In this document: in pieces, positions 1-64,000 of the stretch | How the letters are laid out: each line of letters begins with the position of its first letter | Position numbering within the stretch: position 1 is the stretch's first letter | NCBI GenBank assembly: GCA_024398845.1 | Contig: JAKSIM010000003.1 | Location: 1-64,000, forward strand | Direction: 5' to 3' | From: Fibrobacter sp. | GTDB taxonomy: Bacteria; Fibrobacterota; Fibrobacteria; Fibrobacterales; Fibrobacteraceae | Length of the DNA stretch: 64,000 bases | Position numbers and translations under genes: made by a program | Notes under the pieces: model-generated | The model's database searches: none | Told to the model about the DNA's origin: nothing | The model's input: the letters and a program-made list of their open reading frames with translations, nothing else

Positions 1-666
1 CTTTTTCAGGGCTTTTTTATGAAAAATGGCTCACACATTGTTTAGAAGAGCCTAAAAAAGCAAGGATATAAAACAATCCAAGACAAAGATGCTTTCAAAT
101 TCGCCACAAAATTATTAGACTCCATACCAGAACCATTTTCATTAACATTTTTCACCATTGACAGTCACGCTCCAAACGGACTATACGATCCAGATTGTAT
201 TAAAGTCTATGACGAAAATAATAAAGATGAACTTTTAAAAGCCTGCATTCGGTGCGCATCCAAAGAATTATACACATTTATTAGTTCAATCCAAAAATCA
301 TCCTTCTATAAAAACACATCCATAATCATCTTCGGCGATCATCTTTTCATGGGAACACGTTTAGTAAAAGATTTTCCAAACAGAAAATGGATTGACATTT
401 TTATTAACGCACCAAAGATTTCAGCTATAAATGAAAATCGCACATTTTCAGACATCGATATGTTTCCGACCATTCTCAGCTCATTAAATTTTAAAATCAA
501 CGGGGACAAACTCGGATTCGGAGTCAATCTGTTTAGTGATAAAAAAACTCTTATAGAACAAATTGGATTAGACTCTTTAAACAAAGAGATAAAAAAATTT
601 CCTTCGCATCTAGTTTATGAAAGCTATTTACTTCAAAAAAAATCAAATAACGCTTCGTCCCCATAA
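1..666 (+). pseudogene. OpgB/LtaS-like sulfatase-fold transferase, 3' fragment, disrupted
   Basis: The C-terminal part of a membrane phosphoglycerol/phosphoethanolamine transferase of the alkaline phosphatase superfamily. From position 46 the frame is open to 666 and carries the metal-site motifs of its two neighbours at 3.7-6.7 kb: FFTIDSHAP, IIIFGDHLF, and the shared end pattern GFGVNLFS...TLIEQIGLDSLN. In this frame a stop (TAG, 43-45) interrupts the reading just upstream. A second open frame (positions 3-68) joins it if one indel is assumed in the A-run at 54-59. Compared with its paralogues, the stretch between the IQG-like motif and the TIDSH motif is also shorter. I read this as a broken gene, but the 5' part lies outside the window, so an intact upstream gene followed by a remnant is also possible. 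There is no usable start codon with a ribosome binding site in the fragment. Confidence 0.6.
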
Positions 667-686
667 TTTGATTCTATACAAAAAAT

Positions 687-1658
687 TCATTTGTTTTTTT
701 GAGCAAACAGTAAAACTATTTTTTCAATCAAATCAAATTTTGATTTTTTTCCCTGTTTTTTCTTTTCAAATAAATCTCGCAATAAACCATAGGTTGCAGT
801 TCTTTGCAGTTCCGTATCAACCAAGTCTTTCAAAGCGACGATTCCATCAAAAGCACAAAGCGGATTCTTGATATTCATTAATGATCCAGAATCCAAGCCG
901 TCCCTTCTAATTTTTTCCCAAAAAGACACACGCTGAAACAAATACGGTTTTTCACCATATTCAAACATCCAGCCTGTAAAGAAATGCACTATTTTCGCTT
1001 TAGGGAAAAAACGCCAAGATCGACTTATTTGACAATTATATTCACCAGATAATAAAAAATTTCCATTCGGGAAAACGGTCTTAAATGCATAATTTAAAGA
1101 AGGCATATCAATAAAGCATCCTGTAGTCGAGGTTTCACTCCATTTTTTTTGCCATACAGAAAAAAATTCTCTTGCAACAGAAGAGTCCTTCACAAACAAC
1201 ACACCTCCATTGACATATTTTTCCACCATCGGATCTAAACAAACCCGTTCAAAATCCTTTTTTATTCCCTTTATCAAAGGATGTTGATTTAGCAAGCAAT
1301 GCCCGTCTAGCACCCCCATCACATCTTGAGTAAAATCAGATTCTTCTACAGGTGATGCCCAAACAGTATCTGAATCAACATACAAAAAATCTCCTTCGAT
1401 CAAAAAACGCATTGATGTTTTTAAAAATCTTGATCGAGCAACACTAGTTATGGAATCATCAAATTTTTTAACAATGTATTCATTACACATCTTTTTTATT
1501 AAAGCAACCTTATCAGACGCATTTAAATCAGTTCTATCATCAACTAAAAGAGTTACATTCGCTGTTGGGGTTACATACTTTAGCGATGTTATAGAAACCA
1601 AGGTCTGCTCAAAATAAAAACCATTCGTATCTTCAACTAAAATATAAACGTATTTCAT
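687..1658 (-). CDS. Glycosyltransferase, GT-A fold (GT8-like)
   Basis: Predicted cytoplasmic nucleotide-sugar glycosyltransferase of 323 residues. A Rossmann-like N-terminus (VYILVEDTNGFYF) is followed at about residues 110-116 by YVDSDTVW, the DxD metal/UDP-sugar site of GT-A enzymes. A later segment has the GGVLFVKDS pattern common in GT8-like proteins. No transmembrane helix is obvious. The start ATG is preceded by GAGAG. It lies tail-to-tail with the broken sulfatase and head-to-head with the GT2 gene at 1714. Base composition is AT-rich, like the rest of the 1-6.7 kb block, which suggests a transferred or fast-evolving surface glycan locus. Donor sugar and acceptor cannot be deduced. Confidence 0.75.
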   Translation of the reverse strand: MKYVYILVEDTNGFYFEQTLVSITSLKYVTPTANVTLLVDDRTDLNASDKVALIKKMCNEYIVKKFDDSITSVARSRFLKTSMRFLIEGDFLYVDSDTVWASPVEESDFTQDVMGVLDGHCLLNQHPLIKGIKKDFERVCLDPMVEKYVNGGVLFVKDSSVAREFFSVWQKKWSETSTTGCFIDMPSLNYAFKTVFPNGNFLLSGEYNCQISRSWRFFPKAKIVHFFTGWMFEYGEKPYLFQRVSFWEKIRRDGLDSGSLMNIKNPLCAFDGIVALKDLVDTELQRTATYGLLRDLFEKKKQGKKSKFDLIEKIVLLFAQKNK

Positions 1659-1713
1659 ATGAAACTCTCAATTCATTATTATATTTAATTATAGTAAATA
1701 TTTAATTGTAATT

Positions 1714-2733
1714 ATGATTAAAATCTCCGTAATTATTCCAATTTACAAAGTTCCTCTAGACTACCTCCGTAAATGTCTAGACTCTCTCATTGCACAAACA
1801 TTACCCGATTGTGAATTTCTCCTCATTTCAGACGGATCTCCCAAAGCAGAACGAAACGTTTGTAAAGAATACACGAACAAAGATCTACGATTTAGATTCT
1901 TCGAAAACGAACATGCAGGTGTATCAGCCGCAAGAAATTTCGGCATTTCAAAAGCCAATGGTGAGTACATCACATTTGTTGACTCGGATGATTGGATAGA
2001 TAAAGAATGTTGTGAGCAAGTTTTCAATTTCGCAAAGCAACAGAATAGTGATATTCTCTTTTGGAATGCAAATCAATATATTGACAGAAAAATATATCCA
2101 TTAGTATACGACACGAAAAGCATAAATAAACTAAGCAAAGATGAAGTAATAAAGCTTTGTAAAAACTCCATTTATACATCATCAAAAAAATATTCCAACA
2201 TTTCTTTAGTTTGCTGTAAACTTTTTAAAAAAAATCTAATTATCAAAAACTCCATAGCCTACCCAAACAACATCAAAATTAGCGAAGATCGTTTTTTTAA
2301 CATAAAAGCATTTGAAAAAGCAAACTCCATTTCTTTTTTGGGGAAATCATTCTATTATTATAGGATTCACAAAGCTTCAGCCTCCCATCAGTTCGTACCT
2401 AACGCGATAACAGAATACACAAAATTTCTTCAAGATTTCACCGAAGAACAAAAAAAGAATTATAGCGATTCCATTATTCAAGAATATGTTCGCGTATTCT
2501 TTGCCAGTTGGAAAATATGCTATCTGCATCCAAGCAATACTCGTCCATTCACAACAAGAATACAAGATATCATTCAATTAACAAAGCAAAGTCCGCTAAA
2601 AGAATATCTTCAAAAACCTTTATTTATGAATTTTCCTTTAATTCTTAAAATTGAGATTTTTCTTTTAAAGAAAAACATTCCCATTTTAGTATACATACAC
2701 GGAATCAAAGCTAAACTATTCAAACAGCCTTAA
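1714..2733 (+). CDS. Family 2 glycosyltransferase
   Basis: A GT2 enzyme of 339 residues that probably adds a sugar to a surface polysaccharide. The N-terminus SVIIPIYKVPLDYLRKCLDS and the ISDGS motif near residue 40 are typical nucleotide-binding elements. FVDSDDWID near residues 88-96 is the DxD site. The C-terminal half is basic and aromatic-rich (KNIPILVYIHGIKAKLF) and may contact the membrane. It is the only intact plus-strand gene in the glycan block. No clear Shine-Dalgarno precedes the ATG. Confidence 0.85.
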   Translation: MIKISVIIPIYKVPLDYLRKCLDSLIAQTLPDCEFLLISDGSPKAERNVCKEYTNKDLRFRFFENEHAGVSAARNFGISKANGEYITFVDSDDWIDKECCEQVFNFAKQQNSDILFWNANQYIDRKIYPLVYDTKSINKLSKDEVIKLCKNSIYTSSKKYSNISLVCCKLFKKNLIIKNSIAYPNNIKISEDRFFNIKAFEKANSISFLGKSFYYYRIHKASASHQFVPNAITEYTKFLQDFTEEQKKNYSDSIIQEYVRVFFASWKICYLHPSNTRPFTTRIQDIIQLTKQSPLKEYLQKPLFMNFPLILKIEIFLLKKNIPILVYIHGIKAKLFKQP

Positions 2734-2746
2734 ACACTTCAAAAGC

Positions 2747-3616
2747 TTAATCCACATCTATCTTCATCTTTACACCATCTCGCAAACCCCTTATTGCACC
2801 CATCAATTTCCTAACAGAATTCTTTTCAAAGAATGGTACAACAAATACGCGCGCCAATAATTCGCTAATAATACTAAACTTGTTTATGCAATTCCAATAT
2901 TTCTTTATAAAGTAAATTGTATTGCGTGCTATATAATAGTGACGAATTGGAGTATGGTTCGTCAAAATACAATCTCGACCGAATATCCTTATTTTTTTCC
3001 CATGACCAATCTCATGCAACAATCCTGTATAATGGACATTAATAATTTTATATCCATGGCAATGCAGATTTAGACAATAGTCAAAATCCACATAATCAAT
3101 AAACATTTGATTATCAAAACCACCAACAACTTTGCAGACCTGAACATTCATCAAGCAACCAGATGTTATAGCCATTGGTATTATAGAATACTCACCACAA
3201 TCAATTCTTTTGTATTTCAAATGGCGTTCAACAATTCCATTAGACACGACACCTGTATTACGATCATAAATATCACAGGTAATCATGCCAACATTAGCCC
3301 AATTCAAATAGGGACGATAATTTACAATTAATTTATTCTGGCAAACGGAGTCTTGATCCAATGTCAGTACCCACTCATCGCCTTGATTAAAAACATATTC
3401 AGCAACCTGATTCAAAGCTCTCGCGATTCCGACATTTTTCCCATTGGAAATAAGTTCACATTTAAACTCTTGTGCGATATCTTGGACTGCCTTCAGATTA
3501 TTTGAGCCATTATCTACAATAAGCAATCTATTAACCTGCGGACGTACCGCATTTAAATTCAACCGCAGGCGTTCTTCATCAGGATTGTACGTTATTATCG
3601 AAGCCCAAATATCCAA
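2747..3616 (-). CDS. Family 2 glycosyltransferase (rhamnosyltransferase-like)
   Basis: GT2 enzyme of 289 residues. ASIITYNPDEERLRLNL at the N-terminus, LLIVDNGSNN near residue 35 and TLDQDSVC near residue 85 match the rhamnosyltransferase (RfbF/RfbN-like) branch. A GGFDNQMFIDYVDFDYC segment near residue 165 is the acceptor-loop signature of that branch. The start is a TTG at 3616; I accept it because AGAGG lies about eight bases upstream and the homology begins directly there. Its 3' end faces the other GT2 gene with 13 bases between the stops. Confidence 0.8.
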   Translation of the reverse strand: MDIWASIITYNPDEERLRLNLNAVRPQVNRLLIVDNGSNNLKAVQDIAQEFKCELISNGKNVGIARALNQVAEYVFNQGDEWVLTLDQDSVCQNKLIVNYRPYLNWANVGMITCDIYDRNTGVVSNGIVERHLKYKRIDCGEYSIIPMAITSGCLMNVQVCKVVGGFDNQMFIDYVDFDYCLNLHCHGYKIINVHYTGLLHEIGHGKKIRIFGRDCILTNHTPIRHYYIARNTIYFIKKYWNCINKFSIISELLARVFVVPFFEKNSVRKLMGAIRGLRDGVKMKIDVD

Positions 3617-3683
3617 ATTATCATCCTCTTTGTCAGAATGTAAAAATTCATTACCATTTCATAATCATCAGCAAGAAAATTCA

Positions 3684-5153
3684 CTATTGATACAAAAACT
3701 TATCATACTCTATACTCCGACCTTCTAATAAGCTATTCAGAGAATCCTTCCCGTATTTTTCCAAAAGTGTTTCTTTACTTGAATATAGAGATCTACCTAA
3801 GCCAAGCGCATTATTTGGTACATTTGCGCCCATCGCTTCCAAAACTGTCGGTAACATATCAAAGGACGTATACTTTCTATTATACTGATTTGTTTGTACC
3901 GAGGAATTGATAAAGAAACAAACCCAACGATGGGTTATACTGGTATCCGAGAAACCTACAGCTTTTGCAGGAACGTAGGTTTCGTGATCCCCCATAACAG
4001 CGATAGTTGTATTTTCGTACCACGATTGATTCTTCGCCCATTGGAGAAATTGATTCAACAGCATTGAAGAACATTCTAATATATAAGGATACAACTCCTT
4101 CGCCCCCCTGTCTGACGGATGATTACAATGGGGATCCATATAGCCATAAGGCATATGAGTATCAGCCGTTCGAGTTATATATGCAAAAGGAATTTCTTGT
4201 TGCGCTAAAATATCTAAATCTTGTTTCATTAATTCAAATAAGTCTCGATCGCTAATTCCCCAATTAGCTTTGTCCTTTTCTTGAAATCTTTTATTTAAAA
4301 GATAATAATTAACATCATAAATAGGCGCATTTCCATGCGTTCGCACAAAACTTTCCATCGACGCAAACTCTTTTGACGAACCTTGGGAAAAAAGAACGTT
4401 GTAGTCGTTTTCTTTTAAAATATCAGACAAGCATACTGCCCCAGGAAGAAATTTTTTCAATCCACTAACGCTATGGTATATTCCCGGTGGATAATTTAAA
4501 GGGATTCCACAAGTTTTAGATACAACCGCCGCCATGGTCCAATTAGTTCCGAAAACAGATTCGCCTCCTGGTTTAAAACTATCAAATGTATTCATATATT
4601 TGGTAATTTCCGGAATTCTATTTTTTTTAAGATTTCCACCATTAGCCGAATCCTGAAAATTAAATTCCATAGATTCAAGGAACAATAAAATAAGATTTTT
4701 TTTATTGTTGAATACAACATTTCGCGGTTCGACATATTCATTTGTATACAATTGTGAATGATTAGGCTCTTTAATACTATTATACCATACTAAAATGTAT
4801 TGATAAACAGGAATTGACAAAACTGTCATTACAACCGCAGCAAATAAAGAAATAAACGTACTTAATTGCAATATTCTGTTTTTCCATTTAGAAAAATTTT
4901 GGACTTTTTTCCTTTTTAAAATCCAAAGAATAATCGCAATAAGAATTCCAAACAAGCAAATATCATACAAAGCATTGTATAATGTTTTCGAAACAAGATA
5001 ATAGATAACATTCTCAGATCCCGTCACATTTTGATTTATCGTAAACAAAACAGCTTCTACATGATCTATAGGGAAAGAAACCTTAAGGATAGGTACTAAC
5101 TCAACAATAACCAACGATATTATAATTATGAATATACATATAATCACTTTCAT
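3684..5153 (-). CDS. Sulfatase-fold phosphoglycerol/phosphoethanolamine transferase (OpgB/LtaS-like)
   Basis: Integral membrane transferase of 489 residues with an extracytoplasmic alkaline-phosphatase-like domain. About the first 130 residues hold several hydrophobic helices. The catalytic region has LFLESMEFNF (metal ligand E), GTNWTMAAVV (probable catalytic Thr), and the metal motifs ADTHMPYG and AVMGDHETY. Members of the family move phosphoglycerol or phosphoethanolamine from lipid donors to periplasmic or surface glycans, so decoration of the polysaccharide made by the neighbouring glycosyltransferases is a reasonable inference. The ATG at 5153 has GGAAAG just upstream. It is a paralogue of the gene at 5268-6725, with the same C-terminal pattern. 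Confidence 0.8.
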   Translation of the reverse strand: MKVIICIFIIIISLVIVELVPILKVSFPIDHVEAVLFTINQNVTGSENVIYYLVSKTLYNALYDICLFGILIAIILWILKRKKVQNFSKWKNRILQLSTFISLFAAVVMTVLSIPVYQYILVWYNSIKEPNHSQLYTNEYVEPRNVVFNNKKNLILLFLESMEFNFQDSANGGNLKKNRIPEITKYMNTFDSFKPGGESVFGTNWTMAAVVSKTCGIPLNYPPGIYHSVSGLKKFLPGAVCLSDILKENDYNVLFSQGSSKEFASMESFVRTHGNAPIYDVNYYLLNKRFQEKDKANWGISDRDLFELMKQDLDILAQQEIPFAYITRTADTHMPYGYMDPHCNHPSDRGAKELYPYILECSSMLLNQFLQWAKNQSWYENTTIAVMGDHETYVPAKAVGFSDTSITHRWVCFFINSSVQTNQYNRKYTSFDMLPTVLEAMGANVPNNALGLGRSLYSSKETLLEKYGKDSLNSLLEGRSIEYDKFLYQ

Positions 5154-5232
5154 ATCACTTTCCAATTAAAACATAGACTTTTGCATTTAATTAGATATAC
5201 ACGGTAAAAAATAACTTTTCATTCACTAAAAC

Positions 5233-5252
5233 ACACCTTCCATTGAAGGTGT
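5233..5252 (-). terminator. Weak hairpin after the 5268-6725 gene
   Basis: Inverted repeat ACACCTTC/GAAGGTGT with a 4-base loop. On the minus strand it is followed only by GTGTTTTAG, so it is at best a weak intrinsic terminator. Confidence 0.4.
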
Positions 5253-5267
5253 TTGTACAATTTTCAT

Positions 5268-6725
5268 CTACTTTTTGGGACTTTTCACATCTTCGAAAAA
5301 AAACATTTTTGCATACTCCACAGAATACTTCATTTCCTTATAGCCATGATTCAAACTATCAAGTCCTATCGTCTCCAATAAAGTCGATTCAGGAGAAAAA
5401 AGACTAACACCAAAACCCATTTTATGTGATATCAATTCAAATCCCATCCCCTCAAGAATTGAAGGCGCAATATCAACAGAACTAAAATATCTGCGCATTC
5501 CAACCTTAGCTTTATCTTGTTCAGTATTTATAAAAATATTCACCCATGCCCTTTGTTTAATTTTCTTTGAAACAATCGGTCTAGCACTTTTAAAAAAATG
5601 ATCCCCAACCACAACAATCATCGTATTTTCATACATTCCCTTTACTCGTAGCCAATGCAAAAAGGAATCTAATTCTCTAGACGTACATTGTAAAATACTT
5701 TTGTAAATATCAACATTAGAATTGGCCATTAGTTTTTCATTGCAATCAGGATTATAATAACCATAAGGGGAATGAGTGTCTATTGTCGCTAAAGATAAAG
5801 AAAATGGTTGTTCTAAATTCAGAGAATCAAGTACATTTTTGGAAATTTGAAAAATATTTTTATCAGTTACATATTTAAATCCAGAAATGTCAGTTCTAAT
5901 CATATCCGAAGAAATATTGTTCAAGTCATATAATTCATCAACACCATGTTTTTGCAAATATTTTCCGAAAGAGGCAAAATTAGAGGAAGTCCCCTGAATA
6001 AAAACATTCTTATAACCAAAATATTTCAATACATCATAAACACTCGGAATATTTGATAAAAATTGAGCATAGGAGTAAGTATAATTTAACATCGGGAAGC
6101 CTGACAACTTCGCTATGGTGGAACTGACTGTACTAGAGGTTCCTATAGTTTCCACACCTCCTCCCATCAAAGAATCCATTGAAAACGAAATTTCTTCATT
6201 CGCAATTTTTTTTATTTCTGGAATAAAATCTTCATAAGAATTTTCCATAGACTCTAAAAAAACAACAACAAGATTCTTTTTTTTTCTTTTTTCCTTTACA
6301 TCAGACAAAGACAAATGAACAAAATTATTTTGAATAAATTGCGTATGAACAGTATTTTGTTTCATTCCTTCTCGTAAATAAAAATAATACTCTCTTACTG
6401 GTATATTATGATCAAAAAAAACAATTACATTCCAACCAGATATCAACAACACTAGAAAAAACCAAAATATTTTTTTTCGAACAAATAATATTAATTGTTT
6501 TTTTTCAGCGAACCCTAAGAGAATACTTATGGCGATTGATAACAACAAAGACGGAAACGCCACCTCTTTAAAAAACAAGAAAACAAAATAACTAATGAAC
6601 CCGTCTAGAGGCAAAGACAACGTTGAAACAACCAATTCTGCATCATCAAGAGGAAAAGTTTTTACGCACCACGGAATAATCAATCCATAGCATAACAGAA
6701 AAAAAATTTCAAAAAAATTTTTCAT
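5268..6725 (-). CDS. Sulfatase-fold phosphoglycerol/phosphoethanolamine transferase (OpgB/LtaS-like)
   Basis: Paralogue of the neighbouring gene, 485 residues. Four or five hydrophobic helices lie in the first 110 residues. The extracytoplasmic domain then shows VFLESMENSYEDF, GTSSTVSSTIAKL (probable catalytic Thr), ATIDTHSPYGYYNPDC and VVVGDHFFK, the four metal/nucleophile elements of the LtaS/OpgB family. The C-terminus has the shared GFGVSLFS...TLLETIGLDSLN pattern. Three related copies within 7 kb, separated by glycosyltransferases, suggest a surface glycan with several phospho-substituents or alternating variants. Start ATG at 6725; no strong ribosome binding site. Confidence 0.8.
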   Translation of the reverse strand: MKNFFEIFFLLCYGLIIPWCVKTFPLDDAELVVSTLSLPLDGFISYFVFLFFKEVAFPSLLLSIAISILLGFAEKKQLILFVRKKIFWFFLVLLISGWNVIVFFDHNIPVREYYFYLREGMKQNTVHTQFIQNNFVHLSLSDVKEKRKKKNLVVVFLESMENSYEDFIPEIKKIANEEISFSMDSLMGGGVETIGTSSTVSSTIAKLSGFPMLNYTYSYAQFLSNIPSVYDVLKYFGYKNVFIQGTSSNFASFGKYLQKHGVDELYDLNNISSDMIRTDISGFKYVTDKNIFQISKNVLDSLNLEQPFSLSLATIDTHSPYGYYNPDCNEKLMANSNVDIYKSILQCTSRELDSFLHWLRVKGMYENTMIVVVGDHFFKSARPIVSKKIKQRAWVNIFINTEQDKAKVGMRRYFSSVDIAPSILEGMGFELISHKMGFGVSLFSPESTLLETIGLDSLNHGYKEMKYSVEYAKMFFFEDVKSPKK

Positions 6726-6773
6726 TTATTTAGTTTGACAACTAATTTAACTTATTTTAAAGCACCAACAAAA

Positions 6774-6804
6774 AAAGGAATCGATCAAAAAGATCGATTC
6801 CTTT
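6774..6804 (-). terminator. Intrinsic terminator of the minus-strand pilin gene
   Basis: Perfect 13-bp inverted repeat AAAGGAATCGATC / GATCGATTCCTTT with a 5-A loop, followed on the minus strand by a run of seven T. It sits 25 bases past the pilin stop. Confidence 0.9.
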
Positions 6805-6829
6805 AAACACATAACCAACTGAAAGACAG

Positions 6830-7318
6830 TTACTTGACTTCAAAGCTATTTCCAGTAGAAAGACGCTTGAAGTTCGGGGTCAGGCCTTCGCAGTGAGCCT
6901 TGTCGCTCATCGTTGCTTCATACACCACAGTACCACCAGCAGAGGTATTGGCAACAACGTTCAAGCCCCAAGTGGAGTTGGCCTTACAGTCATTCAAAGC
7001 ACCATTGGCAGTAGCCGTCCAGCCATCTTTCTTACCAGCAGTAAGTTCGACAGTCGTGTTACCGGTAAAACCACCATAAGCGAATGCTGTAGAGTTATCC
7101 ATCTTGTAGCCAATCTTGTCCCAAGCGCCAATGCCGGTACCAACTTCAGCAACGAATGCATCCTGCAACTTCACGTATTCACCGGCGGCAGGGCCGACTT
7201 CGGAAGCCTTGGACTTGGCGATCATGCCGAACAGTTTCGGTACTGCGACGGCGGCGAGGATGCCCATGATCACGATCACGACCATCAATTCAATAAGGGT
7301 AAAACCTTGCTTTTTCAT
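6830..7318 (-). CDS. Type IV pilin-like prepilin (major-pilin type)
   Basis: A 162-residue prepilin with a short leader MKKQG, then FTLIELMVVIVIMGILAAVA: the type III signal recognised by prepilin peptidase, with cleavage between G and F and the conserved Glu at +5. Two Cys pairs in the C-terminal half could form the usual disulfide loop. AAGGAG lies seven bases before the ATG. A strong promoter (7381-7409) and a perfect terminator flank it, which suggests a highly expressed single-gene unit and hence a major pilin or pseudopilin. Its first 45 residues are almost the same as those of the divergent gene at 7673. Pilus, fibre or secretion pseudopilus cannot be told apart from sequence; no other pilus-machine gene is in the window. 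Confidence 0.9.
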   Translation of the reverse strand: MKKQGFTLIELMVVIVIMGILAAVAVPKLFGMIAKSKASEVGPAAGEYVKLQDAFVAEVGTGIGAWDKIGYKMDNSTAFAYGGFTGNTTVELTAGKKDGWTATANGALNDCKANSTWGLNVVANTSAGGTVVYEATMSDKAHCEGLTPNFKRLSTGNSFEVK

Positions 7319-7380
7319 AGTGTACTCCTTGTTGTTTGTTACACACTTGTTGTGAGCGTTATTGCTCGGTTACATTAACT

Positions 7381-7409
7381 AATATACACACTTTCTTTTC
7401 AAAAAGCAA
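7381..7409 (-). promoter_or_regulatory. Predicted sigma-70-type promoter of the minus-strand pilin gene
   Basis: On the minus strand: -35 TTGCTT (7409-7404), a 17-base spacer, -10 TATATT (7386-7381), about 60 bases before the start codon. Element match and spacing are both good. Confidence 0.6.
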
Positions 7410-7563
7410 TAGTTTTGTCAAACTTTTGTCATTTTTTCGTCATTCTATCATCAAGATGACGCAAAAACCGCTTTTTTGTAAAGAAAACGCCACATTAGAG
7501 GTGTTTTTGATAGTATCAATTATAGATTTTTCCAGAAAAAAAAGGGCGATTCGAGCAAAAAAA

Positions 7564-7582
7564 TTATTCCAATGTGGAATAA
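7564..7582. promoter_or_regulatory. Palindrome upstream of the second pilin gene (candidate operator)
   Basis: Perfect inverted repeat TTATTCC-AATGT-GGAATAA about 90 bases upstream of the 7673 start, inside the 354-base divergent pilin intergenic region. No T-run follows it, so a protein-binding site is more likely than a terminator. The rest of the region (7319-7672) is AT-rich and shows no ORF with a ribosome binding site. Confidence 0.35.
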
Positions 7583-7672
7583 ATCACACCCGTTTCAGGA
7601 AGAATTGTCACAAAAATGTAATACAATTCGGGAAAATGGCATTATTTTACCTTGTATAAGGAGGATTTGCTT

Positions 7673-8191
7673 ATGCATACCGCTCAAAAACATGGATTTT
7701 CGCTCATCGAGCTCATGGTGGTTATAGTTATTATGGGCGTTTTAGCCGCAGTCGCCGTGCCAAAGTTATTTGGGCTCATGGCGAAGTCAAAGGCTTCCGA
7801 GCTTGTGATTTCCGCAAGCACCTACATCAAGCTGCAAGATGCATACAACATAATTAACGAGAAACAAATCGGTTCGTGGTCCAGCATCGGTTACGAACAA
7901 AAGAGCAATTCCAACTTTAAATACTTTGAAGGGAACTCCGAGAACGGCGACCCAGCAAAGAGTAGCGTCGAGGTGACCGATGGTAAAATTGGTGGTTGGA
8001 AAGCTGTAAGCGTCGGGGCTTTGAATGGGTGCAAGGCGCAGAGTGTTTGGCGTATAGATCTTTCGGCTTCGAGTACAGACAGATTAATTTATTCTGTAAA
8101 AATTACTGGAGGGGCTGCTGGAGAATGCGCAGTGCTCTCTGCATCCTTTGACAAGCTTGCAACCGACGGGCAGGGCATCGGCACGCCTTAG
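7673..8191 (+). CDS. Type IV pilin-like prepilin, second copy
   Basis: A 172-residue prepilin with leader MHTAQKHG and mature N-terminus FSLIELMVVIVIMGVLAAVA. The frame is open from a TTG at 7652, but the very strong Shine-Dalgarno AAGGAGG at 7658-7664 lies nine bases before ATG 7673, which fixes the start. It shares PKLFG and KSKASE with the minus-strand pilin and the layout of the C-terminal domain (GGWKAVSVGALNGCKAQS against GWTATANGALNDCKANS), but the rest has diverged. So it is an old duplicate rather than a recent one. No promoter as clear as that of the first pilin was found, so it may be a minor or conditionally expressed subunit. Confidence 0.88.
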   Translation: MHTAQKHGFSLIELMVVIVIMGVLAAVAVPKLFGLMAKSKASELVISASTYIKLQDAYNIINEKQIGSWSSIGYEQKSNSNFKYFEGNSENGDPAKSSVEVTDGKIGGWKAVSVGALNGCKAQSVWRIDLSASSTDRLIYSVKITGGAAGECAVLSASFDKLATDGQGIGTP

Positions 8192-8255
8192 TACTACAAA
8201 AAGCCCCGGGCATTAAGTGCTCGAGGTTACGAATCCATGATAGAGACACACTCGC

Positions 8256-8292
8256 CCTGACGGGCTCGGTGTGACGCGGGGGGGCGGGATGA
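8256..8292. repeat. Boundary motif shared with the ends of the Rpn repeats
   Basis: The segment CTGACGGGCTC...TGACGCGGGG followed by a G-rich tail and GGATGAC resembles 9603-9638 and 10919-10950. All three lie just outside an Rpn gene on its 3' or far 5' side, as if marking cassette edges. The rest of 8192-8298 separates two convergent genes. Confidence 0.5.
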
Positions 8293-8298
8293 CGCTTT

Positions 8299-9246
8299 TT
8301 ATGCCAGCTGAGCCTTGAGTCCTTCCTGGATTTCAAGCACGCGCTCAAGAGGAACGCTGTTGTCTTCCGCAATTTCCTGCAATGTCAACTTGCCTCGTTT
8401 AAGCGCATTGACAATGGCCTTATAGGAGACTTCTTTGGTCACTTCTTCAGTCGTTTCCTCGCGAATGGCGTCAGCCACGGTCTTGTACGGAGGTCTCACA
8501 AAATCCATCTTCAACGTCTCCTTGAATTCTTTGCAAATCCAACCATTACAATATACATCCATTTGGTGTATCAAGTCAAGGGCGCGATCCGTAAATTTAT
8601 CTTCCTCGCCCTTGAGGCGGGCAAGCACAGCCTTGAACAGTTCGCGCGCACTCGGCGGATCGCGCACATACTTCATGGTCGCAATAATTGCGCCAAGTTC
8701 GGCACTCATCTGTTTAAGGCAATCCTCGTTAGGCACGCTAGCCACGTTGAGCATCACGCATTTGAAAGGCAGTGCAATTTTGCGCAACGCCGGCGGATAC
8801 TTTTCAAGAAGTTCCTCCAGCGGGTCCCAATTTTCGATGCCATTGTACAAGATTATCGCAATGGAAGGGATGCCCTCCACCACGTTCCGCTGCAGGCGCT
8901 GGACCATCAAATGATGGTAGTATTTGCGTAGCTGCCCCATTACGCCGTTATCCGGCGACGACTTGTGTTCCACCATAAAGCCCACGCAAACGCGTGCCGG
9001 CGGCGCATTCGAGACGTCCGTTTCAGAATCCTTGATGTTCGCCATGAAGGCGAGGTCCGCGTAGCCATAGGTCGCGGTATCGCTGTAATCTCCAGGAATC
9101 CGAACAAAGCTGTCCAGATCCAACAGGCTCAGGATTGTCGACAGATCCGCATCGCGGGCGGCCAGGTAGTTCAGCAGCTCCAGGAAGCGCGGAATTTCGC
9201 AGAGCGTGCCCCTGCAAAAGGAATCATGCAAAAGTTTAATGTTCAT
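8299..9246 (-). CDS. Rpn family PD-(D/E)XK nuclease (transposase-like)
   Basis: Recombination-promoting nuclease of about 315 residues. The N-terminal LLHDSFCRGTLCEIPRFLEL is the usual Rpn lead-in. ADLAF near residue 65 and VEHKS near residue 95 supply the D...ExK active site, followed by QLRKYYHHLM. PSIAIILYNGIENWDP is another family hallmark. Rpn proteins (E. coli RpnA-E) are DNA endonucleases that increase RecA-independent recombination; they were long annotated as transposases without having inverted repeats. The frame extends upstream to 9291, but the ATG at 9246 begins the homology. The C-terminus (SYKAIVNALKRGKLTLQEIAEDNSV) looks like a small helix-turn-helix. Repeat-derived flanks on both sides suggest a mobile cassette. 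Confidence 0.85.
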   Translation of the reverse strand: MNIKLLHDSFCRGTLCEIPRFLELLNYLAARDADLSTILSLLDLDSFVRIPGDYSDTATYGYADLAFMANIKDSETDVSNAPPARVCVGFMVEHKSSPDNGVMGQLRKYYHHLMVQRLQRNVVEGIPSIAIILYNGIENWDPLEELLEKYPPALRKIALPFKCVMLNVASVPNEDCLKQMSAELGAIIATMKYVRDPPSARELFKAVLARLKGEEDKFTDRALDLIHQMDVYCNGWICKEFKETLKMDFVRPPYKTVADAIREETTEEVTKEVSYKAIVNALKRGKLTLQEIAEDNSVPLERVLEIQEGLKAQLA

Positions 9247-9291
9247 ATAGTATTCCCCGGCAACGCGGCCGATTCGCAGAAGGGTCCACAA

Positions 9292-9629
9292 GGCCCTACA
9301 TACTATAAGACGGAAATTTAACGGAAATTGTGCCTTTATTTATAAAAAAAATGACACGCGAGTTGAAGCGGGGATGGAACGCAATGGATCCCGTCGGGGG
9401 CGTAATGCAATGGATTGCTTCGGCGCGATGCGCCTCGCAATGACGCATAAGGCGAGCGCAGCAAAAATGAGCTTGCTCATTTTTATTGCCGAGCCGCAGC
9501 CTCATGCACGAAGTGCAATGACGCATAAGGCGAGTGCTGCAAAAATGAGCTTGCTCATTTTCGTCGGGGGCAGCGCCTCGTCCCCCTGGAAGGAGCAACG
9601 CAACTGACGGGGTCCAGGATGACGCGGGG
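9292..9629. repeat. About 337-bp direct repeat, copy 1, upstream of the first Rpn gene
   Basis: Almost identical to 10608-10944: by eye there are two substitutions and one A-run length difference. It begins GGCCCTACATACTATAAGACG, which is also the probable promoter region of the Rpn gene, runs through two hairpins AAAATGAGCTTGCTCATTTT (9463-9484 and 9541-9561) and ends GGATGACGCGGGG. ORFs on both strands here repeat in both copies, have no ribosome binding site and low-complexity translations, so I do not call them genes. Confidence 0.9.
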
Positions 9630-9642
9630 GGGGCGGGAGTCG

Positions 9643-10563
9643 CTACAACAGGCCGTGTTGTCTCAGGATTGCCTCGTACTTGTCGGCGCGGGATTCAGCC
9701 TCGTCGGCGCGGGATTCAGCCTCGTCGGCGCGGGCATTGGCTTCGTCAATCTTCTTCTGCATTTCTTCCCGTTCGGCTTCTTCAGCCTCCGCAATGGAGA
9801 TAAAGCCTTTATTTTTGTATGCTTCCAAAGTATCCATGACAATCTCCTTTCGGTCAATGGGAACGTTCTCCTTTAAATATACAATAATCGCATTGAGCGT
9901 GTCAATGACCTCCTCGAACTTGAGGGATTGCATTTTTTTGAGAGCCTCCACAAAGTCCTTCCGATAACTTTCCTGGTTGTTGACGTAGCACAGGGCAAGT
10001 ATTGCGCAGCACACGCGCGGGTCTATGGATTCCAGGTCCTCCGGCTTGAAGTGCTTGCCGACGTCAATGAATTCCAATTTGAACGGGACTCCGATATCCT
10101 TGAAGTAGTCGGGGTATTCCGGGTAGAGTTTGAAATCCGTGGGGTTCCAGTCCTCTATTCCGTTGTACAAAATAATTGCCACGGTAGGCACGCTCGCAGA
10201 AATTTTTTGCCGGATAACCTCAAAGTAATAGTGATACAACTGATTAATGACCTGCGTATCCTTCCTAGACTTGTGCTCAAGAACAACGCCAACGAGCAAG
10301 TCTGCATGCTGCGTGGAGTTGTTCAGGTTTATTTCGAAGGCCAGGTCAGCTGCACCCAGCAGGCCCTCCCGCGGGGCGACCGTGGGGATTGCCTTGAGGG
10401 TTTTGAGGTTCACGATGTCCAAGAAACTCTTGAGCGAGGGGTTCATCTTGGCAGCGACCGTGAGAAGTTCCGCAGTGTTCTGCGGCTTTTCGAAGATGGT
10501 TTTCACGAAAGAATCGTGATTGTATTTTTTGGACTTTGTTTTTTGGGGTTCTTTATTTTCCAT
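9643..10563 (-). CDS. Rpn family PD-(D/E)XK nuclease with repeat-built C-terminal coiled coil
   Basis: Second Rpn nuclease, about 306 residues, only distantly similar to the one at 8299. It has YNHDSFVKTIFEKPQN at the N-terminus, ADLAFEIN and VVLEHKS for the D...ExK active site, QLYHYYFEVIRQK, and VAIILYNGIEDWNP. The C-terminal 50 residues are a charged helix made of a seven-residue unit (RADEAES) encoded by an exact 21-bp tandem repeat, then DKYEAILRQHGLL. ATG 10563 is preferred to the upstream in-frame start at 10578, since the basic N-terminus begins there. It has its own copy of the 337-bp upstream repeat. Confidence 0.85.
   Translation of the reverse strand: MENKEPQKTKSKKYNHDSFVKTIFEKPQNTAELLTVAAKMNPSLKSFLDIVNLKTLKAIPTVAPREGLLGAADLAFEINLNNSTQHADLLVGVVLEHKSRKDTQVINQLYHYYFEVIRQKISASVPTVAIILYNGIEDWNPTDFKLYPEYPDYFKDIGVPFKLEFIDVGKHFKPEDLESIDPRVCCAILALCYVNNQESYRKDFVEALKKMQSLKFEEVIDTLNAIIVYLKENVPIDRKEIVMDTLEAYKNKGFISIAEAEEAEREEMQKKIDEANARADEAESRADEAESRADKYEAILRQHGLL
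9682..9744. repeat. Three 21-bp tandem repeats inside the second Rpn gene
   Basis: Units at 9682-9702 and 9703-9723 are identical and the third (9724-9744) has diverged. Each encodes one seven-residue turn of the C-terminal coiled coil. Because 21 is a multiple of three, slippage changes the length of the helix without breaking the frame. Confidence 0.85.
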
Positions 10564-10607
10564 GTTATAGTGCCGCATGCGCCACGGTTTCGCGGCAGAG
10601 CCGACAT

Positions 10608-10944
10608 GGCCCTACATACTATAAGACGGAAATTTGACGGAAATTGTGCCTTTATTTATAAAAAAATGACACGCGAGTTGACGCGGGGATGGAACGCAAT
10701 GGATCCCGTCGGGGGCGTAATGCAATGGATTGCTTCGGCGCGATGCGCCTCGCAATGACGCATAAGGCGAGCGCAGCAAAAATGAGCTTGCTCATTTTTA
10801 TTGCCGAGCCGCAGCCTCATGCACGAAGTGCAATGACGCATAAGGCGAGTGCTGCAAAAATGAGCTTGCTCATTTTCGTCGGGGGCAGCGCCTCGTCCCC
10901 CTGGAAGGAGCAACGCAACTGACGGGGTCCAGGATGACGCGGGG
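10608..10944. repeat. About 337-bp direct repeat, copy 2, upstream of the second Rpn gene
   Basis: The partner of 9292-9629, in the same orientation relative to the Rpn gene downstream of it. It contains hairpins at 10778-10799 and 10856-10876. The remaining 10945-11040 is AT-rich leader DNA of the OLD-family gene with no other feature seen. Confidence 0.9.
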
Positions 10945-11040
10945 CGGGGTATTTGATTTTTTTCACATAAATAATCCTATTTAAAGCATAAAAAACTTGA
11001 AAATTAGTCATTTTGCGTGCTTTTTTTATACATTCAAAGC

Positions 11041-12819
11041 ATGCAACCACAAGCTTTGAGATTATCTGAGATTACGATTTCGAACCTGCGCTCCATACAG
11101 AGGCAGACGTTTCCGCTCAGTGGCTTTACGGCGCTCATTGGCTACAATAATGCCGGCAAGACGAATATCTTGATGGGTATCCGCTGGTTGCTTTCGCATT
11201 TTTCGCTTGACATTTCGTATTTTGACGACCCGAACCGCCCCGTTGAAGTGGAAGGTACTTTCGAGGGTATCACCGAAACGGTGTTGAACCGCCTTGGCGA
11301 GGAGAAGGCTGTCGAGATCGTGCCGTTTCTCTCGGGCGACATGATCAAAATAAAAAAGGTGCAGCGCGTGCCGGGCGAAATCCCCGAGAACGTGGAGCTT
11401 TGGGCATTCGTTCCGCCCAACCGCCGCAAGGACAAGCGCAAGGAATGGGTTCGCTGTTCCGATACGTTCCGCCACGCCTTTAGCCGTATGTTCCCGGAAT
11501 CCATCGCCATTTGGGATTTTGAGGGGAACCAGGCGTTCACCAAACTTTTGCACGAGATTTTTAAGCCGCTCGAAAGGCGTTTTGGCGGCGAGTTCAACGA
11601 CATACTGAGTAAGTTCAGCGATATGCTGAGCCCGGGTGGCGAGAACCAGGCCGCCGAAATCCAGAGTTTTGACCGCGACGTGAACGACAAACTCAAGCCG
11701 CTGTTCCCGAGCGTGCGTGTGGAATTGAATATTCCAATCCCTACGCTCGAGACGTTCCTCAAAACGGCGAGCCTCAAGGTTATTGACGAGGACGATGGTT
11801 TTGAGCGCGACATCAGCCGCATGGGTGCGGGCAGCCAGCGTGCGATTCAAATGGCTTTGATCCGCTATTTGTCCGAAATCAAAAAGCACCACAACAATCA
11901 CTACCTGAGTCGTACGATGCTGCTGATTGATTCTCCGGAACTGTATTTACACCCGCAGGCCGTGGAGCTTGTGCGCGTGGCGCTCAAGAATCTTTCGAAC
12001 GAAGGTTACCAGGTTGTTTTTGCAACGCACAGCGCGCAGATGGTGACTAGCGAAGACGTGAGCACGTCCCTCTTGATTCGCAAGAACAAGGAGCGCGGTA
12101 CGTTTATGCGCAAGCGAATGGAAGACGCCGTGCACCAGGTGGTGCAAGACGCTCCAAGCCAGTTGCAAATGCTATTTAGCCTCTCGAACAGCAATGAACT
12201 TTTGTTCGCCGACTACGTGCTGCTTACCGAAGGTAAAACGGAATGGCGAGTGCTGCCTGCGCTGTTTGAGCGCATCACGGGCCAGAGTTTTGCGCTTATA
12301 AAGTGTGCGCTGGTCCGCCAGGGCGGTGTAAGCAACACCCGCAAGAGTATGCAGGTACTCGACGCCATGGATATGCCGGTACGCGCCATTGTAGATTTGG
12401 ACTACGCCTTCACTACAGCGACTCGCGATGGGTTCCTCGAAGAAAATGACCCGGATATAAAGTTCTGCCGCAACTTGTTCCGCGAGCTAGCCTTCCGCAA
12501 TCACTTGCGCTTGGTGAATGGGCTCCCCGTGAACAAGCACAGCAATATCAATGCATCCAAGGCATACGCCATGATGGCCGCGATGCCCGAGGCCGAAAAG
12601 CCAATTAGAAGTATTCACGCAAAGCTCCGCTACCAAGGTATTTGGGTGTGGACCAAGGGCGCCATCGAAGAACACCTGGGTCTGGAAGCCAAAAACGAAA
12701 CGGCGTGGAGTAATTTTATTGAACGCAGCAAGTCCAAGAACTTTGTACAAAATCTGCCGGACTATGACAGCATTATAGAATTGTGCAAATGGATTATTGA
12801 CGGTAGCCGCGAAGTTTAA
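11041..12819 (+). CDS. OLD family ATP-dependent nuclease (AAA ATPase plus TOPRIM)
   Basis: A 592-residue protein with an SMC/RecF-like ATPase N-terminus: LSEITISNLRSIQRQTF then Walker A GYNNAGKTN near residues 33-41, signature-like RMGAGSQRAIQMAL near residue 260, and Walker B TMLLIDSPELYLHP near residue 295. The C-terminal third has a TOPRIM nuclease domain: VLLTEGKTEWRVLP near residue 400 and AIVDLDYAF near residue 450. Class 1 OLD proteins cut DNA and some act against phage (P2 Old, GajA of Gabija). There is no UvrD-like helicase next to it, so this is not a Gabija pair. ATG 11041 is chosen over GTG 11017; neither has a good ribosome binding site. Its place beside two Rpn nucleases suggests a small defence or recombination patch. 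Confidence 0.85.
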   Translation: MQPQALRLSEITISNLRSIQRQTFPLSGFTALIGYNNAGKTNILMGIRWLLSHFSLDISYFDDPNRPVEVEGTFEGITETVLNRLGEEKAVEIVPFLSGDMIKIKKVQRVPGEIPENVELWAFVPPNRRKDKRKEWVRCSDTFRHAFSRMFPESIAIWDFEGNQAFTKLLHEIFKPLERRFGGEFNDILSKFSDMLSPGGENQAAEIQSFDRDVNDKLKPLFPSVRVELNIPIPTLETFLKTASLKVIDEDDGFERDISRMGAGSQRAIQMALIRYLSEIKKHHNNHYLSRTMLLIDSPELYLHPQAVELVRVALKNLSNEGYQVVFATHSAQMVTSEDVSTSLLIRKNKERGTFMRKRMEDAVHQVVQDAPSQLQMLFSLSNSNELLFADYVLLTEGKTEWRVLPALFERITGQSFALIKCALVRQGGVSNTRKSMQVLDAMDMPVRAIVDLDYAFTTATRDGFLEENDPDIKFCRNLFRELAFRNHLRLVNGLPVNKHSNINASKAYAMMAAMPEAEKPIRSIHAKLRYQGIWVWTKGAIEEHLGLEAKNETAWSNFIERSKSKNFVQNLPDYDSIIELCKWIIDGSREV

Positions 12820-12908
12820 GTCGCGCCACTTGAAAGCGGGGCGCGAAGGTTGGCGGAGAGTCACCGCGGGTCGCCGGGCTTGAAAGCGGGTCGCGACGTT
12901 CGGTTTAG
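12820..12908. repeat. GC-rich short direct repeats between convergent genes
   Basis: CTTGAAAGCGGG followed by G/T and CGCGA occurs twice (about 12830 and 12880) in a GC-rich spacer between the OLD gene and prmC. Probably an intergenic repeat remnant. Confidence 0.4.
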
Positions 12909-13793
12909 TTATTTAGCCTTGTAGCTTACAAAGCGGATGTTGCCGCAGTAGTCCTTGTGGCTACCGATAAATTCCAGCCACGGATACTTGCCGGCTTCGG
13001 CTTCCAGCATCGGAGCCTGTTCGGAACCGATTTCCAAAAGAATCGAGGCACCCGCGCTCATGCGGTTTTCGGTCTGCGCAAGAAGGCGACGAACCAAATC
13101 AAGCCCGTCGGCACCGCCAAACAAGGCGAGCGCCGGGTCGAACTTCGCAACTTCCGGCTGGAGGTTGTCCTTTTCGCCATCCGGGATGTACGGCAGGTTT
13201 GCAATGAGGCAGTCGATTTTAGCGGTATCTGCCGGAATCGCTTGCAGCAGGTCACCTTCAAAAAACTTTAGCTTGTCTTCACCGAGCTCATTTGCGGTGG
13301 CGTTTTCGCGGGCAAGCGCAAGCGCGTCGGCGGAAACGTCAGAGGCAACTACCTGAGCGCCCCCGATTTCCTTTGCGCAAGAAATCGCGATGGCGCCGGT
13401 GCCCGTCCCGATTTCTACAACCAGCGGAGCCGCGTTACCCTCGAGACGCTTTTTGGCCATGTCCACCAGCTCCTCGGTTTCGGGGCGCGGAATCAGGGCG
13501 CGGGCGTCGCACTTGATGGTAAAGCCGCGAAAACTCGTGTCACCCACAATGTGCTGCAGCGGTTCGCGGTTCGAACGGCGAGCTACCAGCGGGCGGAGCG
13601 TATCAAGTTCAGCAGGCGTAAGCGGCTTTTCAAAATTCAGGTACAAGTCCATACGGCTCTTCATGCCGAGGCCAAAGCTAATGATGTACTGAGCATCTAG
13701 CAGCGGGTCGGGAACGCCCTTCTTTTCGAAGAATACCTTGGTACGGTTCAAAATTTCAAGAACCGTCATAGGCTTGTTGCTTACGTTGTTCAT
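12909..13793 (-). CDS. prmC: Release factor glutamine methyltransferase
   Basis: Cytoplasmic SAM-dependent methyltransferase (HemK/PrmC, 294 residues) that modifies the Gln of the GGQ motif in release factors. An N-terminal helical domain (PLLDAQYIISFGL) precedes the Rossmann fold, with SAM site VEIGTGTGAIAIS near residues 122-134. The catalytic motif reads ANLPYIPD instead of the more usual NPPY; Leu at that place occurs in some lineages. It directly follows prfA with an 18-base gap, the classic substrate-enzyme pair. An internal ATG at 13769 is an alternative start. Confidence 0.93.
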   Translation of the reverse strand: MNNVSNKPMTVLEILNRTKVFFEKKGVPDPLLDAQYIISFGLGMKSRMDLYLNFEKPLTPAELDTLRPLVARRSNREPLQHIVGDTSFRGFTIKCDARALIPRPETEELVDMAKKRLEGNAAPLVVEIGTGTGAIAISCAKEIGGAQVVASDVSADALALARENATANELGEDKLKFFEGDLLQAIPADTAKIDCLIANLPYIPDGEKDNLQPEVAKFDPALALFGGADGLDLVRRLLAQTENRMSAGASILLEIGSEQAPMLEAEAGKYPWLEFIGSHKDYCGNIRFVSYKAK

Positions 13794-13811
13794 GGAGCCA
13801 CTCTTTGTGCG

Positions 13812-14879
13812 TTAAGCTGTGAACTTGCCGAGTTTTTCTTGTGCGTTGGCCATTTGCAGACCAGCGATAATTTCTTCTAGGTCGCCCGTAACCACATGGT
13901 CCAGGTTATAAACCGTAAGGCCTATGCGATGGTCGGTGACGCGGTTTTGCGGGTAGTTGTACGTGCGGATCTTGGCAGAACGGTCGCCGGTGCCCACGAG
14001 GGCCTTGCGGTTTGCCGCTTCTTCCTTTTCCTTTTTCGCAATGACTTCGTCCAAAATCTTGGAGCGGAGCATTTCCATGGCGTGCAAGCGGTTTTGCAAC
14101 TGCGAACGTTCCGTTTGGCAGCTTACCACCACGCCCGTCGGAATATGCGTCAAACGAACAGCGGAATCCGTCTTGTTAATGTACTGACCACCTGCACCGC
14201 TACTGCGGTAGGTATCCATGTGAATATCAGCTTCACGAATTTCCACATCAACTTCTTCGGCTTCCGGGAGAATCGCAACCGTCGCAGCAGAAGTATGCAC
14301 ACGTCCCTGCGTTTCGGTTTCCGGAACGCGCTGCACACGATGCACGCCACTCTCGAACTTGAGGGTGCCATAAACGCTATCGCCTTCAATGAACACGCGG
14401 ATTTCCTTGTAACCGCCAACCGTACCTTCGCTTGCGTCTTGGATGGTCATCTTCCACCCCATCTTGTCGCAGTAACCGCGGTACATACGGAACAGGTCAC
14501 CCGCAAACAAAGCGGATTCATCACCGCCGGTACCACCGCGAATTTCAAGCGTAGCGTTGCGGTAATCCCACGGGTCCTTCGGAACCATTAGAATCTGCAG
14601 TTCATCGGTGAGTGCCGGAAGCGCATGTTCAATAGTCGAAATTTCTTCCTTGGCCATAGCGACGATATCGGGGTCGCTGTCGCCAAGCGCCACCTTGCAT
14701 TCTTCAAGGTCACTTGTCATCTTCAAGAACTCTTTCGCCTTGATGACAGCCTTTTCAATGCCCTTGTACTGCTTGTGAATCTTGTTATAACGGGCCTGGT
14801 CAGCCAAAACATCCGGATTGCCGAGTTCGGATTCCAGTTCCTCGTACTTTTCAATTAATTTGCGTGCTTTGTCTTTCAT
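13812..14879 (-). CDS. prfA: Peptide chain release factor 1
   Basis: RF1, about 355 residues, which ends translation at UAA and UAG. Visible are GTGGDESALFAGDLFRMY (domain 2 entry), the PxT-type tripeptide anticodon region RVPETETQGRVHTSAAT, and the catalytic loop SSGAGGQYINKTDSAVRLTH with the methylated Gln. PET in place of PAT is also usual in Bacillus RF1. The frame runs to a TTG at 14897, but ATG 14879 gives the standard N-terminus MKDKARKLIEKYEEL. It is the first gene of the prfA-prmC unit. Confidence 0.96.
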   Translation of the reverse strand: MKDKARKLIEKYEELESELGNPDVLADQARYNKIHKQYKGIEKAVIKAKEFLKMTSDLEECKVALGDSDPDIVAMAKEEISTIEHALPALTDELQILMVPKDPWDYRNATLEIRGGTGGDESALFAGDLFRMYRGYCDKMGWKMTIQDASEGTVGGYKEIRVFIEGDSVYGTLKFESGVHRVQRVPETETQGRVHTSAATVAILPEAEEVDVEIREADIHMDTYRSSGAGGQYINKTDSAVRLTHIPTGVVVSCQTERSQLQNRLHAMEMLRSKILDEVIAKKEKEEAANRKALVGTGDRSAKIRTYNYPQNRVTDHRIGLTVYNLDHVVTGDLEEIIAGLQMANAQEKLGKFTA

Positions 14880-14896
14880 CGCTGGCAAATTTAGCA

Positions 14897-15200
14897 AAAG
14901 GCGAGTGCCGTGACAATAACGCTTGCGTTATTGACATGGCCGAGCCGTCACTAAATGCGCTTGAAAAGCGCCATTTTGCAAAAGGCGAGTGCTGCGTCAC
15001 CCACATTCGTCCCAAATGTCACTGCGAGGGCGTAGCCCGTGGCAGTCCAAACATACTTCAATGGATTGCTTCACCCCTACGGGGTTCGCAATGACAGCGA
15101 GGCGAGTGCTGCAAAAATGAGCTTGCTCATTTTTATTGTCGAGCCGAAGCGTCATGCACGAAGTGCAATGACAGCGAGGCGAGTGCTGCGTCACTAAATG
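14897..15200. repeat. Mosaic of REP-like hairpin repeats
   Basis: The 330 bases between prfA and the next gene contain no coding signal. They are built of repeated modules: GGCGAGTGC(T/C)G arms and CGAGCCG arms around different palindromic cores, CAATAACGC-TT-GCGTTATTG (14914-14933), AAATGCGC...GCGCCATTT (14953-14976) and AAAAATGAGC-TT-GCTCATTTTT (15113-15134). The segment ATGGATTGCTTC...GCAATGAC (15060-15095) and CATGCACGAAGTGCAATGAC (15153-15172) also occur in the Rpn repeats. Confidence 0.85.
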
Positions 15201-15211
15201 CGCCAGAAACG

Positions 15212-15439
15212 CTACATACCTACAGCACAGCCTAGTGCGCCCAGTACATACGTTTCGCTCTCGCCCATCCGGTAAAATGGCAAAAGGTCATCGTCATCTA
15301 CAGCCCCCTCGTCAAAACCGTTTAATTGCAACTGTTCGTCAATGCGACGTTTGAAAATGGTGAAGCCGGATTCCCAAAGGTTATTTTCGGGCTGTTCTAC
15401 AATTTTTTCGCGATTCGGCTTGCGGTATTTGTGGTTCAT
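15212..15439 (-). CDS. Small hypothetical protein
   Basis: A 75-residue soluble protein. It starts MNHKYRKPNREK (basic), has a central segment (LWESGFTIFKRRIDEQLQL) and an acidic run EGAVDDDDLLPFYRMGES, and ends in YVLGALGCAVGM. The frame is open further upstream, but ATG 15439 is preceded by AGAGGATAAA, a good ribosome binding site. I do not recognise a family. It lies downstream of rlpA on the same strand, separated by about 100 bases. Confidence 0.6.
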   Translation of the reverse strand: MNHKYRKPNREKIVEQPENNLWESGFTIFKRRIDEQLQLNGFDEGAVDDDDLLPFYRMGESETYVLGALGCAVGM

Positions 15440-15539
15440 TTTATCCTCTTTTCTTCTAAAAAGGCACACAAACAAAAAAGTGCCCTTCTGTTCACCAAAT
15501 ATAAAAAAGAGGAATGTCAAAATTTGACACTTTGAAATT

Positions 15540-15986
15540 TTATTCAACAACTGTCGCAATAACTTCTGCGTGTCCCACTTTATCGAGCCCTAGTTTTTTG
15601 CCCGCTGCAGCGCTCAAATCCAAGACGCGTCCTTTGGCATATGGGCCACGGTCATTAACACGCACAACCACGCTTTTGCCGGTATCCTTGCGCACCACTT
15701 TGAGTTTTGTACCAAACGGTAAACTCTTATGTGCGCAAGTCATATCATTTTGGTTGAATATTTCGCCACTGGCTGTTTTTTTACCATCAAAACCGGGACC
15801 ATAATAACTGGCGACTCCAGTAATTTCCATGCCTATTTCGGCCTTTTCTTTAGAAGCGTAATGTTTTTCCGGGTTCCTTACAAAACCTTGCCTTGCCGAA
15901 ATGCTAGCCTTACCGGCGCAACTGCCCAAACAGCAGATGAGCGTAAAAAGAATCAATCCAACTATAAAACGTCTATTCAAAATCAT
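15540..15986 (-). CDS. RlpA-like double-psi beta-barrel lipoprotein
   Basis: Probable outer-membrane lipoprotein: MILNRRFIVGLILFTLICCLGSC gives a signal peptide with lipobox LGSC. The rest is the RlpA core, GVASYYGPGFDGKKTASGE, DMTCAHKSLPFGTKLKV, VVVRVNDRGPYAKGRVLDLS, LGLDKVGHAEV. RlpA proteins bind or cut denuded peptidoglycan, often at the septum. No SPOR domain is present, so it is a minimal form of about 148 residues. Its start overlaps the end of the upstream TPR gene by 14 bases, which implies translational coupling. A TTG at 16010 with AAGGAAG upstream is an alternative start. Confidence 0.85.
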   Translation of the reverse strand: MILNRRFIVGLILFTLICCLGSCAGKASISARQGFVRNPEKHYASKEKAEIGMEITGVASYYGPGFDGKKTASGEIFNQNDMTCAHKSLPFGTKLKVVRKDTGKSVVVRVNDRGPYAKGRVLDLSAAAGKKLGLDKVGHAEVIATVVE

Positions 15987-17889
15987 ACATGCTGTTGTAT
16001 GTATTTTCAAGGACTTCGTCTTCCTTGCTTTTAACTTCGATCTTTTTCTCTTCGGGCTTTTTATTCAAATCTTCGTAGTATTGGGCCGAAAGCTGGTCAA
16101 TATGTTCGAGACTCTGCTTAACGCGCTTGCGAAGGCGCTCCAATTCCTTTTCGGTATCCTTATTACGAGTGTTCAACATTTCCGAAGCTCGTTTTCCCCA
16201 TGGGGTTCTTGGATACTTAGACTTTAACTCATGGTACACCATCACAGCGCTATCCAAGCGATTCGGATTCATTTCAAAATACACAGCCTTCATGTACAAA
16301 GCCTGAGCCCCAGCATCCGTCTGCGGGAATTCGTGATACAAGCTATCAAAAGCGGCAAACGCAGTCGCGTAGGCAGAATCCACCATATCCATTTTATCGA
16401 GCGGCATTTCTGCCGCTATGGTCCACAGGCTCTCGGCTTGCATATAACGTTCACGAGCCACGTCATCCGTAGTCTGCAATGTCACGCGCATACCCATATT
16501 CGCCTGAGCCTGCTTTGCATACTCCGTATTGGGGTACTTTTCAATAATTTCCTTGTACAGTTCTTCGGCCTTGTCCTCATCATTTTTGAATTCATCATAA
16601 ATGAACGCTCGGGCATACGTGGCACGCAAGACTCTCGTGGAATCCGAGGAACTGGCAATGATTTGGTCTAGCCTGCCAATAGCACTATCGACCTCAGAGA
16701 GTTTAAACAAGAAGAGCTCTGCAATCTGGAATTCATTGCTAAAGAAGTTCGCCACGTTGGGAACGGAATCCTTTTTCACGGCGTTATTTGTGTTGCGAAG
16801 AGCGACTAGGCGACGAAGAGCATCGCGAAGTTCACGGCTTTTTTGACCATACGAGCAAATGGAACGTGAAATAAAGCTACTATCATAATAAATAATGGCC
16901 TGGTCGTAATTGACAGTCTTGGTCTGTTCGTAATTGCCCAAGTTGTAATAGCTTTGGCTTGCAAAAGCCGTACGTGGATAGTCGGAATTCACCTTCTGGA
17001 GAACAACAAAAGCATCGGCATAGCGTTCCGCAAGCAACATGATTTCGCCGATTCGAACCAAGTACTGCGGCTGTTCCTTTTCGTAATCGGGATTCTTGAA
17101 CAAAGCCTTATATTCGTCCGCGGCTTTCAAATACTCCTTTCGGTTCACCAAACATTCCGCAGCCTGTTCGCCCGCCGTTTGACGTTCACGAGGAGTCAGT
17201 TGCTCGATTTCTTTAGCTGTGTAATGCTCTCTGGATTTATCCCAGTTTTCTTTTTTAAAGTAGAGCCCGGCCAAACGGAAATGGGCCTTTCCGCGCATAA
17301 AAGGTGTTCCCGAGGTATCGGCAAGAACAGCCTCCAAAGCGGCTATAGCCTGATCCGGGAATTCGCTATGTTCGTCCAAAAGCGAAAGAAGGTTCAATCC
17401 CTGGAAATAGTACGGGTGGGCCTTGTCGGCAACCACCGGTTCCAAGGCAAAACGGCTAATGTTGTATTCCTGGTTACGGTAAAGGCAGTAGGCACGCTGG
17501 TATTCTACCGCACGCATAGAATCATAATCGGCAAAGTAGCGTTCGTACTCATCGTACTTTGTAATGGCCTTGGCCCATTCGCCCTTGTGACGGAACGATT
17601 CGCCAATAAGGAATACAGCTTCAGCGGTGCGTTTTTTGTTTTTAGGGAAGCGTTCCAAAACGTGGCTTCCCTTTTCGATAATCTTATCGTATTTTTGTCG
17701 TTCCTCACTGCTAGGAGTAGAGGCTGTTTCGTCGGGAACACTATCCAGGCGCGCGGTGCGAAGTTCGCCGGCTTCATCGTAAAGACGTTCCGCATTGAAC
17801 ATGTGGTTCAGGTATGCGCAGCACGTGCAGCCATCCAAAAAGAAGGCCGACACTACAAAAGCAGCTGCAACAGCAAAACGACGAATCAT
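15973..17889 (-). CDS. TPR outer-membrane lipoprotein
   Basis: A 638-residue protein with signal sequence MIRRFAVAAAFVVSAFFLDGC, then helical repeats through most of its length. Recognisable tetratricopeptide units include AEAVFLIGESFRHKGEWAKAI (near residue 90), QAQANMGM (near 500) and GAQALYMKAVYFEMN (near 550), with SKYPRTPWGKRA typical of BamD/YbgF-like repeats. A C-terminal charged coiled coil (ELERLRKRVKQSLEHIDQL) ends the protein. The role is likely a periplasmic scaffold. The ORF runs upstream to 17958, but ATG 17889 begins the signal peptide. It lies 35 bases after another TPR gene and overlaps rlpA. Confidence 0.75.
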   Translation of the reverse strand: MIRRFAVAAAFVVSAFFLDGCTCCAYLNHMFNAERLYDEAGELRTARLDSVPDETASTPSSEERQKYDKIIEKGSHVLERFPKNKKRTAEAVFLIGESFRHKGEWAKAITKYDEYERYFADYDSMRAVEYQRAYCLYRNQEYNISRFALEPVVADKAHPYYFQGLNLLSLLDEHSEFPDQAIAALEAVLADTSGTPFMRGKAHFRLAGLYFKKENWDKSREHYTAKEIEQLTPRERQTAGEQAAECLVNRKEYLKAADEYKALFKNPDYEKEQPQYLVRIGEIMLLAERYADAFVVLQKVNSDYPRTAFASQSYYNLGNYEQTKTVNYDQAIIYYDSSFISRSICSYGQKSRELRDALRRLVALRNTNNAVKKDSVPNVANFFSNEFQIAELFLFKLSEVDSAIGRLDQIIASSSDSTRVLRATYARAFIYDEFKNDEDKAEELYKEIIEKYPNTEYAKQAQANMGMRVTLQTTDDVARERYMQAESLWTIAAEMPLDKMDMVDSAYATAFAAFDSLYHEFPQTDAGAQALYMKAVYFEMNPNRLDSAVMVYHELKSKYPRTPWGKRASEMLNTRNKDTEKELERLRKRVKQSLEHIDQLSAQYYEDLNKKPEEKKIEVKSKEDEVLENTYNSMYDFE

Positions 17890-17924
17890 ACAGGGCAAAA
17901 ATACAAAAAATAGTTGCCCAGAAA

Positions 17925-19640
17925 CTAGAACTCGTTCAAGTATGGGATGTAATCGCAAAGCTTGAGGCCCGGAGCAAGCGCAGACTTGTCAAAACGGACC
18001 ATACGGACTTCGGCTGGCTTCCCAACAAAGCGGGCCAGAATTTCAAAATTATCCTGAGTTTCCCAAACCGCAGCATCAATAACCACGCCATCTCCGCAAT
18101 CGGTTTCGCCGGTACTGTTGCCAATGCCAGAAATACGGGAATTTTGCTTAAGAAGTCGCGTATACACTTCAGGAGCTATGCCCAAGTGGTTTGACGAAGA
18201 AGACGAATCGAATACGGCCACATGAACTTCACGGAAACGGTTTGTGGAATCAAACACCACCGTGTACGTGTGCTTGTACGGAGACTCATAGAAGGACTCC
18301 TGCCAAACGTTCGTTTTTACCGGGCGGAAGTTGCCAACAGCATAACGCTTAAAAAATTCACCCGGAGTGGCGCCGTAGCGCACCAGATAATGACCTAACA
18401 TTGTCGAGAAGTCATGCTTAGTAGCCGGAGCCAATGTTCCACGCAAGCTATCTACGGCGCGGTTCAGGTTCGCAGCAAGACCCTCGTTCACCGCCACAGG
18501 AGTCGGCTTCGTCACGTTCGATTCTTGAATGCGTTGCTGGATATCGGGGTATTCCGGATCGCGAGCCGCAATTTCACGGAACTGGATACGAGCGCGGTCA
18601 AAATCACGGCCCTTAAGGTAAGCAAGTCCCAAAGCTTCACGGAGAGGCAAGTTCTCGGGATACTTCTCGACCAGGGGTTCCAAAATATCGCAAGCCACTT
18701 CGGCCTTATCACGCGGCGAGAGAGCCACCCCAGAGCCCGCACCCGGAGGAGACTTTTCTCCCAAAGACGCCTGAGCCTCAGTGGCTTTTGCAAAATCAGG
18801 ACGGAAAGCCAAAATACGTTGGTAAACTTTTTCGGCCGCATCAAAACGTCCTTGGTATTCCATCAGGTAACCTTGCAGCAACATAATCTCGACATCTGCC
18901 GGATACTGCGAAAGAGCATATTCTACAAGAGCCGTACAACTATCAATCACGCCCTGGTCGTGAAAAAGATTTGCCATGAGTTCATAAGCTCGCGGATCAG
19001 AACCGGCCGAGAGGCTTATCGCCGTGCGGCATTCCGCCGAGGCCTGAGCATAGCGCTCGTTTTCGTAAAGCAGTTGTGCGTACCACAAACGGAGTTCGTA
19101 AATGGACGGAGCCTTATCACAAGCGACGCGAGCCATTTCAAAAGCAGACGATGTATTACCGCTCTTATAAGTCTTACGGCTATCTAAATAAATAGACAAG
19201 CCCGTATTCGGGAAAAGACCTTGGAGTTTACCCACCAGCAAGTTCAAACGTTCGCCCTCAAGTTCATTGAGCGAGTCTATTTCGAACAAAGTATTCACCT
19301 CTCCCCACATAGCAGGAACAAGGTTCGGGTACATGATAGTCACTGCATCAAAAATTTCAAAAGCAGCACGGGTGTTTCCACCACGGGAAAGTTCTACCGC
19401 CCTACGCAGTTCGGCCTGCGTTTGCACAGGAAGCTCAGGCGCAGATTCCAAGGACTCCGGAGCATCACCCTTCACCACAGTGCTTCCTGCAGAAAGTCCA
19501 AAGGGTATTGCTTCGACCGAGACCTTGGATGGGCCAAACTCTTCGTACAAATGATAAGCCCCAAGCGAAAGCAACGCCCCAACACAAAGCGTAAGGAACC
19601 AATAGGCGGCCTTGCGGGCCTGGGCTGTCGAGCTGATCAT
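17925..19640 (-). CDS. Membrane-anchored TPR protein
   Basis: A 571-residue protein with one N-terminal membrane anchor (AAYWFLTLCVGALLSLGAYHL), a linker rich in Ala/Glu/Pro, and a TPR array from about residue 75 to 370 (GNTRAAFEIFDAVTIMYPN, RFDAAEKVYQRILAFRPDF, RDFDRARIQFREIAARDPE). The last 180 residues are a separate mixed domain (NVWQESFYESPYKHTYTVVFD) that I do not recognise. Its ATG overlaps the TAA of the sigma factor gene by one base, so the two are translated together. This links a cell-envelope scaffold to a primary-type sigma factor. Confidence 0.7.
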   Translation of the reverse strand: MISSTAQARKAAYWFLTLCVGALLSLGAYHLYEEFGPSKVSVEAIPFGLSAGSTVVKGDAPESLESAPELPVQTQAELRRAVELSRGGNTRAAFEIFDAVTIMYPNLVPAMWGEVNTLFEIDSLNELEGERLNLLVGKLQGLFPNTGLSIYLDSRKTYKSGNTSSAFEMARVACDKAPSIYELRLWYAQLLYENERYAQASAECRTAISLSAGSDPRAYELMANLFHDQGVIDSCTALVEYALSQYPADVEIMLLQGYLMEYQGRFDAAEKVYQRILAFRPDFAKATEAQASLGEKSPPGAGSGVALSPRDKAEVACDILEPLVEKYPENLPLREALGLAYLKGRDFDRARIQFREIAARDPEYPDIQQRIQESNVTKPTPVAVNEGLAANLNRAVDSLRGTLAPATKHDFSTMLGHYLVRYGATPGEFFKRYAVGNFRPVKTNVWQESFYESPYKHTYTVVFDSTNRFREVHVAVFDSSSSSNHLGIAPEVYTRLLKQNSRISGIGNSTGETDCGDGVVIDAAVWETQDNFEILARFVGKPAEVRMVRFDKSALAPGLKLCDYIPYLNEF

Positions 19641-20488
19641 TAGAGCTCCAGGAAGTCTGCGAGTTTTTCTTTATGTTCCTTGCTTTTCTGCAAGCGACGT
19701 AAAGTCTTATTCTTAATTTGACGAACGCGTTCACGGCTCAAGCGCAAGTCTTCACCAATGTCCTTGAGAGTGGTATCTTCGACCGTATCCAAGCCATAGA
19801 ACATGCGGAGGATTTCTTCTTCACGACGCGGGAGAGAAGCCAAAGTCTCTTGGATGAGCTTTTTGCGTTCTTCCTTTTCCATATCGTCGTCTTGATTTCC
19901 CTGGTCGCCAAGCACATCCATAAGCGTGCTCACGGAATCAGCAGAACTGCCGCCCGCATCATCCCCAATGGGAGCATCAAGAGAAATGTCCACAATCTTT
20001 TCCATCACCTCTACGATATCCTTTTCGAAGGGTGCGAATTCTTCCATAGAAATGGTTTTGTCGTAATCACCGCCATTGAGCATAAGCGCTCTTTTAAAGC
20101 GGTTTACCAAGGCGAGCTTGTTAGGCGGAATACGGACCGCGCCCACCTGTTCAAACAAAGCCTTTTGGATAGACTGGCGAATCCACCACACTGCGTAGCT
20201 GATGAACTTCACGTCCTTGTCCATATCAAAACGTTTTGCAGCTTTGAACAAACCCAAATTGCCTTCATTAATCAAATCAAGCAAAGCTAGGCCACGGCCC
20301 TGGTACTTGCGGGCCACACTCACCACAAAGCGGAGGTTGCCACGGATCAGGCGTTGCAAAGCGGATTTACGAATTTCCTCCGTTTCGCCCGTTTTGATAA
20401 TCGTGAGCAACGCCGCCTCCTCTTGCGGAGACAGAGTCGGGTAACGATTCAAATCGCGAAAATAAAGAGCTTCGTTAAAATCACTCAT
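19640..20488 (-). CDS. RNA polymerase sigma factor, RpoD/SigA-like (short form)
   Basis: A 282-residue sigma-70 protein. Region 1.2 (YFRDLNRYPTLSPQEEAAL), region 2 (GNLRFVVSVARKYQGRGLALLDLINEGNLGL; KFISYAVWWIRQSIQKAL with the -10-reading and melting residues), region 3 and region 4 (LKDIGEDLRLSRERVRQIKNKTLRRLQ) are all there; the long acidic region 1.1 is missing. This is the compact architecture of the primary sigma factor in Bacteroidota and related phyla, so it may be the housekeeping sigma; a group 2 factor is the alternative. GAAAGGTG lies about ten bases before the ATG. Confidence 0.9.
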   Translation of the reverse strand: MSDFNEALYFRDLNRYPTLSPQEEAALLTIIKTGETEEIRKSALQRLIRGNLRFVVSVARKYQGRGLALLDLINEGNLGLFKAAKRFDMDKDVKFISYAVWWIRQSIQKALFEQVGAVRIPPNKLALVNRFKRALMLNGGDYDKTISMEEFAPFEKDIVEVMEKIVDISLDAPIGDDAGGSSADSVSTLMDVLGDQGNQDDDMEKEERKKLIQETLASLPRREEEILRMFYGLDTVEDTTLKDIGEDLRLSRERVRQIKNKTLRRLQKSKEHKEKLADFLEL

Positions 20489-20548
20489 ATCTTTCTACAC
20501 CTTTCAAATCCCTCGGAAATATTCCAAAGTCCAAACAAATATGGTTTT

Positions 20549-20845
20549 TTATGCAGTTTTCGTCAATTCCTTGATTTTATCGTACGGGTAAATTCCCGAG
20601 CGATGACCATCATTAAAACTGAGGCCCACCGCATAGCGACCTATGGATTGCACCCGCTCCAATTTCACATCCATTGGAACCGTAGATCCATCCAACAGTT
20701 TTTCGCCCGTATGTTCATCGACGCACAAGGCGCACGGACAAGCAAGGCGAAGTTCTCGAATACCGCATACTCCACGAGTGCCGTCGTTCCATTCAAAGCC
20801 GAGTTTGCCTTCGGCAGTTCTAAAAACTTTCTTTGGCTGGATCAT
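20549..20845 (-). CDS. DUF971 domain protein
   Basis: A 98-residue protein matching the DUF971 / gamma-butyrobetaine hydroxylase N-terminal-like fold: LGFEWNDGTRGVCGIRELRLACPCALCVDEHTGEKLLDG, then VQSIGRYAVGLSFNDGHRSGIYPYD. The Cys-rich loop CPCALC is family-typical and may bind metal or a cluster. Its ATG overlaps the last codon of mrp (ATGA), and mrp-DUF971 pairs are common in many bacteria, which suggests a role in iron-sulfur cluster delivery. Confidence 0.88.
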   Translation of the reverse strand: MIQPKKVFRTAEGKLGFEWNDGTRGVCGIRELRLACPCALCVDEHTGEKLLDGSTVPMDVKLERVQSIGRYAVGLSFNDGHRSGIYPYDKIKELTKTA

Positions 20846-21969
20846 GCGTCCTCCACCGGCAGTTGTTCGAATTCGTAATTAAAGTTTTTGAGCACACCGT
20901 CACCCTCAGATTTAAATACGGCAAGCGTGCGCACCATCTGGTCGGCGGCTTCCATAAACGCCTTGGCCGATTCCGAATTCGGATAGCGAAGTACCGCAGG
21001 TGTGCCTTCGTCACCGCAACCCGCCACCGCCGGTTCAAGCGGAACTTTGGCAATAAGAGGGACACCCCAGCTCTTGGCGATTCGTTCTCCACCACCTGCA
21101 GGGAATATTTGATGATGCTTACCGCACTCGTCACAAATGAAGTAGCTCATGTTCTCGATGACGCCCACCACCGGTACGCCCACGGAATCAAACATCGCAA
21201 TTCCCTTGCGACAGTCCGCAAGAGCGACTTCTTGCGGAGTCGTCACCACAACGGCTCCAGCCATCGGGCAGTTCTGCGTAAGCGTGAGTTGGATGTCGCC
21301 AGTTCCTGGAGGGAAGTCCACCAGCAGATAATCGAGCTTTCCCCAACGCACGTGATGAATAAAATGCTGAATCATCTGTGAAACCATCGGGCCACGCCAG
21401 ATGGTCGCCTTATCGGAATCCGCGAACATGCACATAGAGACAATGCTAATGCCGCCCTTCGCTTCGACAGGCGCAATCGTATTGTCTTCAAAAACCTCAG
21501 GAGCCTTGTCTATGCCGAACATGAGGCCCATGCTCGGACCATAAATATCGGCATCCAAAATGCCAACGCGAGCTCCAGACAAACTAAGCGCCATAGCAAG
21601 ATTTGCCGTCACCGTCGATTTACCCACGCCGCCTTTACCGCTTGCGACAGCCACCACATGAGCGACTTCGCTAATGTGCGAATTTTCGGGAGCCTTTGCA
21701 GCGGAGTTGTCGTCACCTACACGGCCCTGACTAGACGTAAGCGTCACCTCTACATCGGAAGCCCCCAGGGACTTCACAATCGAAATACACTGGTCCTTAA
21801 AGCGGTCACGAATCGGGCACGCCGGTGTCGTGAGTTTCAAGTCAAAGGAAACCTTCGTTCCTTCAATTTTCAGATTTTGAACAAAGTTCAGTTCAACGAT
21901 ATTCTTGTGCAAATCCGGATCTTGAACGGCGCGCAAGGCACTCAAAATATTTTGTTCATTCAATTGCAT
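20842..21969 (-). CDS. mrp: Mrp/NBP35 family iron-sulfur cluster carrier ATPase
   Basis: A 375-residue P-loop NTPase that carries and transfers [4Fe-4S] clusters. The N-terminal MIP18-like (DUF59) domain is at residues 1-80 (LSALRAVQDPDLHKNIVEL). The deviant Walker A GKGGVGKSTVTANLA is near residue 112, DADIYGPSMG near 140, and the DLPPGTGD-type motif here reads DFPPGTGDIQLTL. The cluster-binding CxxC is CDECGK near residue 280. ATG 21969 is chosen over TTG 21975; GAAGAGAA is upstream. It forms the middle of a minus-strand run from the ABC gene to rlpA. Confidence 0.93.
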   Translation of the reverse strand: MQLNEQNILSALRAVQDPDLHKNIVELNFVQNLKIEGTKVSFDLKLTTPACPIRDRFKDQCISIVKSLGASDVEVTLTSSQGRVGDDNSAAKAPENSHISEVAHVVAVASGKGGVGKSTVTANLAMALSLSGARVGILDADIYGPSMGLMFGIDKAPEVFEDNTIAPVEAKGGISIVSMCMFADSDKATIWRGPMVSQMIQHFIHHVRWGKLDYLLVDFPPGTGDIQLTLTQNCPMAGAVVVTTPQEVALADCRKGIAMFDSVGVPVVGVIENMSYFICDECGKHHQIFPAGGGERIAKSWGVPLIAKVPLEPAVAGCGDEGTPAVLRYPNSESAKAFMEAADQMVRTLAVFKSEGDGVLKNFNYEFEQLPVEDA

Positions 21970-21996
21970 ACTCAATTCTCTTCAATCACAATAATA

Positions 21997-22359
21997 TCAA
22001 TTTTTCATCAAATAAAAACCGCCAGCGCAAGCGGCAACGCCAACCGCAAAACTCGCAATGGCATAAACGGCAAACAAACCAATCTTTCCACTCTGCAAAA
22101 GGGCCAAGTTTTCGTTCGCAAACGTACTGAATGTGGTAAAGCCGCCGCAAAATCCAGTCACCAAAAAGAGTTTGAGATTTGGAGAAAGCGAACCGCACTT
22201 GAAGAACAATCCAGAAAAAAGCCCTATGAAAAGACAACCGCAAACATTTGCGACAAATGTGGGCCACGGGAATCCGGCCGCCTTCGGAATGACGAGGCTC
22301 AAAAAGTAACGAAGCATGCTACCCAAAGCGCCTCCGAGCGCAACGAACAGAAAAGCCAT
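21997..22359 (-). CDS. crcB: Fluoride channel
   Basis: FluC/CrcB family, about 120 residues with four membrane helices. The hallmark GFCGGFTTFSTFANEN (Phe and Thr lining the fluoride pore), the ALGGALGSMLRYFLS start and the N of FVANVCGC are all there. A dual-topology dimer exports fluoride passively. The frame could start at GTG 22368, overlapping the stop of the ABC gene (GTGA); ATG 22359, five bases after that stop, is preferred. No fluoride riboswitch is visible, as the gene sits inside an operon. Confidence 0.92.
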   Translation of the reverse strand: MAFLFVALGGALGSMLRYFLSLVIPKAAGFPWPTFVANVCGCLFIGLFSGLFFKCGSLSPNLKLFLVTGFCGGFTTFSTFANENLALLQSGKIGLFAVYAIASFAVGVAACAGGFYLMKN

Positions 22360-22364
22360 ACAAA

Positions 22365-23768
22365 TCACTCTAATGAAAACTTCGGCATTCTAAGGAGGTG
22401 AGTGATGCAAGGCGGCCATTCCTCCTCATAGTGGCTCACCAAAATCAAGGTCGTCTCGGTCGAGAGCAGTTGCAGCAAGTGGAACAACTTTTCGCGGTAT
22501 TCGCCCTTGAGCCCCTGCGTCGGTTCATCGAGCAACAAGACCTTTGGCGGACGGATGGCCGCGCGGGCCATGAGCACAAGGCGCTTATCTATCGGGGAAA
22601 GTTTTCGAACGCTCAGTGTCGAATCTTCGAAGCCCAGGTAATTGAGCCATTCGCGGGCCTTCGCCTTTTCTTCCCAGGTCACGTTTTCGGCACGGCAGAG
22701 GTTTGGCGTAAAGCCCGTGCAAAGCACTTCGCACAAGTCCAAATCCTCGCGGTACTGCAGCGCAAGTTCCGGAGAGAAGAATCCAAGTTTCGCCTTGTGG
22801 TCCCAAATGTTTAGGCCATGCCCCGGACGTTCGCCCAAAAGCGTAATGTCGTTATTGTACATCTGCGGGTGGTCTGCAGTGAGAAGCCCTAAAAGCGTAC
22901 TCTTGCCGGCGCCATTTTCGCCCATCACCGCCCAGTGTTCGCCCTTGCGAACCGTCCAGTTCAGATTCTTGATAACGGTCGTTTCGCCAAAGCGGATGTT
23001 CACGTTTTTAAGGTCGAAGAGAATTTCGCCATCGGCAGGCGTTTCGCGAAACTGCACAATTTCGTAATCGCGCAATTCCGCCTTCTTGAACTTAGGCTGG
23101 GTGGCAGCAACAGGCAAATCGCCCTCATACTGCGTAAACGTCTTGTTCGCATAAACGAAAGCAGGAATTTCCGGCAAAAGTTCATCTTCGCGAGCGAGAC
23201 GCACCGCAATCTTCAACTGTTCCGCAACATCGGGATTTTTTTCGCGGGCATCACGGGCAAGGTCCGCCACGCAACCGGCCAAATGCGCGCGGTATTCCGG
23301 GTCGAGCCCGCCGAACAAATCGTTAAAGTAAACCCACTCCGGCTTTTCCATCCACATGCGCGCAAGCAATACGCGGCGAAGTTCGCCGTTCGAAAGGCTC
23401 AAAAGCTTGCGGTCGAGAATTCCCTCGGCAAGGTCCGCTATCTTCAACGCTTCCCCAAGCTTGTCGGGGTCGGTTTCGGGCCAAGCCATATCGTCGATGT
23501 AGCGGTCAGTCTGCAAGAAGAACTTCTTGTTCAAAAGCAAGTTCTTTACCAGCGGAGCCTCCTCGTCATGAAGGCTAATAAAGCGCTGCTGGAAAAACGG
23601 GGCAAGCGCCTGCTGGATTTTGCGCTGCACGGCCTCCGACATCGTGGAGACATTTTCGCGCTGGTTCAAAAAATGGGTGATGACTCTGTCTAAATCCTCG
23701 CCCTCGGTGCTAAAAATCTGCACCTGCGGAAACTTTTCAATCAAAGCTTCAAAACGTTTAAATTCCAT
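22365..23768 (-). CDS. Tandem ABC ATPase (ModF/PhrA-like) with degenerate first half
   Basis: A soluble 467-residue protein of two fused nucleotide-binding domains and no membrane segment, as in ModF-type ABC proteins. The second domain is complete: Walker A GENGAGKSTLLGLLT near residue 283, a signature-position helix LSPIDKRLVLMARA, Walker B KVLLLDEPTQGL near 410, and the switch His in LVSHYEEE. In the first half the signature LSNGELRRVLLARM is kept near residue 125, but there is no Walker A and Walker B reads VYFNDLFGGLD without the catalytic Glu. It is thus likely an asymmetric ATPase with one working site. No partner permease is adjacent. Confidence 0.8.
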   Translation of the reverse strand: MEFKRFEALIEKFPQVQIFSTEGEDLDRVITHFLNQRENVSTMSEAVQRKIQQALAPFFQQRFISLHDEEAPLVKNLLLNKKFFLQTDRYIDDMAWPETDPDKLGEALKIADLAEGILDRKLLSLSNGELRRVLLARMWMEKPEWVYFNDLFGGLDPEYRAHLAGCVADLARDAREKNPDVAEQLKIAVRLAREDELLPEIPAFVYANKTFTQYEGDLPVAATQPKFKKAELRDYEIVQFRETPADGEILFDLKNVNIRFGETTVIKNLNWTVRKGEHWAVMGENGAGKSTLLGLLTADHPQMYNNDITLLGERPGHGLNIWDHKAKLGFFSPELALQYREDLDLCEVLCTGFTPNLCRAENVTWEEKAKAREWLNYLGFEDSTLSVRKLSPIDKRLVLMARAAIRPPKVLLLDEPTQGLKGEYREKLFHLLQLLSTETTLILVSHYEEEWPPCITHLLRMPKFSLE

Positions 23769-23828
23769 AAAACTGAATTTAGAAATTTACCACGAAAGCC
23801 AACCTCTTCAAAAAAAAATCAAACAAAA

Positions 23829-23856
23829 AATCTCCCGACATTTCTGCCGGGAGATT
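23829..23856 (-). terminator. Intrinsic terminator of the esterase gene
   Basis: Stem AATCTCCCG / CGGGAGATT, followed on the minus strand by a T-rich run (TTTTTTGTTTGATTTTTTT). It lies 28 bases past the esterase stop. Confidence 0.9.
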
Positions 23857-23884
23857 CCTTTTAAATCAAAGAGCAACGATTGGA

Positions 23885-25327
23885 CTAGAACTGGTTAATA
23901 AAATCCCATGTGGCCGCCGGAACCCAGGACTGGAACTGGCCCGGATCCTTGTGGTCCCAAATGTGTCCGCCATTCTGCGTACACCAACGCACCGGGAAGC
24001 GCGGGTCCACATCCTTGTAATCGTAGCACACGTGCGGGCCATTACCTCCGTATTCCTGAGCCTGTTCCTTTGTAGCGTCCTTGCCTTCGGCACTTGCGTA
24101 CTTCAAAGCAGTGTTACGAGCGGCACGGCCCATTTCGGGGCGGCAAAGATCGTCTTGCAGACCAAGCACGCCCATCCAGGCAATCGGCTTGCCAGAATGC
24201 TGCGGTAGCCAAATATTCACTTCGGCAGTTTCGTAAACGGCAACGCCGCGAAGCACATCTTGGCGATTCCTAGAAAGCCCATTACTGAACATGGAACCGT
24301 AACTGAAGCCCGTCGAGAACACGCGCGAAGAGTCAATGCAGTAGTTGGACTGCATAAAGGCCAAAAGTTCATCGAACAGCGTGTAGTCATCTTGACCCCA
24401 CGGGGCCTGATCGCCGTTACCTTCCGGAGCAATGAAGATGGTCGTCTTTTCGGTATCGAGGGGCTTCAAGCCATAGTAGCCCTCTTGCTGGACGCCTCCG
24501 GCCCAACCGCCCATGCAGTGCATGCCAAACACCAAGCGGTAGGGCTTGTTGTTGTCGTAGTTGTCGGGGACATCTATGCGAACCGTACGCTCGCCCTTGC
24601 TCCACGGGAAATCCCAGCTGCCGCTCTTGGGAATATTGCCCGGGGCAGCCTTGCCGCAACCGCGAGTCGGCACGGGTTCATTCTTGAGGCCCCAACCAAA
24701 CTCATATTCAGGTTCAGTGCCCTTTGGCTTGGTGAGAACCAATTTAACATTCGTATCCAAATTAGCAAGCACTACATTGAGGGTGTCAAATCCTTCGGCA
24801 ATTACCAGAAAGCTTTCGCCCGTACCTTCTTTTTTAAGTCCGTGAACCGTCGGGGTTCCAAAAGAGGAGCCGTAGGTGCCACGAGCTGTAAATTTAAGGT
24901 TCTGCACAGCGGAGCCCATTTTGACGCGGGCAAAATAAGTACCCTCGGCCTTTACGAATCCGCGAAGATCCACAACGCCAGCCCCTTCAAGGAACTTATT
25001 CATAACGCGATTACCCACAGCATCAAAAATCTGGACCAGAACTGGAGCAGAATTTGCCTGCAAAAACGAGAGAACGCCATTCTTAACGCTAACGTACCCA
25101 GGATTTGCAACTCTTTGCAAACCCATAGTAGTCATTTCAGTATCTCGGAGAGTAAATGCGCCTACACCGTCTGTTGTGGTAGAAAAGCCCAAATCCGGCA
25201 AGCTTACGAAAGCGTCCTTGACTCTTTTTCCCTTTTCGTCAAAAACCTTCCCCGTTAAAATAAAGGCATGCGCCGTCGAGGCCATCGCAATCGCGATGGT
25301 TAATCCAAACATGAAAGAATACTTCAT
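23885..25327 (-). CDS. Secreted CE1-type esterase (feruloyl/acetyl xylan esterase-like)
   Basis: A 480-residue exported enzyme that probably removes feruloyl or acetyl groups from plant xylan. Signal peptide 1-22 (ending AHA), a carboxypeptidase-regulatory-like beta domain at about 23-75 (FILTGKVFDEKGKRVKDAFV), a short beta module at about 80-190 (SAPVLVQIFDAVGNRV), then the alpha/beta hydrolase from about 240: VFGMHCMGGWAGG (oxyanion side), FSTGFSYGSMFSN with the nucleophile Ser, and a C-terminal His in NGGHIWDH. GFSYGS varies from the usual GxSxGG. A clear AGGAGG precedes the ATG. The beta module sits before the catalytic domain, not at the C-terminus where T9SS sorting domains usually lie. 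Confidence 0.85.
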   Translation of the reverse strand: MKYSFMFGLTIAIAMASTAHAFILTGKVFDEKGKRVKDAFVSLPDLGFSTTTDGVGAFTLRDTEMTTMGLQRVANPGYVSVKNGVLSFLQANSAPVLVQIFDAVGNRVMNKFLEGAGVVDLRGFVKAEGTYFARVKMGSAVQNLKFTARGTYGSSFGTPTVHGLKKEGTGESFLVIAEGFDTLNVVLANLDTNVKLVLTKPKGTEPEYEFGWGLKNEPVPTRGCGKAAPGNIPKSGSWDFPWSKGERTVRIDVPDNYDNNKPYRLVFGMHCMGGWAGGVQQEGYYGLKPLDTEKTTIFIAPEGNGDQAPWGQDDYTLFDELLAFMQSNYCIDSSRVFSTGFSYGSMFSNGLSRNRQDVLRGVAVYETAEVNIWLPQHSGKPIAWMGVLGLQDDLCRPEMGRAARNTALKYASAEGKDATKEQAQEYGGNGPHVCYDYKDVDPRFPVRWCTQNGGHIWDHKDPGQFQSWVPAATWDFINQF

Positions 25328-25461
25328 ACAACCTCCTTATATTCTTTCATGGTATAAAATATTTCCGCAAACTTCTAAACCCTCTTCGCCGCATTCATTT
25401 TTCGTGGATAATTCATCCACAAGAACACATTCGCTTTTCAAAAAAAAATTACATTAAGCAC

Positions 25462-26541
25462 ATGTACCCCCTTTTGCAAAAAGTCCTTGATTCCGAGCCC
25501 TCCGCTACACAGGGTAGTCCAGCGTTCCGTCTAAGCCCCGCCGAGGCTCTCGATATTTTAAAAAAAGCCCCGTGGACCGAAGTCGTCGAAGCCGCCGACC
25601 ACGTACGTCAACAGCGCCTCCCCGGAAATCGCGTAGGCTACACGGCTTTCCGCATTGTGAACTACACCAATGTTTGCGAAGTGACTTGCAGTTTTTGCAG
25701 TTTCTGCCGCCCGGAACGCAGTCCCGAAGCGTACGTACTTAGTTTAGACGAAATTCGTCAAAAGACTATTGAGGCAAAGGCAAAAGGCGCAGACCATATC
25801 TTTTTGCAGGGAGGCGTCAACAGGAATATTCCGCTGACCTACTATACCGATGTTTTAAAGATGCTCACGCAAGAGATGGGCGTCAAGGTTCGCGGGTTTT
25901 CGCCAGTAGAACTCGTGCGCATTGCGGAATTCAACAGCATCTCCTTGGACAAACTTCTTGACATTTTCAAGGAGGCCGGTCTCAGTTCCGTCCCGGGTGC
26001 AGGCGCCGAAATCCTTTCTGACCGCATGCGTGAATTTTTGAGCCCACGAAAGCTCTCTGCACAAGAATGGTGCAACGCCATGGCCGCCTGCCACAAGAAG
26101 GGCCTCCCCGGCAGCGCGAACATCGTATTCGGGAGCATCGAGACGCCCGAAGAAATCATAGAGCATCTGGAATACGTCCGCAAAACGCAGGACATTGCCC
26201 GCAACGCAGGCGCCGCCGGATTCAAGAGTTTCGTCGTCTGGACGTTCCAGCCGCAAACAGACAAATTCCCCATCCGTCATGTACGCGGTGACGAATACCT
26301 CAAGTTGCTGGCCCTTAGCCGCCTGTACCTTGATAACATCGACCACATCGAGGTTTCGCTCCTCGGGATGGGACTTTCGCTGGGCGAACTCGGGCTCCAC
26401 GCTGGCGCCGATGACATCAACAGCATTGTCATCGAAGAAAACGTCCTCACAAATCATGGACTCACGAGTATCGAAGCCGCAGAAAGTTTTATCAAAAACG
26501 CAGGTTTCGTCCCCTACCGTCGAAGCCTCAATTTTGACTAA
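25462..26541 (+). CDS. mqnC: Radical SAM enzyme of futalosine menaquinone pathway (cyclic dehypoxanthine futalosine synthase-like)
   Basis: A 359-residue radical SAM protein. The cluster motif CEVTCSFCSFCR (CX3CX2C) sits near residue 71 in NYTNVC, followed by EAYVLSLDEIRQK, IFLQGGVNRNIPLTYY, SSVPGAGAEILSD and WTFQPQTD, the order seen in MqnC. MqnC closes the ring of dehypoxanthine futalosine. The related MqnE and CofH share much of this pattern, so the exact step is less sure than the family. The organism would then make menaquinone by the futalosine route, as needed for fumarate respiration. No other mqn gene is in the window. No good ribosome binding site precedes ATG 25462. Confidence 0.82.
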   Translation: MYPLLQKVLDSEPSATQGSPAFRLSPAEALDILKKAPWTEVVEAADHVRQQRLPGNRVGYTAFRIVNYTNVCEVTCSFCSFCRPERSPEAYVLSLDEIRQKTIEAKAKGADHIFLQGGVNRNIPLTYYTDVLKMLTQEMGVKVRGFSPVELVRIAEFNSISLDKLLDIFKEAGLSSVPGAGAEILSDRMREFLSPRKLSAQEWCNAMAACHKKGLPGSANIVFGSIETPEEIIEHLEYVRKTQDIARNAGAAGFKSFVVWTFQPQTDKFPIRHVRGDEYLKLLALSRLYLDNIDHIEVSLLGMGLSLGELGLHAGADDINSIVIEENVLTNHGLTSIEAAESFIKNAGFVPYRRSLNFD

Positions 26542-26561
26542 AATCCCCTAAAAAAGAACAT

Positions 26562-26586
26562 ACCTCAGTCCTTTGGGAACTGAGGT
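26562..26586 (-). terminator. Terminator of the 18-codon gene, possibly bidirectional
   Basis: Perfect arms ACCTCAGT / ACTGAGGT with an inner CC/GG pairing. On the minus strand a TTCTTTTTT run follows after four bases. It lies about 35 bases past the stop of the small gene and about 20 past mqnC on the other strand. Confidence 0.7.
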
Positions 26587-26619
26587 CATTCTTTGGCGCA
26601 TTTATTGGTTGATTACAAC

Positions 26620-26676
26620 TTACTTGGCGTATTTCTTAAAGCTTTTCACCAAGATAGCAGCGAGGATGCAGTACAT
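26620..26676 (-). CDS. Very small basic peptide gene (18 residues)
   Basis: An 18-codon ORF, MYCILAAILVKSFKKYAK. A textbook ribosome binding site AAAGGAG lies seven bases before the ATG. A promoter-like pair (TTGAAG, about 16 bases, TATATA, near 26760-26795) lies about 90 bases upstream and a hairpin terminator follows. The peptide has a hydrophobic first half and a lysine-rich second half, so it may insert in or lie on the membrane. The 5' leader is AT-rich. I know no family for it. Function could be a toxin, a membrane-complex subunit or a leader peptide; a noncoding RNA is the main alternative. The rest of 26542-26915 shows no other gene. Confidence 0.5.
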   Translation of the reverse strand: MYCILAAILVKSFKKYAK

Positions 26677-26915
26677 CGTTTTCTCCTTTTTTTTAACCAT
26701 TTTTTAGGCTTTTTTTTAACGGCGCCAATATTAATAATTTTTTACTACCGCTGCAAGGGAAAAAAGTATATATATTTATTAATTTACGCTCTTCAAAAAC
26801 AGGTTTCAAGTTTCTCATTTTACAAAGCGTCAGAAACCCTTATAGGGCGGTAATTTACGCAAGTTTGACATAAACAAAACAACGCCGAGAGAGCAAATTT
26901 GGTAAATTTCTGCTT

Positions 26916-28730
26916 ATGAAACGTTTTTTGCTGTTTTTTCTCTCTTTAGTTGCCTTCGTAAGCGCTCGCCCAAGCCTCCAGGTTGATACAGAGCGTATTG
27001 AAGCTGGCAAAACATTCCATTTACAGCTCATTATGCCCATACAGGAACTCCCCGAAAACAGAGGAGTCCCCCAGCTAAACGCCCACAACGGATTTACCCT
27101 GCTCGGTCTCGACAGCGCCGATCAAGTGATTCGCCCCGGCATGGAAGACATGTTCGAAGCATTTTTTGGTGGCGGAAGCCGTGCCTACAAAGCACGAGTC
27201 TATTCTTTTAACGTGAGAGCCCCCAAAAAGACCGGCCAAATTGACGTTGGCCAAATCACCTGGGAAATTGACGGCGAAGTTCAAACTATAAGTTCACGAA
27301 TTCCGGTAAACGTGCAAAAGTCCTACAGCGATGACGCCATTACCGTAAGCCTCACCCCCAGCAAAAAATCCATTTACGAAGGCGAACAGTTTAGCGTCAC
27401 ACTCGGTTTCCACACCTACGAGCACTTTGAAGGCGGTCTGCAAGCGACCGATATGAATACCGGAAACGATTTCATCGTTCACAGGAGTGACCTCGCCAAT
27501 ATGGAGTTCAAACCCGTTGAAGGAGCCCGCCGCGAAATGCAGGCCAGTGCCAAGTTCGCCTGGCTTAGCCCCACCAAGTCGGGCAATCTGCAAATTCCGC
27601 CATTCAAATTCAAGTACAATAAGCGCGGCGAGCCCAAGGTCGTCGAAGAGAAAAAGCAAATGGGCGGCATGTCATTTACCAGCCGCAGCGTTCGCCAGGA
27701 ATCCATTGAAGACGAGGCAACTTCCCCCATTATTAATATTAACGTAAAGCCGCTCCCCACCGAAGGGAAACCAGCCAACTTCTCGGGCATGGTTGGCGAC
27801 TACAAGTTCACAGCCGACTTTGACCGCACCCAATTAAAAGTGGGCGAAGCTTTAACCCTCGCCATCAACATCAAGGGCGACGGCACGCCAGGTACCATAA
27901 CTGACCCAAAGCTCCCCGACTTTAGCGACTTCCGTTCCGTGCCACCCGAAAACAACATTTCCAAAAAAATCACTGGGAACAAGGTCGTCACCACCAAGGA
28001 TATCAAGGTATTCCTCTACCCCAAAAAGAAGGGTACTTTTGAAATTCCCGAAATTAGTTACTCCTGGTTCAATCCTAGCAAAAAGAAGTACGAAACCGCA
28101 GTGGCAGGGCCCTGGACTATTAACGTCGAAAAGGGCGATAACGCCGCCGAAGCCATATTCCAGTCACCCGCAGCCGTCACCGGCCCGGTCGCAGTGCAAA
28201 AACAAGAAATCGAATCCCTCGGTTCCGACATTCGCTTTATCCATGCGGTAACGGGCAAAGCCTATTCTAACGCCCCGCACAGGAACATCCTTTTCTGGAT
28301 TCTCTTTGCCGCGGCAATCCCGTTCTACTTTATTGTTTCGGCCATCATCACCAGCCGTCGCAAATACAATAACGACGCCGCCCTGGTTCGCAAAAGCAAA
28401 GCCAACAAGATGCTCAAGGAAAAGTTTGCAAACGCCCGTGCAGCGCTACAAAAGGGCGAAGGCAAGGCTTTCTTTGCGGCCCTCGAGAACGGCCTCATCG
28501 ATTACCTGAGCAACCTTACGAATCTTGAATTCAAGGGCATGACCCGCACGCAAATGAAGCAGGAACTCGAAGCTCTCGGCGTAAAGCCCGAAACGATTGC
28601 AGCAATTGACAGCTGGCTCGAAAAGTGCGCTTTTGTGCGTTTCGCCCCTGTAAGCGCCACCACCGAAGAACAAGCCCAAATGCTCAAGGAAGTTGAAAAA
28701 CTTTGTGAAGGCCTTGGGATTTTGAAATAA
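26916..28730 (+). CDS. batD: BatD family protein
   Basis: A 604-residue envelope protein of the Bat (Bacteroides aerotolerance) group. A signal peptide (MKRFLLFFLSLVAFVSA) is followed by repeated immunoglobulin-like beta domains (ADFDRTQLKVGEALTLAINI near residue 305 is a typical BatD repeat entry), one membrane helix near 455 (ILFWILFAAAIPFYFIVSAI) and a cytoplasmic helical tail (EKFANARAALQKGEGKAFF). Bat proteins often act with MoxR ATPases and VWA proteins (BatA/BatB); those would be outside the window or elsewhere. It stands two bases before the batE-side ORF, so the two form an operon. Confidence 0.85.
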   Translation: MKRFLLFFLSLVAFVSARPSLQVDTERIEAGKTFHLQLIMPIQELPENRGVPQLNAHNGFTLLGLDSADQVIRPGMEDMFEAFFGGGSRAYKARVYSFNVRAPKKTGQIDVGQITWEIDGEVQTISSRIPVNVQKSYSDDAITVSLTPSKKSIYEGEQFSVTLGFHTYEHFEGGLQATDMNTGNDFIVHRSDLANMEFKPVEGARREMQASAKFAWLSPTKSGNLQIPPFKFKYNKRGEPKVVEEKKQMGGMSFTSRSVRQESIEDEATSPIININVKPLPTEGKPANFSGMVGDYKFTADFDRTQLKVGEALTLAINIKGDGTPGTITDPKLPDFSDFRSVPPENNISKKITGNKVVTTKDIKVFLYPKKKGTFEIPEISYSWFNPSKKKYETAVAGPWTINVEKGDNAAEAIFQSPAAVTGPVAVQKQEIESLGSDIRFIHAVTGKAYSNAPHRNILFWILFAAAIPFYFIVSAIITSRRKYNNDAALVRKSKANKMLKEKFANARAALQKGEGKAFFAALENGLIDYLSNLTNLEFKGMTRTQMKQELEALGVKPETIAAIDSWLEKCAFVRFAPVSATTEEQAQMLKEVEKLCEGLGILK

Positions 28731-28747
28731 GGATGCGGAAGGATTTT

Positions 28748-29515
28748 ATGATGAACAAATTGATGACGTTGATTTTTGCGGTAGCCACATTTACGGCAGC
28801 TGCCTTTGCCGGCGAAAACTGTGCCGGTCTAGAAACCGGTTCCAAGGCTTACCAGGAAAGCGATTTTGAACGCGCCATTGACGAATGGCGTACCTGTGTC
28901 GACAACGGCATGGTCGACGCCGACCTTTACTACAATCTCGGCAACGCATACTTCCGCAACGGCAACCTCGGCTTTTCCATCTTTTATTACAAGCAAGCCC
29001 TTCGCCTCCGCGCTAGCGACGAAGATATTTTGCACAACCTCAAATTCGCCCAGGCTATGACCAAGGACAAGGTGGACGAAGACGAAGAAGAGAACCCGAT
29101 TCTCGCCGGACTCTTTAAGGCTCACCATTTTCTTTCGCTAAAAGTCCAGCTGCTCGTACTTCTCGCCATTTTCTGGATTATCGCCATCATTTGCATAGTC
29201 CGCCGCCTAACCGCAAGCGAAAAAAGCAAGAACGTTTGCACTGGAGCCGTATTTGCATTGACCGCAGTCTTCTGCGTGATTGGAGCCAGCGCCGCTTACA
29301 AGATCTTTGTGATTGAAACCGAGATTACCGGCGTCGTTACCGCGAAAAACGCCGACGTCACCAGCGCCCCAAGCGATAAATCTCAAACACTCAATACCCT
29401 ATCCGAGGGCACAAGCTTCGAAGTTCTCAACACACAAGGGAATTTCGCCGAAATTCGTCTTGGCGAAAAGGTCAAAGGCTTTGTAAAGCTCTCTGAAGTG
29501 GGAATCGTCAAGTAG
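28748..29515 (+). CDS. BatE-like TPR and SH3 protein
   Basis: A 255-residue protein: signal peptide, TPR region (DADLYYNLGNAYFRNGNLGFSI, the classic Bat TPR) at about 55-95, two membrane helices (LLVLLAIFWIIAIICIV and a second near 170) and a C-terminal bacterial SH3-like domain (VVTAKNADVTSAPSDKSQTL). This layout fits BatE. AAGGA is placed for ATG 28748, so the earlier in-frame ATG at 28733 is less likely. It ends 18 bases from the 3' end of the convergent sprA-like gene. Confidence 0.82.
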   Translation: MMNKLMTLIFAVATFTAAAFAGENCAGLETGSKAYQESDFERAIDEWRTCVDNGMVDADLYYNLGNAYFRNGNLGFSIFYYKQALRLRASDEDILHNLKFAQAMTKDKVDEDEEENPILAGLFKAHHFLSLKVQLLVLLAIFWIIAIICIVRRLTASEKSKNVCTGAVFALTAVFCVIGASAAYKIFVIETEITGVVTAKNADVTSAPSDKSQTLNTLSEGTSFEVLNTQGNFAEIRLGEKVKGFVKLSEVGIVK

Positions 29516-29533
29516 ACGTTCTAGCTAACGCAA

Positions 29534-32500
29534 TTAGTTAAATCTGAGCATCAAGGCAATTTCGAATTGCAGGATTTGCCTTAGGTGCGGAGTTTCATCG
29601 TCCAGTTTTTCGTGAATCTGGCGGTATTCAATGTAACTGCTCATCGAAGCAATCTTATTGAATGTGTAGGCGGCGCTCGGACGCACGAACCATTCATGTG
29701 TACGAGAAGGAACTGTACGGTCCGTCAACTCCAACTTGGGATTAAAAACGACTCCATAAGCGCCAAAGTCACGATACACGCCATCGGTGCCACTTTCCTT
29801 ATTCCACTTGTCATAGCCCTGTTCCGGGTCATATTCCTTGCGGATAGTCTTGTTATAGTCGTAACCTGCAGTAAGCTTCAAATCAATGTCGTTTTCAAAC
29901 TTGAAGTACCACTTAAAGAAGTGGAAGCCGCGCTTGAGTTTGAGCGGGTACGAAATGGTAAAGTCATTACCAATGTTAAAGGCAAAATCATTATAAAGCG
30001 ATGTGTGAATCCACGGAGTATCCCAGAAGTAATCTGTAGTATCCGCGCTATTCGAGGTTGTATCCGGCCAGCTCGGGGATCCAATGACTTCTTCCTTGGG
30101 CCTACGGTCCGTTGATTCAATCTTCATACGAACGCTATTCTCGATGCGCATATTCTTTTGTGTCAAGAACGTCACGCGAACCAGCGGGTTAAAGTTCCAC
30201 TGGTAACTCCAGGAATCTTCGGCGCTCTGGAACGGACGCACCGTAGTCGTTTTGGTAAAGTCAGTTCTGTGGCTTGCGCTTACACTGCGGAACGAATTGA
30301 GGAACGAAATGCGCTGGGCAAAGTTCGGGACAGTCACAGCGACACCAATCTTGGGCCACACGGTAGTCGTATCAATGTACAGCGGGTATTCTCTAGATTG
30401 AGCAAAGTCCTCTTTCCATTGCAAGTCACCCGTTATGCCAATATCCCAAATCGGAAGCGTAATACCCGTTGCAATTTGGAACTGACGAGAAACGCTATGA
30501 CGGAAGTTTCCTTGATAAACAAGAGTATCTACATGATGGTTACGATATTCTGCAAAGTCCCTATAGTCGTCGCGATCGTCAAGGCCCATATCACCCGAAA
30601 CAATATTCCAGAAGCCACGATTACGGTATCCGTTGCCAAAGCCTAAACCATAAAGGTAATACTGCAACGGCGTAACATGCTGTTCTTCGTATAACTGGGC
30701 AAGCGTAAAGTTTTCGCCAATAGTATTCGTCGAAGCGTTCCAGTTAAAGCGGATTTCACGCCACTTGATTTTTTCGAGAGCCTTGGCTATCGCATTTTCT
30801 TTACCAAAGCTATTGGCAAGATCCATAATCTTAAAGGTCGGACTAAACTCAAATCGGTTCATTTGCGATATGGTCCAGTAGTTCTTTTCGATTGTGGTCT
30901 CGTCCATAATGTTAAAATCATCGGGAATCGTTTTTTGCTGAACAAATTCCGAAGAGAATGCCGCATTAAAAGGCAAGAACGGAATCAAGCGCGGATTAAA
31001 CGCAATCTTAAACTGCTGGCTTCTATTGCGTTCGTTCCTCAAAATACCATAAGTACGGCCATATTCACGATGGCCTACGCTATCAACTCGGTAGAAGGCC
31101 GTCGTATCGTAACGAATGGTATATGTTTCTGGATTCTGCATGTTAATGACGAGCGTATCGCCATTATCCTTAATCTTCGCAATGGTATCGCGAGGAACCA
31201 CCACCAAACTATCACGAGAAACATAGACTTTTCTATCGGTATGGTCATAGTCAAAAATGTAGTCGCTCGCAAATAGCCCGCCTTCATCAAAAGTAAAGAA
31301 GTTTTCCTTCACGAATCCTTCGCGGTCGCCACCGCCAAACATGTCACGGCGAATATTCAAGGAATAGCTTGTAGAGAGGAACGACAGTATATTCCAGCGC
31401 ATGTTCAACTTGTGGTTCAAATCGGCGGTATAAGTAACCACCTTATCGACCTGCGGTTCCACATAGTTCGGGTCACGATCCTGGTCAACCTGGCGCACAT
31501 AGTTAAAGTCAAACAAGGTCAAGTCAAATGTTTGCGGCCACGGTTCAAATTCCGTTTTGGCAAAAGCCTTTACAAAAGCATTATTGGACGAAGCGAGAGA
31601 TTCAAACGGCTTGAGTTTGAACATACTGAACGTGCCCAACTTGTACTCCAAAATCGTATGGTACGAATACGTGGAATCGGCACTCGAAGTCGCACGGCCT
31701 TCTGATTCGGTATACGAATAGCTAAAGGCGGGGCGTTCCAAGAACACCTGCGAAAGGACTTCACCCAGTTTGGTATCGGCCGCTACATAGTCCTTACTAT
31801 AGCTAATGCTAAAGTTCTTGCTACGCTTGTATTCTTCGTAACCCTTAGATTCGCCCTTATCTCTTAGTTCATTTTCTTTTCGGTTCGAAGTGACGGCCAA
31901 ATCATTCTGGAACATATCCCCGGTCAAATCCGAGAAACTGCTGCGGTGAAGGATAATGTCGTCTGTAGGTTTCATGTACGGGCGCTTGGTCGAGCTGTTA
32001 TAACCAAGGCTCAAAGGAATATGGAAACCAAGGCTATCGTTCAGGAATTTATTCAAGCTAACGTTAATGTCGGCCGCAAGGTCTAACTGGGAGGCAGCTT
32101 CAGAAAGCTTGGGCTTCGGGGAACCGCCCGTAGACGAGAGCGTTGCAAAGTTTCCATCTTGATAGCGCACCTTACCCGACAACGAAATAAAGTCTGCGAA
32201 ATTCACCTGGGCGCCAGTACGTGCAGCATAGCCCCATTCCGTATCCATATCGGAGAGGCGCAAATCGTCAATCCAGAAGGTACCTTCCAAATCAGAGGGG
32301 TCAGCACTCGAATCAGCAATAATCACAAAGCGCATCCAGTCAATGCTTGTGATAGACGGATTACCGACCAACTTCATTTGCTCTTCACGATCACCATCGA
32401 GTTTTTTAACGGTTGCTTCGGTAAACGGAGGACGACGGCCAATCTTCATATCGGAGAAATCCGATATATCCATAGCAAAGGCATTATCGAGCCAGTTCTG

Positions 32501-35500
32501 TTCGTGGCAATCCTGCGGACGCTCCGACGAAGAGCATTCAAAGTTCACCGGACGGAAGCTCCATTCATAGTAGTCGCTGGAACCCTCTAGCGAGCCTTCA
32601 CCGAATTGCAAGGCAAAGCGCACCGGCACCTTTTTCGCTGCGGTCTGGTAATGTATTTCTAGTTTCAGGGACTTGTACGCCGAGAAATCTTTTTTATCCG
32701 TTTCAAAAATGCGAGTCACGCCAACTTCTTGACCAGGCGACATATTGTGGTAATCAAGAACCAGCGCAGTTTCTTTCATCGGGGCGTTAGTTTCGGAATC
32801 GCGTTCTGTTTTGGTATTCGGCGATTTAACATACACGTTGGAGTTTTCGCGGTTATTAATTGTCGTTACCTTAACATAAGTTGTATCGCGAGTATCCGTA
32901 GATTCCGTAATGTTCGTTTCAGCACCGTTGATTTCGGCAATCTGGGAATTTTCATTGGTGCTGGTTTTGTAGTAATCCGCCACCGTGGTTTCTTCCCAAG
33001 CATTACCCACAACACCCAAGCTCACAATTTGAACCTTGGCCTCGGAGACCCCAGGATTAAGCTTACCAACCCACAAGCGAGTGAACAGAGCTTCTGCCAA
33101 AATGGTCTTGTAGTCACTACCCGTCGGAGAGACAATCGTATCATACTGGTTCAGCGGAATACGCCACTTGCGCCAACCGTTCTTCAATTCTTCAAAGTTT
33201 GCAGGGTCAGTATCGGAGAGGTCAATGCGGTAACGGACAAAGCTAATGTCCATATCCAAAGAACCATTCTTGTTGATATCTTCGGTATCGTACGAGCGTT
33301 CTCCGGAGTTGTTTTCGGTACCGTTAATTTGTACCGGCGGATCACTTTCATCTTCCAAATCGTCGTCGTAATTATCGCGGGCAATATCCGTTGTTGAGGC
33401 ATCGGAATTCAATGTGCTGTAATCCGTATAAACGCATTCCGAAATACGGCAGTCCCATTTTCTAAGAATTTCATCGGAACCGGTGCGTCCATCCAAGCCC
33501 TTATCGTGAAGTGCCGTCGTTGATCCAAGTTCATTTTCACCATCGTAAGTGCCGTTCGGTTCCATACCGCTCACAGAGATATCTTCACTGAGCAAACCCA
33601 AATCGAGGTAGAGAGAACCCACGTTACCACGGGCAACCACTTCGATGTACTTCATGTCGCTCAAATCCTGGTAGTAATTGCTGTTCGGGCGCATAACGCC
33701 GCCCCAGGATTTACCCGCCAAATTGTCATTTGCACGGAGCGTCATCTTTAGCACGGTAAGATGCTGGTTATCGACATCGGAGTTACCCACGTTCGGGTAA
33801 ATGTACTTGTAAAGTTCCGTATTATTGCTATGCCAAATAAACTCACCCTGATGGCGATAGTCTTGTTCCGGAATATACGTTGCAGCATTAGAAGCTACAC
33901 CACCCGGAGGAGACGCCGGATACCAGGAAAGTCTGGAAAGCGGATAAGTCAAACCGTTCGCCGTTGATTCAAAATCTTCCACAAGCGCTTCGGCGTCGTC
34001 ACTCGTATTGGCATTATGGCGGCTCGCAGCAAATTCCGCTTCGAACTGCCAGCTAGAGGCCGCCTGCGTATTAATACCCGGAATCTTGTTAACGAGGTCC
34101 GTCAAAGCCTGCACCGTATCTTGCAAGCGGAGGTTCATTCCCCAAAGGAAGCTGTTGAACGGTTCATTACCGAGAGTAGGAGTTTCGGCGGTCGTGCTCT
34201 GGCTCTTGTACAAAGCGGTAACACCAAACAAGGAACCTGTACCGAACCCGTAGCGTTCCAGCGGGAGTTCCGCACGAGCGCCAAGCAATAGCTTGTTGTC
34301 AATTTCGAACAGCGGCTCGCATTCAAACGTCACCTTGATTTCCTTATTCGGGTCAAGGGCTCGTTCACTCAAAAGTTCAATCTGGCCAAGTTCATAGTTC
34401 ACTTCGTAGTCGGTACCACGAATAAGCTGTGTAGAACCAGCCATCAATTTTTCGGTTCCCGGAGAAATATCCATGCAAGAACCTGCACTCACAGAATAGC
34501 TGGAGTTCGGGTCACGGACGCTAATAGTAGAATTGCGGCGCTTACCAACCGATTCAAAGTGGTAACGGCTCGTATAACGATTCAAGTTATAAACCGGAAG
34601 CGTATACAGCTGAGCCATAGCATTGGAGGTATCCAAATTGCGCAAAGGCTCTAGGCATCGAGCTTTAGCGGTTTCCATGGGATTCTTATCGTTCTTGTAT
34701 ATATTGTCTTTATACGATTTACAAGGCAACCACATTTCACCCGTATAATTACCCGAAGCATCCTTCTTGAAGATGGTAGCATCATTGACCAACGGACTAC
34801 CCGTGGTAGAGTCCGCGAGTCCCAAAGTCTTGAGGAACGTTCCTGTTACGCCGGACTTATTCTTCATGCGCAAAACAAAGCCGCTACTATTGGATTCCGA
34901 GATGCCCACGGAGTAAACGTTACGAAGCATCAACTTGTCAATGTCGGTCAGTTCCGAAAGCGTCGCATCCCACTGGATAAGCACAACCTTTGAGCCATCG
35001 CGAATGGTCGTACCAGTGCGGTCGGTACCATCGTTACTCCAGCTCGCAGCAATCAAAGTGTTGCGGTTCACACCATTGATTTTAAGAATACCCGTTTTGG
35101 AGTCGTAGGTAAATTCACTCGACGGAATCTCGACCAGGCGCTCCACTTTTTTTTCAATTGTTTTATTATCCGGCGAAATATAAACCACCGTAATATTTTC
35201 AAACACGTCCTTCGAGGAATTCAACGCACTGCGTTTGTACAACTTAAGGTTTGTCGCCGGATAACTTGAAGTGGTTCGCCCCAAAACGGCATTTTCAATA
35301 TAATTGTTTCGCGCTTCGTGATTCAAGAAGTAATAGCGGTAAGCAACGAACTGCTTATCGAGAATCTGGTATTCCGTTTTGGTTTCGCTAGCATTGATGG
35401 TATATTCTTCTTGGCTGCCACCATCCTGAGAGGCAATCGTCGTGAGACGCCAGTCTCCGAGTTTCCAGTCGGCTTTGATACCGAACAGGCCCTGGTGGTT

Positions 35501-36370
35501 TTCCGAATAACCCGTAAGTTCCGTACCTGCAAGAGAGAGAGAAGTAGTACCCGCTTCCACTCGCTGCAGAATGTAATCTTCGAATTCATCTTTGTACGAT
35601 TCCTCGTACACCACGCGCACCTGGTTCTGCACACCAAGGCCGCTCTCCACGTTATTGATTTCTACCGTGATGTACGGGCCAATCTTACCCTTCACCATAA
35701 AGCTCGGGTCATAATTCAACGTCGGTGACGGCCACAGGCTCGTCTTGGTACTACCTTCGGCATCGTCCTTTTCGCCATAGCCCTTAAGGCGAATATCCAT
35801 GGACCCCTGCAGCATGAGCTTCGGCTTATCCAAACCAAAATCCCTCATCCAGGCAGGCATGGAAACCGGCACCGTAATATCGAACATGGAGCCCGTTTCT
35901 GGAGCTTCGTAACCATCGTCCCTTTGGCCCACGAGCCCGTTCAGCCAAAGGTTCTTGCGCCCTACATCGTACATGTCCGAAACGTAATCGGTCAATTCCG
36001 GATAATGCGCCGTCCACAAGGTGGTCGTATCGCGAGAAATACCATTCACGCGCTTTTCGCTCACGTCCATTTCACGGGTGGCAATATCGATGTCATGGCT
36101 AAACACCTGCCCCTTGGTCGTTTTCATGAGCCTTGGGGAGGCCCCAATGCCGCCAAACGGCAGAAGGTTGTTTAACGGCGTCGCAGAAGGCGGCAATTCC
36201 ATGTACTGGTACGTAGGCAGCCATTCTGTTTCCGCCGGGTCAGGTTCCCTTTCTTCGGGCTTATATTCCCCGCTTTCTTGGGACCATACCAAACCACCTG
36301 CACCTAAGACAAAGGCACAGAGCGAAAACAAACCCACACGGGTTCTATGTAAGAACCTATTCAAATTCAA
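29534..36370 (-). CDS. sprA: SprA-like type IX secretion translocon protein
   Basis: A giant outer-membrane protein of 2278 residues, the size of SprA/Sov (about 2300-2500), whose 36-strand barrel is the translocation channel of the type IX system. A signal peptide-like start is followed by conserved N-terminal SprA segments (MFDITVPVSMPAWMRDFGL, MLQGSMDIRLKGYG), many alternating beta-strand stretches, and an aromatic C-terminal strand ending LRQILQFEIALMLRFN, as in barrel proteins. Loops hold DxDxDG-like acidic segments (DTEDINKNGSLDMD). The start is uncertain: TTG 36370 opens the frame, with no ribosome binding site; GTG 36337 is possible. No other T9SS gene is adjacent. The esterase at 23.9 kb may be a substrate. 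Confidence 0.85.
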   Translation of the reverse strand: MNLNRFLHRTRVGLFSLCAFVLGAGGLVWSQESGEYKPEEREPDPAETEWLPTYQYMELPPSATPLNNLLPFGGIGASPRLMKTTKGQVFSHDIDIATREMDVSEKRVNGISRDTTTLWTAHYPELTDYVSDMYDVGRKNLWLNGLVGQRDDGYEAPETGSMFDITVPVSMPAWMRDFGLDKPKLMLQGSMDIRLKGYGEKDDAEGSTKTSLWPSPTLNYDPSFMVKGKIGPYITVEINNVESGLGVQNQVRVVYEESYKDEFEDYILQRVEAGTTSLSLAGTELTGYSENHQGLFGIKADWKLGDWRLTTIASQDGGSQEEYTINASETKTEYQILDKQFVAYRYYFLNHEARNNYIENAVLGRTTSSYPATNLKLYKRSALNSSKDVFENITVVYISPDNKTIEKKVERLVEIPSSEFTYDSKTGILKINGVNRNTLIAASWSNDGTDRTGTTIRDGSKVVLIQWDATLSELTDIDKLMLRNVYSVGISESNSSGFVLRMKNKSGVTGTFLKTLGLADSTTGSPLVNDATIFKKDASGNYTGEMWLPCKSYKDNIYKNDKNPMETAKARCLEPLRNLDTSNAMAQLYTLPVYNLNRYTSRYHFESVGKRRNSTISVRDPNSSYSVSAGSCMDISPGTEKLMAGSTQLIRGTDYEVNYELGQIELLSERALDPNKEIKVTFECEPLFEIDNKLLLGARAELPLERYGFGTGSLFGVTALYKSQSTTAETPTLGNEPFNSFLWGMNLRLQDTVQALTDLVNKIPGINTQAASSWQFEAEFAASRHNANTSDDAEALVEDFESTANGLTYPLSRLSWYPASPPGGVASNAATYIPEQDYRHQGEFIWHSNNTELYKYIYPNVGNSDVDNQHLTVLKMTLRANDNLAGKSWGGVMRPNSNYYQDLSDMKYIEVVARGNVGSLYLDLGLLSEDISVSGMEPNGTYDGENELGSTTALHDKGLDGRTGSDEILRKWDCRISECVYTDYSTLNSDASTTDIARDNYDDDLEDESDPPVQINGTENNSGERSYDTEDINKNGSLDMDISFVRYRIDLSDTDPANFEELKNGWRKWRIPLNQYDTIVSPTGSDYKTILAEALFTRLWVGKLNPGVSEAKVQIVSLGVVGNAWEETTVADYYKTSTNENSQIAEINGAETNITESTDTRDTTYVKVTTINNRENSNVYVKSPNTKTERDSETNAPMKETALVLDYHNMSPGQEVGVTRIFETDKKDFSAYKSLKLEIHYQTAAKKVPVRFALQFGEGSLEGSSDYYEWSFRPVNFECSSSERPQDCHEQNWLDNAFAMDISDFSDMKIGRRPPFTEATVKKLDGDREEQMKLVGNPSITSIDWMRFVIIADSSADPSDLEGTFWIDDLRLSDMDTEWGYAARTGAQVNFADFISLSGKVRYQDGNFATLSSTGGSPKPKLSEAASQLDLAADINVSLNKFLNDSLGFHIPLSLGYNSSTKRPYMKPTDDIILHRSSFSDLTGDMFQNDLAVTSNRKENELRDKGESKGYEEYKRSKNFSISYSKDYVAADTKLGEVLSQVFLERPAFSYSYTESEGRATSSADSTYSYHTILEYKLGTFSMFKLKPFESLASSNNAFVKAFAKTEFEPWPQTFDLTLFDFNYVRQVDQDRDPNYVEPQVDKVVTYTADLNHKLNMRWNILSFLSTSYSLNIRRDMFGGGDREGFVKENFFTFDEGGLFASDYIFDYDHTDRKVYVSRDSLVVVPRDTIAKIKDNGDTLVINMQNPETYTIRYDTTAFYRVDSVGHREYGRTYGILRNERNRSQQFKIAFNPRLIPFLPFNAAFSSEFVQQKTIPDDFNIMDETTIEKNYWTISQMNRFEFSPTFKIMDLANSFGKENAIAKALEKIKWREIRFNWNASTNTIGENFTLAQLYEEQHVTPLQYYLYGLGFGNGYRNRGFWNIVSGDMGLDDRDDYRDFAEYRNHHVDTLVYQGNFRHSVSRQFQIATGITLPIWDIGITGDLQWKEDFAQSREYPLYIDTTTVWPKIGVAVTVPNFAQRISFLNSFRSVSASHRTDFTKTTTVRPFQSAEDSWSYQWNFNPLVRVTFLTQKNMRIENSVRMKIESTDRRPKEEVIGSPSWPDTTSNSADTTDYFWDTPWIHTSLYNDFAFNIGNDFTISYPLKLKRGFHFFKWYFKFENDIDLKLTAGYDYNKTIRKEYDPEQGYDKWNKESGTDGVYRDFGAYGVVFNPKLELTDRTVPSRTHEWFVRPSAAYTFNKIASMSSYIEYRQIHEKLDDETPHLRQILQFEIALMLRFN

Positions 36371-36457
36371 CGGCCATAAAATACTGAATTTGACGTTGCC
36401 AAATTCAATAAAAAGCTGAAATTTTTGGGGAAATTAGCAATTTTTTTGTAAAAAAAA

Positions 36458-36482
36458 TGCCCTCGGCACTAAACCGAGGGCA
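36458..36482 (-). terminator. Intrinsic terminator of the AIPR gene
   Basis: Arms TGCCCTCGG / CCGAGGGCA with a 7-base loop, followed on the minus strand by eight T. Confidence 0.92.
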
Positions 36483-36531
36483 AATTTTAAAAAAAAGTGG
36501 ATTCTAGCGTTACTTCGCTTAGTTTTGAAAG

Positions 36532-38424
36532 TTAAATGAACGCTTCGATACCACCCAAGCAACGGCTCCAAGACGGATTCTTCTTCACCAGGAGTTCCAT
36601 CATCTTGTCGTACGTAGCCGTGTTGGAGAAGCCCTTCCACAAACGACGTTCCACAGATTCGCCGGAATCCTTGTCAATGGTCGTAATGGTGTCGTAGTAA
36701 GCCGGATTATCCTTGAATTCGTTGATCAAGATGCCCTTCAAGTCATCGGTATAAATCTTGGAGGCATACTTGAGAATGGAATCGTTGAAGTTGAGTTCGT
36801 TTTCAACCAGCCATTCAAAATCCTGAATCGGATCACCGTAAATGAGCCAGTGGCGGAGTGCCAAGGCAACAACGAGGTCCTTCACCGCACTACGGAAAAT
36901 GAACTTGTCTTCAAGACGACCGTTAAACGTAATCTTGGTCAGCGGGTTATCGTCGTTCGCTTCAATAGAAACGCCCTTACCCGGGGTCACCTTGCGGATC
37001 TTAATCGGGAGACGGCTAAGAAGCTGCCAAGCCTTGGTGAAGGCGATGGTCTTACGGACAAAATCCTTTTCCTTGTCTGGAGCAACGCGCACAAAGGCGC
37101 CGAAGCAACGCTGGTACAAGGTTTCCTTATCAAAGATGCAATCGCTGGAGCGGCATTCGCTGAGCTTGCCATCCATCATAAAGAGGGTCTTGGCAAGTTC
37201 CGGGCGCATACGCACTTCGAGCTTACGTGTACGGGCCTTGAGACGAACACCGTCCTTGTAAACGTAGGTAAAGCCTTCTTCCTGGTAACGCTGCCAAATA
37301 AAGAACTGCAGGTCATCGGCAGCACGCAGGTGATAGCTGAACACAGGGTTCTGGCGGTTGTTAGCCATGGTCACCTGGTTCAAGAAGTTATCGGCACCCT
37401 GGTACGGCACAACGACCTTCACAAGAACCTGCGGGTTCACGGGCTTTTTGCTCTTCTTGGCATACTGTTCGTATGTAAAGAGGGACTGGGCACCGTTAAT
37501 AATCTTCGGGCGTTCAATAAAGAGCACCTTCTTGCCATCGCGATCCTTTAAACGCAGGTCATCGCCCGTAAGGGTCATACCGTTGTGGAGGAACGGGAAG
37601 TCATCGACGTTCACGTTCTGGTCATCGTTACGTTCCATGGTCTGGAAGGCATCGATAAGAGCAGCGTTCGTGTGCGTGAGGTTACCAAGATAGGTACGAA
37701 TATTGGAGCTCACAATAGCCATGTTGTGCTTGGTCTTGAGACGCTTGCCCAAGTTCACATGGTAATCAAAAATCGTACGGATGGGGCAGAAACCGAGGAA
37801 GAGTTCGCCATGATCGCTCGTGAGGTGGAGCGGTTCGGAATCCATCACAATTTCAAGCTTGTCATCGGCAGAGCGGAAGTCACGAGTGAGGTCATCGTGT
37901 TCGGCAATAATTTCGAGCTTGGCCTTGACTTCGTTTTTCCAGAGGCCGAGCTTACGGCGCATATCTTTGAGGGTGCGTTCCAGTTCGGAGTCGGTCACGT
38001 CGCGGCTTGCACGAGTGCGGAGCACCGTGATTTCCAACGTTTCCATGTACGGACGGCTAGCAGGAGCATCGTCCCCCTCTTCTTCCTCGTCATCGCTAAT
38101 TTTGTTGACAGCCCACGGATCAGCCTCTTCACGCAACGAAAGGAAGAACGGATTCGTAGGATCGCTAGTGCGGAAGACTGCGATTTGCAATTGCTTGAGG
38201 TCGGCATTCAGGTGAGCCACAACCTTTTCGAGAGGAGTATCTTCATCGAGGAAGATGAAGAATTCCATAAAGCCCTGAGAATATTGGAATCCATGGAAGC
38301 AACCGTTTTCGTCTAGGTTTAGGTGCCGAAGAGCTTTTATTCGATCATTGGGGTCGTTTGGGTTCAAGCTCAAAAGGCTAGCTACAAATGCTAAGCGGCG
38401 TTCCTGCGATTTTGTAAGTTCCAT
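36532..38424 (-). CDS. AIPR family protein (abortive-infection phage resistance)
   Basis: A soluble 630-residue protein. Its centre (about residues 240-325) has the AIPR pattern: SSNIRTYLGNLTHTNAALIDAF, FLHNGMTLTGDDL and PKIINGAQSL, corresponding to the family's N(I/V)R.(F/Y)LG, NNGIT and NG.QT elements; here HNGMT and NGAQS are variants. An acidic insert DDEEEEGDD lies near residue 125. AIPR proteins are tied to phage resistance, often beside restriction-modification genes, yet this one stands alone in a single-gene unit with its own ribosome binding site (GAGGATAAA) and terminator. It could be an orphan defence gene or one adopted for another role. Confidence 0.75.
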   Translation of the reverse strand: MELTKSQERRLAFVASLLSLNPNDPNDRIKALRHLNLDENGCFHGFQYSQGFMEFFIFLDEDTPLEKVVAHLNADLKQLQIAVFRTSDPTNPFFLSLREEADPWAVNKISDDEEEEGDDAPASRPYMETLEITVLRTRASRDVTDSELERTLKDMRRKLGLWKNEVKAKLEIIAEHDDLTRDFRSADDKLEIVMDSEPLHLTSDHGELFLGFCPIRTIFDYHVNLGKRLKTKHNMAIVSSNIRTYLGNLTHTNAALIDAFQTMERNDDQNVNVDDFPFLHNGMTLTGDDLRLKDRDGKKVLFIERPKIINGAQSLFTYEQYAKKSKKPVNPQVLVKVVVPYQGADNFLNQVTMANNRQNPVFSYHLRAADDLQFFIWQRYQEEGFTYVYKDGVRLKARTRKLEVRMRPELAKTLFMMDGKLSECRSSDCIFDKETLYQRCFGAFVRVAPDKEKDFVRKTIAFTKAWQLLSRLPIKIRKVTPGKGVSIEANDDNPLTKITFNGRLEDKFIFRSAVKDLVVALALRHWLIYGDPIQDFEWLVENELNFNDSILKYASKIYTDDLKGILINEFKDNPAYYDTITTIDKDSGESVERRLWKGFSNTATYDKMMELLVKKNPSWSRCLGGIEAFI

Positions 38425-38736
38425 TTTATCCTCAATTTTATACTGAAGGCACACCATATATTTTTGTTATATGGCAATGCCACTGCCGTATTTCGCTCAC
38501 TAAAAATAGTTTCAAAAACACTATTTTGAGTACAAAAATAACAAATCTTTTGTAAAAAGGCCAATTTTTGGCAAATTTAGTGCTCAAATGCACAAATCCG
38601 AATGCGGTAAGCAACCCTTCACAGACACTTTTGTTTACCAATTTTTACAGTCAGGATAAGCCAAAGTGTTTCCTATAAACCCAGACGTTCGTTTACGATA
38701 TAGCTAAATTTGATTGGGTTTACGTTCGGTCCGCAT
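38425..38736. other. Divergent intergenic region, no gene seen
   Basis: 312 bases between the AIPR gene and the FGE lipoprotein gene. AT-rich, with a small inverted repeat around GCCATAT...ATATGGT near 38457-38477 close to the AIPR start. I see no ORF with a ribosome binding site and no clear pair of promoter elements. Confidence 0.4.
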
Positions 38737-41481
38737 ATGAAATTTTTCAAACTTGCAATTTTGCCATTCCTTATCGCGCTTTTAGACGCATGTTCCAATT
38801 CAACATCTCCTATTGAAATAAATTGCTTCAACACGCTCTCTGCGTGTACTGATTTTGAAGAAAGCCCCTTGGTGAAAATCAACTCCAAAGGTAAAACGGT
38901 GACTCTTGGCACAACGGACTCCCTCGCCAAAGCAGATGAACGTCCTCAAATGAAGGTCAATTTTGATTACGATTTTAGCATCGGCCGAAACGAAGTTACC
39001 TGTAACGAATTCAACGTGCTCATGAGGTTTTACTCGCCCTCCAGCATCCTCTTGGATTGCGATACCATCGTTTACCCAGCAACAAACGTAACCTACTACG
39101 ACGCCATCCTTTTTGCAAACGCCAAAAGCATGCACCATAAGCTCGATACGGTCTATACCTACAACTGGGCGTTCTACGACGCCAAGGGTCATTGTACCCA
39201 CTTGGACGGGCTGACTTTCAATACAAACGTCGATGGCTACCGTTTACCCACCGAAGCGGAATGGGTTTTTGCAGCAAACGAAAACTGGAACCTTAAGCAC
39301 TCTTGGACCACAAGCAACTCCGATTACCTTGCCCATAACGTATGCTCGGCCGATTCCATGGCAACCATATGCGATATGGCGGGAAACGTAATGGAATGGG
39401 TCTACGACTGGCTCGGCTACTACAAAGACACGACCCTCTCCAATTTTGTAGGCCCAATGGACGGAGGAAATTTTGACGAGCGCATTATTAAGGGTGGAAG
39501 CTATCGTGATGCGGATTCCTCTATAAACGTAACCAAGCGAACGGACGTTTATACTGTCACCTCAACATCAAAGGCGGAATACGTAGGATTTCGCATTGCC
39601 CGCGGCACTTTTAAAAATCCCACATGGTTGAACCGTAACGGAAAGTCTCAAAACTACCGGATAGTCGCTCTAGCAAACCCTTCAGACGTCCGTTCTCTCA
39701 CGAGTTCCTTTAAATCTAAACTCGTCTTTAGAAACGATATTAGCAGAAACCTCGCCTACATTGACTATAGCGAAGGGAGTTCCACCATCATTGAAATTGA
39801 AGACACCATTAATGCCTACCACCCCGTTATTTCTCCGGACGGAAAGTCTGTCGCCTTTTGTACTGGGTTCGAAGGCATTGACGGCCCCTCCAACCTATAT
39901 GTTCGCGATCTAAACCCCGAAGGCAGCAATCTCGTAAAGCTAGATGTTCCCTCCGCCGTCATCCCCCGTTGGCGAGTCACCGCCGAAGGAGACACGACGA
40001 TTGTGTACGTAGATAATGCAGGCAACAACAAAGACAATACGGAATTCTTCAAAAAATCCACGTGGCAAGTCACTTTTTCTAACCATAAATTCGGGACGCC
40101 TCAAAAAATTTTGAATGGAGCCTACCACGAAAGCGTCAGCAAAGATCAAAAGCTAGCCTTGAGCGGAGGTCGCATTTTACGAGTTCACATTACCCCCAAG
40201 GATAGCGCTCTCTCGGCGGGACGCGATTCCGTTTGGTACAACGGAGAACAAGCTTGCAACGCCTCGCTCTCGCAAGACCGAGCAAATCGAGTTCTATTTT
40301 TGGACTTTGGCGGAAAAACAGGACGAAAGTTTTTAGACACCACCTACGGTACACACGAAGCACTATTGGTTACCAATGCCATGGGCTCCCTGTACAAGGG
40401 TTTCTTATCTCCAAAGGGAATGACTTATGACCACACGGAATGGGCTTCCGAAAGATCAGACATAGCCACCTTCACTTTTGCAAATAACAATGGGGCGCAT
40501 ACTCTCATTGCCGCCCAAAATACAAACAATGGATTCCGCCTCGAGCTTGTAAAGGGAACAGAACTCTGGCACCCCTATTTGTGGACCGAAAAAAAATTCA
40601 CTCCCAGCAGGAATATTTCGATAGACAGCGCAGGCGTCTATTACAACGAATACGCTTGGTACAACGCCCTTGAACTTCGCGTAAAGATGGAAAACTTTTG
40701 GTTCCGCAAAAATGATGTCACGGCAGCCGGAATCGGAAGTTCAAGAATGATGTTCGGCATCAACGAAAAAAAAGTTACCAACGAAAACTTCTTGAACATG
40801 GCCTACTCCGCAGCAGACATGCGCGGGATGTACTACATATTTGAAAATTACTTGCTGAACCACGTCAAGAACCTCAAGGTCCTGGTCGTTGAACTGTCTC
40901 CGGATCTTTTATGGTACGAGCGCGATAAATCCTGGGACTTGATTTACAACGGAGTCCCTGGCTACAAATACGACGAGAACCACGACTTTTGGGTTAAAAG
41001 TGGACCCTCAGAAGAATTCCTGAGAGCCGTCATCGGCTGCCCCAGACCGGCCTCGGCTCTGCAGCACCCATATACCCTTGAAGAGTTCCAATTACCATCC
41101 CTTAACTGGAACAATCCCGCGATATTTGTTGACACTACCGAAATGGATTTAAACAATCCGAACTACAAAGAAAACTTTGGGTTGTTTAAAAAAATCGTTC
41201 AAAAGGCAAACAAAAAAGGGATAAAAGTCATTTGCCTCATTGCTCCGCAAAGTCCCATGTACAAAAAAACAGGTTCCTATGGTGTATACGGTCCCAAACG
41301 TTCCGATGCCGAACTCATTTTGAACGAAGCGAAAAAAATGGACCTTATATGGATGGACGAAAATAAAATGGGCGACCACGACTATACCGAAAGCATGGCG
41401 TACAATATGGACCACCTAAGTGGAGAAGGTTCTACCGTCCTCACCTCGAGGCTAGACTCCCTTTTAGCCGATTTGAAATAA
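38737..41481 (+). CDS. Three-domain lipoprotein: FGE-like, beta-propeller and SGNH-like hydrolase
   Basis: A 914-residue lipoprotein (lipobox LLDAC after MKFFKLAILPFLIA). Residues about 60-290 form a formylglycine-generating-enzyme/SUMF1-like domain (GRNEVTCNEFNVLM, GYRLPTEAEWVFAA, DMAGNVMEWVYDW, IKGGSYRD, GFRIARG). About 310-590 look like a TolB-type beta-propeller (HPVISPDGKSVAFCTGFEG). The last 250 residues resemble an SGNH/DUF1574-type hydrolase: GIGSSRMMFGIN with a candidate Ser, FLNMAYSAADMRGMYY, LKVLVVELSPDLLWYE, and YNMDHLSGEGS with a candidate Asp-His pair. The whole recalls the Fibrobacter paralogous family TIGR02171 (from memory). ATG 38737 is chosen since the signal peptide starts there. 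Possible role: editing of surface glycan; not shown. Confidence 0.7.
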   Translation: MKFFKLAILPFLIALLDACSNSTSPIEINCFNTLSACTDFEESPLVKINSKGKTVTLGTTDSLAKADERPQMKVNFDYDFSIGRNEVTCNEFNVLMRFYSPSSILLDCDTIVYPATNVTYYDAILFANAKSMHHKLDTVYTYNWAFYDAKGHCTHLDGLTFNTNVDGYRLPTEAEWVFAANENWNLKHSWTTSNSDYLAHNVCSADSMATICDMAGNVMEWVYDWLGYYKDTTLSNFVGPMDGGNFDERIIKGGSYRDADSSINVTKRTDVYTVTSTSKAEYVGFRIARGTFKNPTWLNRNGKSQNYRIVALANPSDVRSLTSSFKSKLVFRNDISRNLAYIDYSEGSSTIIEIEDTINAYHPVISPDGKSVAFCTGFEGIDGPSNLYVRDLNPEGSNLVKLDVPSAVIPRWRVTAEGDTTIVYVDNAGNNKDNTEFFKKSTWQVTFSNHKFGTPQKILNGAYHESVSKDQKLALSGGRILRVHITPKDSALSAGRDSVWYNGEQACNASLSQDRANRVLFLDFGGKTGRKFLDTTYGTHEALLVTNAMGSLYKGFLSPKGMTYDHTEWASERSDIATFTFANNNGAHTLIAAQNTNNGFRLELVKGTELWHPYLWTEKKFTPSRNISIDSAGVYYNEYAWYNALELRVKMENFWFRKNDVTAAGIGSSRMMFGINEKKVTNENFLNMAYSAADMRGMYYIFENYLLNHVKNLKVLVVELSPDLLWYERDKSWDLIYNGVPGYKYDENHDFWVKSGPSEEFLRAVIGCPRPASALQHPYTLEEFQLPSLNWNNPAIFVDTTEMDLNNPNYKENFGLFKKIVQKANKKGIKVICLIAPQSPMYKKTGSYGVYGPKRSDAELILNEAKKMDLIWMDENKMGDHDYTESMAYNMDHLSGEGSTVLTSRLDSLLADLK

Positions 41482-41508
41482 AAAAAGCCCCTATTCGGGC
41501 TTTTTTTT
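41482..41508. terminator. Bidirectional-looking intrinsic terminator
   Basis: AAAAAGCCC-CTATT-(C)GGGCTTTTT hairpin directly after the FGE lipoprotein stop, with eight T on the plus strand and six A on the other side. Confidence 0.92.
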
Positions 41509-41586
41509 AGTTTTTTTGCATACAATTTGCACGTTTCGCCACAAAAAAGCTATGATTTATTTGGTTAGAACAATAGGAGTTTCCCT

Positions 41587-42339
41587 ATGAACTTGATAGA
41601 TGTTTTTGCAAAAGCTAAGGCCGAAAAGGCAACTTCACTGGACCTGTCCCAGCATGAGCTCCGCATTTTACCGCCGGAACTGTTTGAAATAGATACTCTC
41701 GAAGATCTTAACTTGGACCGCAACAAGTTGGTGGAACTCCCCGACGACCTCGGAAAGTTGAAAAACCTGAAGAGCCTTTCCGTTAGCGAAAACGACTTGA
41801 TGGAATTGCCAGATAGCATTGGCAACCTCACGAAGCTCGAAAACCTTTACCTTGGCTACAACAGCCTCTCCGAACTGCCACATACCGTCGGCAAGCTCAC
41901 GAACCTCCATACGGTCAACATTGCCAAGAACCAGCTTTTGGAACTTCCCGAAGAAATCGGCAACTGGACCAAGGTTGTAAAGCTTTCCCTGCACGACAAC
42001 ATGCTCTCCGAAATTCCGGCTTCGCTCGGTAAAATGAAGAGCGTCGTAAAACTTTACCTTGACAACAACGAACTGAACAGCATTCCAAGTACACTCAGCC
42101 AGTTGCAGAACCTGGAAATCCTAATGATTTCTGGCAACAACCTCAGTGCCATTCCAGCAGAATTCAGCAAACTTTCCAAGCTTCGCGAACTCGTACTTGA
42201 TGCGAACCAGCTTGAGACTCTCCCCGAAAGTCTAGCTGAATGCGAAAGCCTGCAGACCATTTCCATTATCGAAAACCCGATGGAAGGCGGTGTCCCGCGC
42301 GTATTGCTCGACAAGAAAAATCTGAGCATTGACCAGTAA
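41587..42339 (+). CDS. Leucine-rich repeat protein
   Basis: A 250-residue protein made almost wholly of about nine 23-residue LRR units of the LPxxIGxLxxLxxLxLxxN type (e.g. MELPDSIGNLTKLENLYLGYN). There is a short N-terminal cap (MNLIDVFAKAKAEKATSLDL) and a C-terminal cap (ENPMEGGVPRVLLDKKN). No signal peptide is seen, so it is probably cytoplasmic, a solenoid for protein binding. TAGGAG lies eight bases before the ATG. It precedes an S41 lipoprotein gene by 19 bases and is likely co-transcribed with it. Confidence 0.85.
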   Translation: MNLIDVFAKAKAEKATSLDLSQHELRILPPELFEIDTLEDLNLDRNKLVELPDDLGKLKNLKSLSVSENDLMELPDSIGNLTKLENLYLGYNSLSELPHTVGKLTNLHTVNIAKNQLLELPEEIGNWTKVVKLSLHDNMLSEIPASLGKMKSVVKLYLDNNELNSIPSTLSQLQNLEILMISGNNLSAIPAEFSKLSKLRELVLDANQLETLPESLAECESLQTISIIENPMEGGVPRVLLDKKNLSIDQ

Positions 42340-42358
42340 CATTCGCGAGAGAACGCTT

Positions 42359-43642
42359 ATGCGGTCAACTTCGCTATTCCTGTTTTTAATGGCGCTTTTG
42401 GCGTTGTGTGGTTGTAGTAATTTTTTTGAACCCGTTGAAAGCACTGGTGCCCCAACAGAATACGAATTCAACTACTGGCTATTACAGCATACCTACCTTT
42501 TTGAAGAAGAGCTTACCAAGCTCGACCCCAACGGGGATTCAACACAACTCCTATACGATGCCCTAGACGACAGGTACACCCGCTATGCACCGCCATCTAA
42601 AAGTACTAGTACATCCATTAGCATCAACACCAGCCTCAAGGAAGGCGACGTCGGCATGGAGTACAAGCTTGCCCTAGGAAACGCACACCCGCTAATTACC
42701 TATCGCGTTTACCCAAACGGACCAGCAGGCAAGGCTCACATTCCCAGATACGCAAACATCGTTTCTATTAACGGCATAGAACTCACCGGAGAAGACGCCT
42801 ACAACACCTATCGATCTGTACTCGACACTTGTTCAGAAGTCGAGCTAGTCATTTACAAGAACGAGATTCAAAAAACATACAAACTAACAAAAGAGACGGT
42901 GTACGCTCCGACCATTTTTTTAGATACACTCTACGGGACAACCTTTATAACGATTAGTGAATTCAAGCTCAATACGGCAGACCTGGAAAACGGAACCCTT
43001 GGCGAATTGAAGTCTTATTTGGATTCCACGCAAAACGAAACCAAGCCAAGAGTCATCAACGTTCTCAATAATCCTGGTGGTCACGTATCACAATGCGTTG
43101 GCGCCGCCGACCAATTTGTTAGTGAAGGAATGCTCTCGGCTTATTCTTGGAGGACCTTCACTCCCGATGGTGGGTACGCAAATCCATCGCAAGCAATTTA
43201 TGCGGTAAAAGGCGATGCGGGCGAAAAAGGGAAATTTGCCATTCTAGCCAATGGCGGAAGTGCCAGCTGCGCAGAAATCTTTACCGCAGCCGTATCGCAA
43301 CTTTCGGACACGCCTATTATTGGAAGCACAACCTACGGCAAGGGCATCGGCCAAACCAATTACAAGACCGTAGACAACGGACTCGCCATAATCACCAACC
43401 TTTTGTTTAAAACACCTAATGGAACAGTCTATCATAAAAAAGGCCTCAAGCCCAATTACCCTTGCGACAGTGAAGACTTCTATAAGTGCGCCATAAACGC
43501 ACTCCAAACCCACTTTGGATCAGGAGCTCTTTCTAAAAAAGGCAGGCCAGCCTATGATGAATCCCAATTGGTAAACATCGAAGAACCCAAAGGTTTAGGT
43601 GGAGCCATCGTGCAGCAAGAAGACCTAGCCATTAGCAAATAA
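42359..43642 (+). CDS. S41 family peptidase lipoprotein
   Basis: A 427-residue lipoprotein: MRSTSLFLFLMALLALCGC gives a lipobox. A helical region (YEFNYWLLQHTYLFEEEL), a PDZ domain near residues 110-180 (GPAGKAHIPRYANIVSINGIEL) and the C-terminal processing peptidase core follow: INVLNNPGGHVSQC near 235, the nucleophile in ANGGSASCAEIF near 295 and the Lys in TYGKGIGQTN near 320. This is a complete Ser-Lys dyad. The ORF could begin at 42329 inside the LRR gene, but ATG 42359 with GAGAGAA upstream starts the signal peptide. It forms a tandem with the next S41 gene, 15 bases on. Confidence 0.88.
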   Translation: MRSTSLFLFLMALLALCGCSNFFEPVESTGAPTEYEFNYWLLQHTYLFEEELTKLDPNGDSTQLLYDALDDRYTRYAPPSKSTSTSISINTSLKEGDVGMEYKLALGNAHPLITYRVYPNGPAGKAHIPRYANIVSINGIELTGEDAYNTYRSVLDTCSEVELVIYKNEIQKTYKLTKETVYAPTIFLDTLYGTTFITISEFKLNTADLENGTLGELKSYLDSTQNETKPRVINVLNNPGGHVSQCVGAADQFVSEGMLSAYSWRTFTPDGGYANPSQAIYAVKGDAGEKGKFAILANGGSASCAEIFTAAVSQLSDTPIIGSTTYGKGIGQTNYKTVDNGLAIITNLLFKTPNGTVYHKKGLKPNYPCDSEDFYKCAINALQTHFGSGALSKKGRPAYDESQLVNIEEPKGLGGAIVQQEDLAISK

Positions 43643-43657
43643 AAAAGGGGACGCTTT

Positions 43658-45172
43658 ATGAAAATGATATCAACGATTTTAAAAACCGGTTTAATACTCT
43701 GTAGCATTCTCGGCCTTATCGCCTGTGATGTAAACGGAACCTCTAGCAAAAAATCTATTGACCCTGCAGACCTCGACAACATCACGTCGCAAGAAACATT
43801 TGACTTCTATTGGGACAACATGACAGAGAACCAAAGGGAGTTCGAATATTGCTACGAAATTTTGGATTACTTTTATCTGTTCGCACACAGCGATTCTCTT
43901 AAGCCCAAAGGAACCGCATGGTATAATCAGCTACAGCCAAGATACCGCTATATAGGATCTTCCTCATTTGCATTTGACACTAAGCAAATACAAAAACCAG
44001 CTGAGATTCTAGACACTTATTTTATGTACATCGCTCTATCTGACATGTACACCCAATATATTGATCCCGCCGAGTTTTCTTTTGAAGACTTTGTTGAAGA
44101 AATGGAAGCCCGCGACAATCTGCTAGACTTGGGGGTCAACGTCCACCCCATTGTACACGATGGAGACACCTCTCTCGTCGTTATGCAAGTGTTTAAAGAA
44201 TCCCCCGCAGAAAAAGCCAAAATTGCCGAAGGCGATACCCTTTTGACGATTAACGGTCTCGTTGTTAAAACCATAGCAGATTACAAATTAATCGCAAATG
44301 GACCTGCCGGGACAAGCACTTCCGTAGTTATTTCTAGAAACGAGAATGGAGAGACCGTTCAAAAGACTCTAGACATTACCTATGTCCCGTATCTGCCTCC
44401 TACAGTGAATTATAAAATCATCGATTCCATTGCCGTCATTCAAATTACGGAATACACAGAAACCAATACCACTAGTGACCAAGGAACATACGGGGAATTT
44501 CTCGAAGCGCTTGAAGCCACAAAGAACACCAAGGCCACCATCATTGACCTGCGCAATAATCCCGGTGGAGACGGGGAACAATGCAAGGCTATCGCAGCAG
44601 AATCGCTCAACAAAAACGACATCATTAGCATTGAATACAGCGTTGACACTGCGGCAACCGGCGAAATCGTAACGGACACCATATTCGCGACCGAAGACGG
44701 TATTGCCAAAGACCGCTACACAATCTTCCTCGCCAACGAAAATTCCGGTAGCTGTTCCGAATACCACATGGCAGGAGTCATTGCCAACAAGCACTCTCCT
44801 GTCATCGGGAATCTCACTTACGGTAAAGGCGTTGGCTATTCCATTCTCCCTTCATACTTAGAAGGCGCCATTATTGTAACAACCGTCATTGTCTACGATT
44901 TGAACCACAAGACCTACCACATGTACGGAATCGCCCCCGACATAGAGCTCCATGATGACGACGACATTTTAGACACTGCTCTCGCCATCGCAAAAGAGGG
45001 CTCTATGCAACGCACGGCTACATACGGAACCATCGTTCAACCCAACTTTAGGCAAAACCCGTATTCACTCGAGAAAAAAGCGGCAGATAAAAAAATCATT
45101 CCTAGCCGCAAAGACCTAGGAATGTATAAAATCATTCGACGTGAAAACGTTCTAAAAAAATTCACGCACTAG
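43658..45172 (+). CDS. S41 family peptidase lipoprotein, second copy
   Basis: A 504-residue paralogue of the preceding gene. Signal peptide with lipobox LIAC, the N-terminal segment FEYCYEILDYFYLFAHSD, PDZ at about 150-220 (ESPAEKAKIAEGDTLLTINGL), then IIDLRNNPGGDGEQC near 300, NENSGSCSEYHMAG with the nucleophile Ser near 365, and LTYGKGVGYS with the Lys. A GGGGA Shine-Dalgarno is placed before the ATG. Two S41 lipoproteins after an LRR gene suggest a surface or periplasmic proteolysis module. Its stop codon overlaps that of the convergent M23 peptidase gene. Confidence 0.88.
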   Translation: MKMISTILKTGLILCSILGLIACDVNGTSSKKSIDPADLDNITSQETFDFYWDNMTENQREFEYCYEILDYFYLFAHSDSLKPKGTAWYNQLQPRYRYIGSSSFAFDTKQIQKPAEILDTYFMYIALSDMYTQYIDPAEFSFEDFVEEMEARDNLLDLGVNVHPIVHDGDTSLVVMQVFKESPAEKAKIAEGDTLLTINGLVVKTIADYKLIANGPAGTSTSVVISRNENGETVQKTLDITYVPYLPPTVNYKIIDSIAVIQITEYTETNTTSDQGTYGEFLEALEATKNTKATIIDLRNNPGGDGEQCKAIAAESLNKNDIISIEYSVDTAATGEIVTDTIFATEDGIAKDRYTIFLANENSGSCSEYHMAGVIANKHSPVIGNLTYGKGVGYSILPSYLEGAIIVTTVIVYDLNHKTYHMYGIAPDIELHDDDDILDTALAIAKEGSMQRTATYGTIVQPNFRQNPYSLEKKAADKKIIPSRKDLGMYKIIRRENVLKKFTH

Positions 45173-46488
45173 TTCAAGCTACGCATACGCACCATCACAT
45201 CGGTGCTATCGTTAGCCCTTACCGCAGGAGCCGCAAGCGTCAATTCGATTTGCTTGCGGATTTCTTTTACCTGTTCTTTTAGGCGAGCCAAGCGTGCGCC
45301 AGCAAGTTTCGGAGTCGCAATCATAGTCTTGGAGGCCGGGTTAATCCAAGCGCCCTGAGCATTTTTAAATCCAAAATGAAGATGCGGACCAGTACTACGC
45401 CCCGTTGAGCCCACACGGCCAATCGCCTGCCCAGGCGACACCTTTGCGCCCACGCCCACGCCACGACTTTGCATGTGCATATACCAGCTTACGGAATTAT
45501 CGCGGTGTTTAATTGCGACCTTGTTTCCGCTCAATCCGTCGTAACCAGAGACCGTCACCACACCCTCGGCCACCGCATGAACCACAGTCCCAGCGGGAGC
45601 ACCATAGTCAATGCCGTTATGCCCCGTACGCTTACCCGTAATCGGGTGAATACGCGAGCCAAATGAACTCGTAATGCGTAAATGTTCAAGAGGGTAACGA
45701 AGGCCATCAAAAATCAAGGCGTCTCCCATTTCGGTATAATGAGCATTGTAAGAGCTTCTCGGATCTACATCTTCGTAGCGGAAGGCTTCGTGGTGGCCCA
45801 CAATGCGGCCCTCGAATTCGGCGTAAATCACCTTGCCACTCACCCAGATGGAATCTTGATAATAAGAATCCTCCAGCAAAATGCGGAAACGATCCCTAGC
45901 ACGGGCAAGCGGGAAGGCGACCTTGCATTGCAGCACACCACTTACAATACCCACCATACGGGCGGGGATTCCCACTTTAAAAAGGATTCCGTTAAGCGTG
46001 CTACCTTCTTCGAGAACGCCCTCGTAAATAGACTGCTTCTTGACGACAGGTTTTTCAACCAGCTGGTATACAAAGCCCGTATCTGTACGGGAAACCATGT
46101 GAATGGTAATCGGGTTCACCGCATAGCGAAATTTTTGAACACGATTATTAGAGTCCACCATCACATAAAATTTTTCGCCCACGCGAAGCTTGAACTCCAC
46201 ACTATCTTGCATGGCCAGGTAAACCTTACCAAGATCCTCGTCACCATTAGCCACCTGCGCCTTTAAACGTGAAAACACATGGAACGGTCCCTCGCCTGCG
46301 CATACCGTATCAGAAATAATGCGCGAATTATCCGCAATATTCTGCTCTTTTTTTATTTCTGCATTTAGGGAATCCACTTTTAATTGCAATGCGTTTTGTT
46401 CCCTAGTCAAATCCTGAATTTTAGCCTCTTCCCGACACCCCGTTAAGCAAACAAGCAAAACAAGCAAAACAAATAAACCACGAATCAC
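45169..46488 (-). CDS. M23 family metallopeptidase lipoprotein (LytM-like)
   Basis: A 439-residue cell-wall peptidase or its regulator. The lipobox LTGC is followed by a coiled coil (ALQLKVDSLNAEIKKEQNIA), an OapA/LysM-like middle region and the C-terminal LytM domain: RITSSFGSRIHPITGKRTGHNGIDYGAPAGT with zinc ligands H and D, and GPHLHFGFKN with HxH. All zinc ligands are kept, so it should be active, cutting peptide cross-links. A TTG at 46506 opens the frame, but GTG 46488 has AGAGG nearby and starts the signal peptide (MIRGLFVLLVLLVCLTGC). Confidence 0.9.
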   Translation of the reverse strand: MIRGLFVLLVLLVCLTGCREEAKIQDLTREQNALQLKVDSLNAEIKKEQNIADNSRIISDTVCAGEGPFHVFSRLKAQVANGDEDLGKVYLAMQDSVEFKLRVGEKFYVMVDSNNRVQKFRYAVNPITIHMVSRTDTGFVYQLVEKPVVKKQSIYEGVLEEGSTLNGILFKVGIPARMVGIVSGVLQCKVAFPLARARDRFRILLEDSYYQDSIWVSGKVIYAEFEGRIVGHHEAFRYEDVDPRSSYNAHYTEMGDALIFDGLRYPLEHLRITSSFGSRIHPITGKRTGHNGIDYGAPAGTVVHAVAEGVVTVSGYDGLSGNKVAIKHRDNSVSWYMHMQSRGVGVGAKVSPGQAIGRVGSTGRSTGPHLHFGFKNAQGAWINPASKTMIATPKLAGARLARLKEQVKEIRKQIELTLAAPAVRANDSTDVMVRMRSLN

Positions 46489-46533
46489 AAATACCTCTAA
46501 TGACAAATTTATTTAGATATTCAAAAAATAAAA

Positions 46534-46561
46534 AAACACCTCCCTACTACGAGAGGTGTTT
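46534..46561 (-). terminator. Intrinsic terminator of the FKBP gene
   Basis: AAACACCTC / GAGGTGTTT arms with a 10-base loop; on the minus strand a run of seven T follows. It is 18 bases past the FKBP stop. Confidence 0.88.
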
Positions 46562-46579
46562 TTAAAATTTCTTGCGAAA

Positions 46580-47641
46580 TTAGTTGGCAGCAGCAGGAGC
46601 GGCGGCAGGAGCGGCAGCCGGAGCAGCGGCAGGAGCAGCAGCCGGAGCAGCGGCAGGAGCAGCGGCAGGCTTGGCTTCTTCAGCCTTCGGAGCGGCAGCC
46701 GGGGCAGCGGCAGGAGCAGCGGCGGCTTCAGCAGGCTTAGCTTCAGCCTTCGGAGCGGCCTTCGGAGCAGCCTTCTTTTCGGCCTTCGGAGCAGCAGCCT
46801 TCTTTTCGGCAGCCGGCTTCACTTCGGCCTTGGCCGGTTCAGCCTTGACTTCTTCCTTGGCCGGTTCAGCCTTGACTTCTTCCTTGGCAGGTTCAGCAGC
46901 CGGAGCATTAGCAGCGTGCGTGTCAATCAATTCCATTTCAAACACGAGGAGGCTGTTGCCCGGAATCTGCGGGCCACGGCCACGCGGACCATAACCGAGA
47001 TCGCTCGGAATCCAAGCGGTGACCTTGCCGCCCACCTTCATGAGCTTGAGCATTTCGGTCCAACCCGGAATCACAGCGTTAATCGGGAATTCAAGCGGTT
47101 CGCCACGATCGACAGAGCTATCGAACTTGGTGCCATCGAGGAGCGTACCAGTGTAATGAACCTTGACAATATCGGAATCGCTAGGAATAGCACCCGTACC
47201 TTCGGTAATCACCTTGTACTGAAGACCGCTAGCAGTGGTCACAACGCCTTCGGCAGTCTTGTTGCTAGCGAGGAAAGCTTCGGCAGCAGCCTTGTTGGCT
47301 TCGGCAGCGAGGCTATCCTTCTTTACCTTTTCGGCCTGACGGTTCTGAGAAAGTTCCGTGAGAGTCTGGAAAATCGTGGAATCATCCATCAAGAAGGCAG
47401 CGGAATCGTCATTGTAACGTTCCTTGAAAGCCTGGATAAAGACGTCGATATCCAAATCAATGGAATCACGGGTCACCAACTGGAAATGAGCCTGATTACC
47501 AAAATGAGCACCGAGAGCGTAGCTATACTTGTCCTTTTCAGTCACCAAGGCAGTTTTGGCCTTGGAGCCCTGGCAAAGTTGATCGCAACCGGTCATAAGC
47601 AAAGCGAGAGCGCCTGCAGCAACGATTAATTTAGTCTTCAT
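46580..47641 (-). CDS. FKBP-type peptidyl-prolyl isomerase lipoprotein with Ala/Pro/Lys-rich tail
   Basis: A 353-residue Mip-like isomerase that speeds proline isomerisation in periplasmic or outer-membrane proteins. Lipobox LMTGC, a helical dimerisation region (DSLAAEANKAAAEAFLASN), then the FKBP domain at about 135-235: SGLQYKVITEGTG, VKVHYTGTLLDGTKFDSS, EFPINAVIPGWTEMLKLM, IPSDLGYGPRG, LLVFEMELID. The last 115 residues are low-complexity: three AEPAKEEVK-type repeats and then AAAP units. That tail looks like a flexible cell-wall spacer. AGAGGA precedes ATG 47641. Antisense ORFs here are by-products of the Ala codons. Confidence 0.9.
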   Translation of the reverse strand: MKTKLIVAAGALALLMTGCDQLCQGSKAKTALVTEKDKYSYALGAHFGNQAHFQLVTRDSIDLDIDVFIQAFKERYNDDSAAFLMDDSTIFQTLTELSQNRQAEKVKKDSLAAEANKAAAEAFLASNKTAEGVVTTASGLQYKVITEGTGAIPSDSDIVKVHYTGTLLDGTKFDSSVDRGEPLEFPINAVIPGWTEMLKLMKVGGKVTAWIPSDLGYGPRGRGPQIPGNSLLVFEMELIDTHAANAPAAEPAKEEVKAEPAKEEVKAEPAKAEVKPAAEKKAAAPKAEKKAAPKAAPKAEAKPAEAAAAPAAAPAAAPKAEEAKPAAAPAAAPAAAPAAAPAAAPAAAPAAAN

Positions 47642-47801
47642 GAGAATCCTCTTTTTAAAAACTGACACGAGTAAAATAGCAAAACAAGAGTGATATATCT
47701 CACAAAAAACGAATTTTTACATAAACTTTTCGTATATTATGCGCTATAAAATACGTCGCAAGCCCTAATTGCGAGAAAAAAAACACACCTAAGGATTATT
47801 T

Positions 47802-49631
47802 ATGTGCGGAATTGTTGCCTATATCGGTCAAAATGAAGCGTTGCCTATACTCGTCGGCGGTCTAAAAAAACTGGAATACCGTGGTTACGACAGTTCGGGT
47901 GTCGCCCTTATAAGCAATGGAAAAATCGATGTAGTTCGCGCTTCCGGCAAAATCAGCGCCCTCGAGGACAAGCTGAAAGTTTGCCCAGTATCGGGAAACA
48001 TCGGTATCGCCCATACGCGTTGGGCCACCCATGGCGCTCCGACCGAAGAAAACGCCCACCCGCACACAAGCTTTGACGGAACCATCTCGATTGTCCACAA
48101 CGGCATTATTGAGAACTACGCCTCCTTGAAAAAGAAGTTGCAATCCGAGGGTGTAGAATTCAAGTCCGAGACCGACACCGAGGTTGTCGCCCACTTGATA
48201 GCCAAGTTTTACAAGGGTGACCTCAAGGCCGCCGTACTCAAGGCACTCGCCCTGATTGAAGGAACTTTTGGCCTTGGCGTCATTTGCAGCAAGGAACCGG
48301 GAACGCTCATCGGCGCCCGCCGCGGAAGTCCGCTAATCCTCGGCATAGGAAACGACAACGACTTTTTCCTTGCAAGCGACGTCTCTGCAATTATCAACCA
48401 CACACAAAAAGTGGTGTACCTCGACGACAACGACGTAGTACAAATCAAAGGTGGCAATTACAACATTGTAAACATGAACAGCCACGAAGTGCAGCGCGAA
48501 GTCAAGGACGTGGAATTCGACGCGGACGCCGTAGCCAAGGGCGGATTCGCGCACTTTATGCTGAAGGAAATTTTTGAACAGCCCGAAGTTCTCCGCAACA
48601 CCATGCGTGGACGCTTGCTCACCGCCGAGGGTAACGCGAAACTCGCAGGTCTCGACACGAACATCAAGGAACTGAGAAACATCAACCGCATCATTATCAC
48701 GGCCTGCGGCACAAGCTACTATGCCGGTATGGTCGGTGAATACATGATCGAAGACTTGGCGGGCGTTCCTGTTGAAGTGGAATACGCCTCTGAGTTCCGC
48801 TACAGAAATCCGATTATCAAGCCGGGCACGCTCGTACTCGCCATTAGCCAGTCCGGCGAAACCGCCGATACGCTCGCGGCCCTCAAGGAAGCCCAGCAGA
48901 AGGGCGCAACGGCCCTTGCCATTTGTAACGGCGTAGGCTCCACGATAGCCCGCACAAGCGACGGCGGCGTTTACTTGCACGCAGGCCCGGAAATCGGCGT
49001 CGCGAGCACCAAGGCGTTCACAAGCCAGGTGACGGTACTCGCCATGATTGCCCTTTTACTCGGTCGCCAACGCAGGCTCTCCATTGAACATGGCACCGAT
49101 ATTGCAAAAGCCATGCTGGAACTTCCGACTCTCGTCGAAAAAACGCTGCAGCTCTCTGACAGCATCGCCGAAATTGCAAAGCAGTATTCCAAAGCAGGGA
49201 ACTTCCTCTACCTGGGTCGTCACTTCAACTACCCCGTGGCCATGGAAGGCGCTCTCAAGCTCAAGGAAATCAGTTACATTCATGCAGAAGGCTACCCCGC
49301 TGCCGAAATGAAGCACGGCCCGATTGCCCTTATCGACGCAAACATGCCCGTGGTGGTGATTGCCCCGAAGGATTCCCTATTCGACAAGATTATCAGCAAC
49401 GTTCGCGAAATCAAGGCCCGCGGCGGTCGCGTTATCGCCATCACTACCGAAGATTGCCACCCGCTCGATGAGATTGCCGACCACATTATCAAGGTCCCGC
49501 AGACGCTCTCGATGCTCATGCCGATTGTTACCTGCGTGCCCCTGCAGCTCCTCGCCTACCACATTGCCGTCCTTCGCGGGAACGACGTGGACCAGCCGAG
49601 AAACTTGGCCAAGAGCGTGACCGTGGAGTAA
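47802..49631 (+). CDS. glmS: Glutamine-fructose-6-phosphate aminotransferase (isomerizing)
   Basis: The 609-residue enzyme making glucosamine-6-phosphate from fructose-6-phosphate and glutamine, the first step to UDP-GlcNAc for peptidoglycan and LPS. The N-terminal glutaminase starts MCGIVAYIGQ with the catalytic Cys2, with HTRWATHGAPTEENAHPH near residue 70. Two SIS domains follow (TACGTSYYAGMVGEYM near 300; LGRHFNYPVAMEGALKLKEI near 470) and the C-terminus is the standard PRNLAKSVTVE. AAGGA precedes the ATG. No glmS ribozyme-like leader is visible in the 160 bases upstream. Confidence 0.98.
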   Translation: MCGIVAYIGQNEALPILVGGLKKLEYRGYDSSGVALISNGKIDVVRASGKISALEDKLKVCPVSGNIGIAHTRWATHGAPTEENAHPHTSFDGTISIVHNGIIENYASLKKKLQSEGVEFKSETDTEVVAHLIAKFYKGDLKAAVLKALALIEGTFGLGVICSKEPGTLIGARRGSPLILGIGNDNDFFLASDVSAIINHTQKVVYLDDNDVVQIKGGNYNIVNMNSHEVQREVKDVEFDADAVAKGGFAHFMLKEIFEQPEVLRNTMRGRLLTAEGNAKLAGLDTNIKELRNINRIIITACGTSYYAGMVGEYMIEDLAGVPVEVEYASEFRYRNPIIKPGTLVLAISQSGETADTLAALKEAQQKGATALAICNGVGSTIARTSDGGVYLHAGPEIGVASTKAFTSQVTVLAMIALLLGRQRRLSIEHGTDIAKAMLELPTLVEKTLQLSDSIAEIAKQYSKAGNFLYLGRHFNYPVAMEGALKLKEISYIHAEGYPAAEMKHGPIALIDANMPVVVIAPKDSLFDKIISNVREIKARGGRVIAITTEDCHPLDEIADHIIKVPQTLSMLMPIVTCVPLQLLAYHIAVLRGNDVDQPRNLAKSVTVE

Positions 49632-49661
49632 TTAGTGGTTGGTGGTTAGTGTTAGGGGGAA

Positions 49662-49688
49662 GTGCGGTCCCTCGTAGGGAACCGCACA
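49662..49688. terminator. Hairpin after glmS without a T-run
   Basis: GTGCGGT-CCCT / AGGGA-ACCGCAC with a one-base bulge. No T-tract follows on the plus strand, so it may be a repeat rather than a terminator. Just before it, 49632-49655 has GGTTGGTGGTTAG-type short tandem repeats. Confidence 0.45.
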
Positions 49689-49755
49689 ATTATGACGGCG
49701 GTTTCAAGTCGTCAATGCAACACAGGCATGATTCGATAGTCCTGTAAAACAAAAG

Positions 49756-49775
49756 AGCCTCCCGTAAGGGAGGCT
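49756..49775 (-). terminator. Hairpin with T-run on the minus strand, probably the old terminator of the broken lipoprotein gene
   Basis: AGCCTCCC-GTAA-GGGAGGCT; on the minus strand CTTTTGTTTT follows. It lies downstream of the minus-strand lipoprotein remnant, past the IS30 fragment. Confidence 0.65.
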
Positions 49776-49820
49776 GTCTAAAGTTTCTACTTTGCACTTT
49801 CGAACCACCAAAAGTTGCAA

Positions 49821-49957
49821 ATGGAACATCTAGACGAAAAACAAAGATACTTTATTTTCAAAGCAAATCCGAGATAGCAATAAGCCTCGGAATTGACCGC
49901 AGCACGGCTTACCGGGAAATCAAACGAAACTCCGTCAACGGCAAGTACCGTAGTGGG
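49821..49957 (+). mobile_element. IS30-family transposase fragment, frameshifted
   Basis: Two frames together give the N-terminus of an IS30 transposase: MEHLDEKQRYFI from ATG 49821, then after a frame change KSEIAISLGIDRSTAYREIKRNSVNGKYR (from about 49862), which is the helix-turn-helix of the family. Nothing further downstream matches the catalytic domain. A TTGCA...TGCAA pair at 49790-49822 may be the remains of the left end. The insertion lies antisense inside a lipoprotein gene. It is thus a decayed scar rather than an active element. Confidence 0.75.
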
Positions 49958-50238
49958 ACAGCAGAACTGCTGCTCGACTTCGCCTTTTCAACGGAGCTGC
50001 TTGCGCCCTTGGAGTCGCTCGAGGAGCTGTCCTTGGAGGTTTCAGATGAACTGCTTTTCACAGAGGGAGTGGATGGATCCCCTCCGCTTCGCTCCGAGGA
50101 TGACTCGGCTAAGGAAGTGTTTGTCTCCTTCTCCGGTTCAACGAAGCTACTGCTGTCGTTGTCTCCGCAAGCGGCAAGCGAGAAGGTCAAACAAGCGGCG
50201 GCTAAAAAATTCAATGACACTTTAGAAAAGTTTTTCAT
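49909..50238 (-). pseudogene. Truncated lipoprotein with Ser-rich linker, broken by the IS30 fragment
   Basis: MKNFSKVSLNFLAAACLTFSLAAC is a lipoprotein signal, followed by an acidic Ser-rich linker of the kind common in Fibrobacter lipoproteins (KSSSSETSKDSSSSDSKGASSS). The frame then runs antisense into the IS30 helix-turn-helix (ending EFRLISR), so the folded part of the protein is lost. GGAG is placed nine bases before ATG 50238. The N-terminus could still be made and anchored as a short stub. Confidence 0.7.
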
Positions 50239-50280
50239 TGTAAACAAACTCCACAATAACCCAAATACACTCTTTTTTTA

Positions 50281-50400
50281 GTCCAGGGAATGGTGGAAAA
50301 AGCAATGGACTGCCATCCCGGCTCAAGGCCGGGACAGGCTCCGCTTCGCTCCTCGCAGTGACAATGCGGGAAAGGAAGGTTTCGTTGTGACATGCGGAAA
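50281..50400. repeat. REP-like intergenic repeat before scpA
   Basis: CAATGGACTGCCAT, then CCCGGC-TCAAG-GCCGGG hairpin, GCTCCGCTTCGCTCCTCGCAGTGACAATG. It is related in style to the ATGGATTGCTTC...CGCAATGAC units near 9.4, 10.7 and 15.1 kb. No coding signal is present; the 5' end of the longest scpA frame is an artefact of this repeat. Confidence 0.6.
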
Positions 50401-50461
50401 GGCTTATGCGAGGGGGGGGAGGCTTCCCCCGCCAAGCGCGGTTTTTCTATATTGTTCAACG

Positions 50462-52102
50462 ATGGTCGAGGATATCGAAGAACAGGAAGACTACGAAGTT
50501 CGAATTGGTTCATTTAACGGGCCAATGGATTTGCTCGTGTACCTGGTCCAAAAAAAGGAAATGTCCTTGGACCAGATTCCCATCGCCGAAATCGCCGACG
50601 ACTTTTGCAAGTGGGTCGATAGGATTGGCGACACGGACCTTTCGAAAGCGGGCGACTTTTTATACATGGCGAGCCGCCTCATGGCGTTAAAGGTTCAGGA
50701 ACTTTTGCCTGCCGAAGAACGCGACCCCGAACTCGTTGAAGAATACAACGCCGACCGCGAGCAGCTCATGAAAGAAATGCTGGAATACCAGCGCTACAAG
50801 CAGGTCGCCGGAGGCCTCCAGGAAATGGAGGGTGCAAACTTTGGTACTTACAGCCGCGGGCGTCTTGAAAAAACGCAGAGCGACGAGGATACCCTCGCCG
50901 ATGCAAATATCTGGCAGTTGTTCCGCGCGTACACCAAGAGTTTAAAGACAAAAATTTCAGAAACGGTCCACCACATTGAATTGGATTACGTGACCATTCA
51001 GGACCGCCAGCAAGCCATAAACAACTTCCTCGCCGCCAATGGACGCGCGCTGTTCGAGGATCTTCTTGATAACGACAGCCACCCGATTGTCGCCGCCGTG
51101 ACCTTCATGGCCATGCTAGAGATGATCAAAACGGACGAGATCGTGTTCCGCCAGAGCGAGCTCTTTGGCCCGATTTGGATTTACCGCAAAAAGAACAACG
51201 CGGAATACGCCGATGAAATGGCCCGCGAGACTGTATTCTTCTCGAAGGATCCCGAAGTCAAGCAGGGGCTCGTGGACGAAGTGCGCAACATGGCGGTGGC
51301 CCGCAGCAAGCAGGGCAGCGTAGGCGACATCGCCGCCGTGATGAAGGAAGCGGTATTGTGGACTAGCCGCGGCAGGAACGTGACCGAAGAAGACTTGCAG
51401 GCCATGCTCGAAGGCCGCGAGGACCTGAGCGAAGTGCAAGACAATCCGTTTGCGGAAATGCTCCAAGACGGAGAGAATGCAGAAGGCGCGAACGGAGAAG
51501 TTCCTGGAGCCGCTCCAGGAGTTGTTTCCGAAGCAGCAACCGAAGCCGCCGACCAGGCTGAAACAACAGATGTTCCCGTCGATGTTCCTGTCGATGCGGC
51601 CACCGCTACCGATGCTATTGGCGAAACGGATAATACCGTCGATGCCGAAGCAGAAGGTGCCATCGAGACGAACAACATCGTTGCAGACGACGAAACGGAC
51701 ATTGGGCCCAGCACCGAAACGGGTTCAGAAGTCGAGGAGTCTGCTCCGGTCGAAGCAACGTCTGCGGCCCTTCCGCAAGATGCGTCCAAGCAAATGTCCG
51801 ACGAAGAATTCGCCGAATTCATGAAGAAGGCCCAGGCATTCTACAGCGGAGAATCCGCAACGGCAACCGTTACTACAAATGCCGAGACGGCGACTTCCGA
51901 CATTCCGCAAGATAGCGATGACCAAGTGGAATCGAAGCCGGCCTCTTCTAGCAATGACTGGGAAGACGCACCCATCAGCGCCGGTAACGAGATGACGGAC
52001 GCCGAATACATTGCGTTCCTCAACCGCAGCGCAAAGGCCAGCCGCAAAAAAGAAAGCGACGATGACGAAGAAGGCCCCGTGGTGTACGGAGCCAAGGATT
52101 AA
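50462..52102 (+). CDS. scpA: Segregation and condensation protein A with long acidic C-terminal tail
   Basis: Kleisin subunit of the SMC-ScpAB condensin. The conserved part is residues 1-290: FNGPMDLLVYLVQKKEMSLDQIPIAEIADDF (SMC-head-binding helix region), FLYMASRLMALKVQELLP, and the C-terminal winged helix VAAVTFMAMLEMIKTDEIVFRQSELFGPI near 215-245. The next 250 residues are unusual: an acidic low-complexity extension rich in Ala, Glu, Thr and Asp, broken by two short related motifs (SDEEFAEFMKKAQAFYSG and TDAEYIAFLNRSAKASR). The frame opens at 50387 inside the repeat, but ATG 50462 begins the homology. ScpB is not adjacent. Confidence 0.9.
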   Translation: MVEDIEEQEDYEVRIGSFNGPMDLLVYLVQKKEMSLDQIPIAEIADDFCKWVDRIGDTDLSKAGDFLYMASRLMALKVQELLPAEERDPELVEEYNADREQLMKEMLEYQRYKQVAGGLQEMEGANFGTYSRGRLEKTQSDEDTLADANIWQLFRAYTKSLKTKISETVHHIELDYVTIQDRQQAINNFLAANGRALFEDLLDNDSHPIVAAVTFMAMLEMIKTDEIVFRQSELFGPIWIYRKKNNAEYADEMARETVFFSKDPEVKQGLVDEVRNMAVARSKQGSVGDIAAVMKEAVLWTSRGRNVTEEDLQAMLEGREDLSEVQDNPFAEMLQDGENAEGANGEVPGAAPGVVSEAATEAADQAETTDVPVDVPVDAATATDAIGETDNTVDAEAEGAIETNNIVADDETDIGPSTETGSEVEESAPVEATSAALPQDASKQMSDEEFAEFMKKAQAFYSGESATATVTTNAETATSDIPQDSDDQVESKPASSSNDWEDAPISAGNEMTDAEYIAFLNRSAKASRKKESDDDEEGPVVYGAKD

Positions 52103-52104
52103 AA

Positions 52105-52389
52105 TTAGTCCCAGTTGATGCTTGGCGGAGGATCCTTGAGATCCTTATTTTTTTGCGCCGCCTCAAACTTCTTTTGCAAAAGTTCCGCACGATTCTTTTG
52201 AGCTTCTTTTGCCGCGGCAAACTTCGCTTCCAAATCGGAACTGCGCGAACTCTGTTCCTTTAAAAAATCATCAAAGGACTTGACTTCCTTTTTGTATTCC
52301 TTGTGGCTTAGAACTTCACCGGATTCCGCGTCCACTACAATTTCGCCCTTGCACATGGGGCATTCAATCGTAAGCGTTTTAACTGCCAT
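52105..52389 (-). CDS. Small CxxC protein with charged helix
   Basis: A 94-residue protein: an N-terminal zinc-ribbon-like strand pair with a single CxxC (ECPMCKGEIVVDAESGEVLS), then a long charged helix (AKFAAAKEAQKNRAELLQKKFEAAQ) and a Pro-rich end. An AGGAGG sequence precedes the ATG. It lies eight bases after the zinc metallopeptidase gene and probably shares its transcript. Function unknown; the pattern recalls small zinc-binding adaptor proteins. Its stop is two bases from the convergent scpA stop. Confidence 0.75.
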   Translation of the reverse strand: MAVKTLTIECPMCKGEIVVDAESGEVLSHKEYKKEVKSFDDFLKEQSSRSSDLEAKFAAAKEAQKNRAELLQKKFEAAQKNKDLKDPPPSINWD

Positions 52390-52397
52390 AAATCCTC

Positions 52398-53111
52398 CTA
52401 GTCGCGACGCCCGCCAATGAGACCCGCACGATACGCCCAGTAAAGCAACTGCAAAATAGAGGAAATCGCCGCAGCCACATAAGTGAGCCCCGCAGCAAAA
52501 AGCACTCCGGAAACCGTATTGTATTCACGCCCCTGCGCAACAACGTCCATGCGGGCAAGCGCCTTTTTCGCGCGAGACGACGCGTCAAACTCCACGGGCA
52601 CAGTCACAAGCGTAAATACGGTAGCGATACCGAACAAAATAACGCCAATCACCGCCATTGAATAACCAAGGGCCCAACCCGAAGCCATGAGGATAATGCC
52701 AGCAATTACAAGCCACGGCCCTAAATTGGAGCCCACGTTTGCCGCAGGCACAATAAAGGAACGCAACCACATGGGGAAATAGCCCTGCGCATGCTGAATG
52801 GCGTGGCCCACCTCGTGCGCGGCAACACCCGCAGCACTCGCATTGCGCCCATAATAGACTTCCTTAGACAAATTGAGCGTTTTGTTAAGCGGGTTGTAAT
52901 GGTCCGAAAGGAATCCCTGATGCACAAGCACCTGGACATCGGTTATGCCCGCGTCCATGAGGATGGCCTTGGCAACATCTGCTCCGGTAAGGCCACTGGA
53001 AATATTCACCTTTTGACCAGCCGCAAAGCGGGATTTAACGAGCATTGAAACGCCACCCGAGAGGGCTAGCGTCACAATAAGAATCATCATGTATAAAGGA
53101 TCAAACATCAT
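52398..53111 (-). CDS. Membrane zinc metallopeptidase (YugP/Zn_peptidase_2 family)
   Basis: A 237-residue membrane protein. The zinc motif AAHEVGHAIQHAQGYFPMWLRS is near residue 105 (HExxH), preceded by the family pattern DHYNPLNKTLNLSKEVYYGRNASAAGVAAHE. Four hydrophobic helices, one N-terminal and three in the C-terminal half, surround it, and a conserved EFDAS segment follows (VPVEFDASSRAKKAL). These peptidases are widespread and poorly studied. Two ATG codons start the frame (53111, 53108). No ribosome binding site is obvious. Confidence 0.88.
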   Translation of the reverse strand: MMFDPLYMMILIVTLALSGGVSMLVKSRFAAGQKVNISSGLTGADVAKAILMDAGITDVQVLVHQGFLSDHYNPLNKTLNLSKEVYYGRNASAAGVAAHEVGHAIQHAQGYFPMWLRSFIVPAANVGSNLGPWLVIAGIILMASGWALGYSMAVIGVILFGIATVFTLVTVPVEFDASSRAKKALARMDVVAQGREYNTVSGVLFAAGLTYVAAAISSILQLLYWAYRAGLIGGRRD

Positions 53112-53190
53112 AATAGTATGCAGTGGTTAGTGAGACGAGAGACGAGAGAGGTTTGGGGTTAGGGTTTTCAACATTTTTAAAATAGCAAAT

Positions 53191-54372
53191 TTACATGTCG
53201 CCGGTTTTAAAAGGCGCCTTATCACGAATACTTGTCAACGTCAATCCCAAACCAAGGTACAAAACCGCCTGAATGGCGAGAATATACAACTTGGGAGCCA
53301 CATCATACAAATCAGCGCCCATTTGCTCAATGGAAATCCACGCCGGAATAGCGAACGTACTTGGTAAAATATACGAGAGCGCTCTCATGGCATCGGGCAT
53401 TAGGTATGTGGGCCAGCTGAAGTTTGCAAGGAATAGAATCGGAATGGATAGATACAGGAACAACTGCATGCTCGTTTCACGGCGTAAAAACACCTGCGAA
53501 ATCACCATACCAAAATTGATAACCGCAAACAGGAACACAATAGCAAACACCATCATCGGCAAAAGTTCACCGCGACGCGGGAAGTCGAACAGGTTGTAAA
53601 TAACGCAATGGTAGAACAAAATAAAGCAGCAATAATGCAAGAAGTACGCAAGCGAACGACCAAAATAACGGTAAGTCAAGCTTTCATTTTCCACGGCGCT
53701 ATCGCGGTACTTGCGACGGAACCTGCGGTGAGCGCGGGCGCCACCCAAAACGCCAATGCCAATGACCAGCGACTGCTGCAAAATCAAAATGAGTACACTC
53801 GGCACAATGTAATTAGAGTAACTGCCCGTACTGTTGAACATCGTTTGAATGCTTATGGGAATCGGGTCGCGCATGGCCATGGCTTTGCTAGACGGCACCT
53901 TTTTTTCTAGCGCAATCTGGCGCACCTTGGAAGTCGCCCCAAGTGTCATTGCACATGTCGAGAACGCCGTACCAATGGCGCCATGGAGCATCACGTAGGC
54001 TCCATGCGTAAAGATGTTCAGCGAAACCTGTTCATTTTTGCGGATGCTCTTTTCCATATCTTCGGGTATGACCATAAAGCCGTAAATGTCATCACGCGCC
54101 ATGGCGTTTTCGGCTTCGAGCATGTCGTTGTAAACGGCCTTCACTTCTATTTGCTGTGCAGCGGCAGCCATCTGCACCAATTCACGAGATTTTCCGGAAT
54201 GGTCCAAATCAACAATGCCCACGGGAACCTTTGAAACCGTCTGGTAAATGTACGGCGTGGGGTAATAGAACGCATAGAGCAATCCCGCCACCACAAGCAA
54301 AAGCACGGCCGCCGGGTCCGTCACAAACAATTTCCATTCGGTAAGAGTCACCTTGAGAAGACGGTCTAGCAT
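53191..54372 (-). CDS. ABC-2 type transporter permease (second of pair)
   Basis: A 393-residue inner-membrane permease of the YhhJ/ABC-2 kind: one N-terminal helix, a large periplasmic domain (VPVGIVDLDHSGKSRELVQM, VKAVYNDMLEAENAMARDDIYGFMVIPEDM), then five C-terminal helices near 195-385 with the conserved LANFSWPTYLMPDAMRALSYILP. It overlaps the upstream permease by seven bases, so the two are coupled and probably form a heterodimer. No nucleotide-binding subunit is in the operon. Confidence 0.85.
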   Translation of the reverse strand: MLDRLLKVTLTEWKLFVTDPAAVLLLVVAGLLYAFYYPTPYIYQTVSKVPVGIVDLDHSGKSRELVQMAAAAQQIEVKAVYNDMLEAENAMARDDIYGFMVIPEDMEKSIRKNEQVSLNIFTHGAYVMLHGAIGTAFSTCAMTLGATSKVRQIALEKKVPSSKAMAMRDPIPISIQTMFNSTGSYSNYIVPSVLILILQQSLVIGIGVLGGARAHRRFRRKYRDSAVENESLTYRYFGRSLAYFLHYCCFILFYHCVIYNLFDFPRRGELLPMMVFAIVFLFAVINFGMVISQVFLRRETSMQLFLYLSIPILFLANFSWPTYLMPDAMRALSYILPSTFAIPAWISIEQMGADLYDVAPKLYILAIQAVLYLGLGLTLTSIRDKAPFKTGDM

Positions 54373-55538
54373 GACGCCTCCTTTGCGGTTCCTTCAAGTT
54401 TTGACGGTGCAATAATAGATTCAATGCGAACATGTTGTTTCCAGCGCATGCTCATCAAAAGTCCGCCAAACAAGTTCCAAAAAACAGACATGCCTATAAG
54501 CAGTTCAATGGACGGCCAACAATAAGGCATACCCACGTCACCCAAAAGCATGGTCGATTGGACTTTTAAAACGTGCGTCAGCGGAAGCAAAAACGCAAAG
54601 CACCGAACGGCAAAAGGCATGGCCATAAGCGGATAAGTTTGGCCGGCAAACGCAAAAGCCGGGCCACCGACAACGCCCGCAACACCAGTCGCAATACGCA
54701 TGATTCCGGTAACACCAACAAACGTAATGCCAGCCCCAGCGCAAGCAATGACCATAAAGAGTTGCGCCACCGAGACAATGCCAAATTCTTCAAACGTCAT
54801 GGGAGCAAGCACACGATGCGTGTAGGCATAACAGCCCATAAAGCAAAGCCACAATATCACAATCATAGGTACAAAGGTCGCAACCCACAAAGTCAAACGC
54901 GAGCCTTCGGCATACGCAAGGAATTCCTTAACACGATGATCGCGAAGCGGCCGCGATGCCAAATAAACCGCCACAAGGATTGCAGCCAGGTGGAACATGG
55001 CAGCCACAAGACCGAGCGCCAAAAAACCTTGGTAATTGCCTTCTACGTTCCCAACCGAGTGGATTTCTGTTTTTACAGGATTTTGCATTTGGGCGGTAAA
55101 CATATCCTCGCCCACGGCCGTAATTACCGCACGAATTTCCTTGGTGGCAAACATATTTGTCAAATAATTTTGCCCACTAGAATAAATCGGAATGACCGGC
55201 GTTTCTAAGCGCAAGGCACGGCGTTCCAAATCGTACGGGAATACAATGAACGTTTGCAAATCACCGCGAATAACGGCGTGTTCGCACTCGCTCATGTCAT
55301 GGCAAACCAACTGAACATCCAGCACGGGACTCGAACGCAATTTAGTTTCGAGAACTTCGGTCAAGTGGCTATCGTCCTGAAGAACGATTCCAATAGGCAC
55401 ATGCTGCACAATCTGCGACGAGAACATGTCGAGCATGAATACGGAGACGCCTACAGGCAACACCACAAGAATCATCCACAGCACAATGTTGTGGCCGAAA
55501 TAAATTTTGGCAATTGTCTTGAGGAGGCCCTTTAACAC
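54366..55538 (-). CDS. ABC-2 type transporter permease (first of pair)
   Basis: A 390-residue paralogue of the following permease: an N-terminal helix, a periplasmic domain (VPIGIVLQDDSHLTEVLETKL, VQLVCHDMSECEHAVIRGDLQTFIVFP) and a bundle of C-terminal helices with LTHVLKVQSTMLLGDVG. It starts at GTG 55538, 13 bases after the HlyD gene. With TolC and HlyD upstream, the four proteins would make a trans-envelope export channel like YbhFSR or MacAB-type pumps. The ATPase must come from elsewhere, or transport is driven in another way. Confidence 0.85.
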   Translation of the reverse strand: MLKGLLKTIAKIYFGHNIVLWMILVVLPVGVSVFMLDMFSSQIVQHVPIGIVLQDDSHLTEVLETKLRSSPVLDVQLVCHDMSECEHAVIRGDLQTFIVFPYDLERRALRLETPVIPIYSSGQNYLTNMFATKEIRAVITAVGEDMFTAQMQNPVKTEIHSVGNVEGNYQGFLALGLVAAMFHLAAILVAVYLASRPLRDHRVKEFLAYAEGSRLTLWVATFVPMIVILWLCFMGCYAYTHRVLAPMTFEEFGIVSVAQLFMVIACAGAGITFVGVTGIMRIATGVAGVVGGPAFAFAGQTYPLMAMPFAVRCFAFLLPLTHVLKVQSTMLLGDVGMPYCWPSIELLIGMSVFWNLFGGLLMSMRWKQHVRIESIIAPSKLEGTAKEASC

Positions 55539-55551
55539 GGCACAACCCGAA

Positions 55552-56550
55552 CTATTGAATGTTCTCTACCGGGAAAAGAACGCTCATACCCGGGCGCAGG
55601 TTTTCGACCTTGGTCGTCGGACGCATGCGAACCTCAAAAGTCTTGAGGTCAAAGCCACCGCTTTCCTTGCTGCTACGCCAAGTGGCATAGTCACCCACAG
55701 AAGCAATGTAGCTCACTTCCATTTCGACTTCGCGGTCCAGAGCCGGAATCTGGAGCACAAACTTTTTGCCCTTAGAAACATTCTTGAGGTAATCTTCGCG
55801 AAGGTGGAATACAGCCCAGGAATCATCGAGGTCCGTCACGGCAATTACAGGCATACCGGAACCAACGACCTCACCTTCTTCGGCGAGCTTCAACGAAACT
55901 TCACCTGTAATTGGCGTACGAATCTTGGTCTCTTCGAGGTAAGCGTCCACTTCGGCGGAAGCACCGCGAGCCTGCATCACAAGGGCATTCGCCGCGGCCT
56001 TGTCTTCGCTACGGGCGCCGGCAACAGCCTGATTGTATTGCGCCTTGGCAGCATCGGCTGCACTCTGGGTAGCCTTCATTTGCGTTTCGGCTTCGTCGCG
56101 TTTTTGAAGCGGAAGCACGCCTTCGTTAAAAAGCTTTTGAACGCGGTCGTATGTATTCTTGGCAAGATTTGCGGCATCTTGTGCGCGGTCGGCCATAGCC
56201 TTGAGTGCAACGATATCTTCGCTACGGGCGCCGTTACGAGCTTTGTTTGCCTGAGCCTTGGCGGCCCCAAGAGCACCTTGCGCCTGCATCTTCTTCGCTT
56301 CGATTTCTGGACTACTGATAATGGCAATCAAGGAATCCTTAAACACCATATCGCCTTCGTGCACAAACAAACGTTCAATACGACCAGGAACCTTACCCGC
56401 CACAAGCACGCGGCGCGCTTCCATTTGCCCTTGCAAGAACTGTTCGCGGGGAGCCGTCGCAAAGCGCTGCAGCTGAGCAATGCCCAAAATAACAAGTACA
56501 ATCAGTACGAGTATGACAATGACTTTTCCTAGCATTTTTAGAGCGTTCAT
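55552..56550 (-). CDS. HlyD/EmrA-type membrane fusion protein
   Basis: A 332-residue periplasmic adaptor. One N-terminal membrane anchor (MLGKVIVILVLIVLVILGIA), a biotinyl-lipoyl half motif (VLVAGKVPGRIERLFVHEGD), a long alpha hairpin with a duplicated NGARSEDIVAL / AGARSEDKAAA segment, the second lipoyl half (TPITGEVSLKLAEEGEVV) and a beta-barrel region. It links the inner-membrane permease pair to TolC. It starts two bases after the TolC gene stop. Confidence 0.92.
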   Translation of the reverse strand: MNALKMLGKVIVILVLIVLVILGIAQLQRFATAPREQFLQGQMEARRVLVAGKVPGRIERLFVHEGDMVFKDSLIAIISSPEIEAKKMQAQGALGAAKAQANKARNGARSEDIVALKAMADRAQDAANLAKNTYDRVQKLFNEGVLPLQKRDEAETQMKATQSAADAAKAQYNQAVAGARSEDKAAANALVMQARGASAEVDAYLEETKIRTPITGEVSLKLAEEGEVVGSGMPVIAVTDLDDSWAVFHLREDYLKNVSKGKKFVLQIPALDREVEMEVSYIASVGDYATWRSSKESGGFDLKTFEVRMRPTTKVENLRPGMSVLFPVENIQ

Positions 56551-56552
56551 TT

Positions 56553-58220
56553 TTAGTTCTCCGCATCCAATACAGGTGCAACTTCAACTTGAGTTTTTTG
56601 AGTGGAATCAGCAACAGCGGGCTGTACATTTAATGAATCATTCGCCTGCGGAGCAGGTTCCACCGGGCGCTGTTTTGCCTTTAACAAGGAACCCGCATCG
56701 GCCACTTCACCACTTGCTTCCAGCAGACCAAGCCAGGCAATCACCGCATCAAAATGAGCCTTTAAATCGGCAACTTGCAAGCGAGACAAGGCAAGTTCGG
56801 CATCCACAACATCTAGGCCCGTCGCAAGGCCCGCTTCGTAAGCGCGGGTCTGGCTGCGCAATGCTTCGTCGGCCAATTCACGGGTTTTGACAAGACTATT
56901 CAAACGTCCCTTGGCATGTTCCAATTCACGCCAGCGCTTTTCTACAAGCAAGTTAATGTTATCGAGCGTCTGTTCTTCCATGCTCGCCAGAGAGCGGTCC
57001 AAAGCCTTTGCGTTACTTACCTTAGAACGAGTTTCGCCGCCCTTGAACAAATCCCATTGGGCCTTGGCACCCACAGCCCATTCCGGTTCCAAAATGGTTA
57101 AATCTTTAGTATAAAGTTCCTTGTAGCCAAAGAGCGCAACAGTCGGGAAATAATCTGCACGGGCAGCACTTACTGCAGCCTGGCTGCGCTTACGTTCCGT
57201 ACGCAGTTGACGAAGTCCCGGATGTTTTTCTTTGGCAAGTTGCTTGAATTCGTCCATAGAGCGCACAAACTCCGGAGCTTCCACGGGGGTCGTTGCCGAG
57301 AGACTCGTATCGGTATGCAAAAGGCTTGCAAGTGCCATACGGGCAAGCGACTGATCGCGTAGAGCGTCTTCGTAAGCATTCTCGGCTTCGGCCAAAGCAA
57401 CTTCTGCGCGCAGGCGTTCGGCCTTGCTAATCTGGCCACCCGCTTCAAGCTTTTTGGAGCGTTCCAAATGTTCTTCCAAGTTGTGCTTCGTCGTTTCGCG
57501 CATCACCGAAAGTTCTTCGGCCAAACGGAGCGTAAAGTACTTGGTAGCGACATCCATCAAAATGGTATTTTGCGCCATATCGAATTCGGCCTTGCGGGCA
57601 TTCACATTCTCTTTGGCGGCATCATACGCAGAGTAAATCTTGAGGCCAGTAAAGATGGGCCACACCACAGACAATCTGGCATTAAAAAACCAGTCGTCTT
57701 GCACCTTCATGTTAAAGTCGGCGTTGTCAATTTGCGATTTGGCCTTGGACATTTGCTGGGCCGCATCTTTCGCATAGGAATCCGCTTGTTCTTGCGCCAC
57801 ATCCCGCGCCTTGGCGTTTGCCATTTGCGACGCGGTAGCAGCATCAAGCCCCTGTGCCGAAATTTGGCCATAGGCGGCATCGTACGCCTGATTGTAGGCG
57901 TCAATATAAGCCTTTGAATAAGCGGCACCACTCGCGGCAGAGCCCAAGCCCCCCGCAAGTCCACTCATAGCCGATTGGATGGGTTCCAAATTGATATAAA
58001 TGGGGTCATTAATCCTCGTGATCCCTGCACTCAAACTCACTGTCGGCATAAAGCGAGAACGAGCTTCGGTCTGACCGCTTTCGGCCATCTCAACCTTGGC
58101 CTTTTCGGCCTTGATTTGAGAGTTGCTGGATTTCGCCATTTCCAAAGCTTCTTGCAACGAAAGTGGCGTTGCCTGAGCGGCAACACAACCCAAAATAATG
58201 TACGCCAAACACCTTTTCAT
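56553..58220 (-). CDS. TolC family outer-membrane efflux protein
   Basis: A 555-residue outer-membrane channel, first gene of its operon. Signal peptide, then the typical TolC start LSLQEALEMAKSSNSQIKAE, long coiled helices, and repeated patterns (YFTLRLAEELSVMRETTKHN; SQTRAYEAGLATGLDVVDAELAL near 445). An Ala/Gln/Tyr-rich insert near residues 90-150 (AYSKAYIDAYNQAYDAAYGQ) lengthens the first helix pair beyond the usual size. A 40-residue disordered C-terminus follows. Confidence 0.9.
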   Translation of the reverse strand: MKRCLAYIILGCVAAQATPLSLQEALEMAKSSNSQIKAEKAKVEMAESGQTEARSRFMPTVSLSAGITRINDPIYINLEPIQSAMSGLAGGLGSAASGAAYSKAYIDAYNQAYDAAYGQISAQGLDAATASQMANAKARDVAQEQADSYAKDAAQQMSKAKSQIDNADFNMKVQDDWFFNARLSVVWPIFTGLKIYSAYDAAKENVNARKAEFDMAQNTILMDVATKYFTLRLAEELSVMRETTKHNLEEHLERSKKLEAGGQISKAERLRAEVALAEAENAYEDALRDQSLARMALASLLHTDTSLSATTPVEAPEFVRSMDEFKQLAKEKHPGLRQLRTERKRSQAAVSAARADYFPTVALFGYKELYTKDLTILEPEWAVGAKAQWDLFKGGETRSKVSNAKALDRSLASMEEQTLDNINLLVEKRWRELEHAKGRLNSLVKTRELADEALRSQTRAYEAGLATGLDVVDAELALSRLQVADLKAHFDAVIAWLGLLEASGEVADAGSLLKAKQRPVEPAPQANDSLNVQPAVADSTQKTQVEVAPVLDAEN

Positions 58221-58283
58221 AGCCCATCAAAAATAAAAAAAAATGCAATCTAGCGACCACATCAATTTTCGTATAAACACAAA

Positions 58284-58305
58284 AAACCCGACCAACGTCG
58301 GGTTT
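58284..58305 (-). terminator. Intrinsic terminator of the lamin-tail operon
   Basis: AAACCCGAC-CAAC-GTCGGGTTT; on the minus strand six T follow. It ends the DUF4956-to-LTD operon and separates it from the TolC operon. Confidence 0.9.
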
Positions 58306-58325
58306 CTCTAGATAAAATTCAAATT

Positions 58326-59981
58326 TTAGTTACCAAGGGAAGGAGCGGCCTCTTTCCAAGCAGCCTCTTCATAGCCCATGGTCGTTATATCTTCACGGTG
58401 CAAACTAAAGCCATAACCATCTGTCTGCTTAACACTCGGCCAGCAGTCCGAATAGAGCGTTGCGTCATGCCATGTATAGAAGATTTTTTCGTTAGCCATG
58501 TTCAGAGTTTCCACAGCATAAGGTTCCTTAATGGCAATGGTTTCACCGCGGTTAGAAAGTTTACCTTCGTAAAAAGAAACCGGAGTCACAGAAATATCAA
58601 TCTTCAAGCCATTGAGCAATTGTGAAGACACTGCCCTCAGGGAATCCGGCAAAAGAATCATCGTAGATTTCGCTGGAATAACATCCTTAGCATCAAACGT
58701 TTTACCAATACCTTCGATCTTCCAGCCCTTTTTAAGATTTGCATTGAACAAAGTTACCGGAGCATCGGTGTTGTTCACAATTTTCATGAATTCAAAATTA
58801 ATTGGATCACTATCCTTTGGATGATAATGGATTTCGCTAATATAGACAGAACCAATCTTGAACGCAGAGTTTACCGCACCCGGAGTAGGCGTCGTCATTG
58901 GGCCCTGTGCCACAGAACCATCCGCCAAGTCGCGGACACCCGACGAATACTGGCCTGCAGACATCCAGATACTGGATTCCTGACCTTCTGCAGGACCATT
59001 GAGGTAAATTTCACCGCCCTGATCACTTACCACAAGTTCATTATCAAAACTGGTCTTTGCATCAAGAACAAGGTAACCCTTAGCTGGAACCACGCCCGAA
59101 GCAACAGTCAGTTTTTCATCGCGACGCTTAACAAAAACAGTCCAACCGGTCACATCGACATCGGTATCGCCAGAGTTGTAGAGTTCAATCCACGGATCGG
59201 CACCTGCGGCATTCGGCATCACTTCGTTTATACGTACGGTATTAGAAGCTTCAACACATTCGTCGCCACCAACGCCAGGGTTTCCGCCCTTTGTTTTACT
59301 GGCGCACCAAGCCACGGACTGGGCGGCATTGCCTCCCTTAAACACAAGGGAATGGCCCTTGCCATTGGCAAGACTCGGCCAAGGCGGTTCGTTACTAAAG
59401 GCGCAGCTTACGTCGCCTTCACCCGCAATTTTCACGTTGACCACATCGCCTTCGTTAATGAGCTTTCCTTCGGCATCCCACTGGAATACTCGACCCGCAA
59501 AGGACGGATAAGCATTCTTGAATTCAGCGAGGTCGTTCGTCACAACAATGTACTCGCCCTTCTTGAGAGGTTCACTCGGGAAGGTAAAATCAACGGCACC
59601 ACTCAAATGCATATCAAAATCGGTCATGGCGGCCATATCCATACCGCCAGCGATATAGACTTCCACCCATTCCAGGTCAGAATTGTCCGAAGCATTAAAC
59701 ATGATTTCGGAGCAAGCCATTTGCGGAGCATCGGTATCGGTCATCGCAGAACTGTAAATATCACGAGAACTCGATGAAGCCGCTTCAGATTTCGTTCCAG
59801 CATCAGACGTTGCCGAGGTCGCTTCGGAAGTCGGATTCTGTTCTTCTCCCGAAGAAAGAGAAGGATCATCCGAAGGAGTAACGGGATTTTGGTCTTCATT
59901 TTCGCTATCGCCCGAGCAAGCGGCAAATACGCTCAGCATCGAGACGCAGGCACCAGTCAGCAACCATTTTTTCATATTCAT
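58326..59981 (-). CDS. Lipoprotein with three lamin-tail-like domains
   Basis: A 551-residue surface lipoprotein: lipobox FAAC, a 60-residue Ser/Glu linker, then three lamin tail-like (LTD) beta domains at about 85-220 (CSEIMFNASDNSDLEWVEVY), 240-375 (RINEVMPNAAGADPWIELYN) and 380-545 (ISEIHYHPKDSDPINFEFMK). LTD domains are small immunoglobulin-like folds found in bacterial surface and secreted proteins, often with CotH kinase or nuclease domains. No CotH kinase is seen here. It is the last gene of the DUF4956-HlyD-TolC-VTC operon, 41 bases after the VTC gene, with AAGGA before the ATG. Confidence 0.85.
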   Translation of the reverse strand: MNMKKWLLTGACVSMLSVFAACSGDSENEDQNPVTPSDDPSLSSGEEQNPTSEATSATSDAGTKSEAASSSSRDIYSSAMTDTDAPQMACSEIMFNASDNSDLEWVEVYIAGGMDMAAMTDFDMHLSGAVDFTFPSEPLKKGEYIVVTNDLAEFKNAYPSFAGRVFQWDAEGKLINEGDVVNVKIAGEGDVSCAFSNEPPWPSLANGKGHSLVFKGGNAAQSVAWCASKTKGGNPGVGGDECVEASNTVRINEVMPNAAGADPWIELYNSGDTDVDVTGWTVFVKRRDEKLTVASGVVPAKGYLVLDAKTSFDNELVVSDQGGEIYLNGPAEGQESSIWMSAGQYSSGVRDLADGSVAQGPMTTPTPGAVNSAFKIGSVYISEIHYHPKDSDPINFEFMKIVNNTDAPVTLFNANLKKGWKIEGIGKTFDAKDVIPAKSTMILLPDSLRAVSSQLLNGLKIDISVTPVSFYEGKLSNRGETIAIKEPYAVETLNMANEKIFYTWHDATLYSDCWPSVKQTDGYGFSLHREDITTMGYEEAAWKEAAPSLGN

Positions 59982-60022
59982 AAGGATGTCCTTGTTAATG
60001 TCCTAATCCTATATAATAATTT

Positions 60023-60841
60023 TTAGAAGTTTCCGCACAGAGAAGTCCAATAAGGACTCTTGAAACGGCGCGGATTTTCGTAAACGCGTTTCCATTCGGC
60101 AGCGGCATTGCCAAATTTTGAGAAGGCGCCATGCTTCAAATTCAAGGTTTTAATCAAATCAAACATCCAATAAGGCATCTGCGCCGCAGGACATTTGAGT
60201 TCAAGTACAGCATCCATTCCCGGTTGGAAAAACCTCGGAAGGCCCGTAGAATGCATATAATGCGGGTCAACCGTATAGTCAAAACCGTTCTCTTCGCGGA
60301 ACCGCATACCCGTATCAATCGTTACGCGGGAATACTCTTCGCGAAGCCCGAACCAGGCGCGACGCTTGTACTGCGTCAAAAGGCGCGGATGCGCATTGTG
60401 GAGATTCGCCTTGTACAAGAAGTCCTTGAGGTACATGCGGTCCTTATCGCCCTTGCACGGCCATTCGTCGGGTTTCATGTGCCACACTTCACCCGGGTCG
60501 ATTCCCTTGATTGTCGCGCGGCTCTTGTAGCAAATATTGCGAATCTTGCGTTTGCACTCAAAGTGGAACGTACCGTCTTGTGCCGGATGCTCGCCATAGG
60601 TGCGAATGCGCATATTAAAGCGGTCCAAAAGCTGTTTCTTTTTCCAGCCAAGGAACGTCCAAGTGGGCGAATCCAAGTACAAATTAGTTATGTAGTAAAA
60701 GTGTCCCGGAGTAATCTGGGAATAATGGTCTTCTTCGCAGTACGGCTTTAAAAATTCACCAATCCTGTCTGCCCACGCAACAGGAATATGGTACTTCAAT
60801 TCAAACCTTTCGAGAAGGCTAAAACCGCGAGCTTCTGCCAT
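60023..60841 (-). CDS. VTC domain protein (polyphosphate polymerase-like)
   Basis: A 272-residue protein of the CYTH/VTC tunnel fold, with no membrane segment. ERFELKYHIP (basic entry of the fold) at the N-terminus, YYITNLYLDSPTWTFLGWK, the RxR of FNMRIRTYGE, and HFECKRK with alternate Glu/Lys, then AVLELKCPAAQMPYW near residue 215, supply the ring of charged tunnel residues. In yeast Vtc4 this domain makes polyphosphate from ATP. Whether this bacterial member does so is unknown. It stands two bases after the TolC gene. Confidence 0.88.
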   Translation of the reverse strand: MAEARGFSLLERFELKYHIPVAWADRIGEFLKPYCEEDHYSQITPGHFYYITNLYLDSPTWTFLGWKKKQLLDRFNMRIRTYGEHPAQDGTFHFECKRKIRNICYKSRATIKGIDPGEVWHMKPDEWPCKGDKDRMYLKDFLYKANLHNAHPRLLTQYKRRAWFGLREEYSRVTIDTGMRFREENGFDYTVDPHYMHSTGLPRFFQPGMDAVLELKCPAAQMPYWMFDLIKTLNLKHGAFSKFGNAAAEWKRVYENPRRFKSPYWTSLCGNF

Positions 60842-60843
60842 AA

Positions 60844-62223
60844 TTACTTCAAGCCTTCACGAAGATGATTTTGAACGCTCGGATTTGCAAAAACACCCGC
60901 ATAATCAAGCAGCATCAAATAGCGGTCAAAAATATCCGCTTCAAGCTTCACAGCCTTGATGTCACTTTCCAAAGCACTTTCACGCGCACGGAGCAAAAGC
61001 AACGGATCGGAACCCGCACTCTTGGCAAAGTCTTCAAAAATACTTCCGGCGTTCACCTTTTGCACAAATTCCTTTTGCACCTTCCATTGGGCAACAAGAG
61101 CAACAATTTCTTCGCTCAAACGGCCAACTTTCTGGTTCACCTGACGAACGGCATCCAGGTAATCGCTTTCGGCATCCAGCTGGGCCACTTGATTTTTGAC
61201 TGCACTTCCATTGTTGCTATCGAAGAACGGAAGCTTAACAGCCAGATTCACAAAGAACTTATCTGCGGTTTTACGGTTATCAACGTCCGGAACCAAAATG
61301 CTTGCCGTTCCGGTACAGCCAAATACACCAGTGCAACCCGTTTTCTTTTCAAAGTCGTCTTTATAATCGGCATAACTACCAGTACCATAAACATCAGCCG
61401 GTTCCAGCTCCTTGTACTTTTCTAACAAGGATTCAATTTCCATTGAATAACCAATACCAATATGAGAAATGAAATCTCGGTTCTTGGCTAAATCCTGCTT
61501 GGCATTGGCCTGCTCGCTAGCCATTTTACTTTTGGCCTTCATAATTAGCGGAGCATGTTCATCAATGGCGAATCCGCCTCCAAGACTGGTAGAAAGCTCA
61601 TCCATCGTGGGCATAAACGCGCTATCTAAATCAACGCCATCAAAATCCGGCACCCAGGACTTCATCTTGAGTTCAGCGTCACGGAGAGCCGCGCTATCGC
61701 TCATGAGTTCAGCGCGCAAGGCGGATTCCTCTTCGATGGCAGCAATCAGTTCCTGCGTATTGAACGTAGAAGCACCAGCCTTGAGATGCAAGACTTCAAT
61801 ACGGTCCTGGTTCACCTGATAAAGTTGCTGGTTCAACATCGCGAGTTTCTGGCGAATGACATAGCGAATAGCGCGATCATAGCGTTCATAAAGGCCATAC
61901 GAGAGGTCTACCGACAAGCGTGCATTCTGGTAATTCTTTTGAGCCTCGTAGTATTCCTTATCGGCACTTCCCGAGCCAAAAGCCTTTGGCTTTATACGCA
62001 ATTCAAAATCGTGCTTGGCAAAGCTGAAACCATCCAGCTTATAGCGGAATTCAACATTATCCCAAAGTTTAAGCGGACTACTTGAAGATGCCGCCTCAGA
62101 ACGTTTTTGCGAAGCCACAAAAACCGGGTCTGTTTTTACAGATTCGATAAGCTGCTCCCAGGTAAGCGGAGCCGCATACGTAGCCACGGCCATCGAGGCA
62201 ACTATAAAAGCAAAACGATTCAT
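60844..62223 (-). CDS. TolC family outer-membrane protein (second)
   Basis: A 459-residue TolC-like protein: signal peptide (MNRFAFIVASMAVATYA), LTWEQLIESVKTDPVFVASQ, and long helical coiled segments (YYEAQKNYQNARLSVDLSYGLYERYD; VNQKVGRLSEEIVALVAQW). It is much less like standard TolC than the one at 56.5 kb and lacks the tandem symmetry of the latter. Its ATG overlaps the HlyD stop by one base (TAATG), so the tube and the adaptor are coupled. Confidence 0.75.
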   Translation of the reverse strand: MNRFAFIVASMAVATYAAPLTWEQLIESVKTDPVFVASQKRSEAASSSSPLKLWDNVEFRYKLDGFSFAKHDFELRIKPKAFGSGSADKEYYEAQKNYQNARLSVDLSYGLYERYDRAIRYVIRQKLAMLNQQLYQVNQDRIEVLHLKAGASTFNTQELIAAIEEESALRAELMSDSAALRDAELKMKSWVPDFDGVDLDSAFMPTMDELSTSLGGGFAIDEHAPLIMKAKSKMASEQANAKQDLAKNRDFISHIGIGYSMEIESLLEKYKELEPADVYGTGSYADYKDDFEKKTGCTGVFGCTGTASILVPDVDNRKTADKFFVNLAVKLPFFDSNNGSAVKNQVAQLDAESDYLDAVRQVNQKVGRLSEEIVALVAQWKVQKEFVQKVNAGSIFEDFAKSAGSDPLLLLRARESALESDIKAVKLEADIFDRYLMLLDYAGVFANPSVQNHLREGLK

Positions 62224-63332
62224 TACTTACTCTTGTTCTTTTGATTCTTTTTGAGATTCTTGACGCTCGTTTCGGCAATGGAAACCATTTCACCAAGAAG
62301 GAACGGATTTTCTTCGGGAATCTTAATGGTCACTTCACGACCGTAAATGGGCATTTCGGGCATTTTCCACATACGGGTCGGGAACGGAACAATGCGACTC
62401 GAAAGGCCAACCACTTCGCCCACAACGGCCTTGCCCGTACCACTCAAGGTCGTGACCTTCACGGCTTCGCCCAAATTCATGCGCTGGTAAACACGTTCGT
62501 TAATGTAGCCACGAACAAGCGTCGGGGACTTACGAGTAAGGGTCACCACCGGAGTAAAGCTCGAGACCTTTTCACCATCGCGAACGTTCACGTCGCCCAC
62601 GACCCAGTTGTCCTTGCTCACCACGGTCAATTCTTCTTTTTCCTTCTGCAAAGCCTCAAGTTCCTTGCGAAGAGTTTCAGCTTCGCTCTTACCTGCGGAC
62701 TTTTGAAGTCTGCCACTACCACGAAGAAGAGCAATCTGTTCGTTCGCACTCTTTTGCACCAAGGCAAGTTCATTCTTCAAACTCTTGATTTGCATTGCCA
62801 TGGCATCGTTACCATCGCTGCTAGACTTAGAAGAAGAGAGGCTCTTCAACTTGGAAGAAATTTCCTTATTCTTTTTATATTCCGTTTCTAGGCGGTTGAT
62901 TTCAAAACGAAGGCTAGAACTACGAGATGCTGCATCAGCCTTAATCTGAGCAACCTTCTGATCAATTTCCGCTGTACCCAAGCTACTGCGACCTTCAATA
63001 GCATCTAGTTCGCGGTTGAGCTCGGCAAGTCGCATTTCAAGGTCCGGACGATTCAATTCGATGATGGTATCACCCGGTTGAACCTCTTGCCCCGACACCA
63101 CGTGAATCTTCACGATTTCGGTCGCGGCCGGAGCACTGATAATGGTTTCGCTAGCTTCGGCAATGCCCTGGAACATAGCAACCTTACCTTGGTAAACTAC
63201 GCCAAGGACAACGGCAACAACAACGCACAAAAGCCAAGCAAGGGAAAGTTTATGCGTATAAACGTAGGCAACGCCAGCGTTTGACTTGTGGGTATTCCAA
63301 AAATTATTGAGGAGATCTTCAAGCTTGTTCAT
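62223..63332 (-). CDS. HlyD-type membrane fusion protein (second)
   Basis: A 369-residue adaptor with one membrane helix near residue 33 (LSLAWLLCVVVAVVLGVVYQ), a lipoyl half (ISAPAATEIVKIHVVSGQEVQPGD), a long coiled-coil hairpin (EINRLETEYKKNKEISSKLK; AETLRKELEALQKEKEELTV) and a barrel region with a Lys-rich tail. AGGAGATGAAAA precedes the ATG, ten bases after the DUF4956 gene. It probably bridges the DUF4956 membrane protein and the second TolC. Confidence 0.88.
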   Translation of the reverse strand: MNKLEDLLNNFWNTHKSNAGVAYVYTHKLSLAWLLCVVVAVVLGVVYQGKVAMFQGIAEASETIISAPAATEIVKIHVVSGQEVQPGDTIIELNRPDLEMRLAELNRELDAIEGRSSLGTAEIDQKVAQIKADAASRSSSLRFEINRLETEYKKNKEISSKLKSLSSSKSSSDGNDAMAMQIKSLKNELALVQKSANEQIALLRGSGRLQKSAGKSEAETLRKELEALQKEKEELTVVSKDNWVVGDVNVRDGEKVSSFTPVVTLTRKSPTLVRGYINERVYQRMNLGEAVKVTTLSGTGKAVVGEVVGLSSRIVPFPTRMWKMPEMPIYGREVTIKIPEENPFLLGEMVSIAETSVKNLKKNQKNKSK

Positions 63333-63342
63333 TTTTCATCTC

Positions 63343-64000
63343 CTACATTTCTGTGGTGGCATCCTGCATCATAAACTGCACATCCGAGATGCCTTCAATT
63401 TTGGAAAGTTCCGTGAGAATTTCAGCAGCGGGTTTTGTAGCGCGCAAACGAATCTGATAAGCAACATCGAGACGAGCGCCACCATCCACTTCACGCATCG
63501 TAATCAAAATAAATGTTTTGAGGCTACCCTTCATAATGTCTTCGACCTGACCGCGAACCTTGGGTTCGTTCGGGAGTGCAAAGCGAAGCATGCCATCAAA
63601 AAAGTGCTTGGTGCCAAGACCAGTACGGGAAAGAAGGAAGGCCACGCTGCTAAAGGCCATGGTGCCACCAACAGCAGCACCCCAAGCGTACACACCGCAG
63701 CCGATACCTGCGCCCAGAGCCGCAAAAATGAACATAATGTCGCGCGGGTCCTTGAAGCTCGTACGGAAGCGAACCACCGAAAGGGCACCCATCATGCCAA
63801 GGCCACGACCGACGTTATCGCCAATGGCCTGCATCACCATGGCAGCAACCACGGAACTCAGCACAATGCCCTGCACAAAATTTCTAGAATAAGAAAGACC
63901 GAGGAATGTCTTCTCGTAAGTCCAGGCAATAACGGAAGAAAGAATAAATGCCAAAATTAGCGTATAAGCCAACGTAATAATGGTCGCGTTGGCGGTACTG
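63343..64000 (-). CDS. DUF4956 membrane protein, 5' end outside the window
   Basis: The part in the window encodes about 219 residues; the frame stays open to the window edge, so the start is missing. Four membrane helices (LILAFILSSVIAWTY, GIVLSSVVAAMVMQAIG, IMFIFAALGAGIGCGVYAWG, GTMAFSSVAFLLS) with the family motifs GMMGALSVVRFRTSFKDPRDIMF are followed by a soluble alpha/beta C-terminal domain (LITMREVDGGARLDVAYQIRL, ELSKIEGISDVQF) like an ACT/ferredoxin fold. DUF4956 genes are often near VTC genes. It is the first gene of the operon seen here and the likely inner-membrane partner of the HlyD/TolC pair. Confidence 0.85.
   Translation of the reverse strand, partial: STANATIITLAYTLILAFILSSVIAWTYEKTFLGLSYSRNFVQGIVLSSVVAAMVMQAIGDNVGRGLGMMGALSVVRFRTSFKDPRDIMFIFAALGAGIGCGVYAWGAAVGGTMAFSSVAFLLSRTGLGTKHFFDGMLRFALPNEPKVRGQVEDIMKGSLKTFILITMREVDGGARLDVAYQIRLRATKPAAEILTELSKIEGISDVQFMMQDATTEM

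Follow-up and report, generated by a model that had tools for sequence, protein, structure and literature searches.

The five minus-strand genes at the end of the window analysed here (the whole 64,000-nucleotide stretch, G000:C23:1-64000, from a Fibrobacter-type genome that is 83% complete) almost certainly form one functional unit. They encode a DUF4956 membrane protein, a HlyD-family adaptor, a TolC-type outer-membrane tube, an enzyme of the VTC/TTM type and a lipoprotein with lamin-tail domains (LTD), an arrangement far beyond chance, as it recurs across phyla. Whether the unit is a synthesis-coupled secretion machine for polyphosphate, with DUF4956 as the inner-membrane step, is close to an even question, and we place this reading slightly on the doubtful side. 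We infer polyphosphate as the cargo, its export, the activity of the VTC enzyme, the direction of transport and the contacts between the proteins, and likewise the part of the LTD protein as an outer partner in display of the product.

Operon architecture

The operon comprises the following features:

63343..64000, minus strand: DUF4956 gene, type A (227 aa; multi-helix membrane domain and C-terminal ACT domain; MgtC-related)
63739..63771, minus strand: codons of RFRTSFKDPRD, residues 86-96 of DUF4956 (basic loop, candidate polyanion entry)
62223..63332, minus strand: HlyD-family periplasmic adaptor (369 aa)
60844..62223, minus strand: TolC-type outer-membrane tube (459 aa, signal peptide)
60023..60841, minus strand: VTC/TTM enzyme (272 aa, soluble, without membrane helix)
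58326..59981, minus strand: lipoprotein with three LTD domains (551 aa, lipobox cysteine C22)
58281..58308, minus strand: intrinsic terminator-like hairpin behind the LTD gene (12 pairs and a T run)

The window edge truncates the first gene, whose ATG lies 26 bases beyond it (contig position C23:64026). An earlier reading, made from the sequence alone, had described five closely spaced genes with gaps of 10, -1, 2 and 41 bases and a closing terminator, and re-reading of the coordinates and of the hairpin bore this out. An Rfam search of the operon and its leader gave no RNA element. The domain searches which that reading had proposed were run on all five proteins: Pfam matched LTD three times (1.1e-26), VTC (8.3e-29), HlyD_3 (4.5e-10) and DUF4956 (2.4e-11), the OEP/TolC match was weak (0.003, below its cut-off), and CotH was absent from the locus. 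Hydropathy predicts a soluble VTC enzyme, a single membrane helix in HlyD and several in DUF4956; together with the sequence, it gives a signal peptide to the TolC protein and a lipobox to the LTD protein.

A separate minus-strand operon, encoding a TolC, a HlyD and two ABC-2 membrane proteins, occupies window positions 53191-58220 and begins after the terminator. With such an exporter next door (58220-53191), equipped with its own HlyD and TolC, it could be argued that the HlyD-TolC pair of the core belongs to it and keeps company with VTC and DUF4956 by accident. This is very improbable: the terminator separates the two operons, and among the loci compared the ABC-2 operon adjoins the core only in the genus Fibrobacter, the core occurring without it elsewhere. 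The downstream exporter as owner of HlyD-TolC was rejected on these loci across phyla.

A conserved core in diderm bacteria

Among 168 Fibrobacterota genomes, DUF4956 is found in 133 and VTC in 136; 132 have both, 31 have neither, and five are discordant, with DUF4956 alone in G036 and VTC alone in G010, G058, G071 and G149 (all four incomplete MAGs). DUF4956 proteins are of two main kinds, type A (with Pfam scores of about 45-56 bits in Fibrobacteraceae) and type B (130-176 bits). In a tree, type A forms a cohesive group apart from MgtC and from intermediate forms, and type B sits on a very long branch. The order DUF4956-HlyD-TolC-VTC-LTD was observed at every fetched Fibrobacteraceae type-A locus that lies whole on its contig, and also at type-A loci of distant Fibrobacterota classes. 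Type B and a few intermediate forms adjoin VTC without HlyD-TolC.

Beyond Fibrobacterota, a scan of genome contigs with the type-A alignment gave 258 relatives. Of the best 80 of these 258, 67 have HlyD, TolC and VTC together on one strand within 6.5 kb; at the remaining 13 the contig ends inside the locus. All four genes were seen in Desulfobacterota (among them Desulfonema magnum and Desulfoluna limicola, both with complete genomes), Calditrichota, Delongbacteria and Bdellovibrionota. In Planctomycetota, Campylobacterota and Proteobacteria the set is partial and runs into a contig end. The organism labels of MAGs may be wrong. The core gene order is rotated across phyla, yet all four genes are present. 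In the loci compared, no ABC, MFS or RND pump lies between the core genes, and no glycosyltransferase, permease or ATPase is part of the conserved set. The sequence-only reading had staked its hypothesis on a neighbourhood conserved in relatives and on a TolC/HlyD pair not always accompanied by an unrelated permease, and it holds on both points (67/80 loci complete; 132/168 Fibrobacterota genomes). By contrast, its view of the conduit as a local addition has to be given up, since HlyD-TolC is part of the core in several diderm phyla.

The type of conduit tracks the membranes of the host. Gram-positive loci combine CotH, a polyP polymerase and DUF4956 without a HlyD-TolC conduit (PMC7112168, PMC12345266), diderm type-A loci have HlyD-TolC, and diderm type-B loci have a weakly recognised porin-like barrel beside DUF4956; among the loci compared, HlyD-TolC with DUF4956-VTC was seen only in diderms. 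This pattern favours secretion, that is, a product that must leave the cell. The polyphosphate reading is further favoured by the four-gene core across phyla, by the single phylogenetic profile of DUF4956 and VTC, by the Vtc4-type residues of the enzyme and the lack of PPK described below, and by recurring phosphate-related neighbours, namely PhoU-like and PHO4/PiT genes (L096), a Na/Pi cotransporter near DUF4956 (L056) and, as weak matches, porin O/P-like barrels near type B.

Some of these neighbourhoods have features of their own. In L096 (10613-12915), one of the 13 cut loci, from a gammaproteobacterial MAG, type-A DUF4956-HlyD-TolC is followed, in the place of VTC, by a PhoU-like gene (PF01865) and the start of the PHO4/PiT transporter, where the contig ends. 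The L056 cotransporter carries a TIG domain. The porin O/P-like barrel gene (weak Pfam match) lies near type-B or related DUF4956 at L067-L071, L059 and L063, mostly directly adjacent. In Bdellovibrionota, proteins of about 1100 aa adjoin the core (L102:12729-16058, L118:12469-15798, L104:4411-7857, L108:4366-7857), and the two tested had no Pfam match.

The VTC enzyme

The VTC domain scores 101.2 bits against a curated cut-off of 23. A single-sequence search of the PDB gave no match; a profile search matched the yeast Vtc4 structure 3g3q (E=1.5e-7). Sixteen tunnel residues were mapped (R12, E14, K16, R78, R80, E95, K97, K106, R108, R160, R172, D176, E214, K216, S241 and K242), and none of the 16 varies among 89 type-A sequences, a set that includes some duplicates between collections. 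The tunnel residues, whose absence from an alignment the sequence-only reading had named as fatal to its hypothesis, are thus in place. In the profile alignment (8i6v_E numbering), R78/R80 correspond to R264/R266 of Vtc4, E95/K97 to E279/K281, E214/K216 to E426/K428, and K242 to K458. Vtc4 R264, R266 and E426 are residues mutated to inactivate VTC (PMC9911596), and K458 has been termed catalytic (PMC4641920).

Many TTM enzymes hydrolyse triphosphates, and the VTC enzyme could likewise be a hydrolase or transferase acting on triphosphates, not a polymerase. Hydrolytic TTMs carry four glutamates, the acidic patch, at positions that are basic in Vtc4 (PMC4641920). The window enzyme appears basic at three of these four (R12, R108 and K216) and acidic at E14, the register at the N-terminus being in part our own assignment. 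At E14, which in most type-B sequences is D, the enzyme stays acidic where Vtc4 has no acidic residue, so metal site 2 may partly survive. Three of the acidic-patch positions being apparently basic, and the catalytic lysine K242 being shared with Vtc4, the residue pattern favours a polymerase over a hydrolase without proving it, and a hydrolase or transferase appears improbable even with E14 retained.

PPK1 is absent from the source genome and from 77 of the 80 genomes of its genus, and PPK2 from the source genome and the whole genus, as judged from a search of the genome collection in which the source genome is 83% complete; the incompleteness of one genome does not explain a genus-wide absence. 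The VTC enzyme is therefore the only candidate polyphosphate synthase of the source genome. The literature searched yielded neither a demonstration that a bacterial VTC-domain protein makes polyphosphate nor a record of polyphosphate in Fibrobacter, and the main texts of Fibrobacter studies do not mention the operon proteins.

DUF4956, a diverged relative of MgtC

DUF4956 had been described from the sequence as an inner-membrane protein of unknown function. The protein is, however, not featureless: hhalign and a fold model point to an MgtC-like membrane domain and an ACT domain. Pfam names the window protein DUF4956 only, and its NCBIfam MgtC/SapB match covers the full register (E=3.7e-4) with 20.2 of the 214 bits needed. 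A profile of 50 DUF4956 sequences aligned by hhalign with an MgtC profile of 12 at 95.6% (E=1.2e-8, 197 columns). A chance match of the kind that any two membrane profiles might give was rejected, an ABC-2 membrane-protein control reaching 0.2% in the same comparison. On profile comparison we regard DUF4956 as diverged from MgtC and related to the MgtC/SapB family, without assigning it membership. A single protein at L056 (7789-8310) links the two families, as it scores above the Pfam cut-off for DUF4956 and for MgtC alike.

The predicted C-terminal domain has an ACT fold, and a fold search matched the ACT domain only; the model has a pLDDT of 67 overall, which leaves the membrane part at moderate confidence only. 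Searching the PDB with the DUF4956 profile gave only noise. The S. intermedius homologue was also described as MgtC plus ACT in a 2025 paper (PMC12345266), and in B. thetaiotaomicron DUF4956 is paired with DUF2490 (PMC10434189). R86 and R88 are invariant in 50/50 diverse DUF4956 proteins, and the basic RFR...KDPRD loop is a candidate polyanion entry, presumably on the cytosolic side.

The known roles of MgtC are regulatory, not in transport. DUF4956, an MgtC homologue with an ACT domain, could accordingly form with VTC a regulatory pair that responds to phosphate, magnesium or ATP status and gates other HlyD-TolC cargo, such as a polysaccharide or a surface protein. DUF4956 also sits in Gram-positive Pel loci; in S. 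intermedius, deletion of DUF4956 or CotH shifted Pel amount and aggregation, Pel still being made, and no phenotype is reported there for deletion of the polyP polymerase gene (PMC12345266). Such a regulatory pair is nevertheless unlikely, as the conserved set provides no glycosyltransferase, permease or ATPase, and VTC has lost none of its catalytic residues, for which a pure sensor would have no use. For the polyphosphate reading, the resemblance of DUF4956 to a protein known for regulation, the acidic E14, the only moderate confidence of the DUF4956 model, these S. intermedius deletion results and the negative literature results on bacterial VTC proteins and on polyphosphate in Fibrobacter nonetheless count as points against.

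Adaptor and outer-membrane tube

The adaptor matches HlyD_3 at 40.6 bits and combines its one N-terminal membrane helix with lipoyl halves and a long hairpin; its nearest solved relative is EmrA (structures at 2.9e-7). Many relatives have a longer HlyD of 590-750 aa (e.g. L049:8691-10667, L104:8694-10463), whose C-terminal extension gives weak matches to Phytase-like/DUF6929 propellers. For the TolC protein, sequence profiles found no solved relative, but a structure search found one: the AlphaFold2 model (pLDDT 85) has E. coli TolC as its best Foldseek match (E=7.7e-11; crystal structure 1ek9, 2.3e-9), followed by OprM, SilC and CusC. OEP is matched by 16/20 of its homologues. Judged from the model, the gene product has a true TolC fold, though Pfam barely detects it.

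The LTD lipoprotein and CotH

The fifth gene in Fibrobacterota encodes an LTD protein, with a lipobox cysteine in 18/19. Outside Fibrobacterota, the core is adjoined by CotH, usually fused to LTD. CotH or a CotH-LTD fusion lies beside the core at L075, L076, L077, L082, L084, L090, L091 and L093, one or the other lies upstream of DUF4956 in G015, G019, G021, G022, G023 and G034, and CotH accompanies VTC-DUF4956 at L045 and L068. These relatives agree with the statement, in the sequence-only reading, that DUF4956 and VTC share neighbourhoods, often with CotH proteins that may carry LTD. They do not agree with its suggestion that CotH was simply replaced by an LTD protein: many keep CotH or CotH-LTD, and several Chitinispirillia have CotH upstream and LTD downstream of the core. 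The source genome itself has 10 CotH kinase genes, all away from the operon. The genus is not known to form spores.

ATP is absent outside the cytosol, and exported polyphosphate, or a phosphorylated intermediate, could serve there mainly as phosphoryl donor for CotH-type kinases, the LTD protein being substrate or scaffold. The CotH genes beside or upstream of the core in the eight loci and six genomes listed above, and those with VTC-DUF4956 at L045, L068 and in Gram-positive Pel loci (PMC7112168), are consistent with such a role. Fibrobacteraceae operons, however, have no CotH at the locus. B. subtilis CotH works without any VTC, and we know of no kinase that uses exported polyphosphate in this manner. 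A donor role seems a rather unlikely use of the product.

A proposed model of synthesis-coupled export

In the polyphosphate reading, the cytosolic VTC enzyme would polymerise phosphate from ATP, and the growing chain would pass through DUF4956 or be threaded by it, with the ACT domain and basic loop of that protein facing the enzyme. HlyD would connect DUF4956 to TolC, which would lead the chain out of the cell. The LTD lipoprotein, or in relatives the CotH kinase or CotH-LTD fusion, may be the outer partner, receiving, anchoring or using the product. Polymerisation itself would drive transport and make a separate pump unnecessary; the same has been proposed for the yeast VTC complex, in which the chain, as it grows, is translocated past basic residues (PMC9911596). 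A more specific version, in which polymerisation drives export across both diderm membranes through an MgtC-related channel set in a HlyD-TolC conduit and stands in for PPK in most of the genus, is a tentative proposal that we would sooner expect to fail than to hold.

Comparison with known systems

The association of DUF4956, VTC and CotH was already known. No description of its union with HlyD-TolC across phyla was found in the literature searched, which consisted of open-access journal papers. If polyphosphate export were shown, the system would be categorically new. Bacteria would then have an equivalent of the eukaryotic VTC complex and a route dedicated to extracellular polyphosphate; one branch of the MgtC superfamily would gain a function in transport, and a HlyD-TolC tripartite system would be seen to work without a conventional pump. 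The recurrent association of DUF4956, VTC and CotH, and the retention of the operon in Fibrobacter, which mostly lacks PPK, would also gain an explanation open to experiment. Hosts in culture, namely Fibrobacter, Desulfonema magnum and Desulfoluna limicola, put a direct test within reach.

The yeast VTC complex (catalytic TTM of Vtc4 with a Vtc1/Vtc3 channel) is alike in its tunnel residues, its small basic membrane partner and the proposed coupling of synthesis to translocation. The operon differs from it in having no SPX domain, an MgtC-like and not Vtc1-like membrane partner, and an additional adaptor and outer-membrane tube. The Gram-positive Pel accessory genes, cotH-polyP polymerase-DUF4956(-DUF4832), unite DUF4956, VTC and CotH as relatives of the operon do (PMC7112168, PMC12345266), but they belong to single-membrane hosts, have no HlyD-TolC and are linked to Pel, whereas the operon has no Pel genes. 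HlyD-TolC tripartite systems, such as type I secretion and EmrAB-TolC, share the EmrA-like adaptor and the TolC-fold tube; their inner-membrane part is an ABC, MFS or RND pump, here replaced by DUF4956. MgtC/SapB proteins align with DUF4956 over 197 columns, yet the operon protein is genetically paired with VTC and falls below the NCBIfam cut-off. Finally, synthase-dependent secretion of Pel, cellulose or alginate offers a likeness by analogy, in that polymerisation at the inner membrane is coupled to a trans-envelope conduit, but the operon has no glycosyltransferase and its putative polymer is phosphate.
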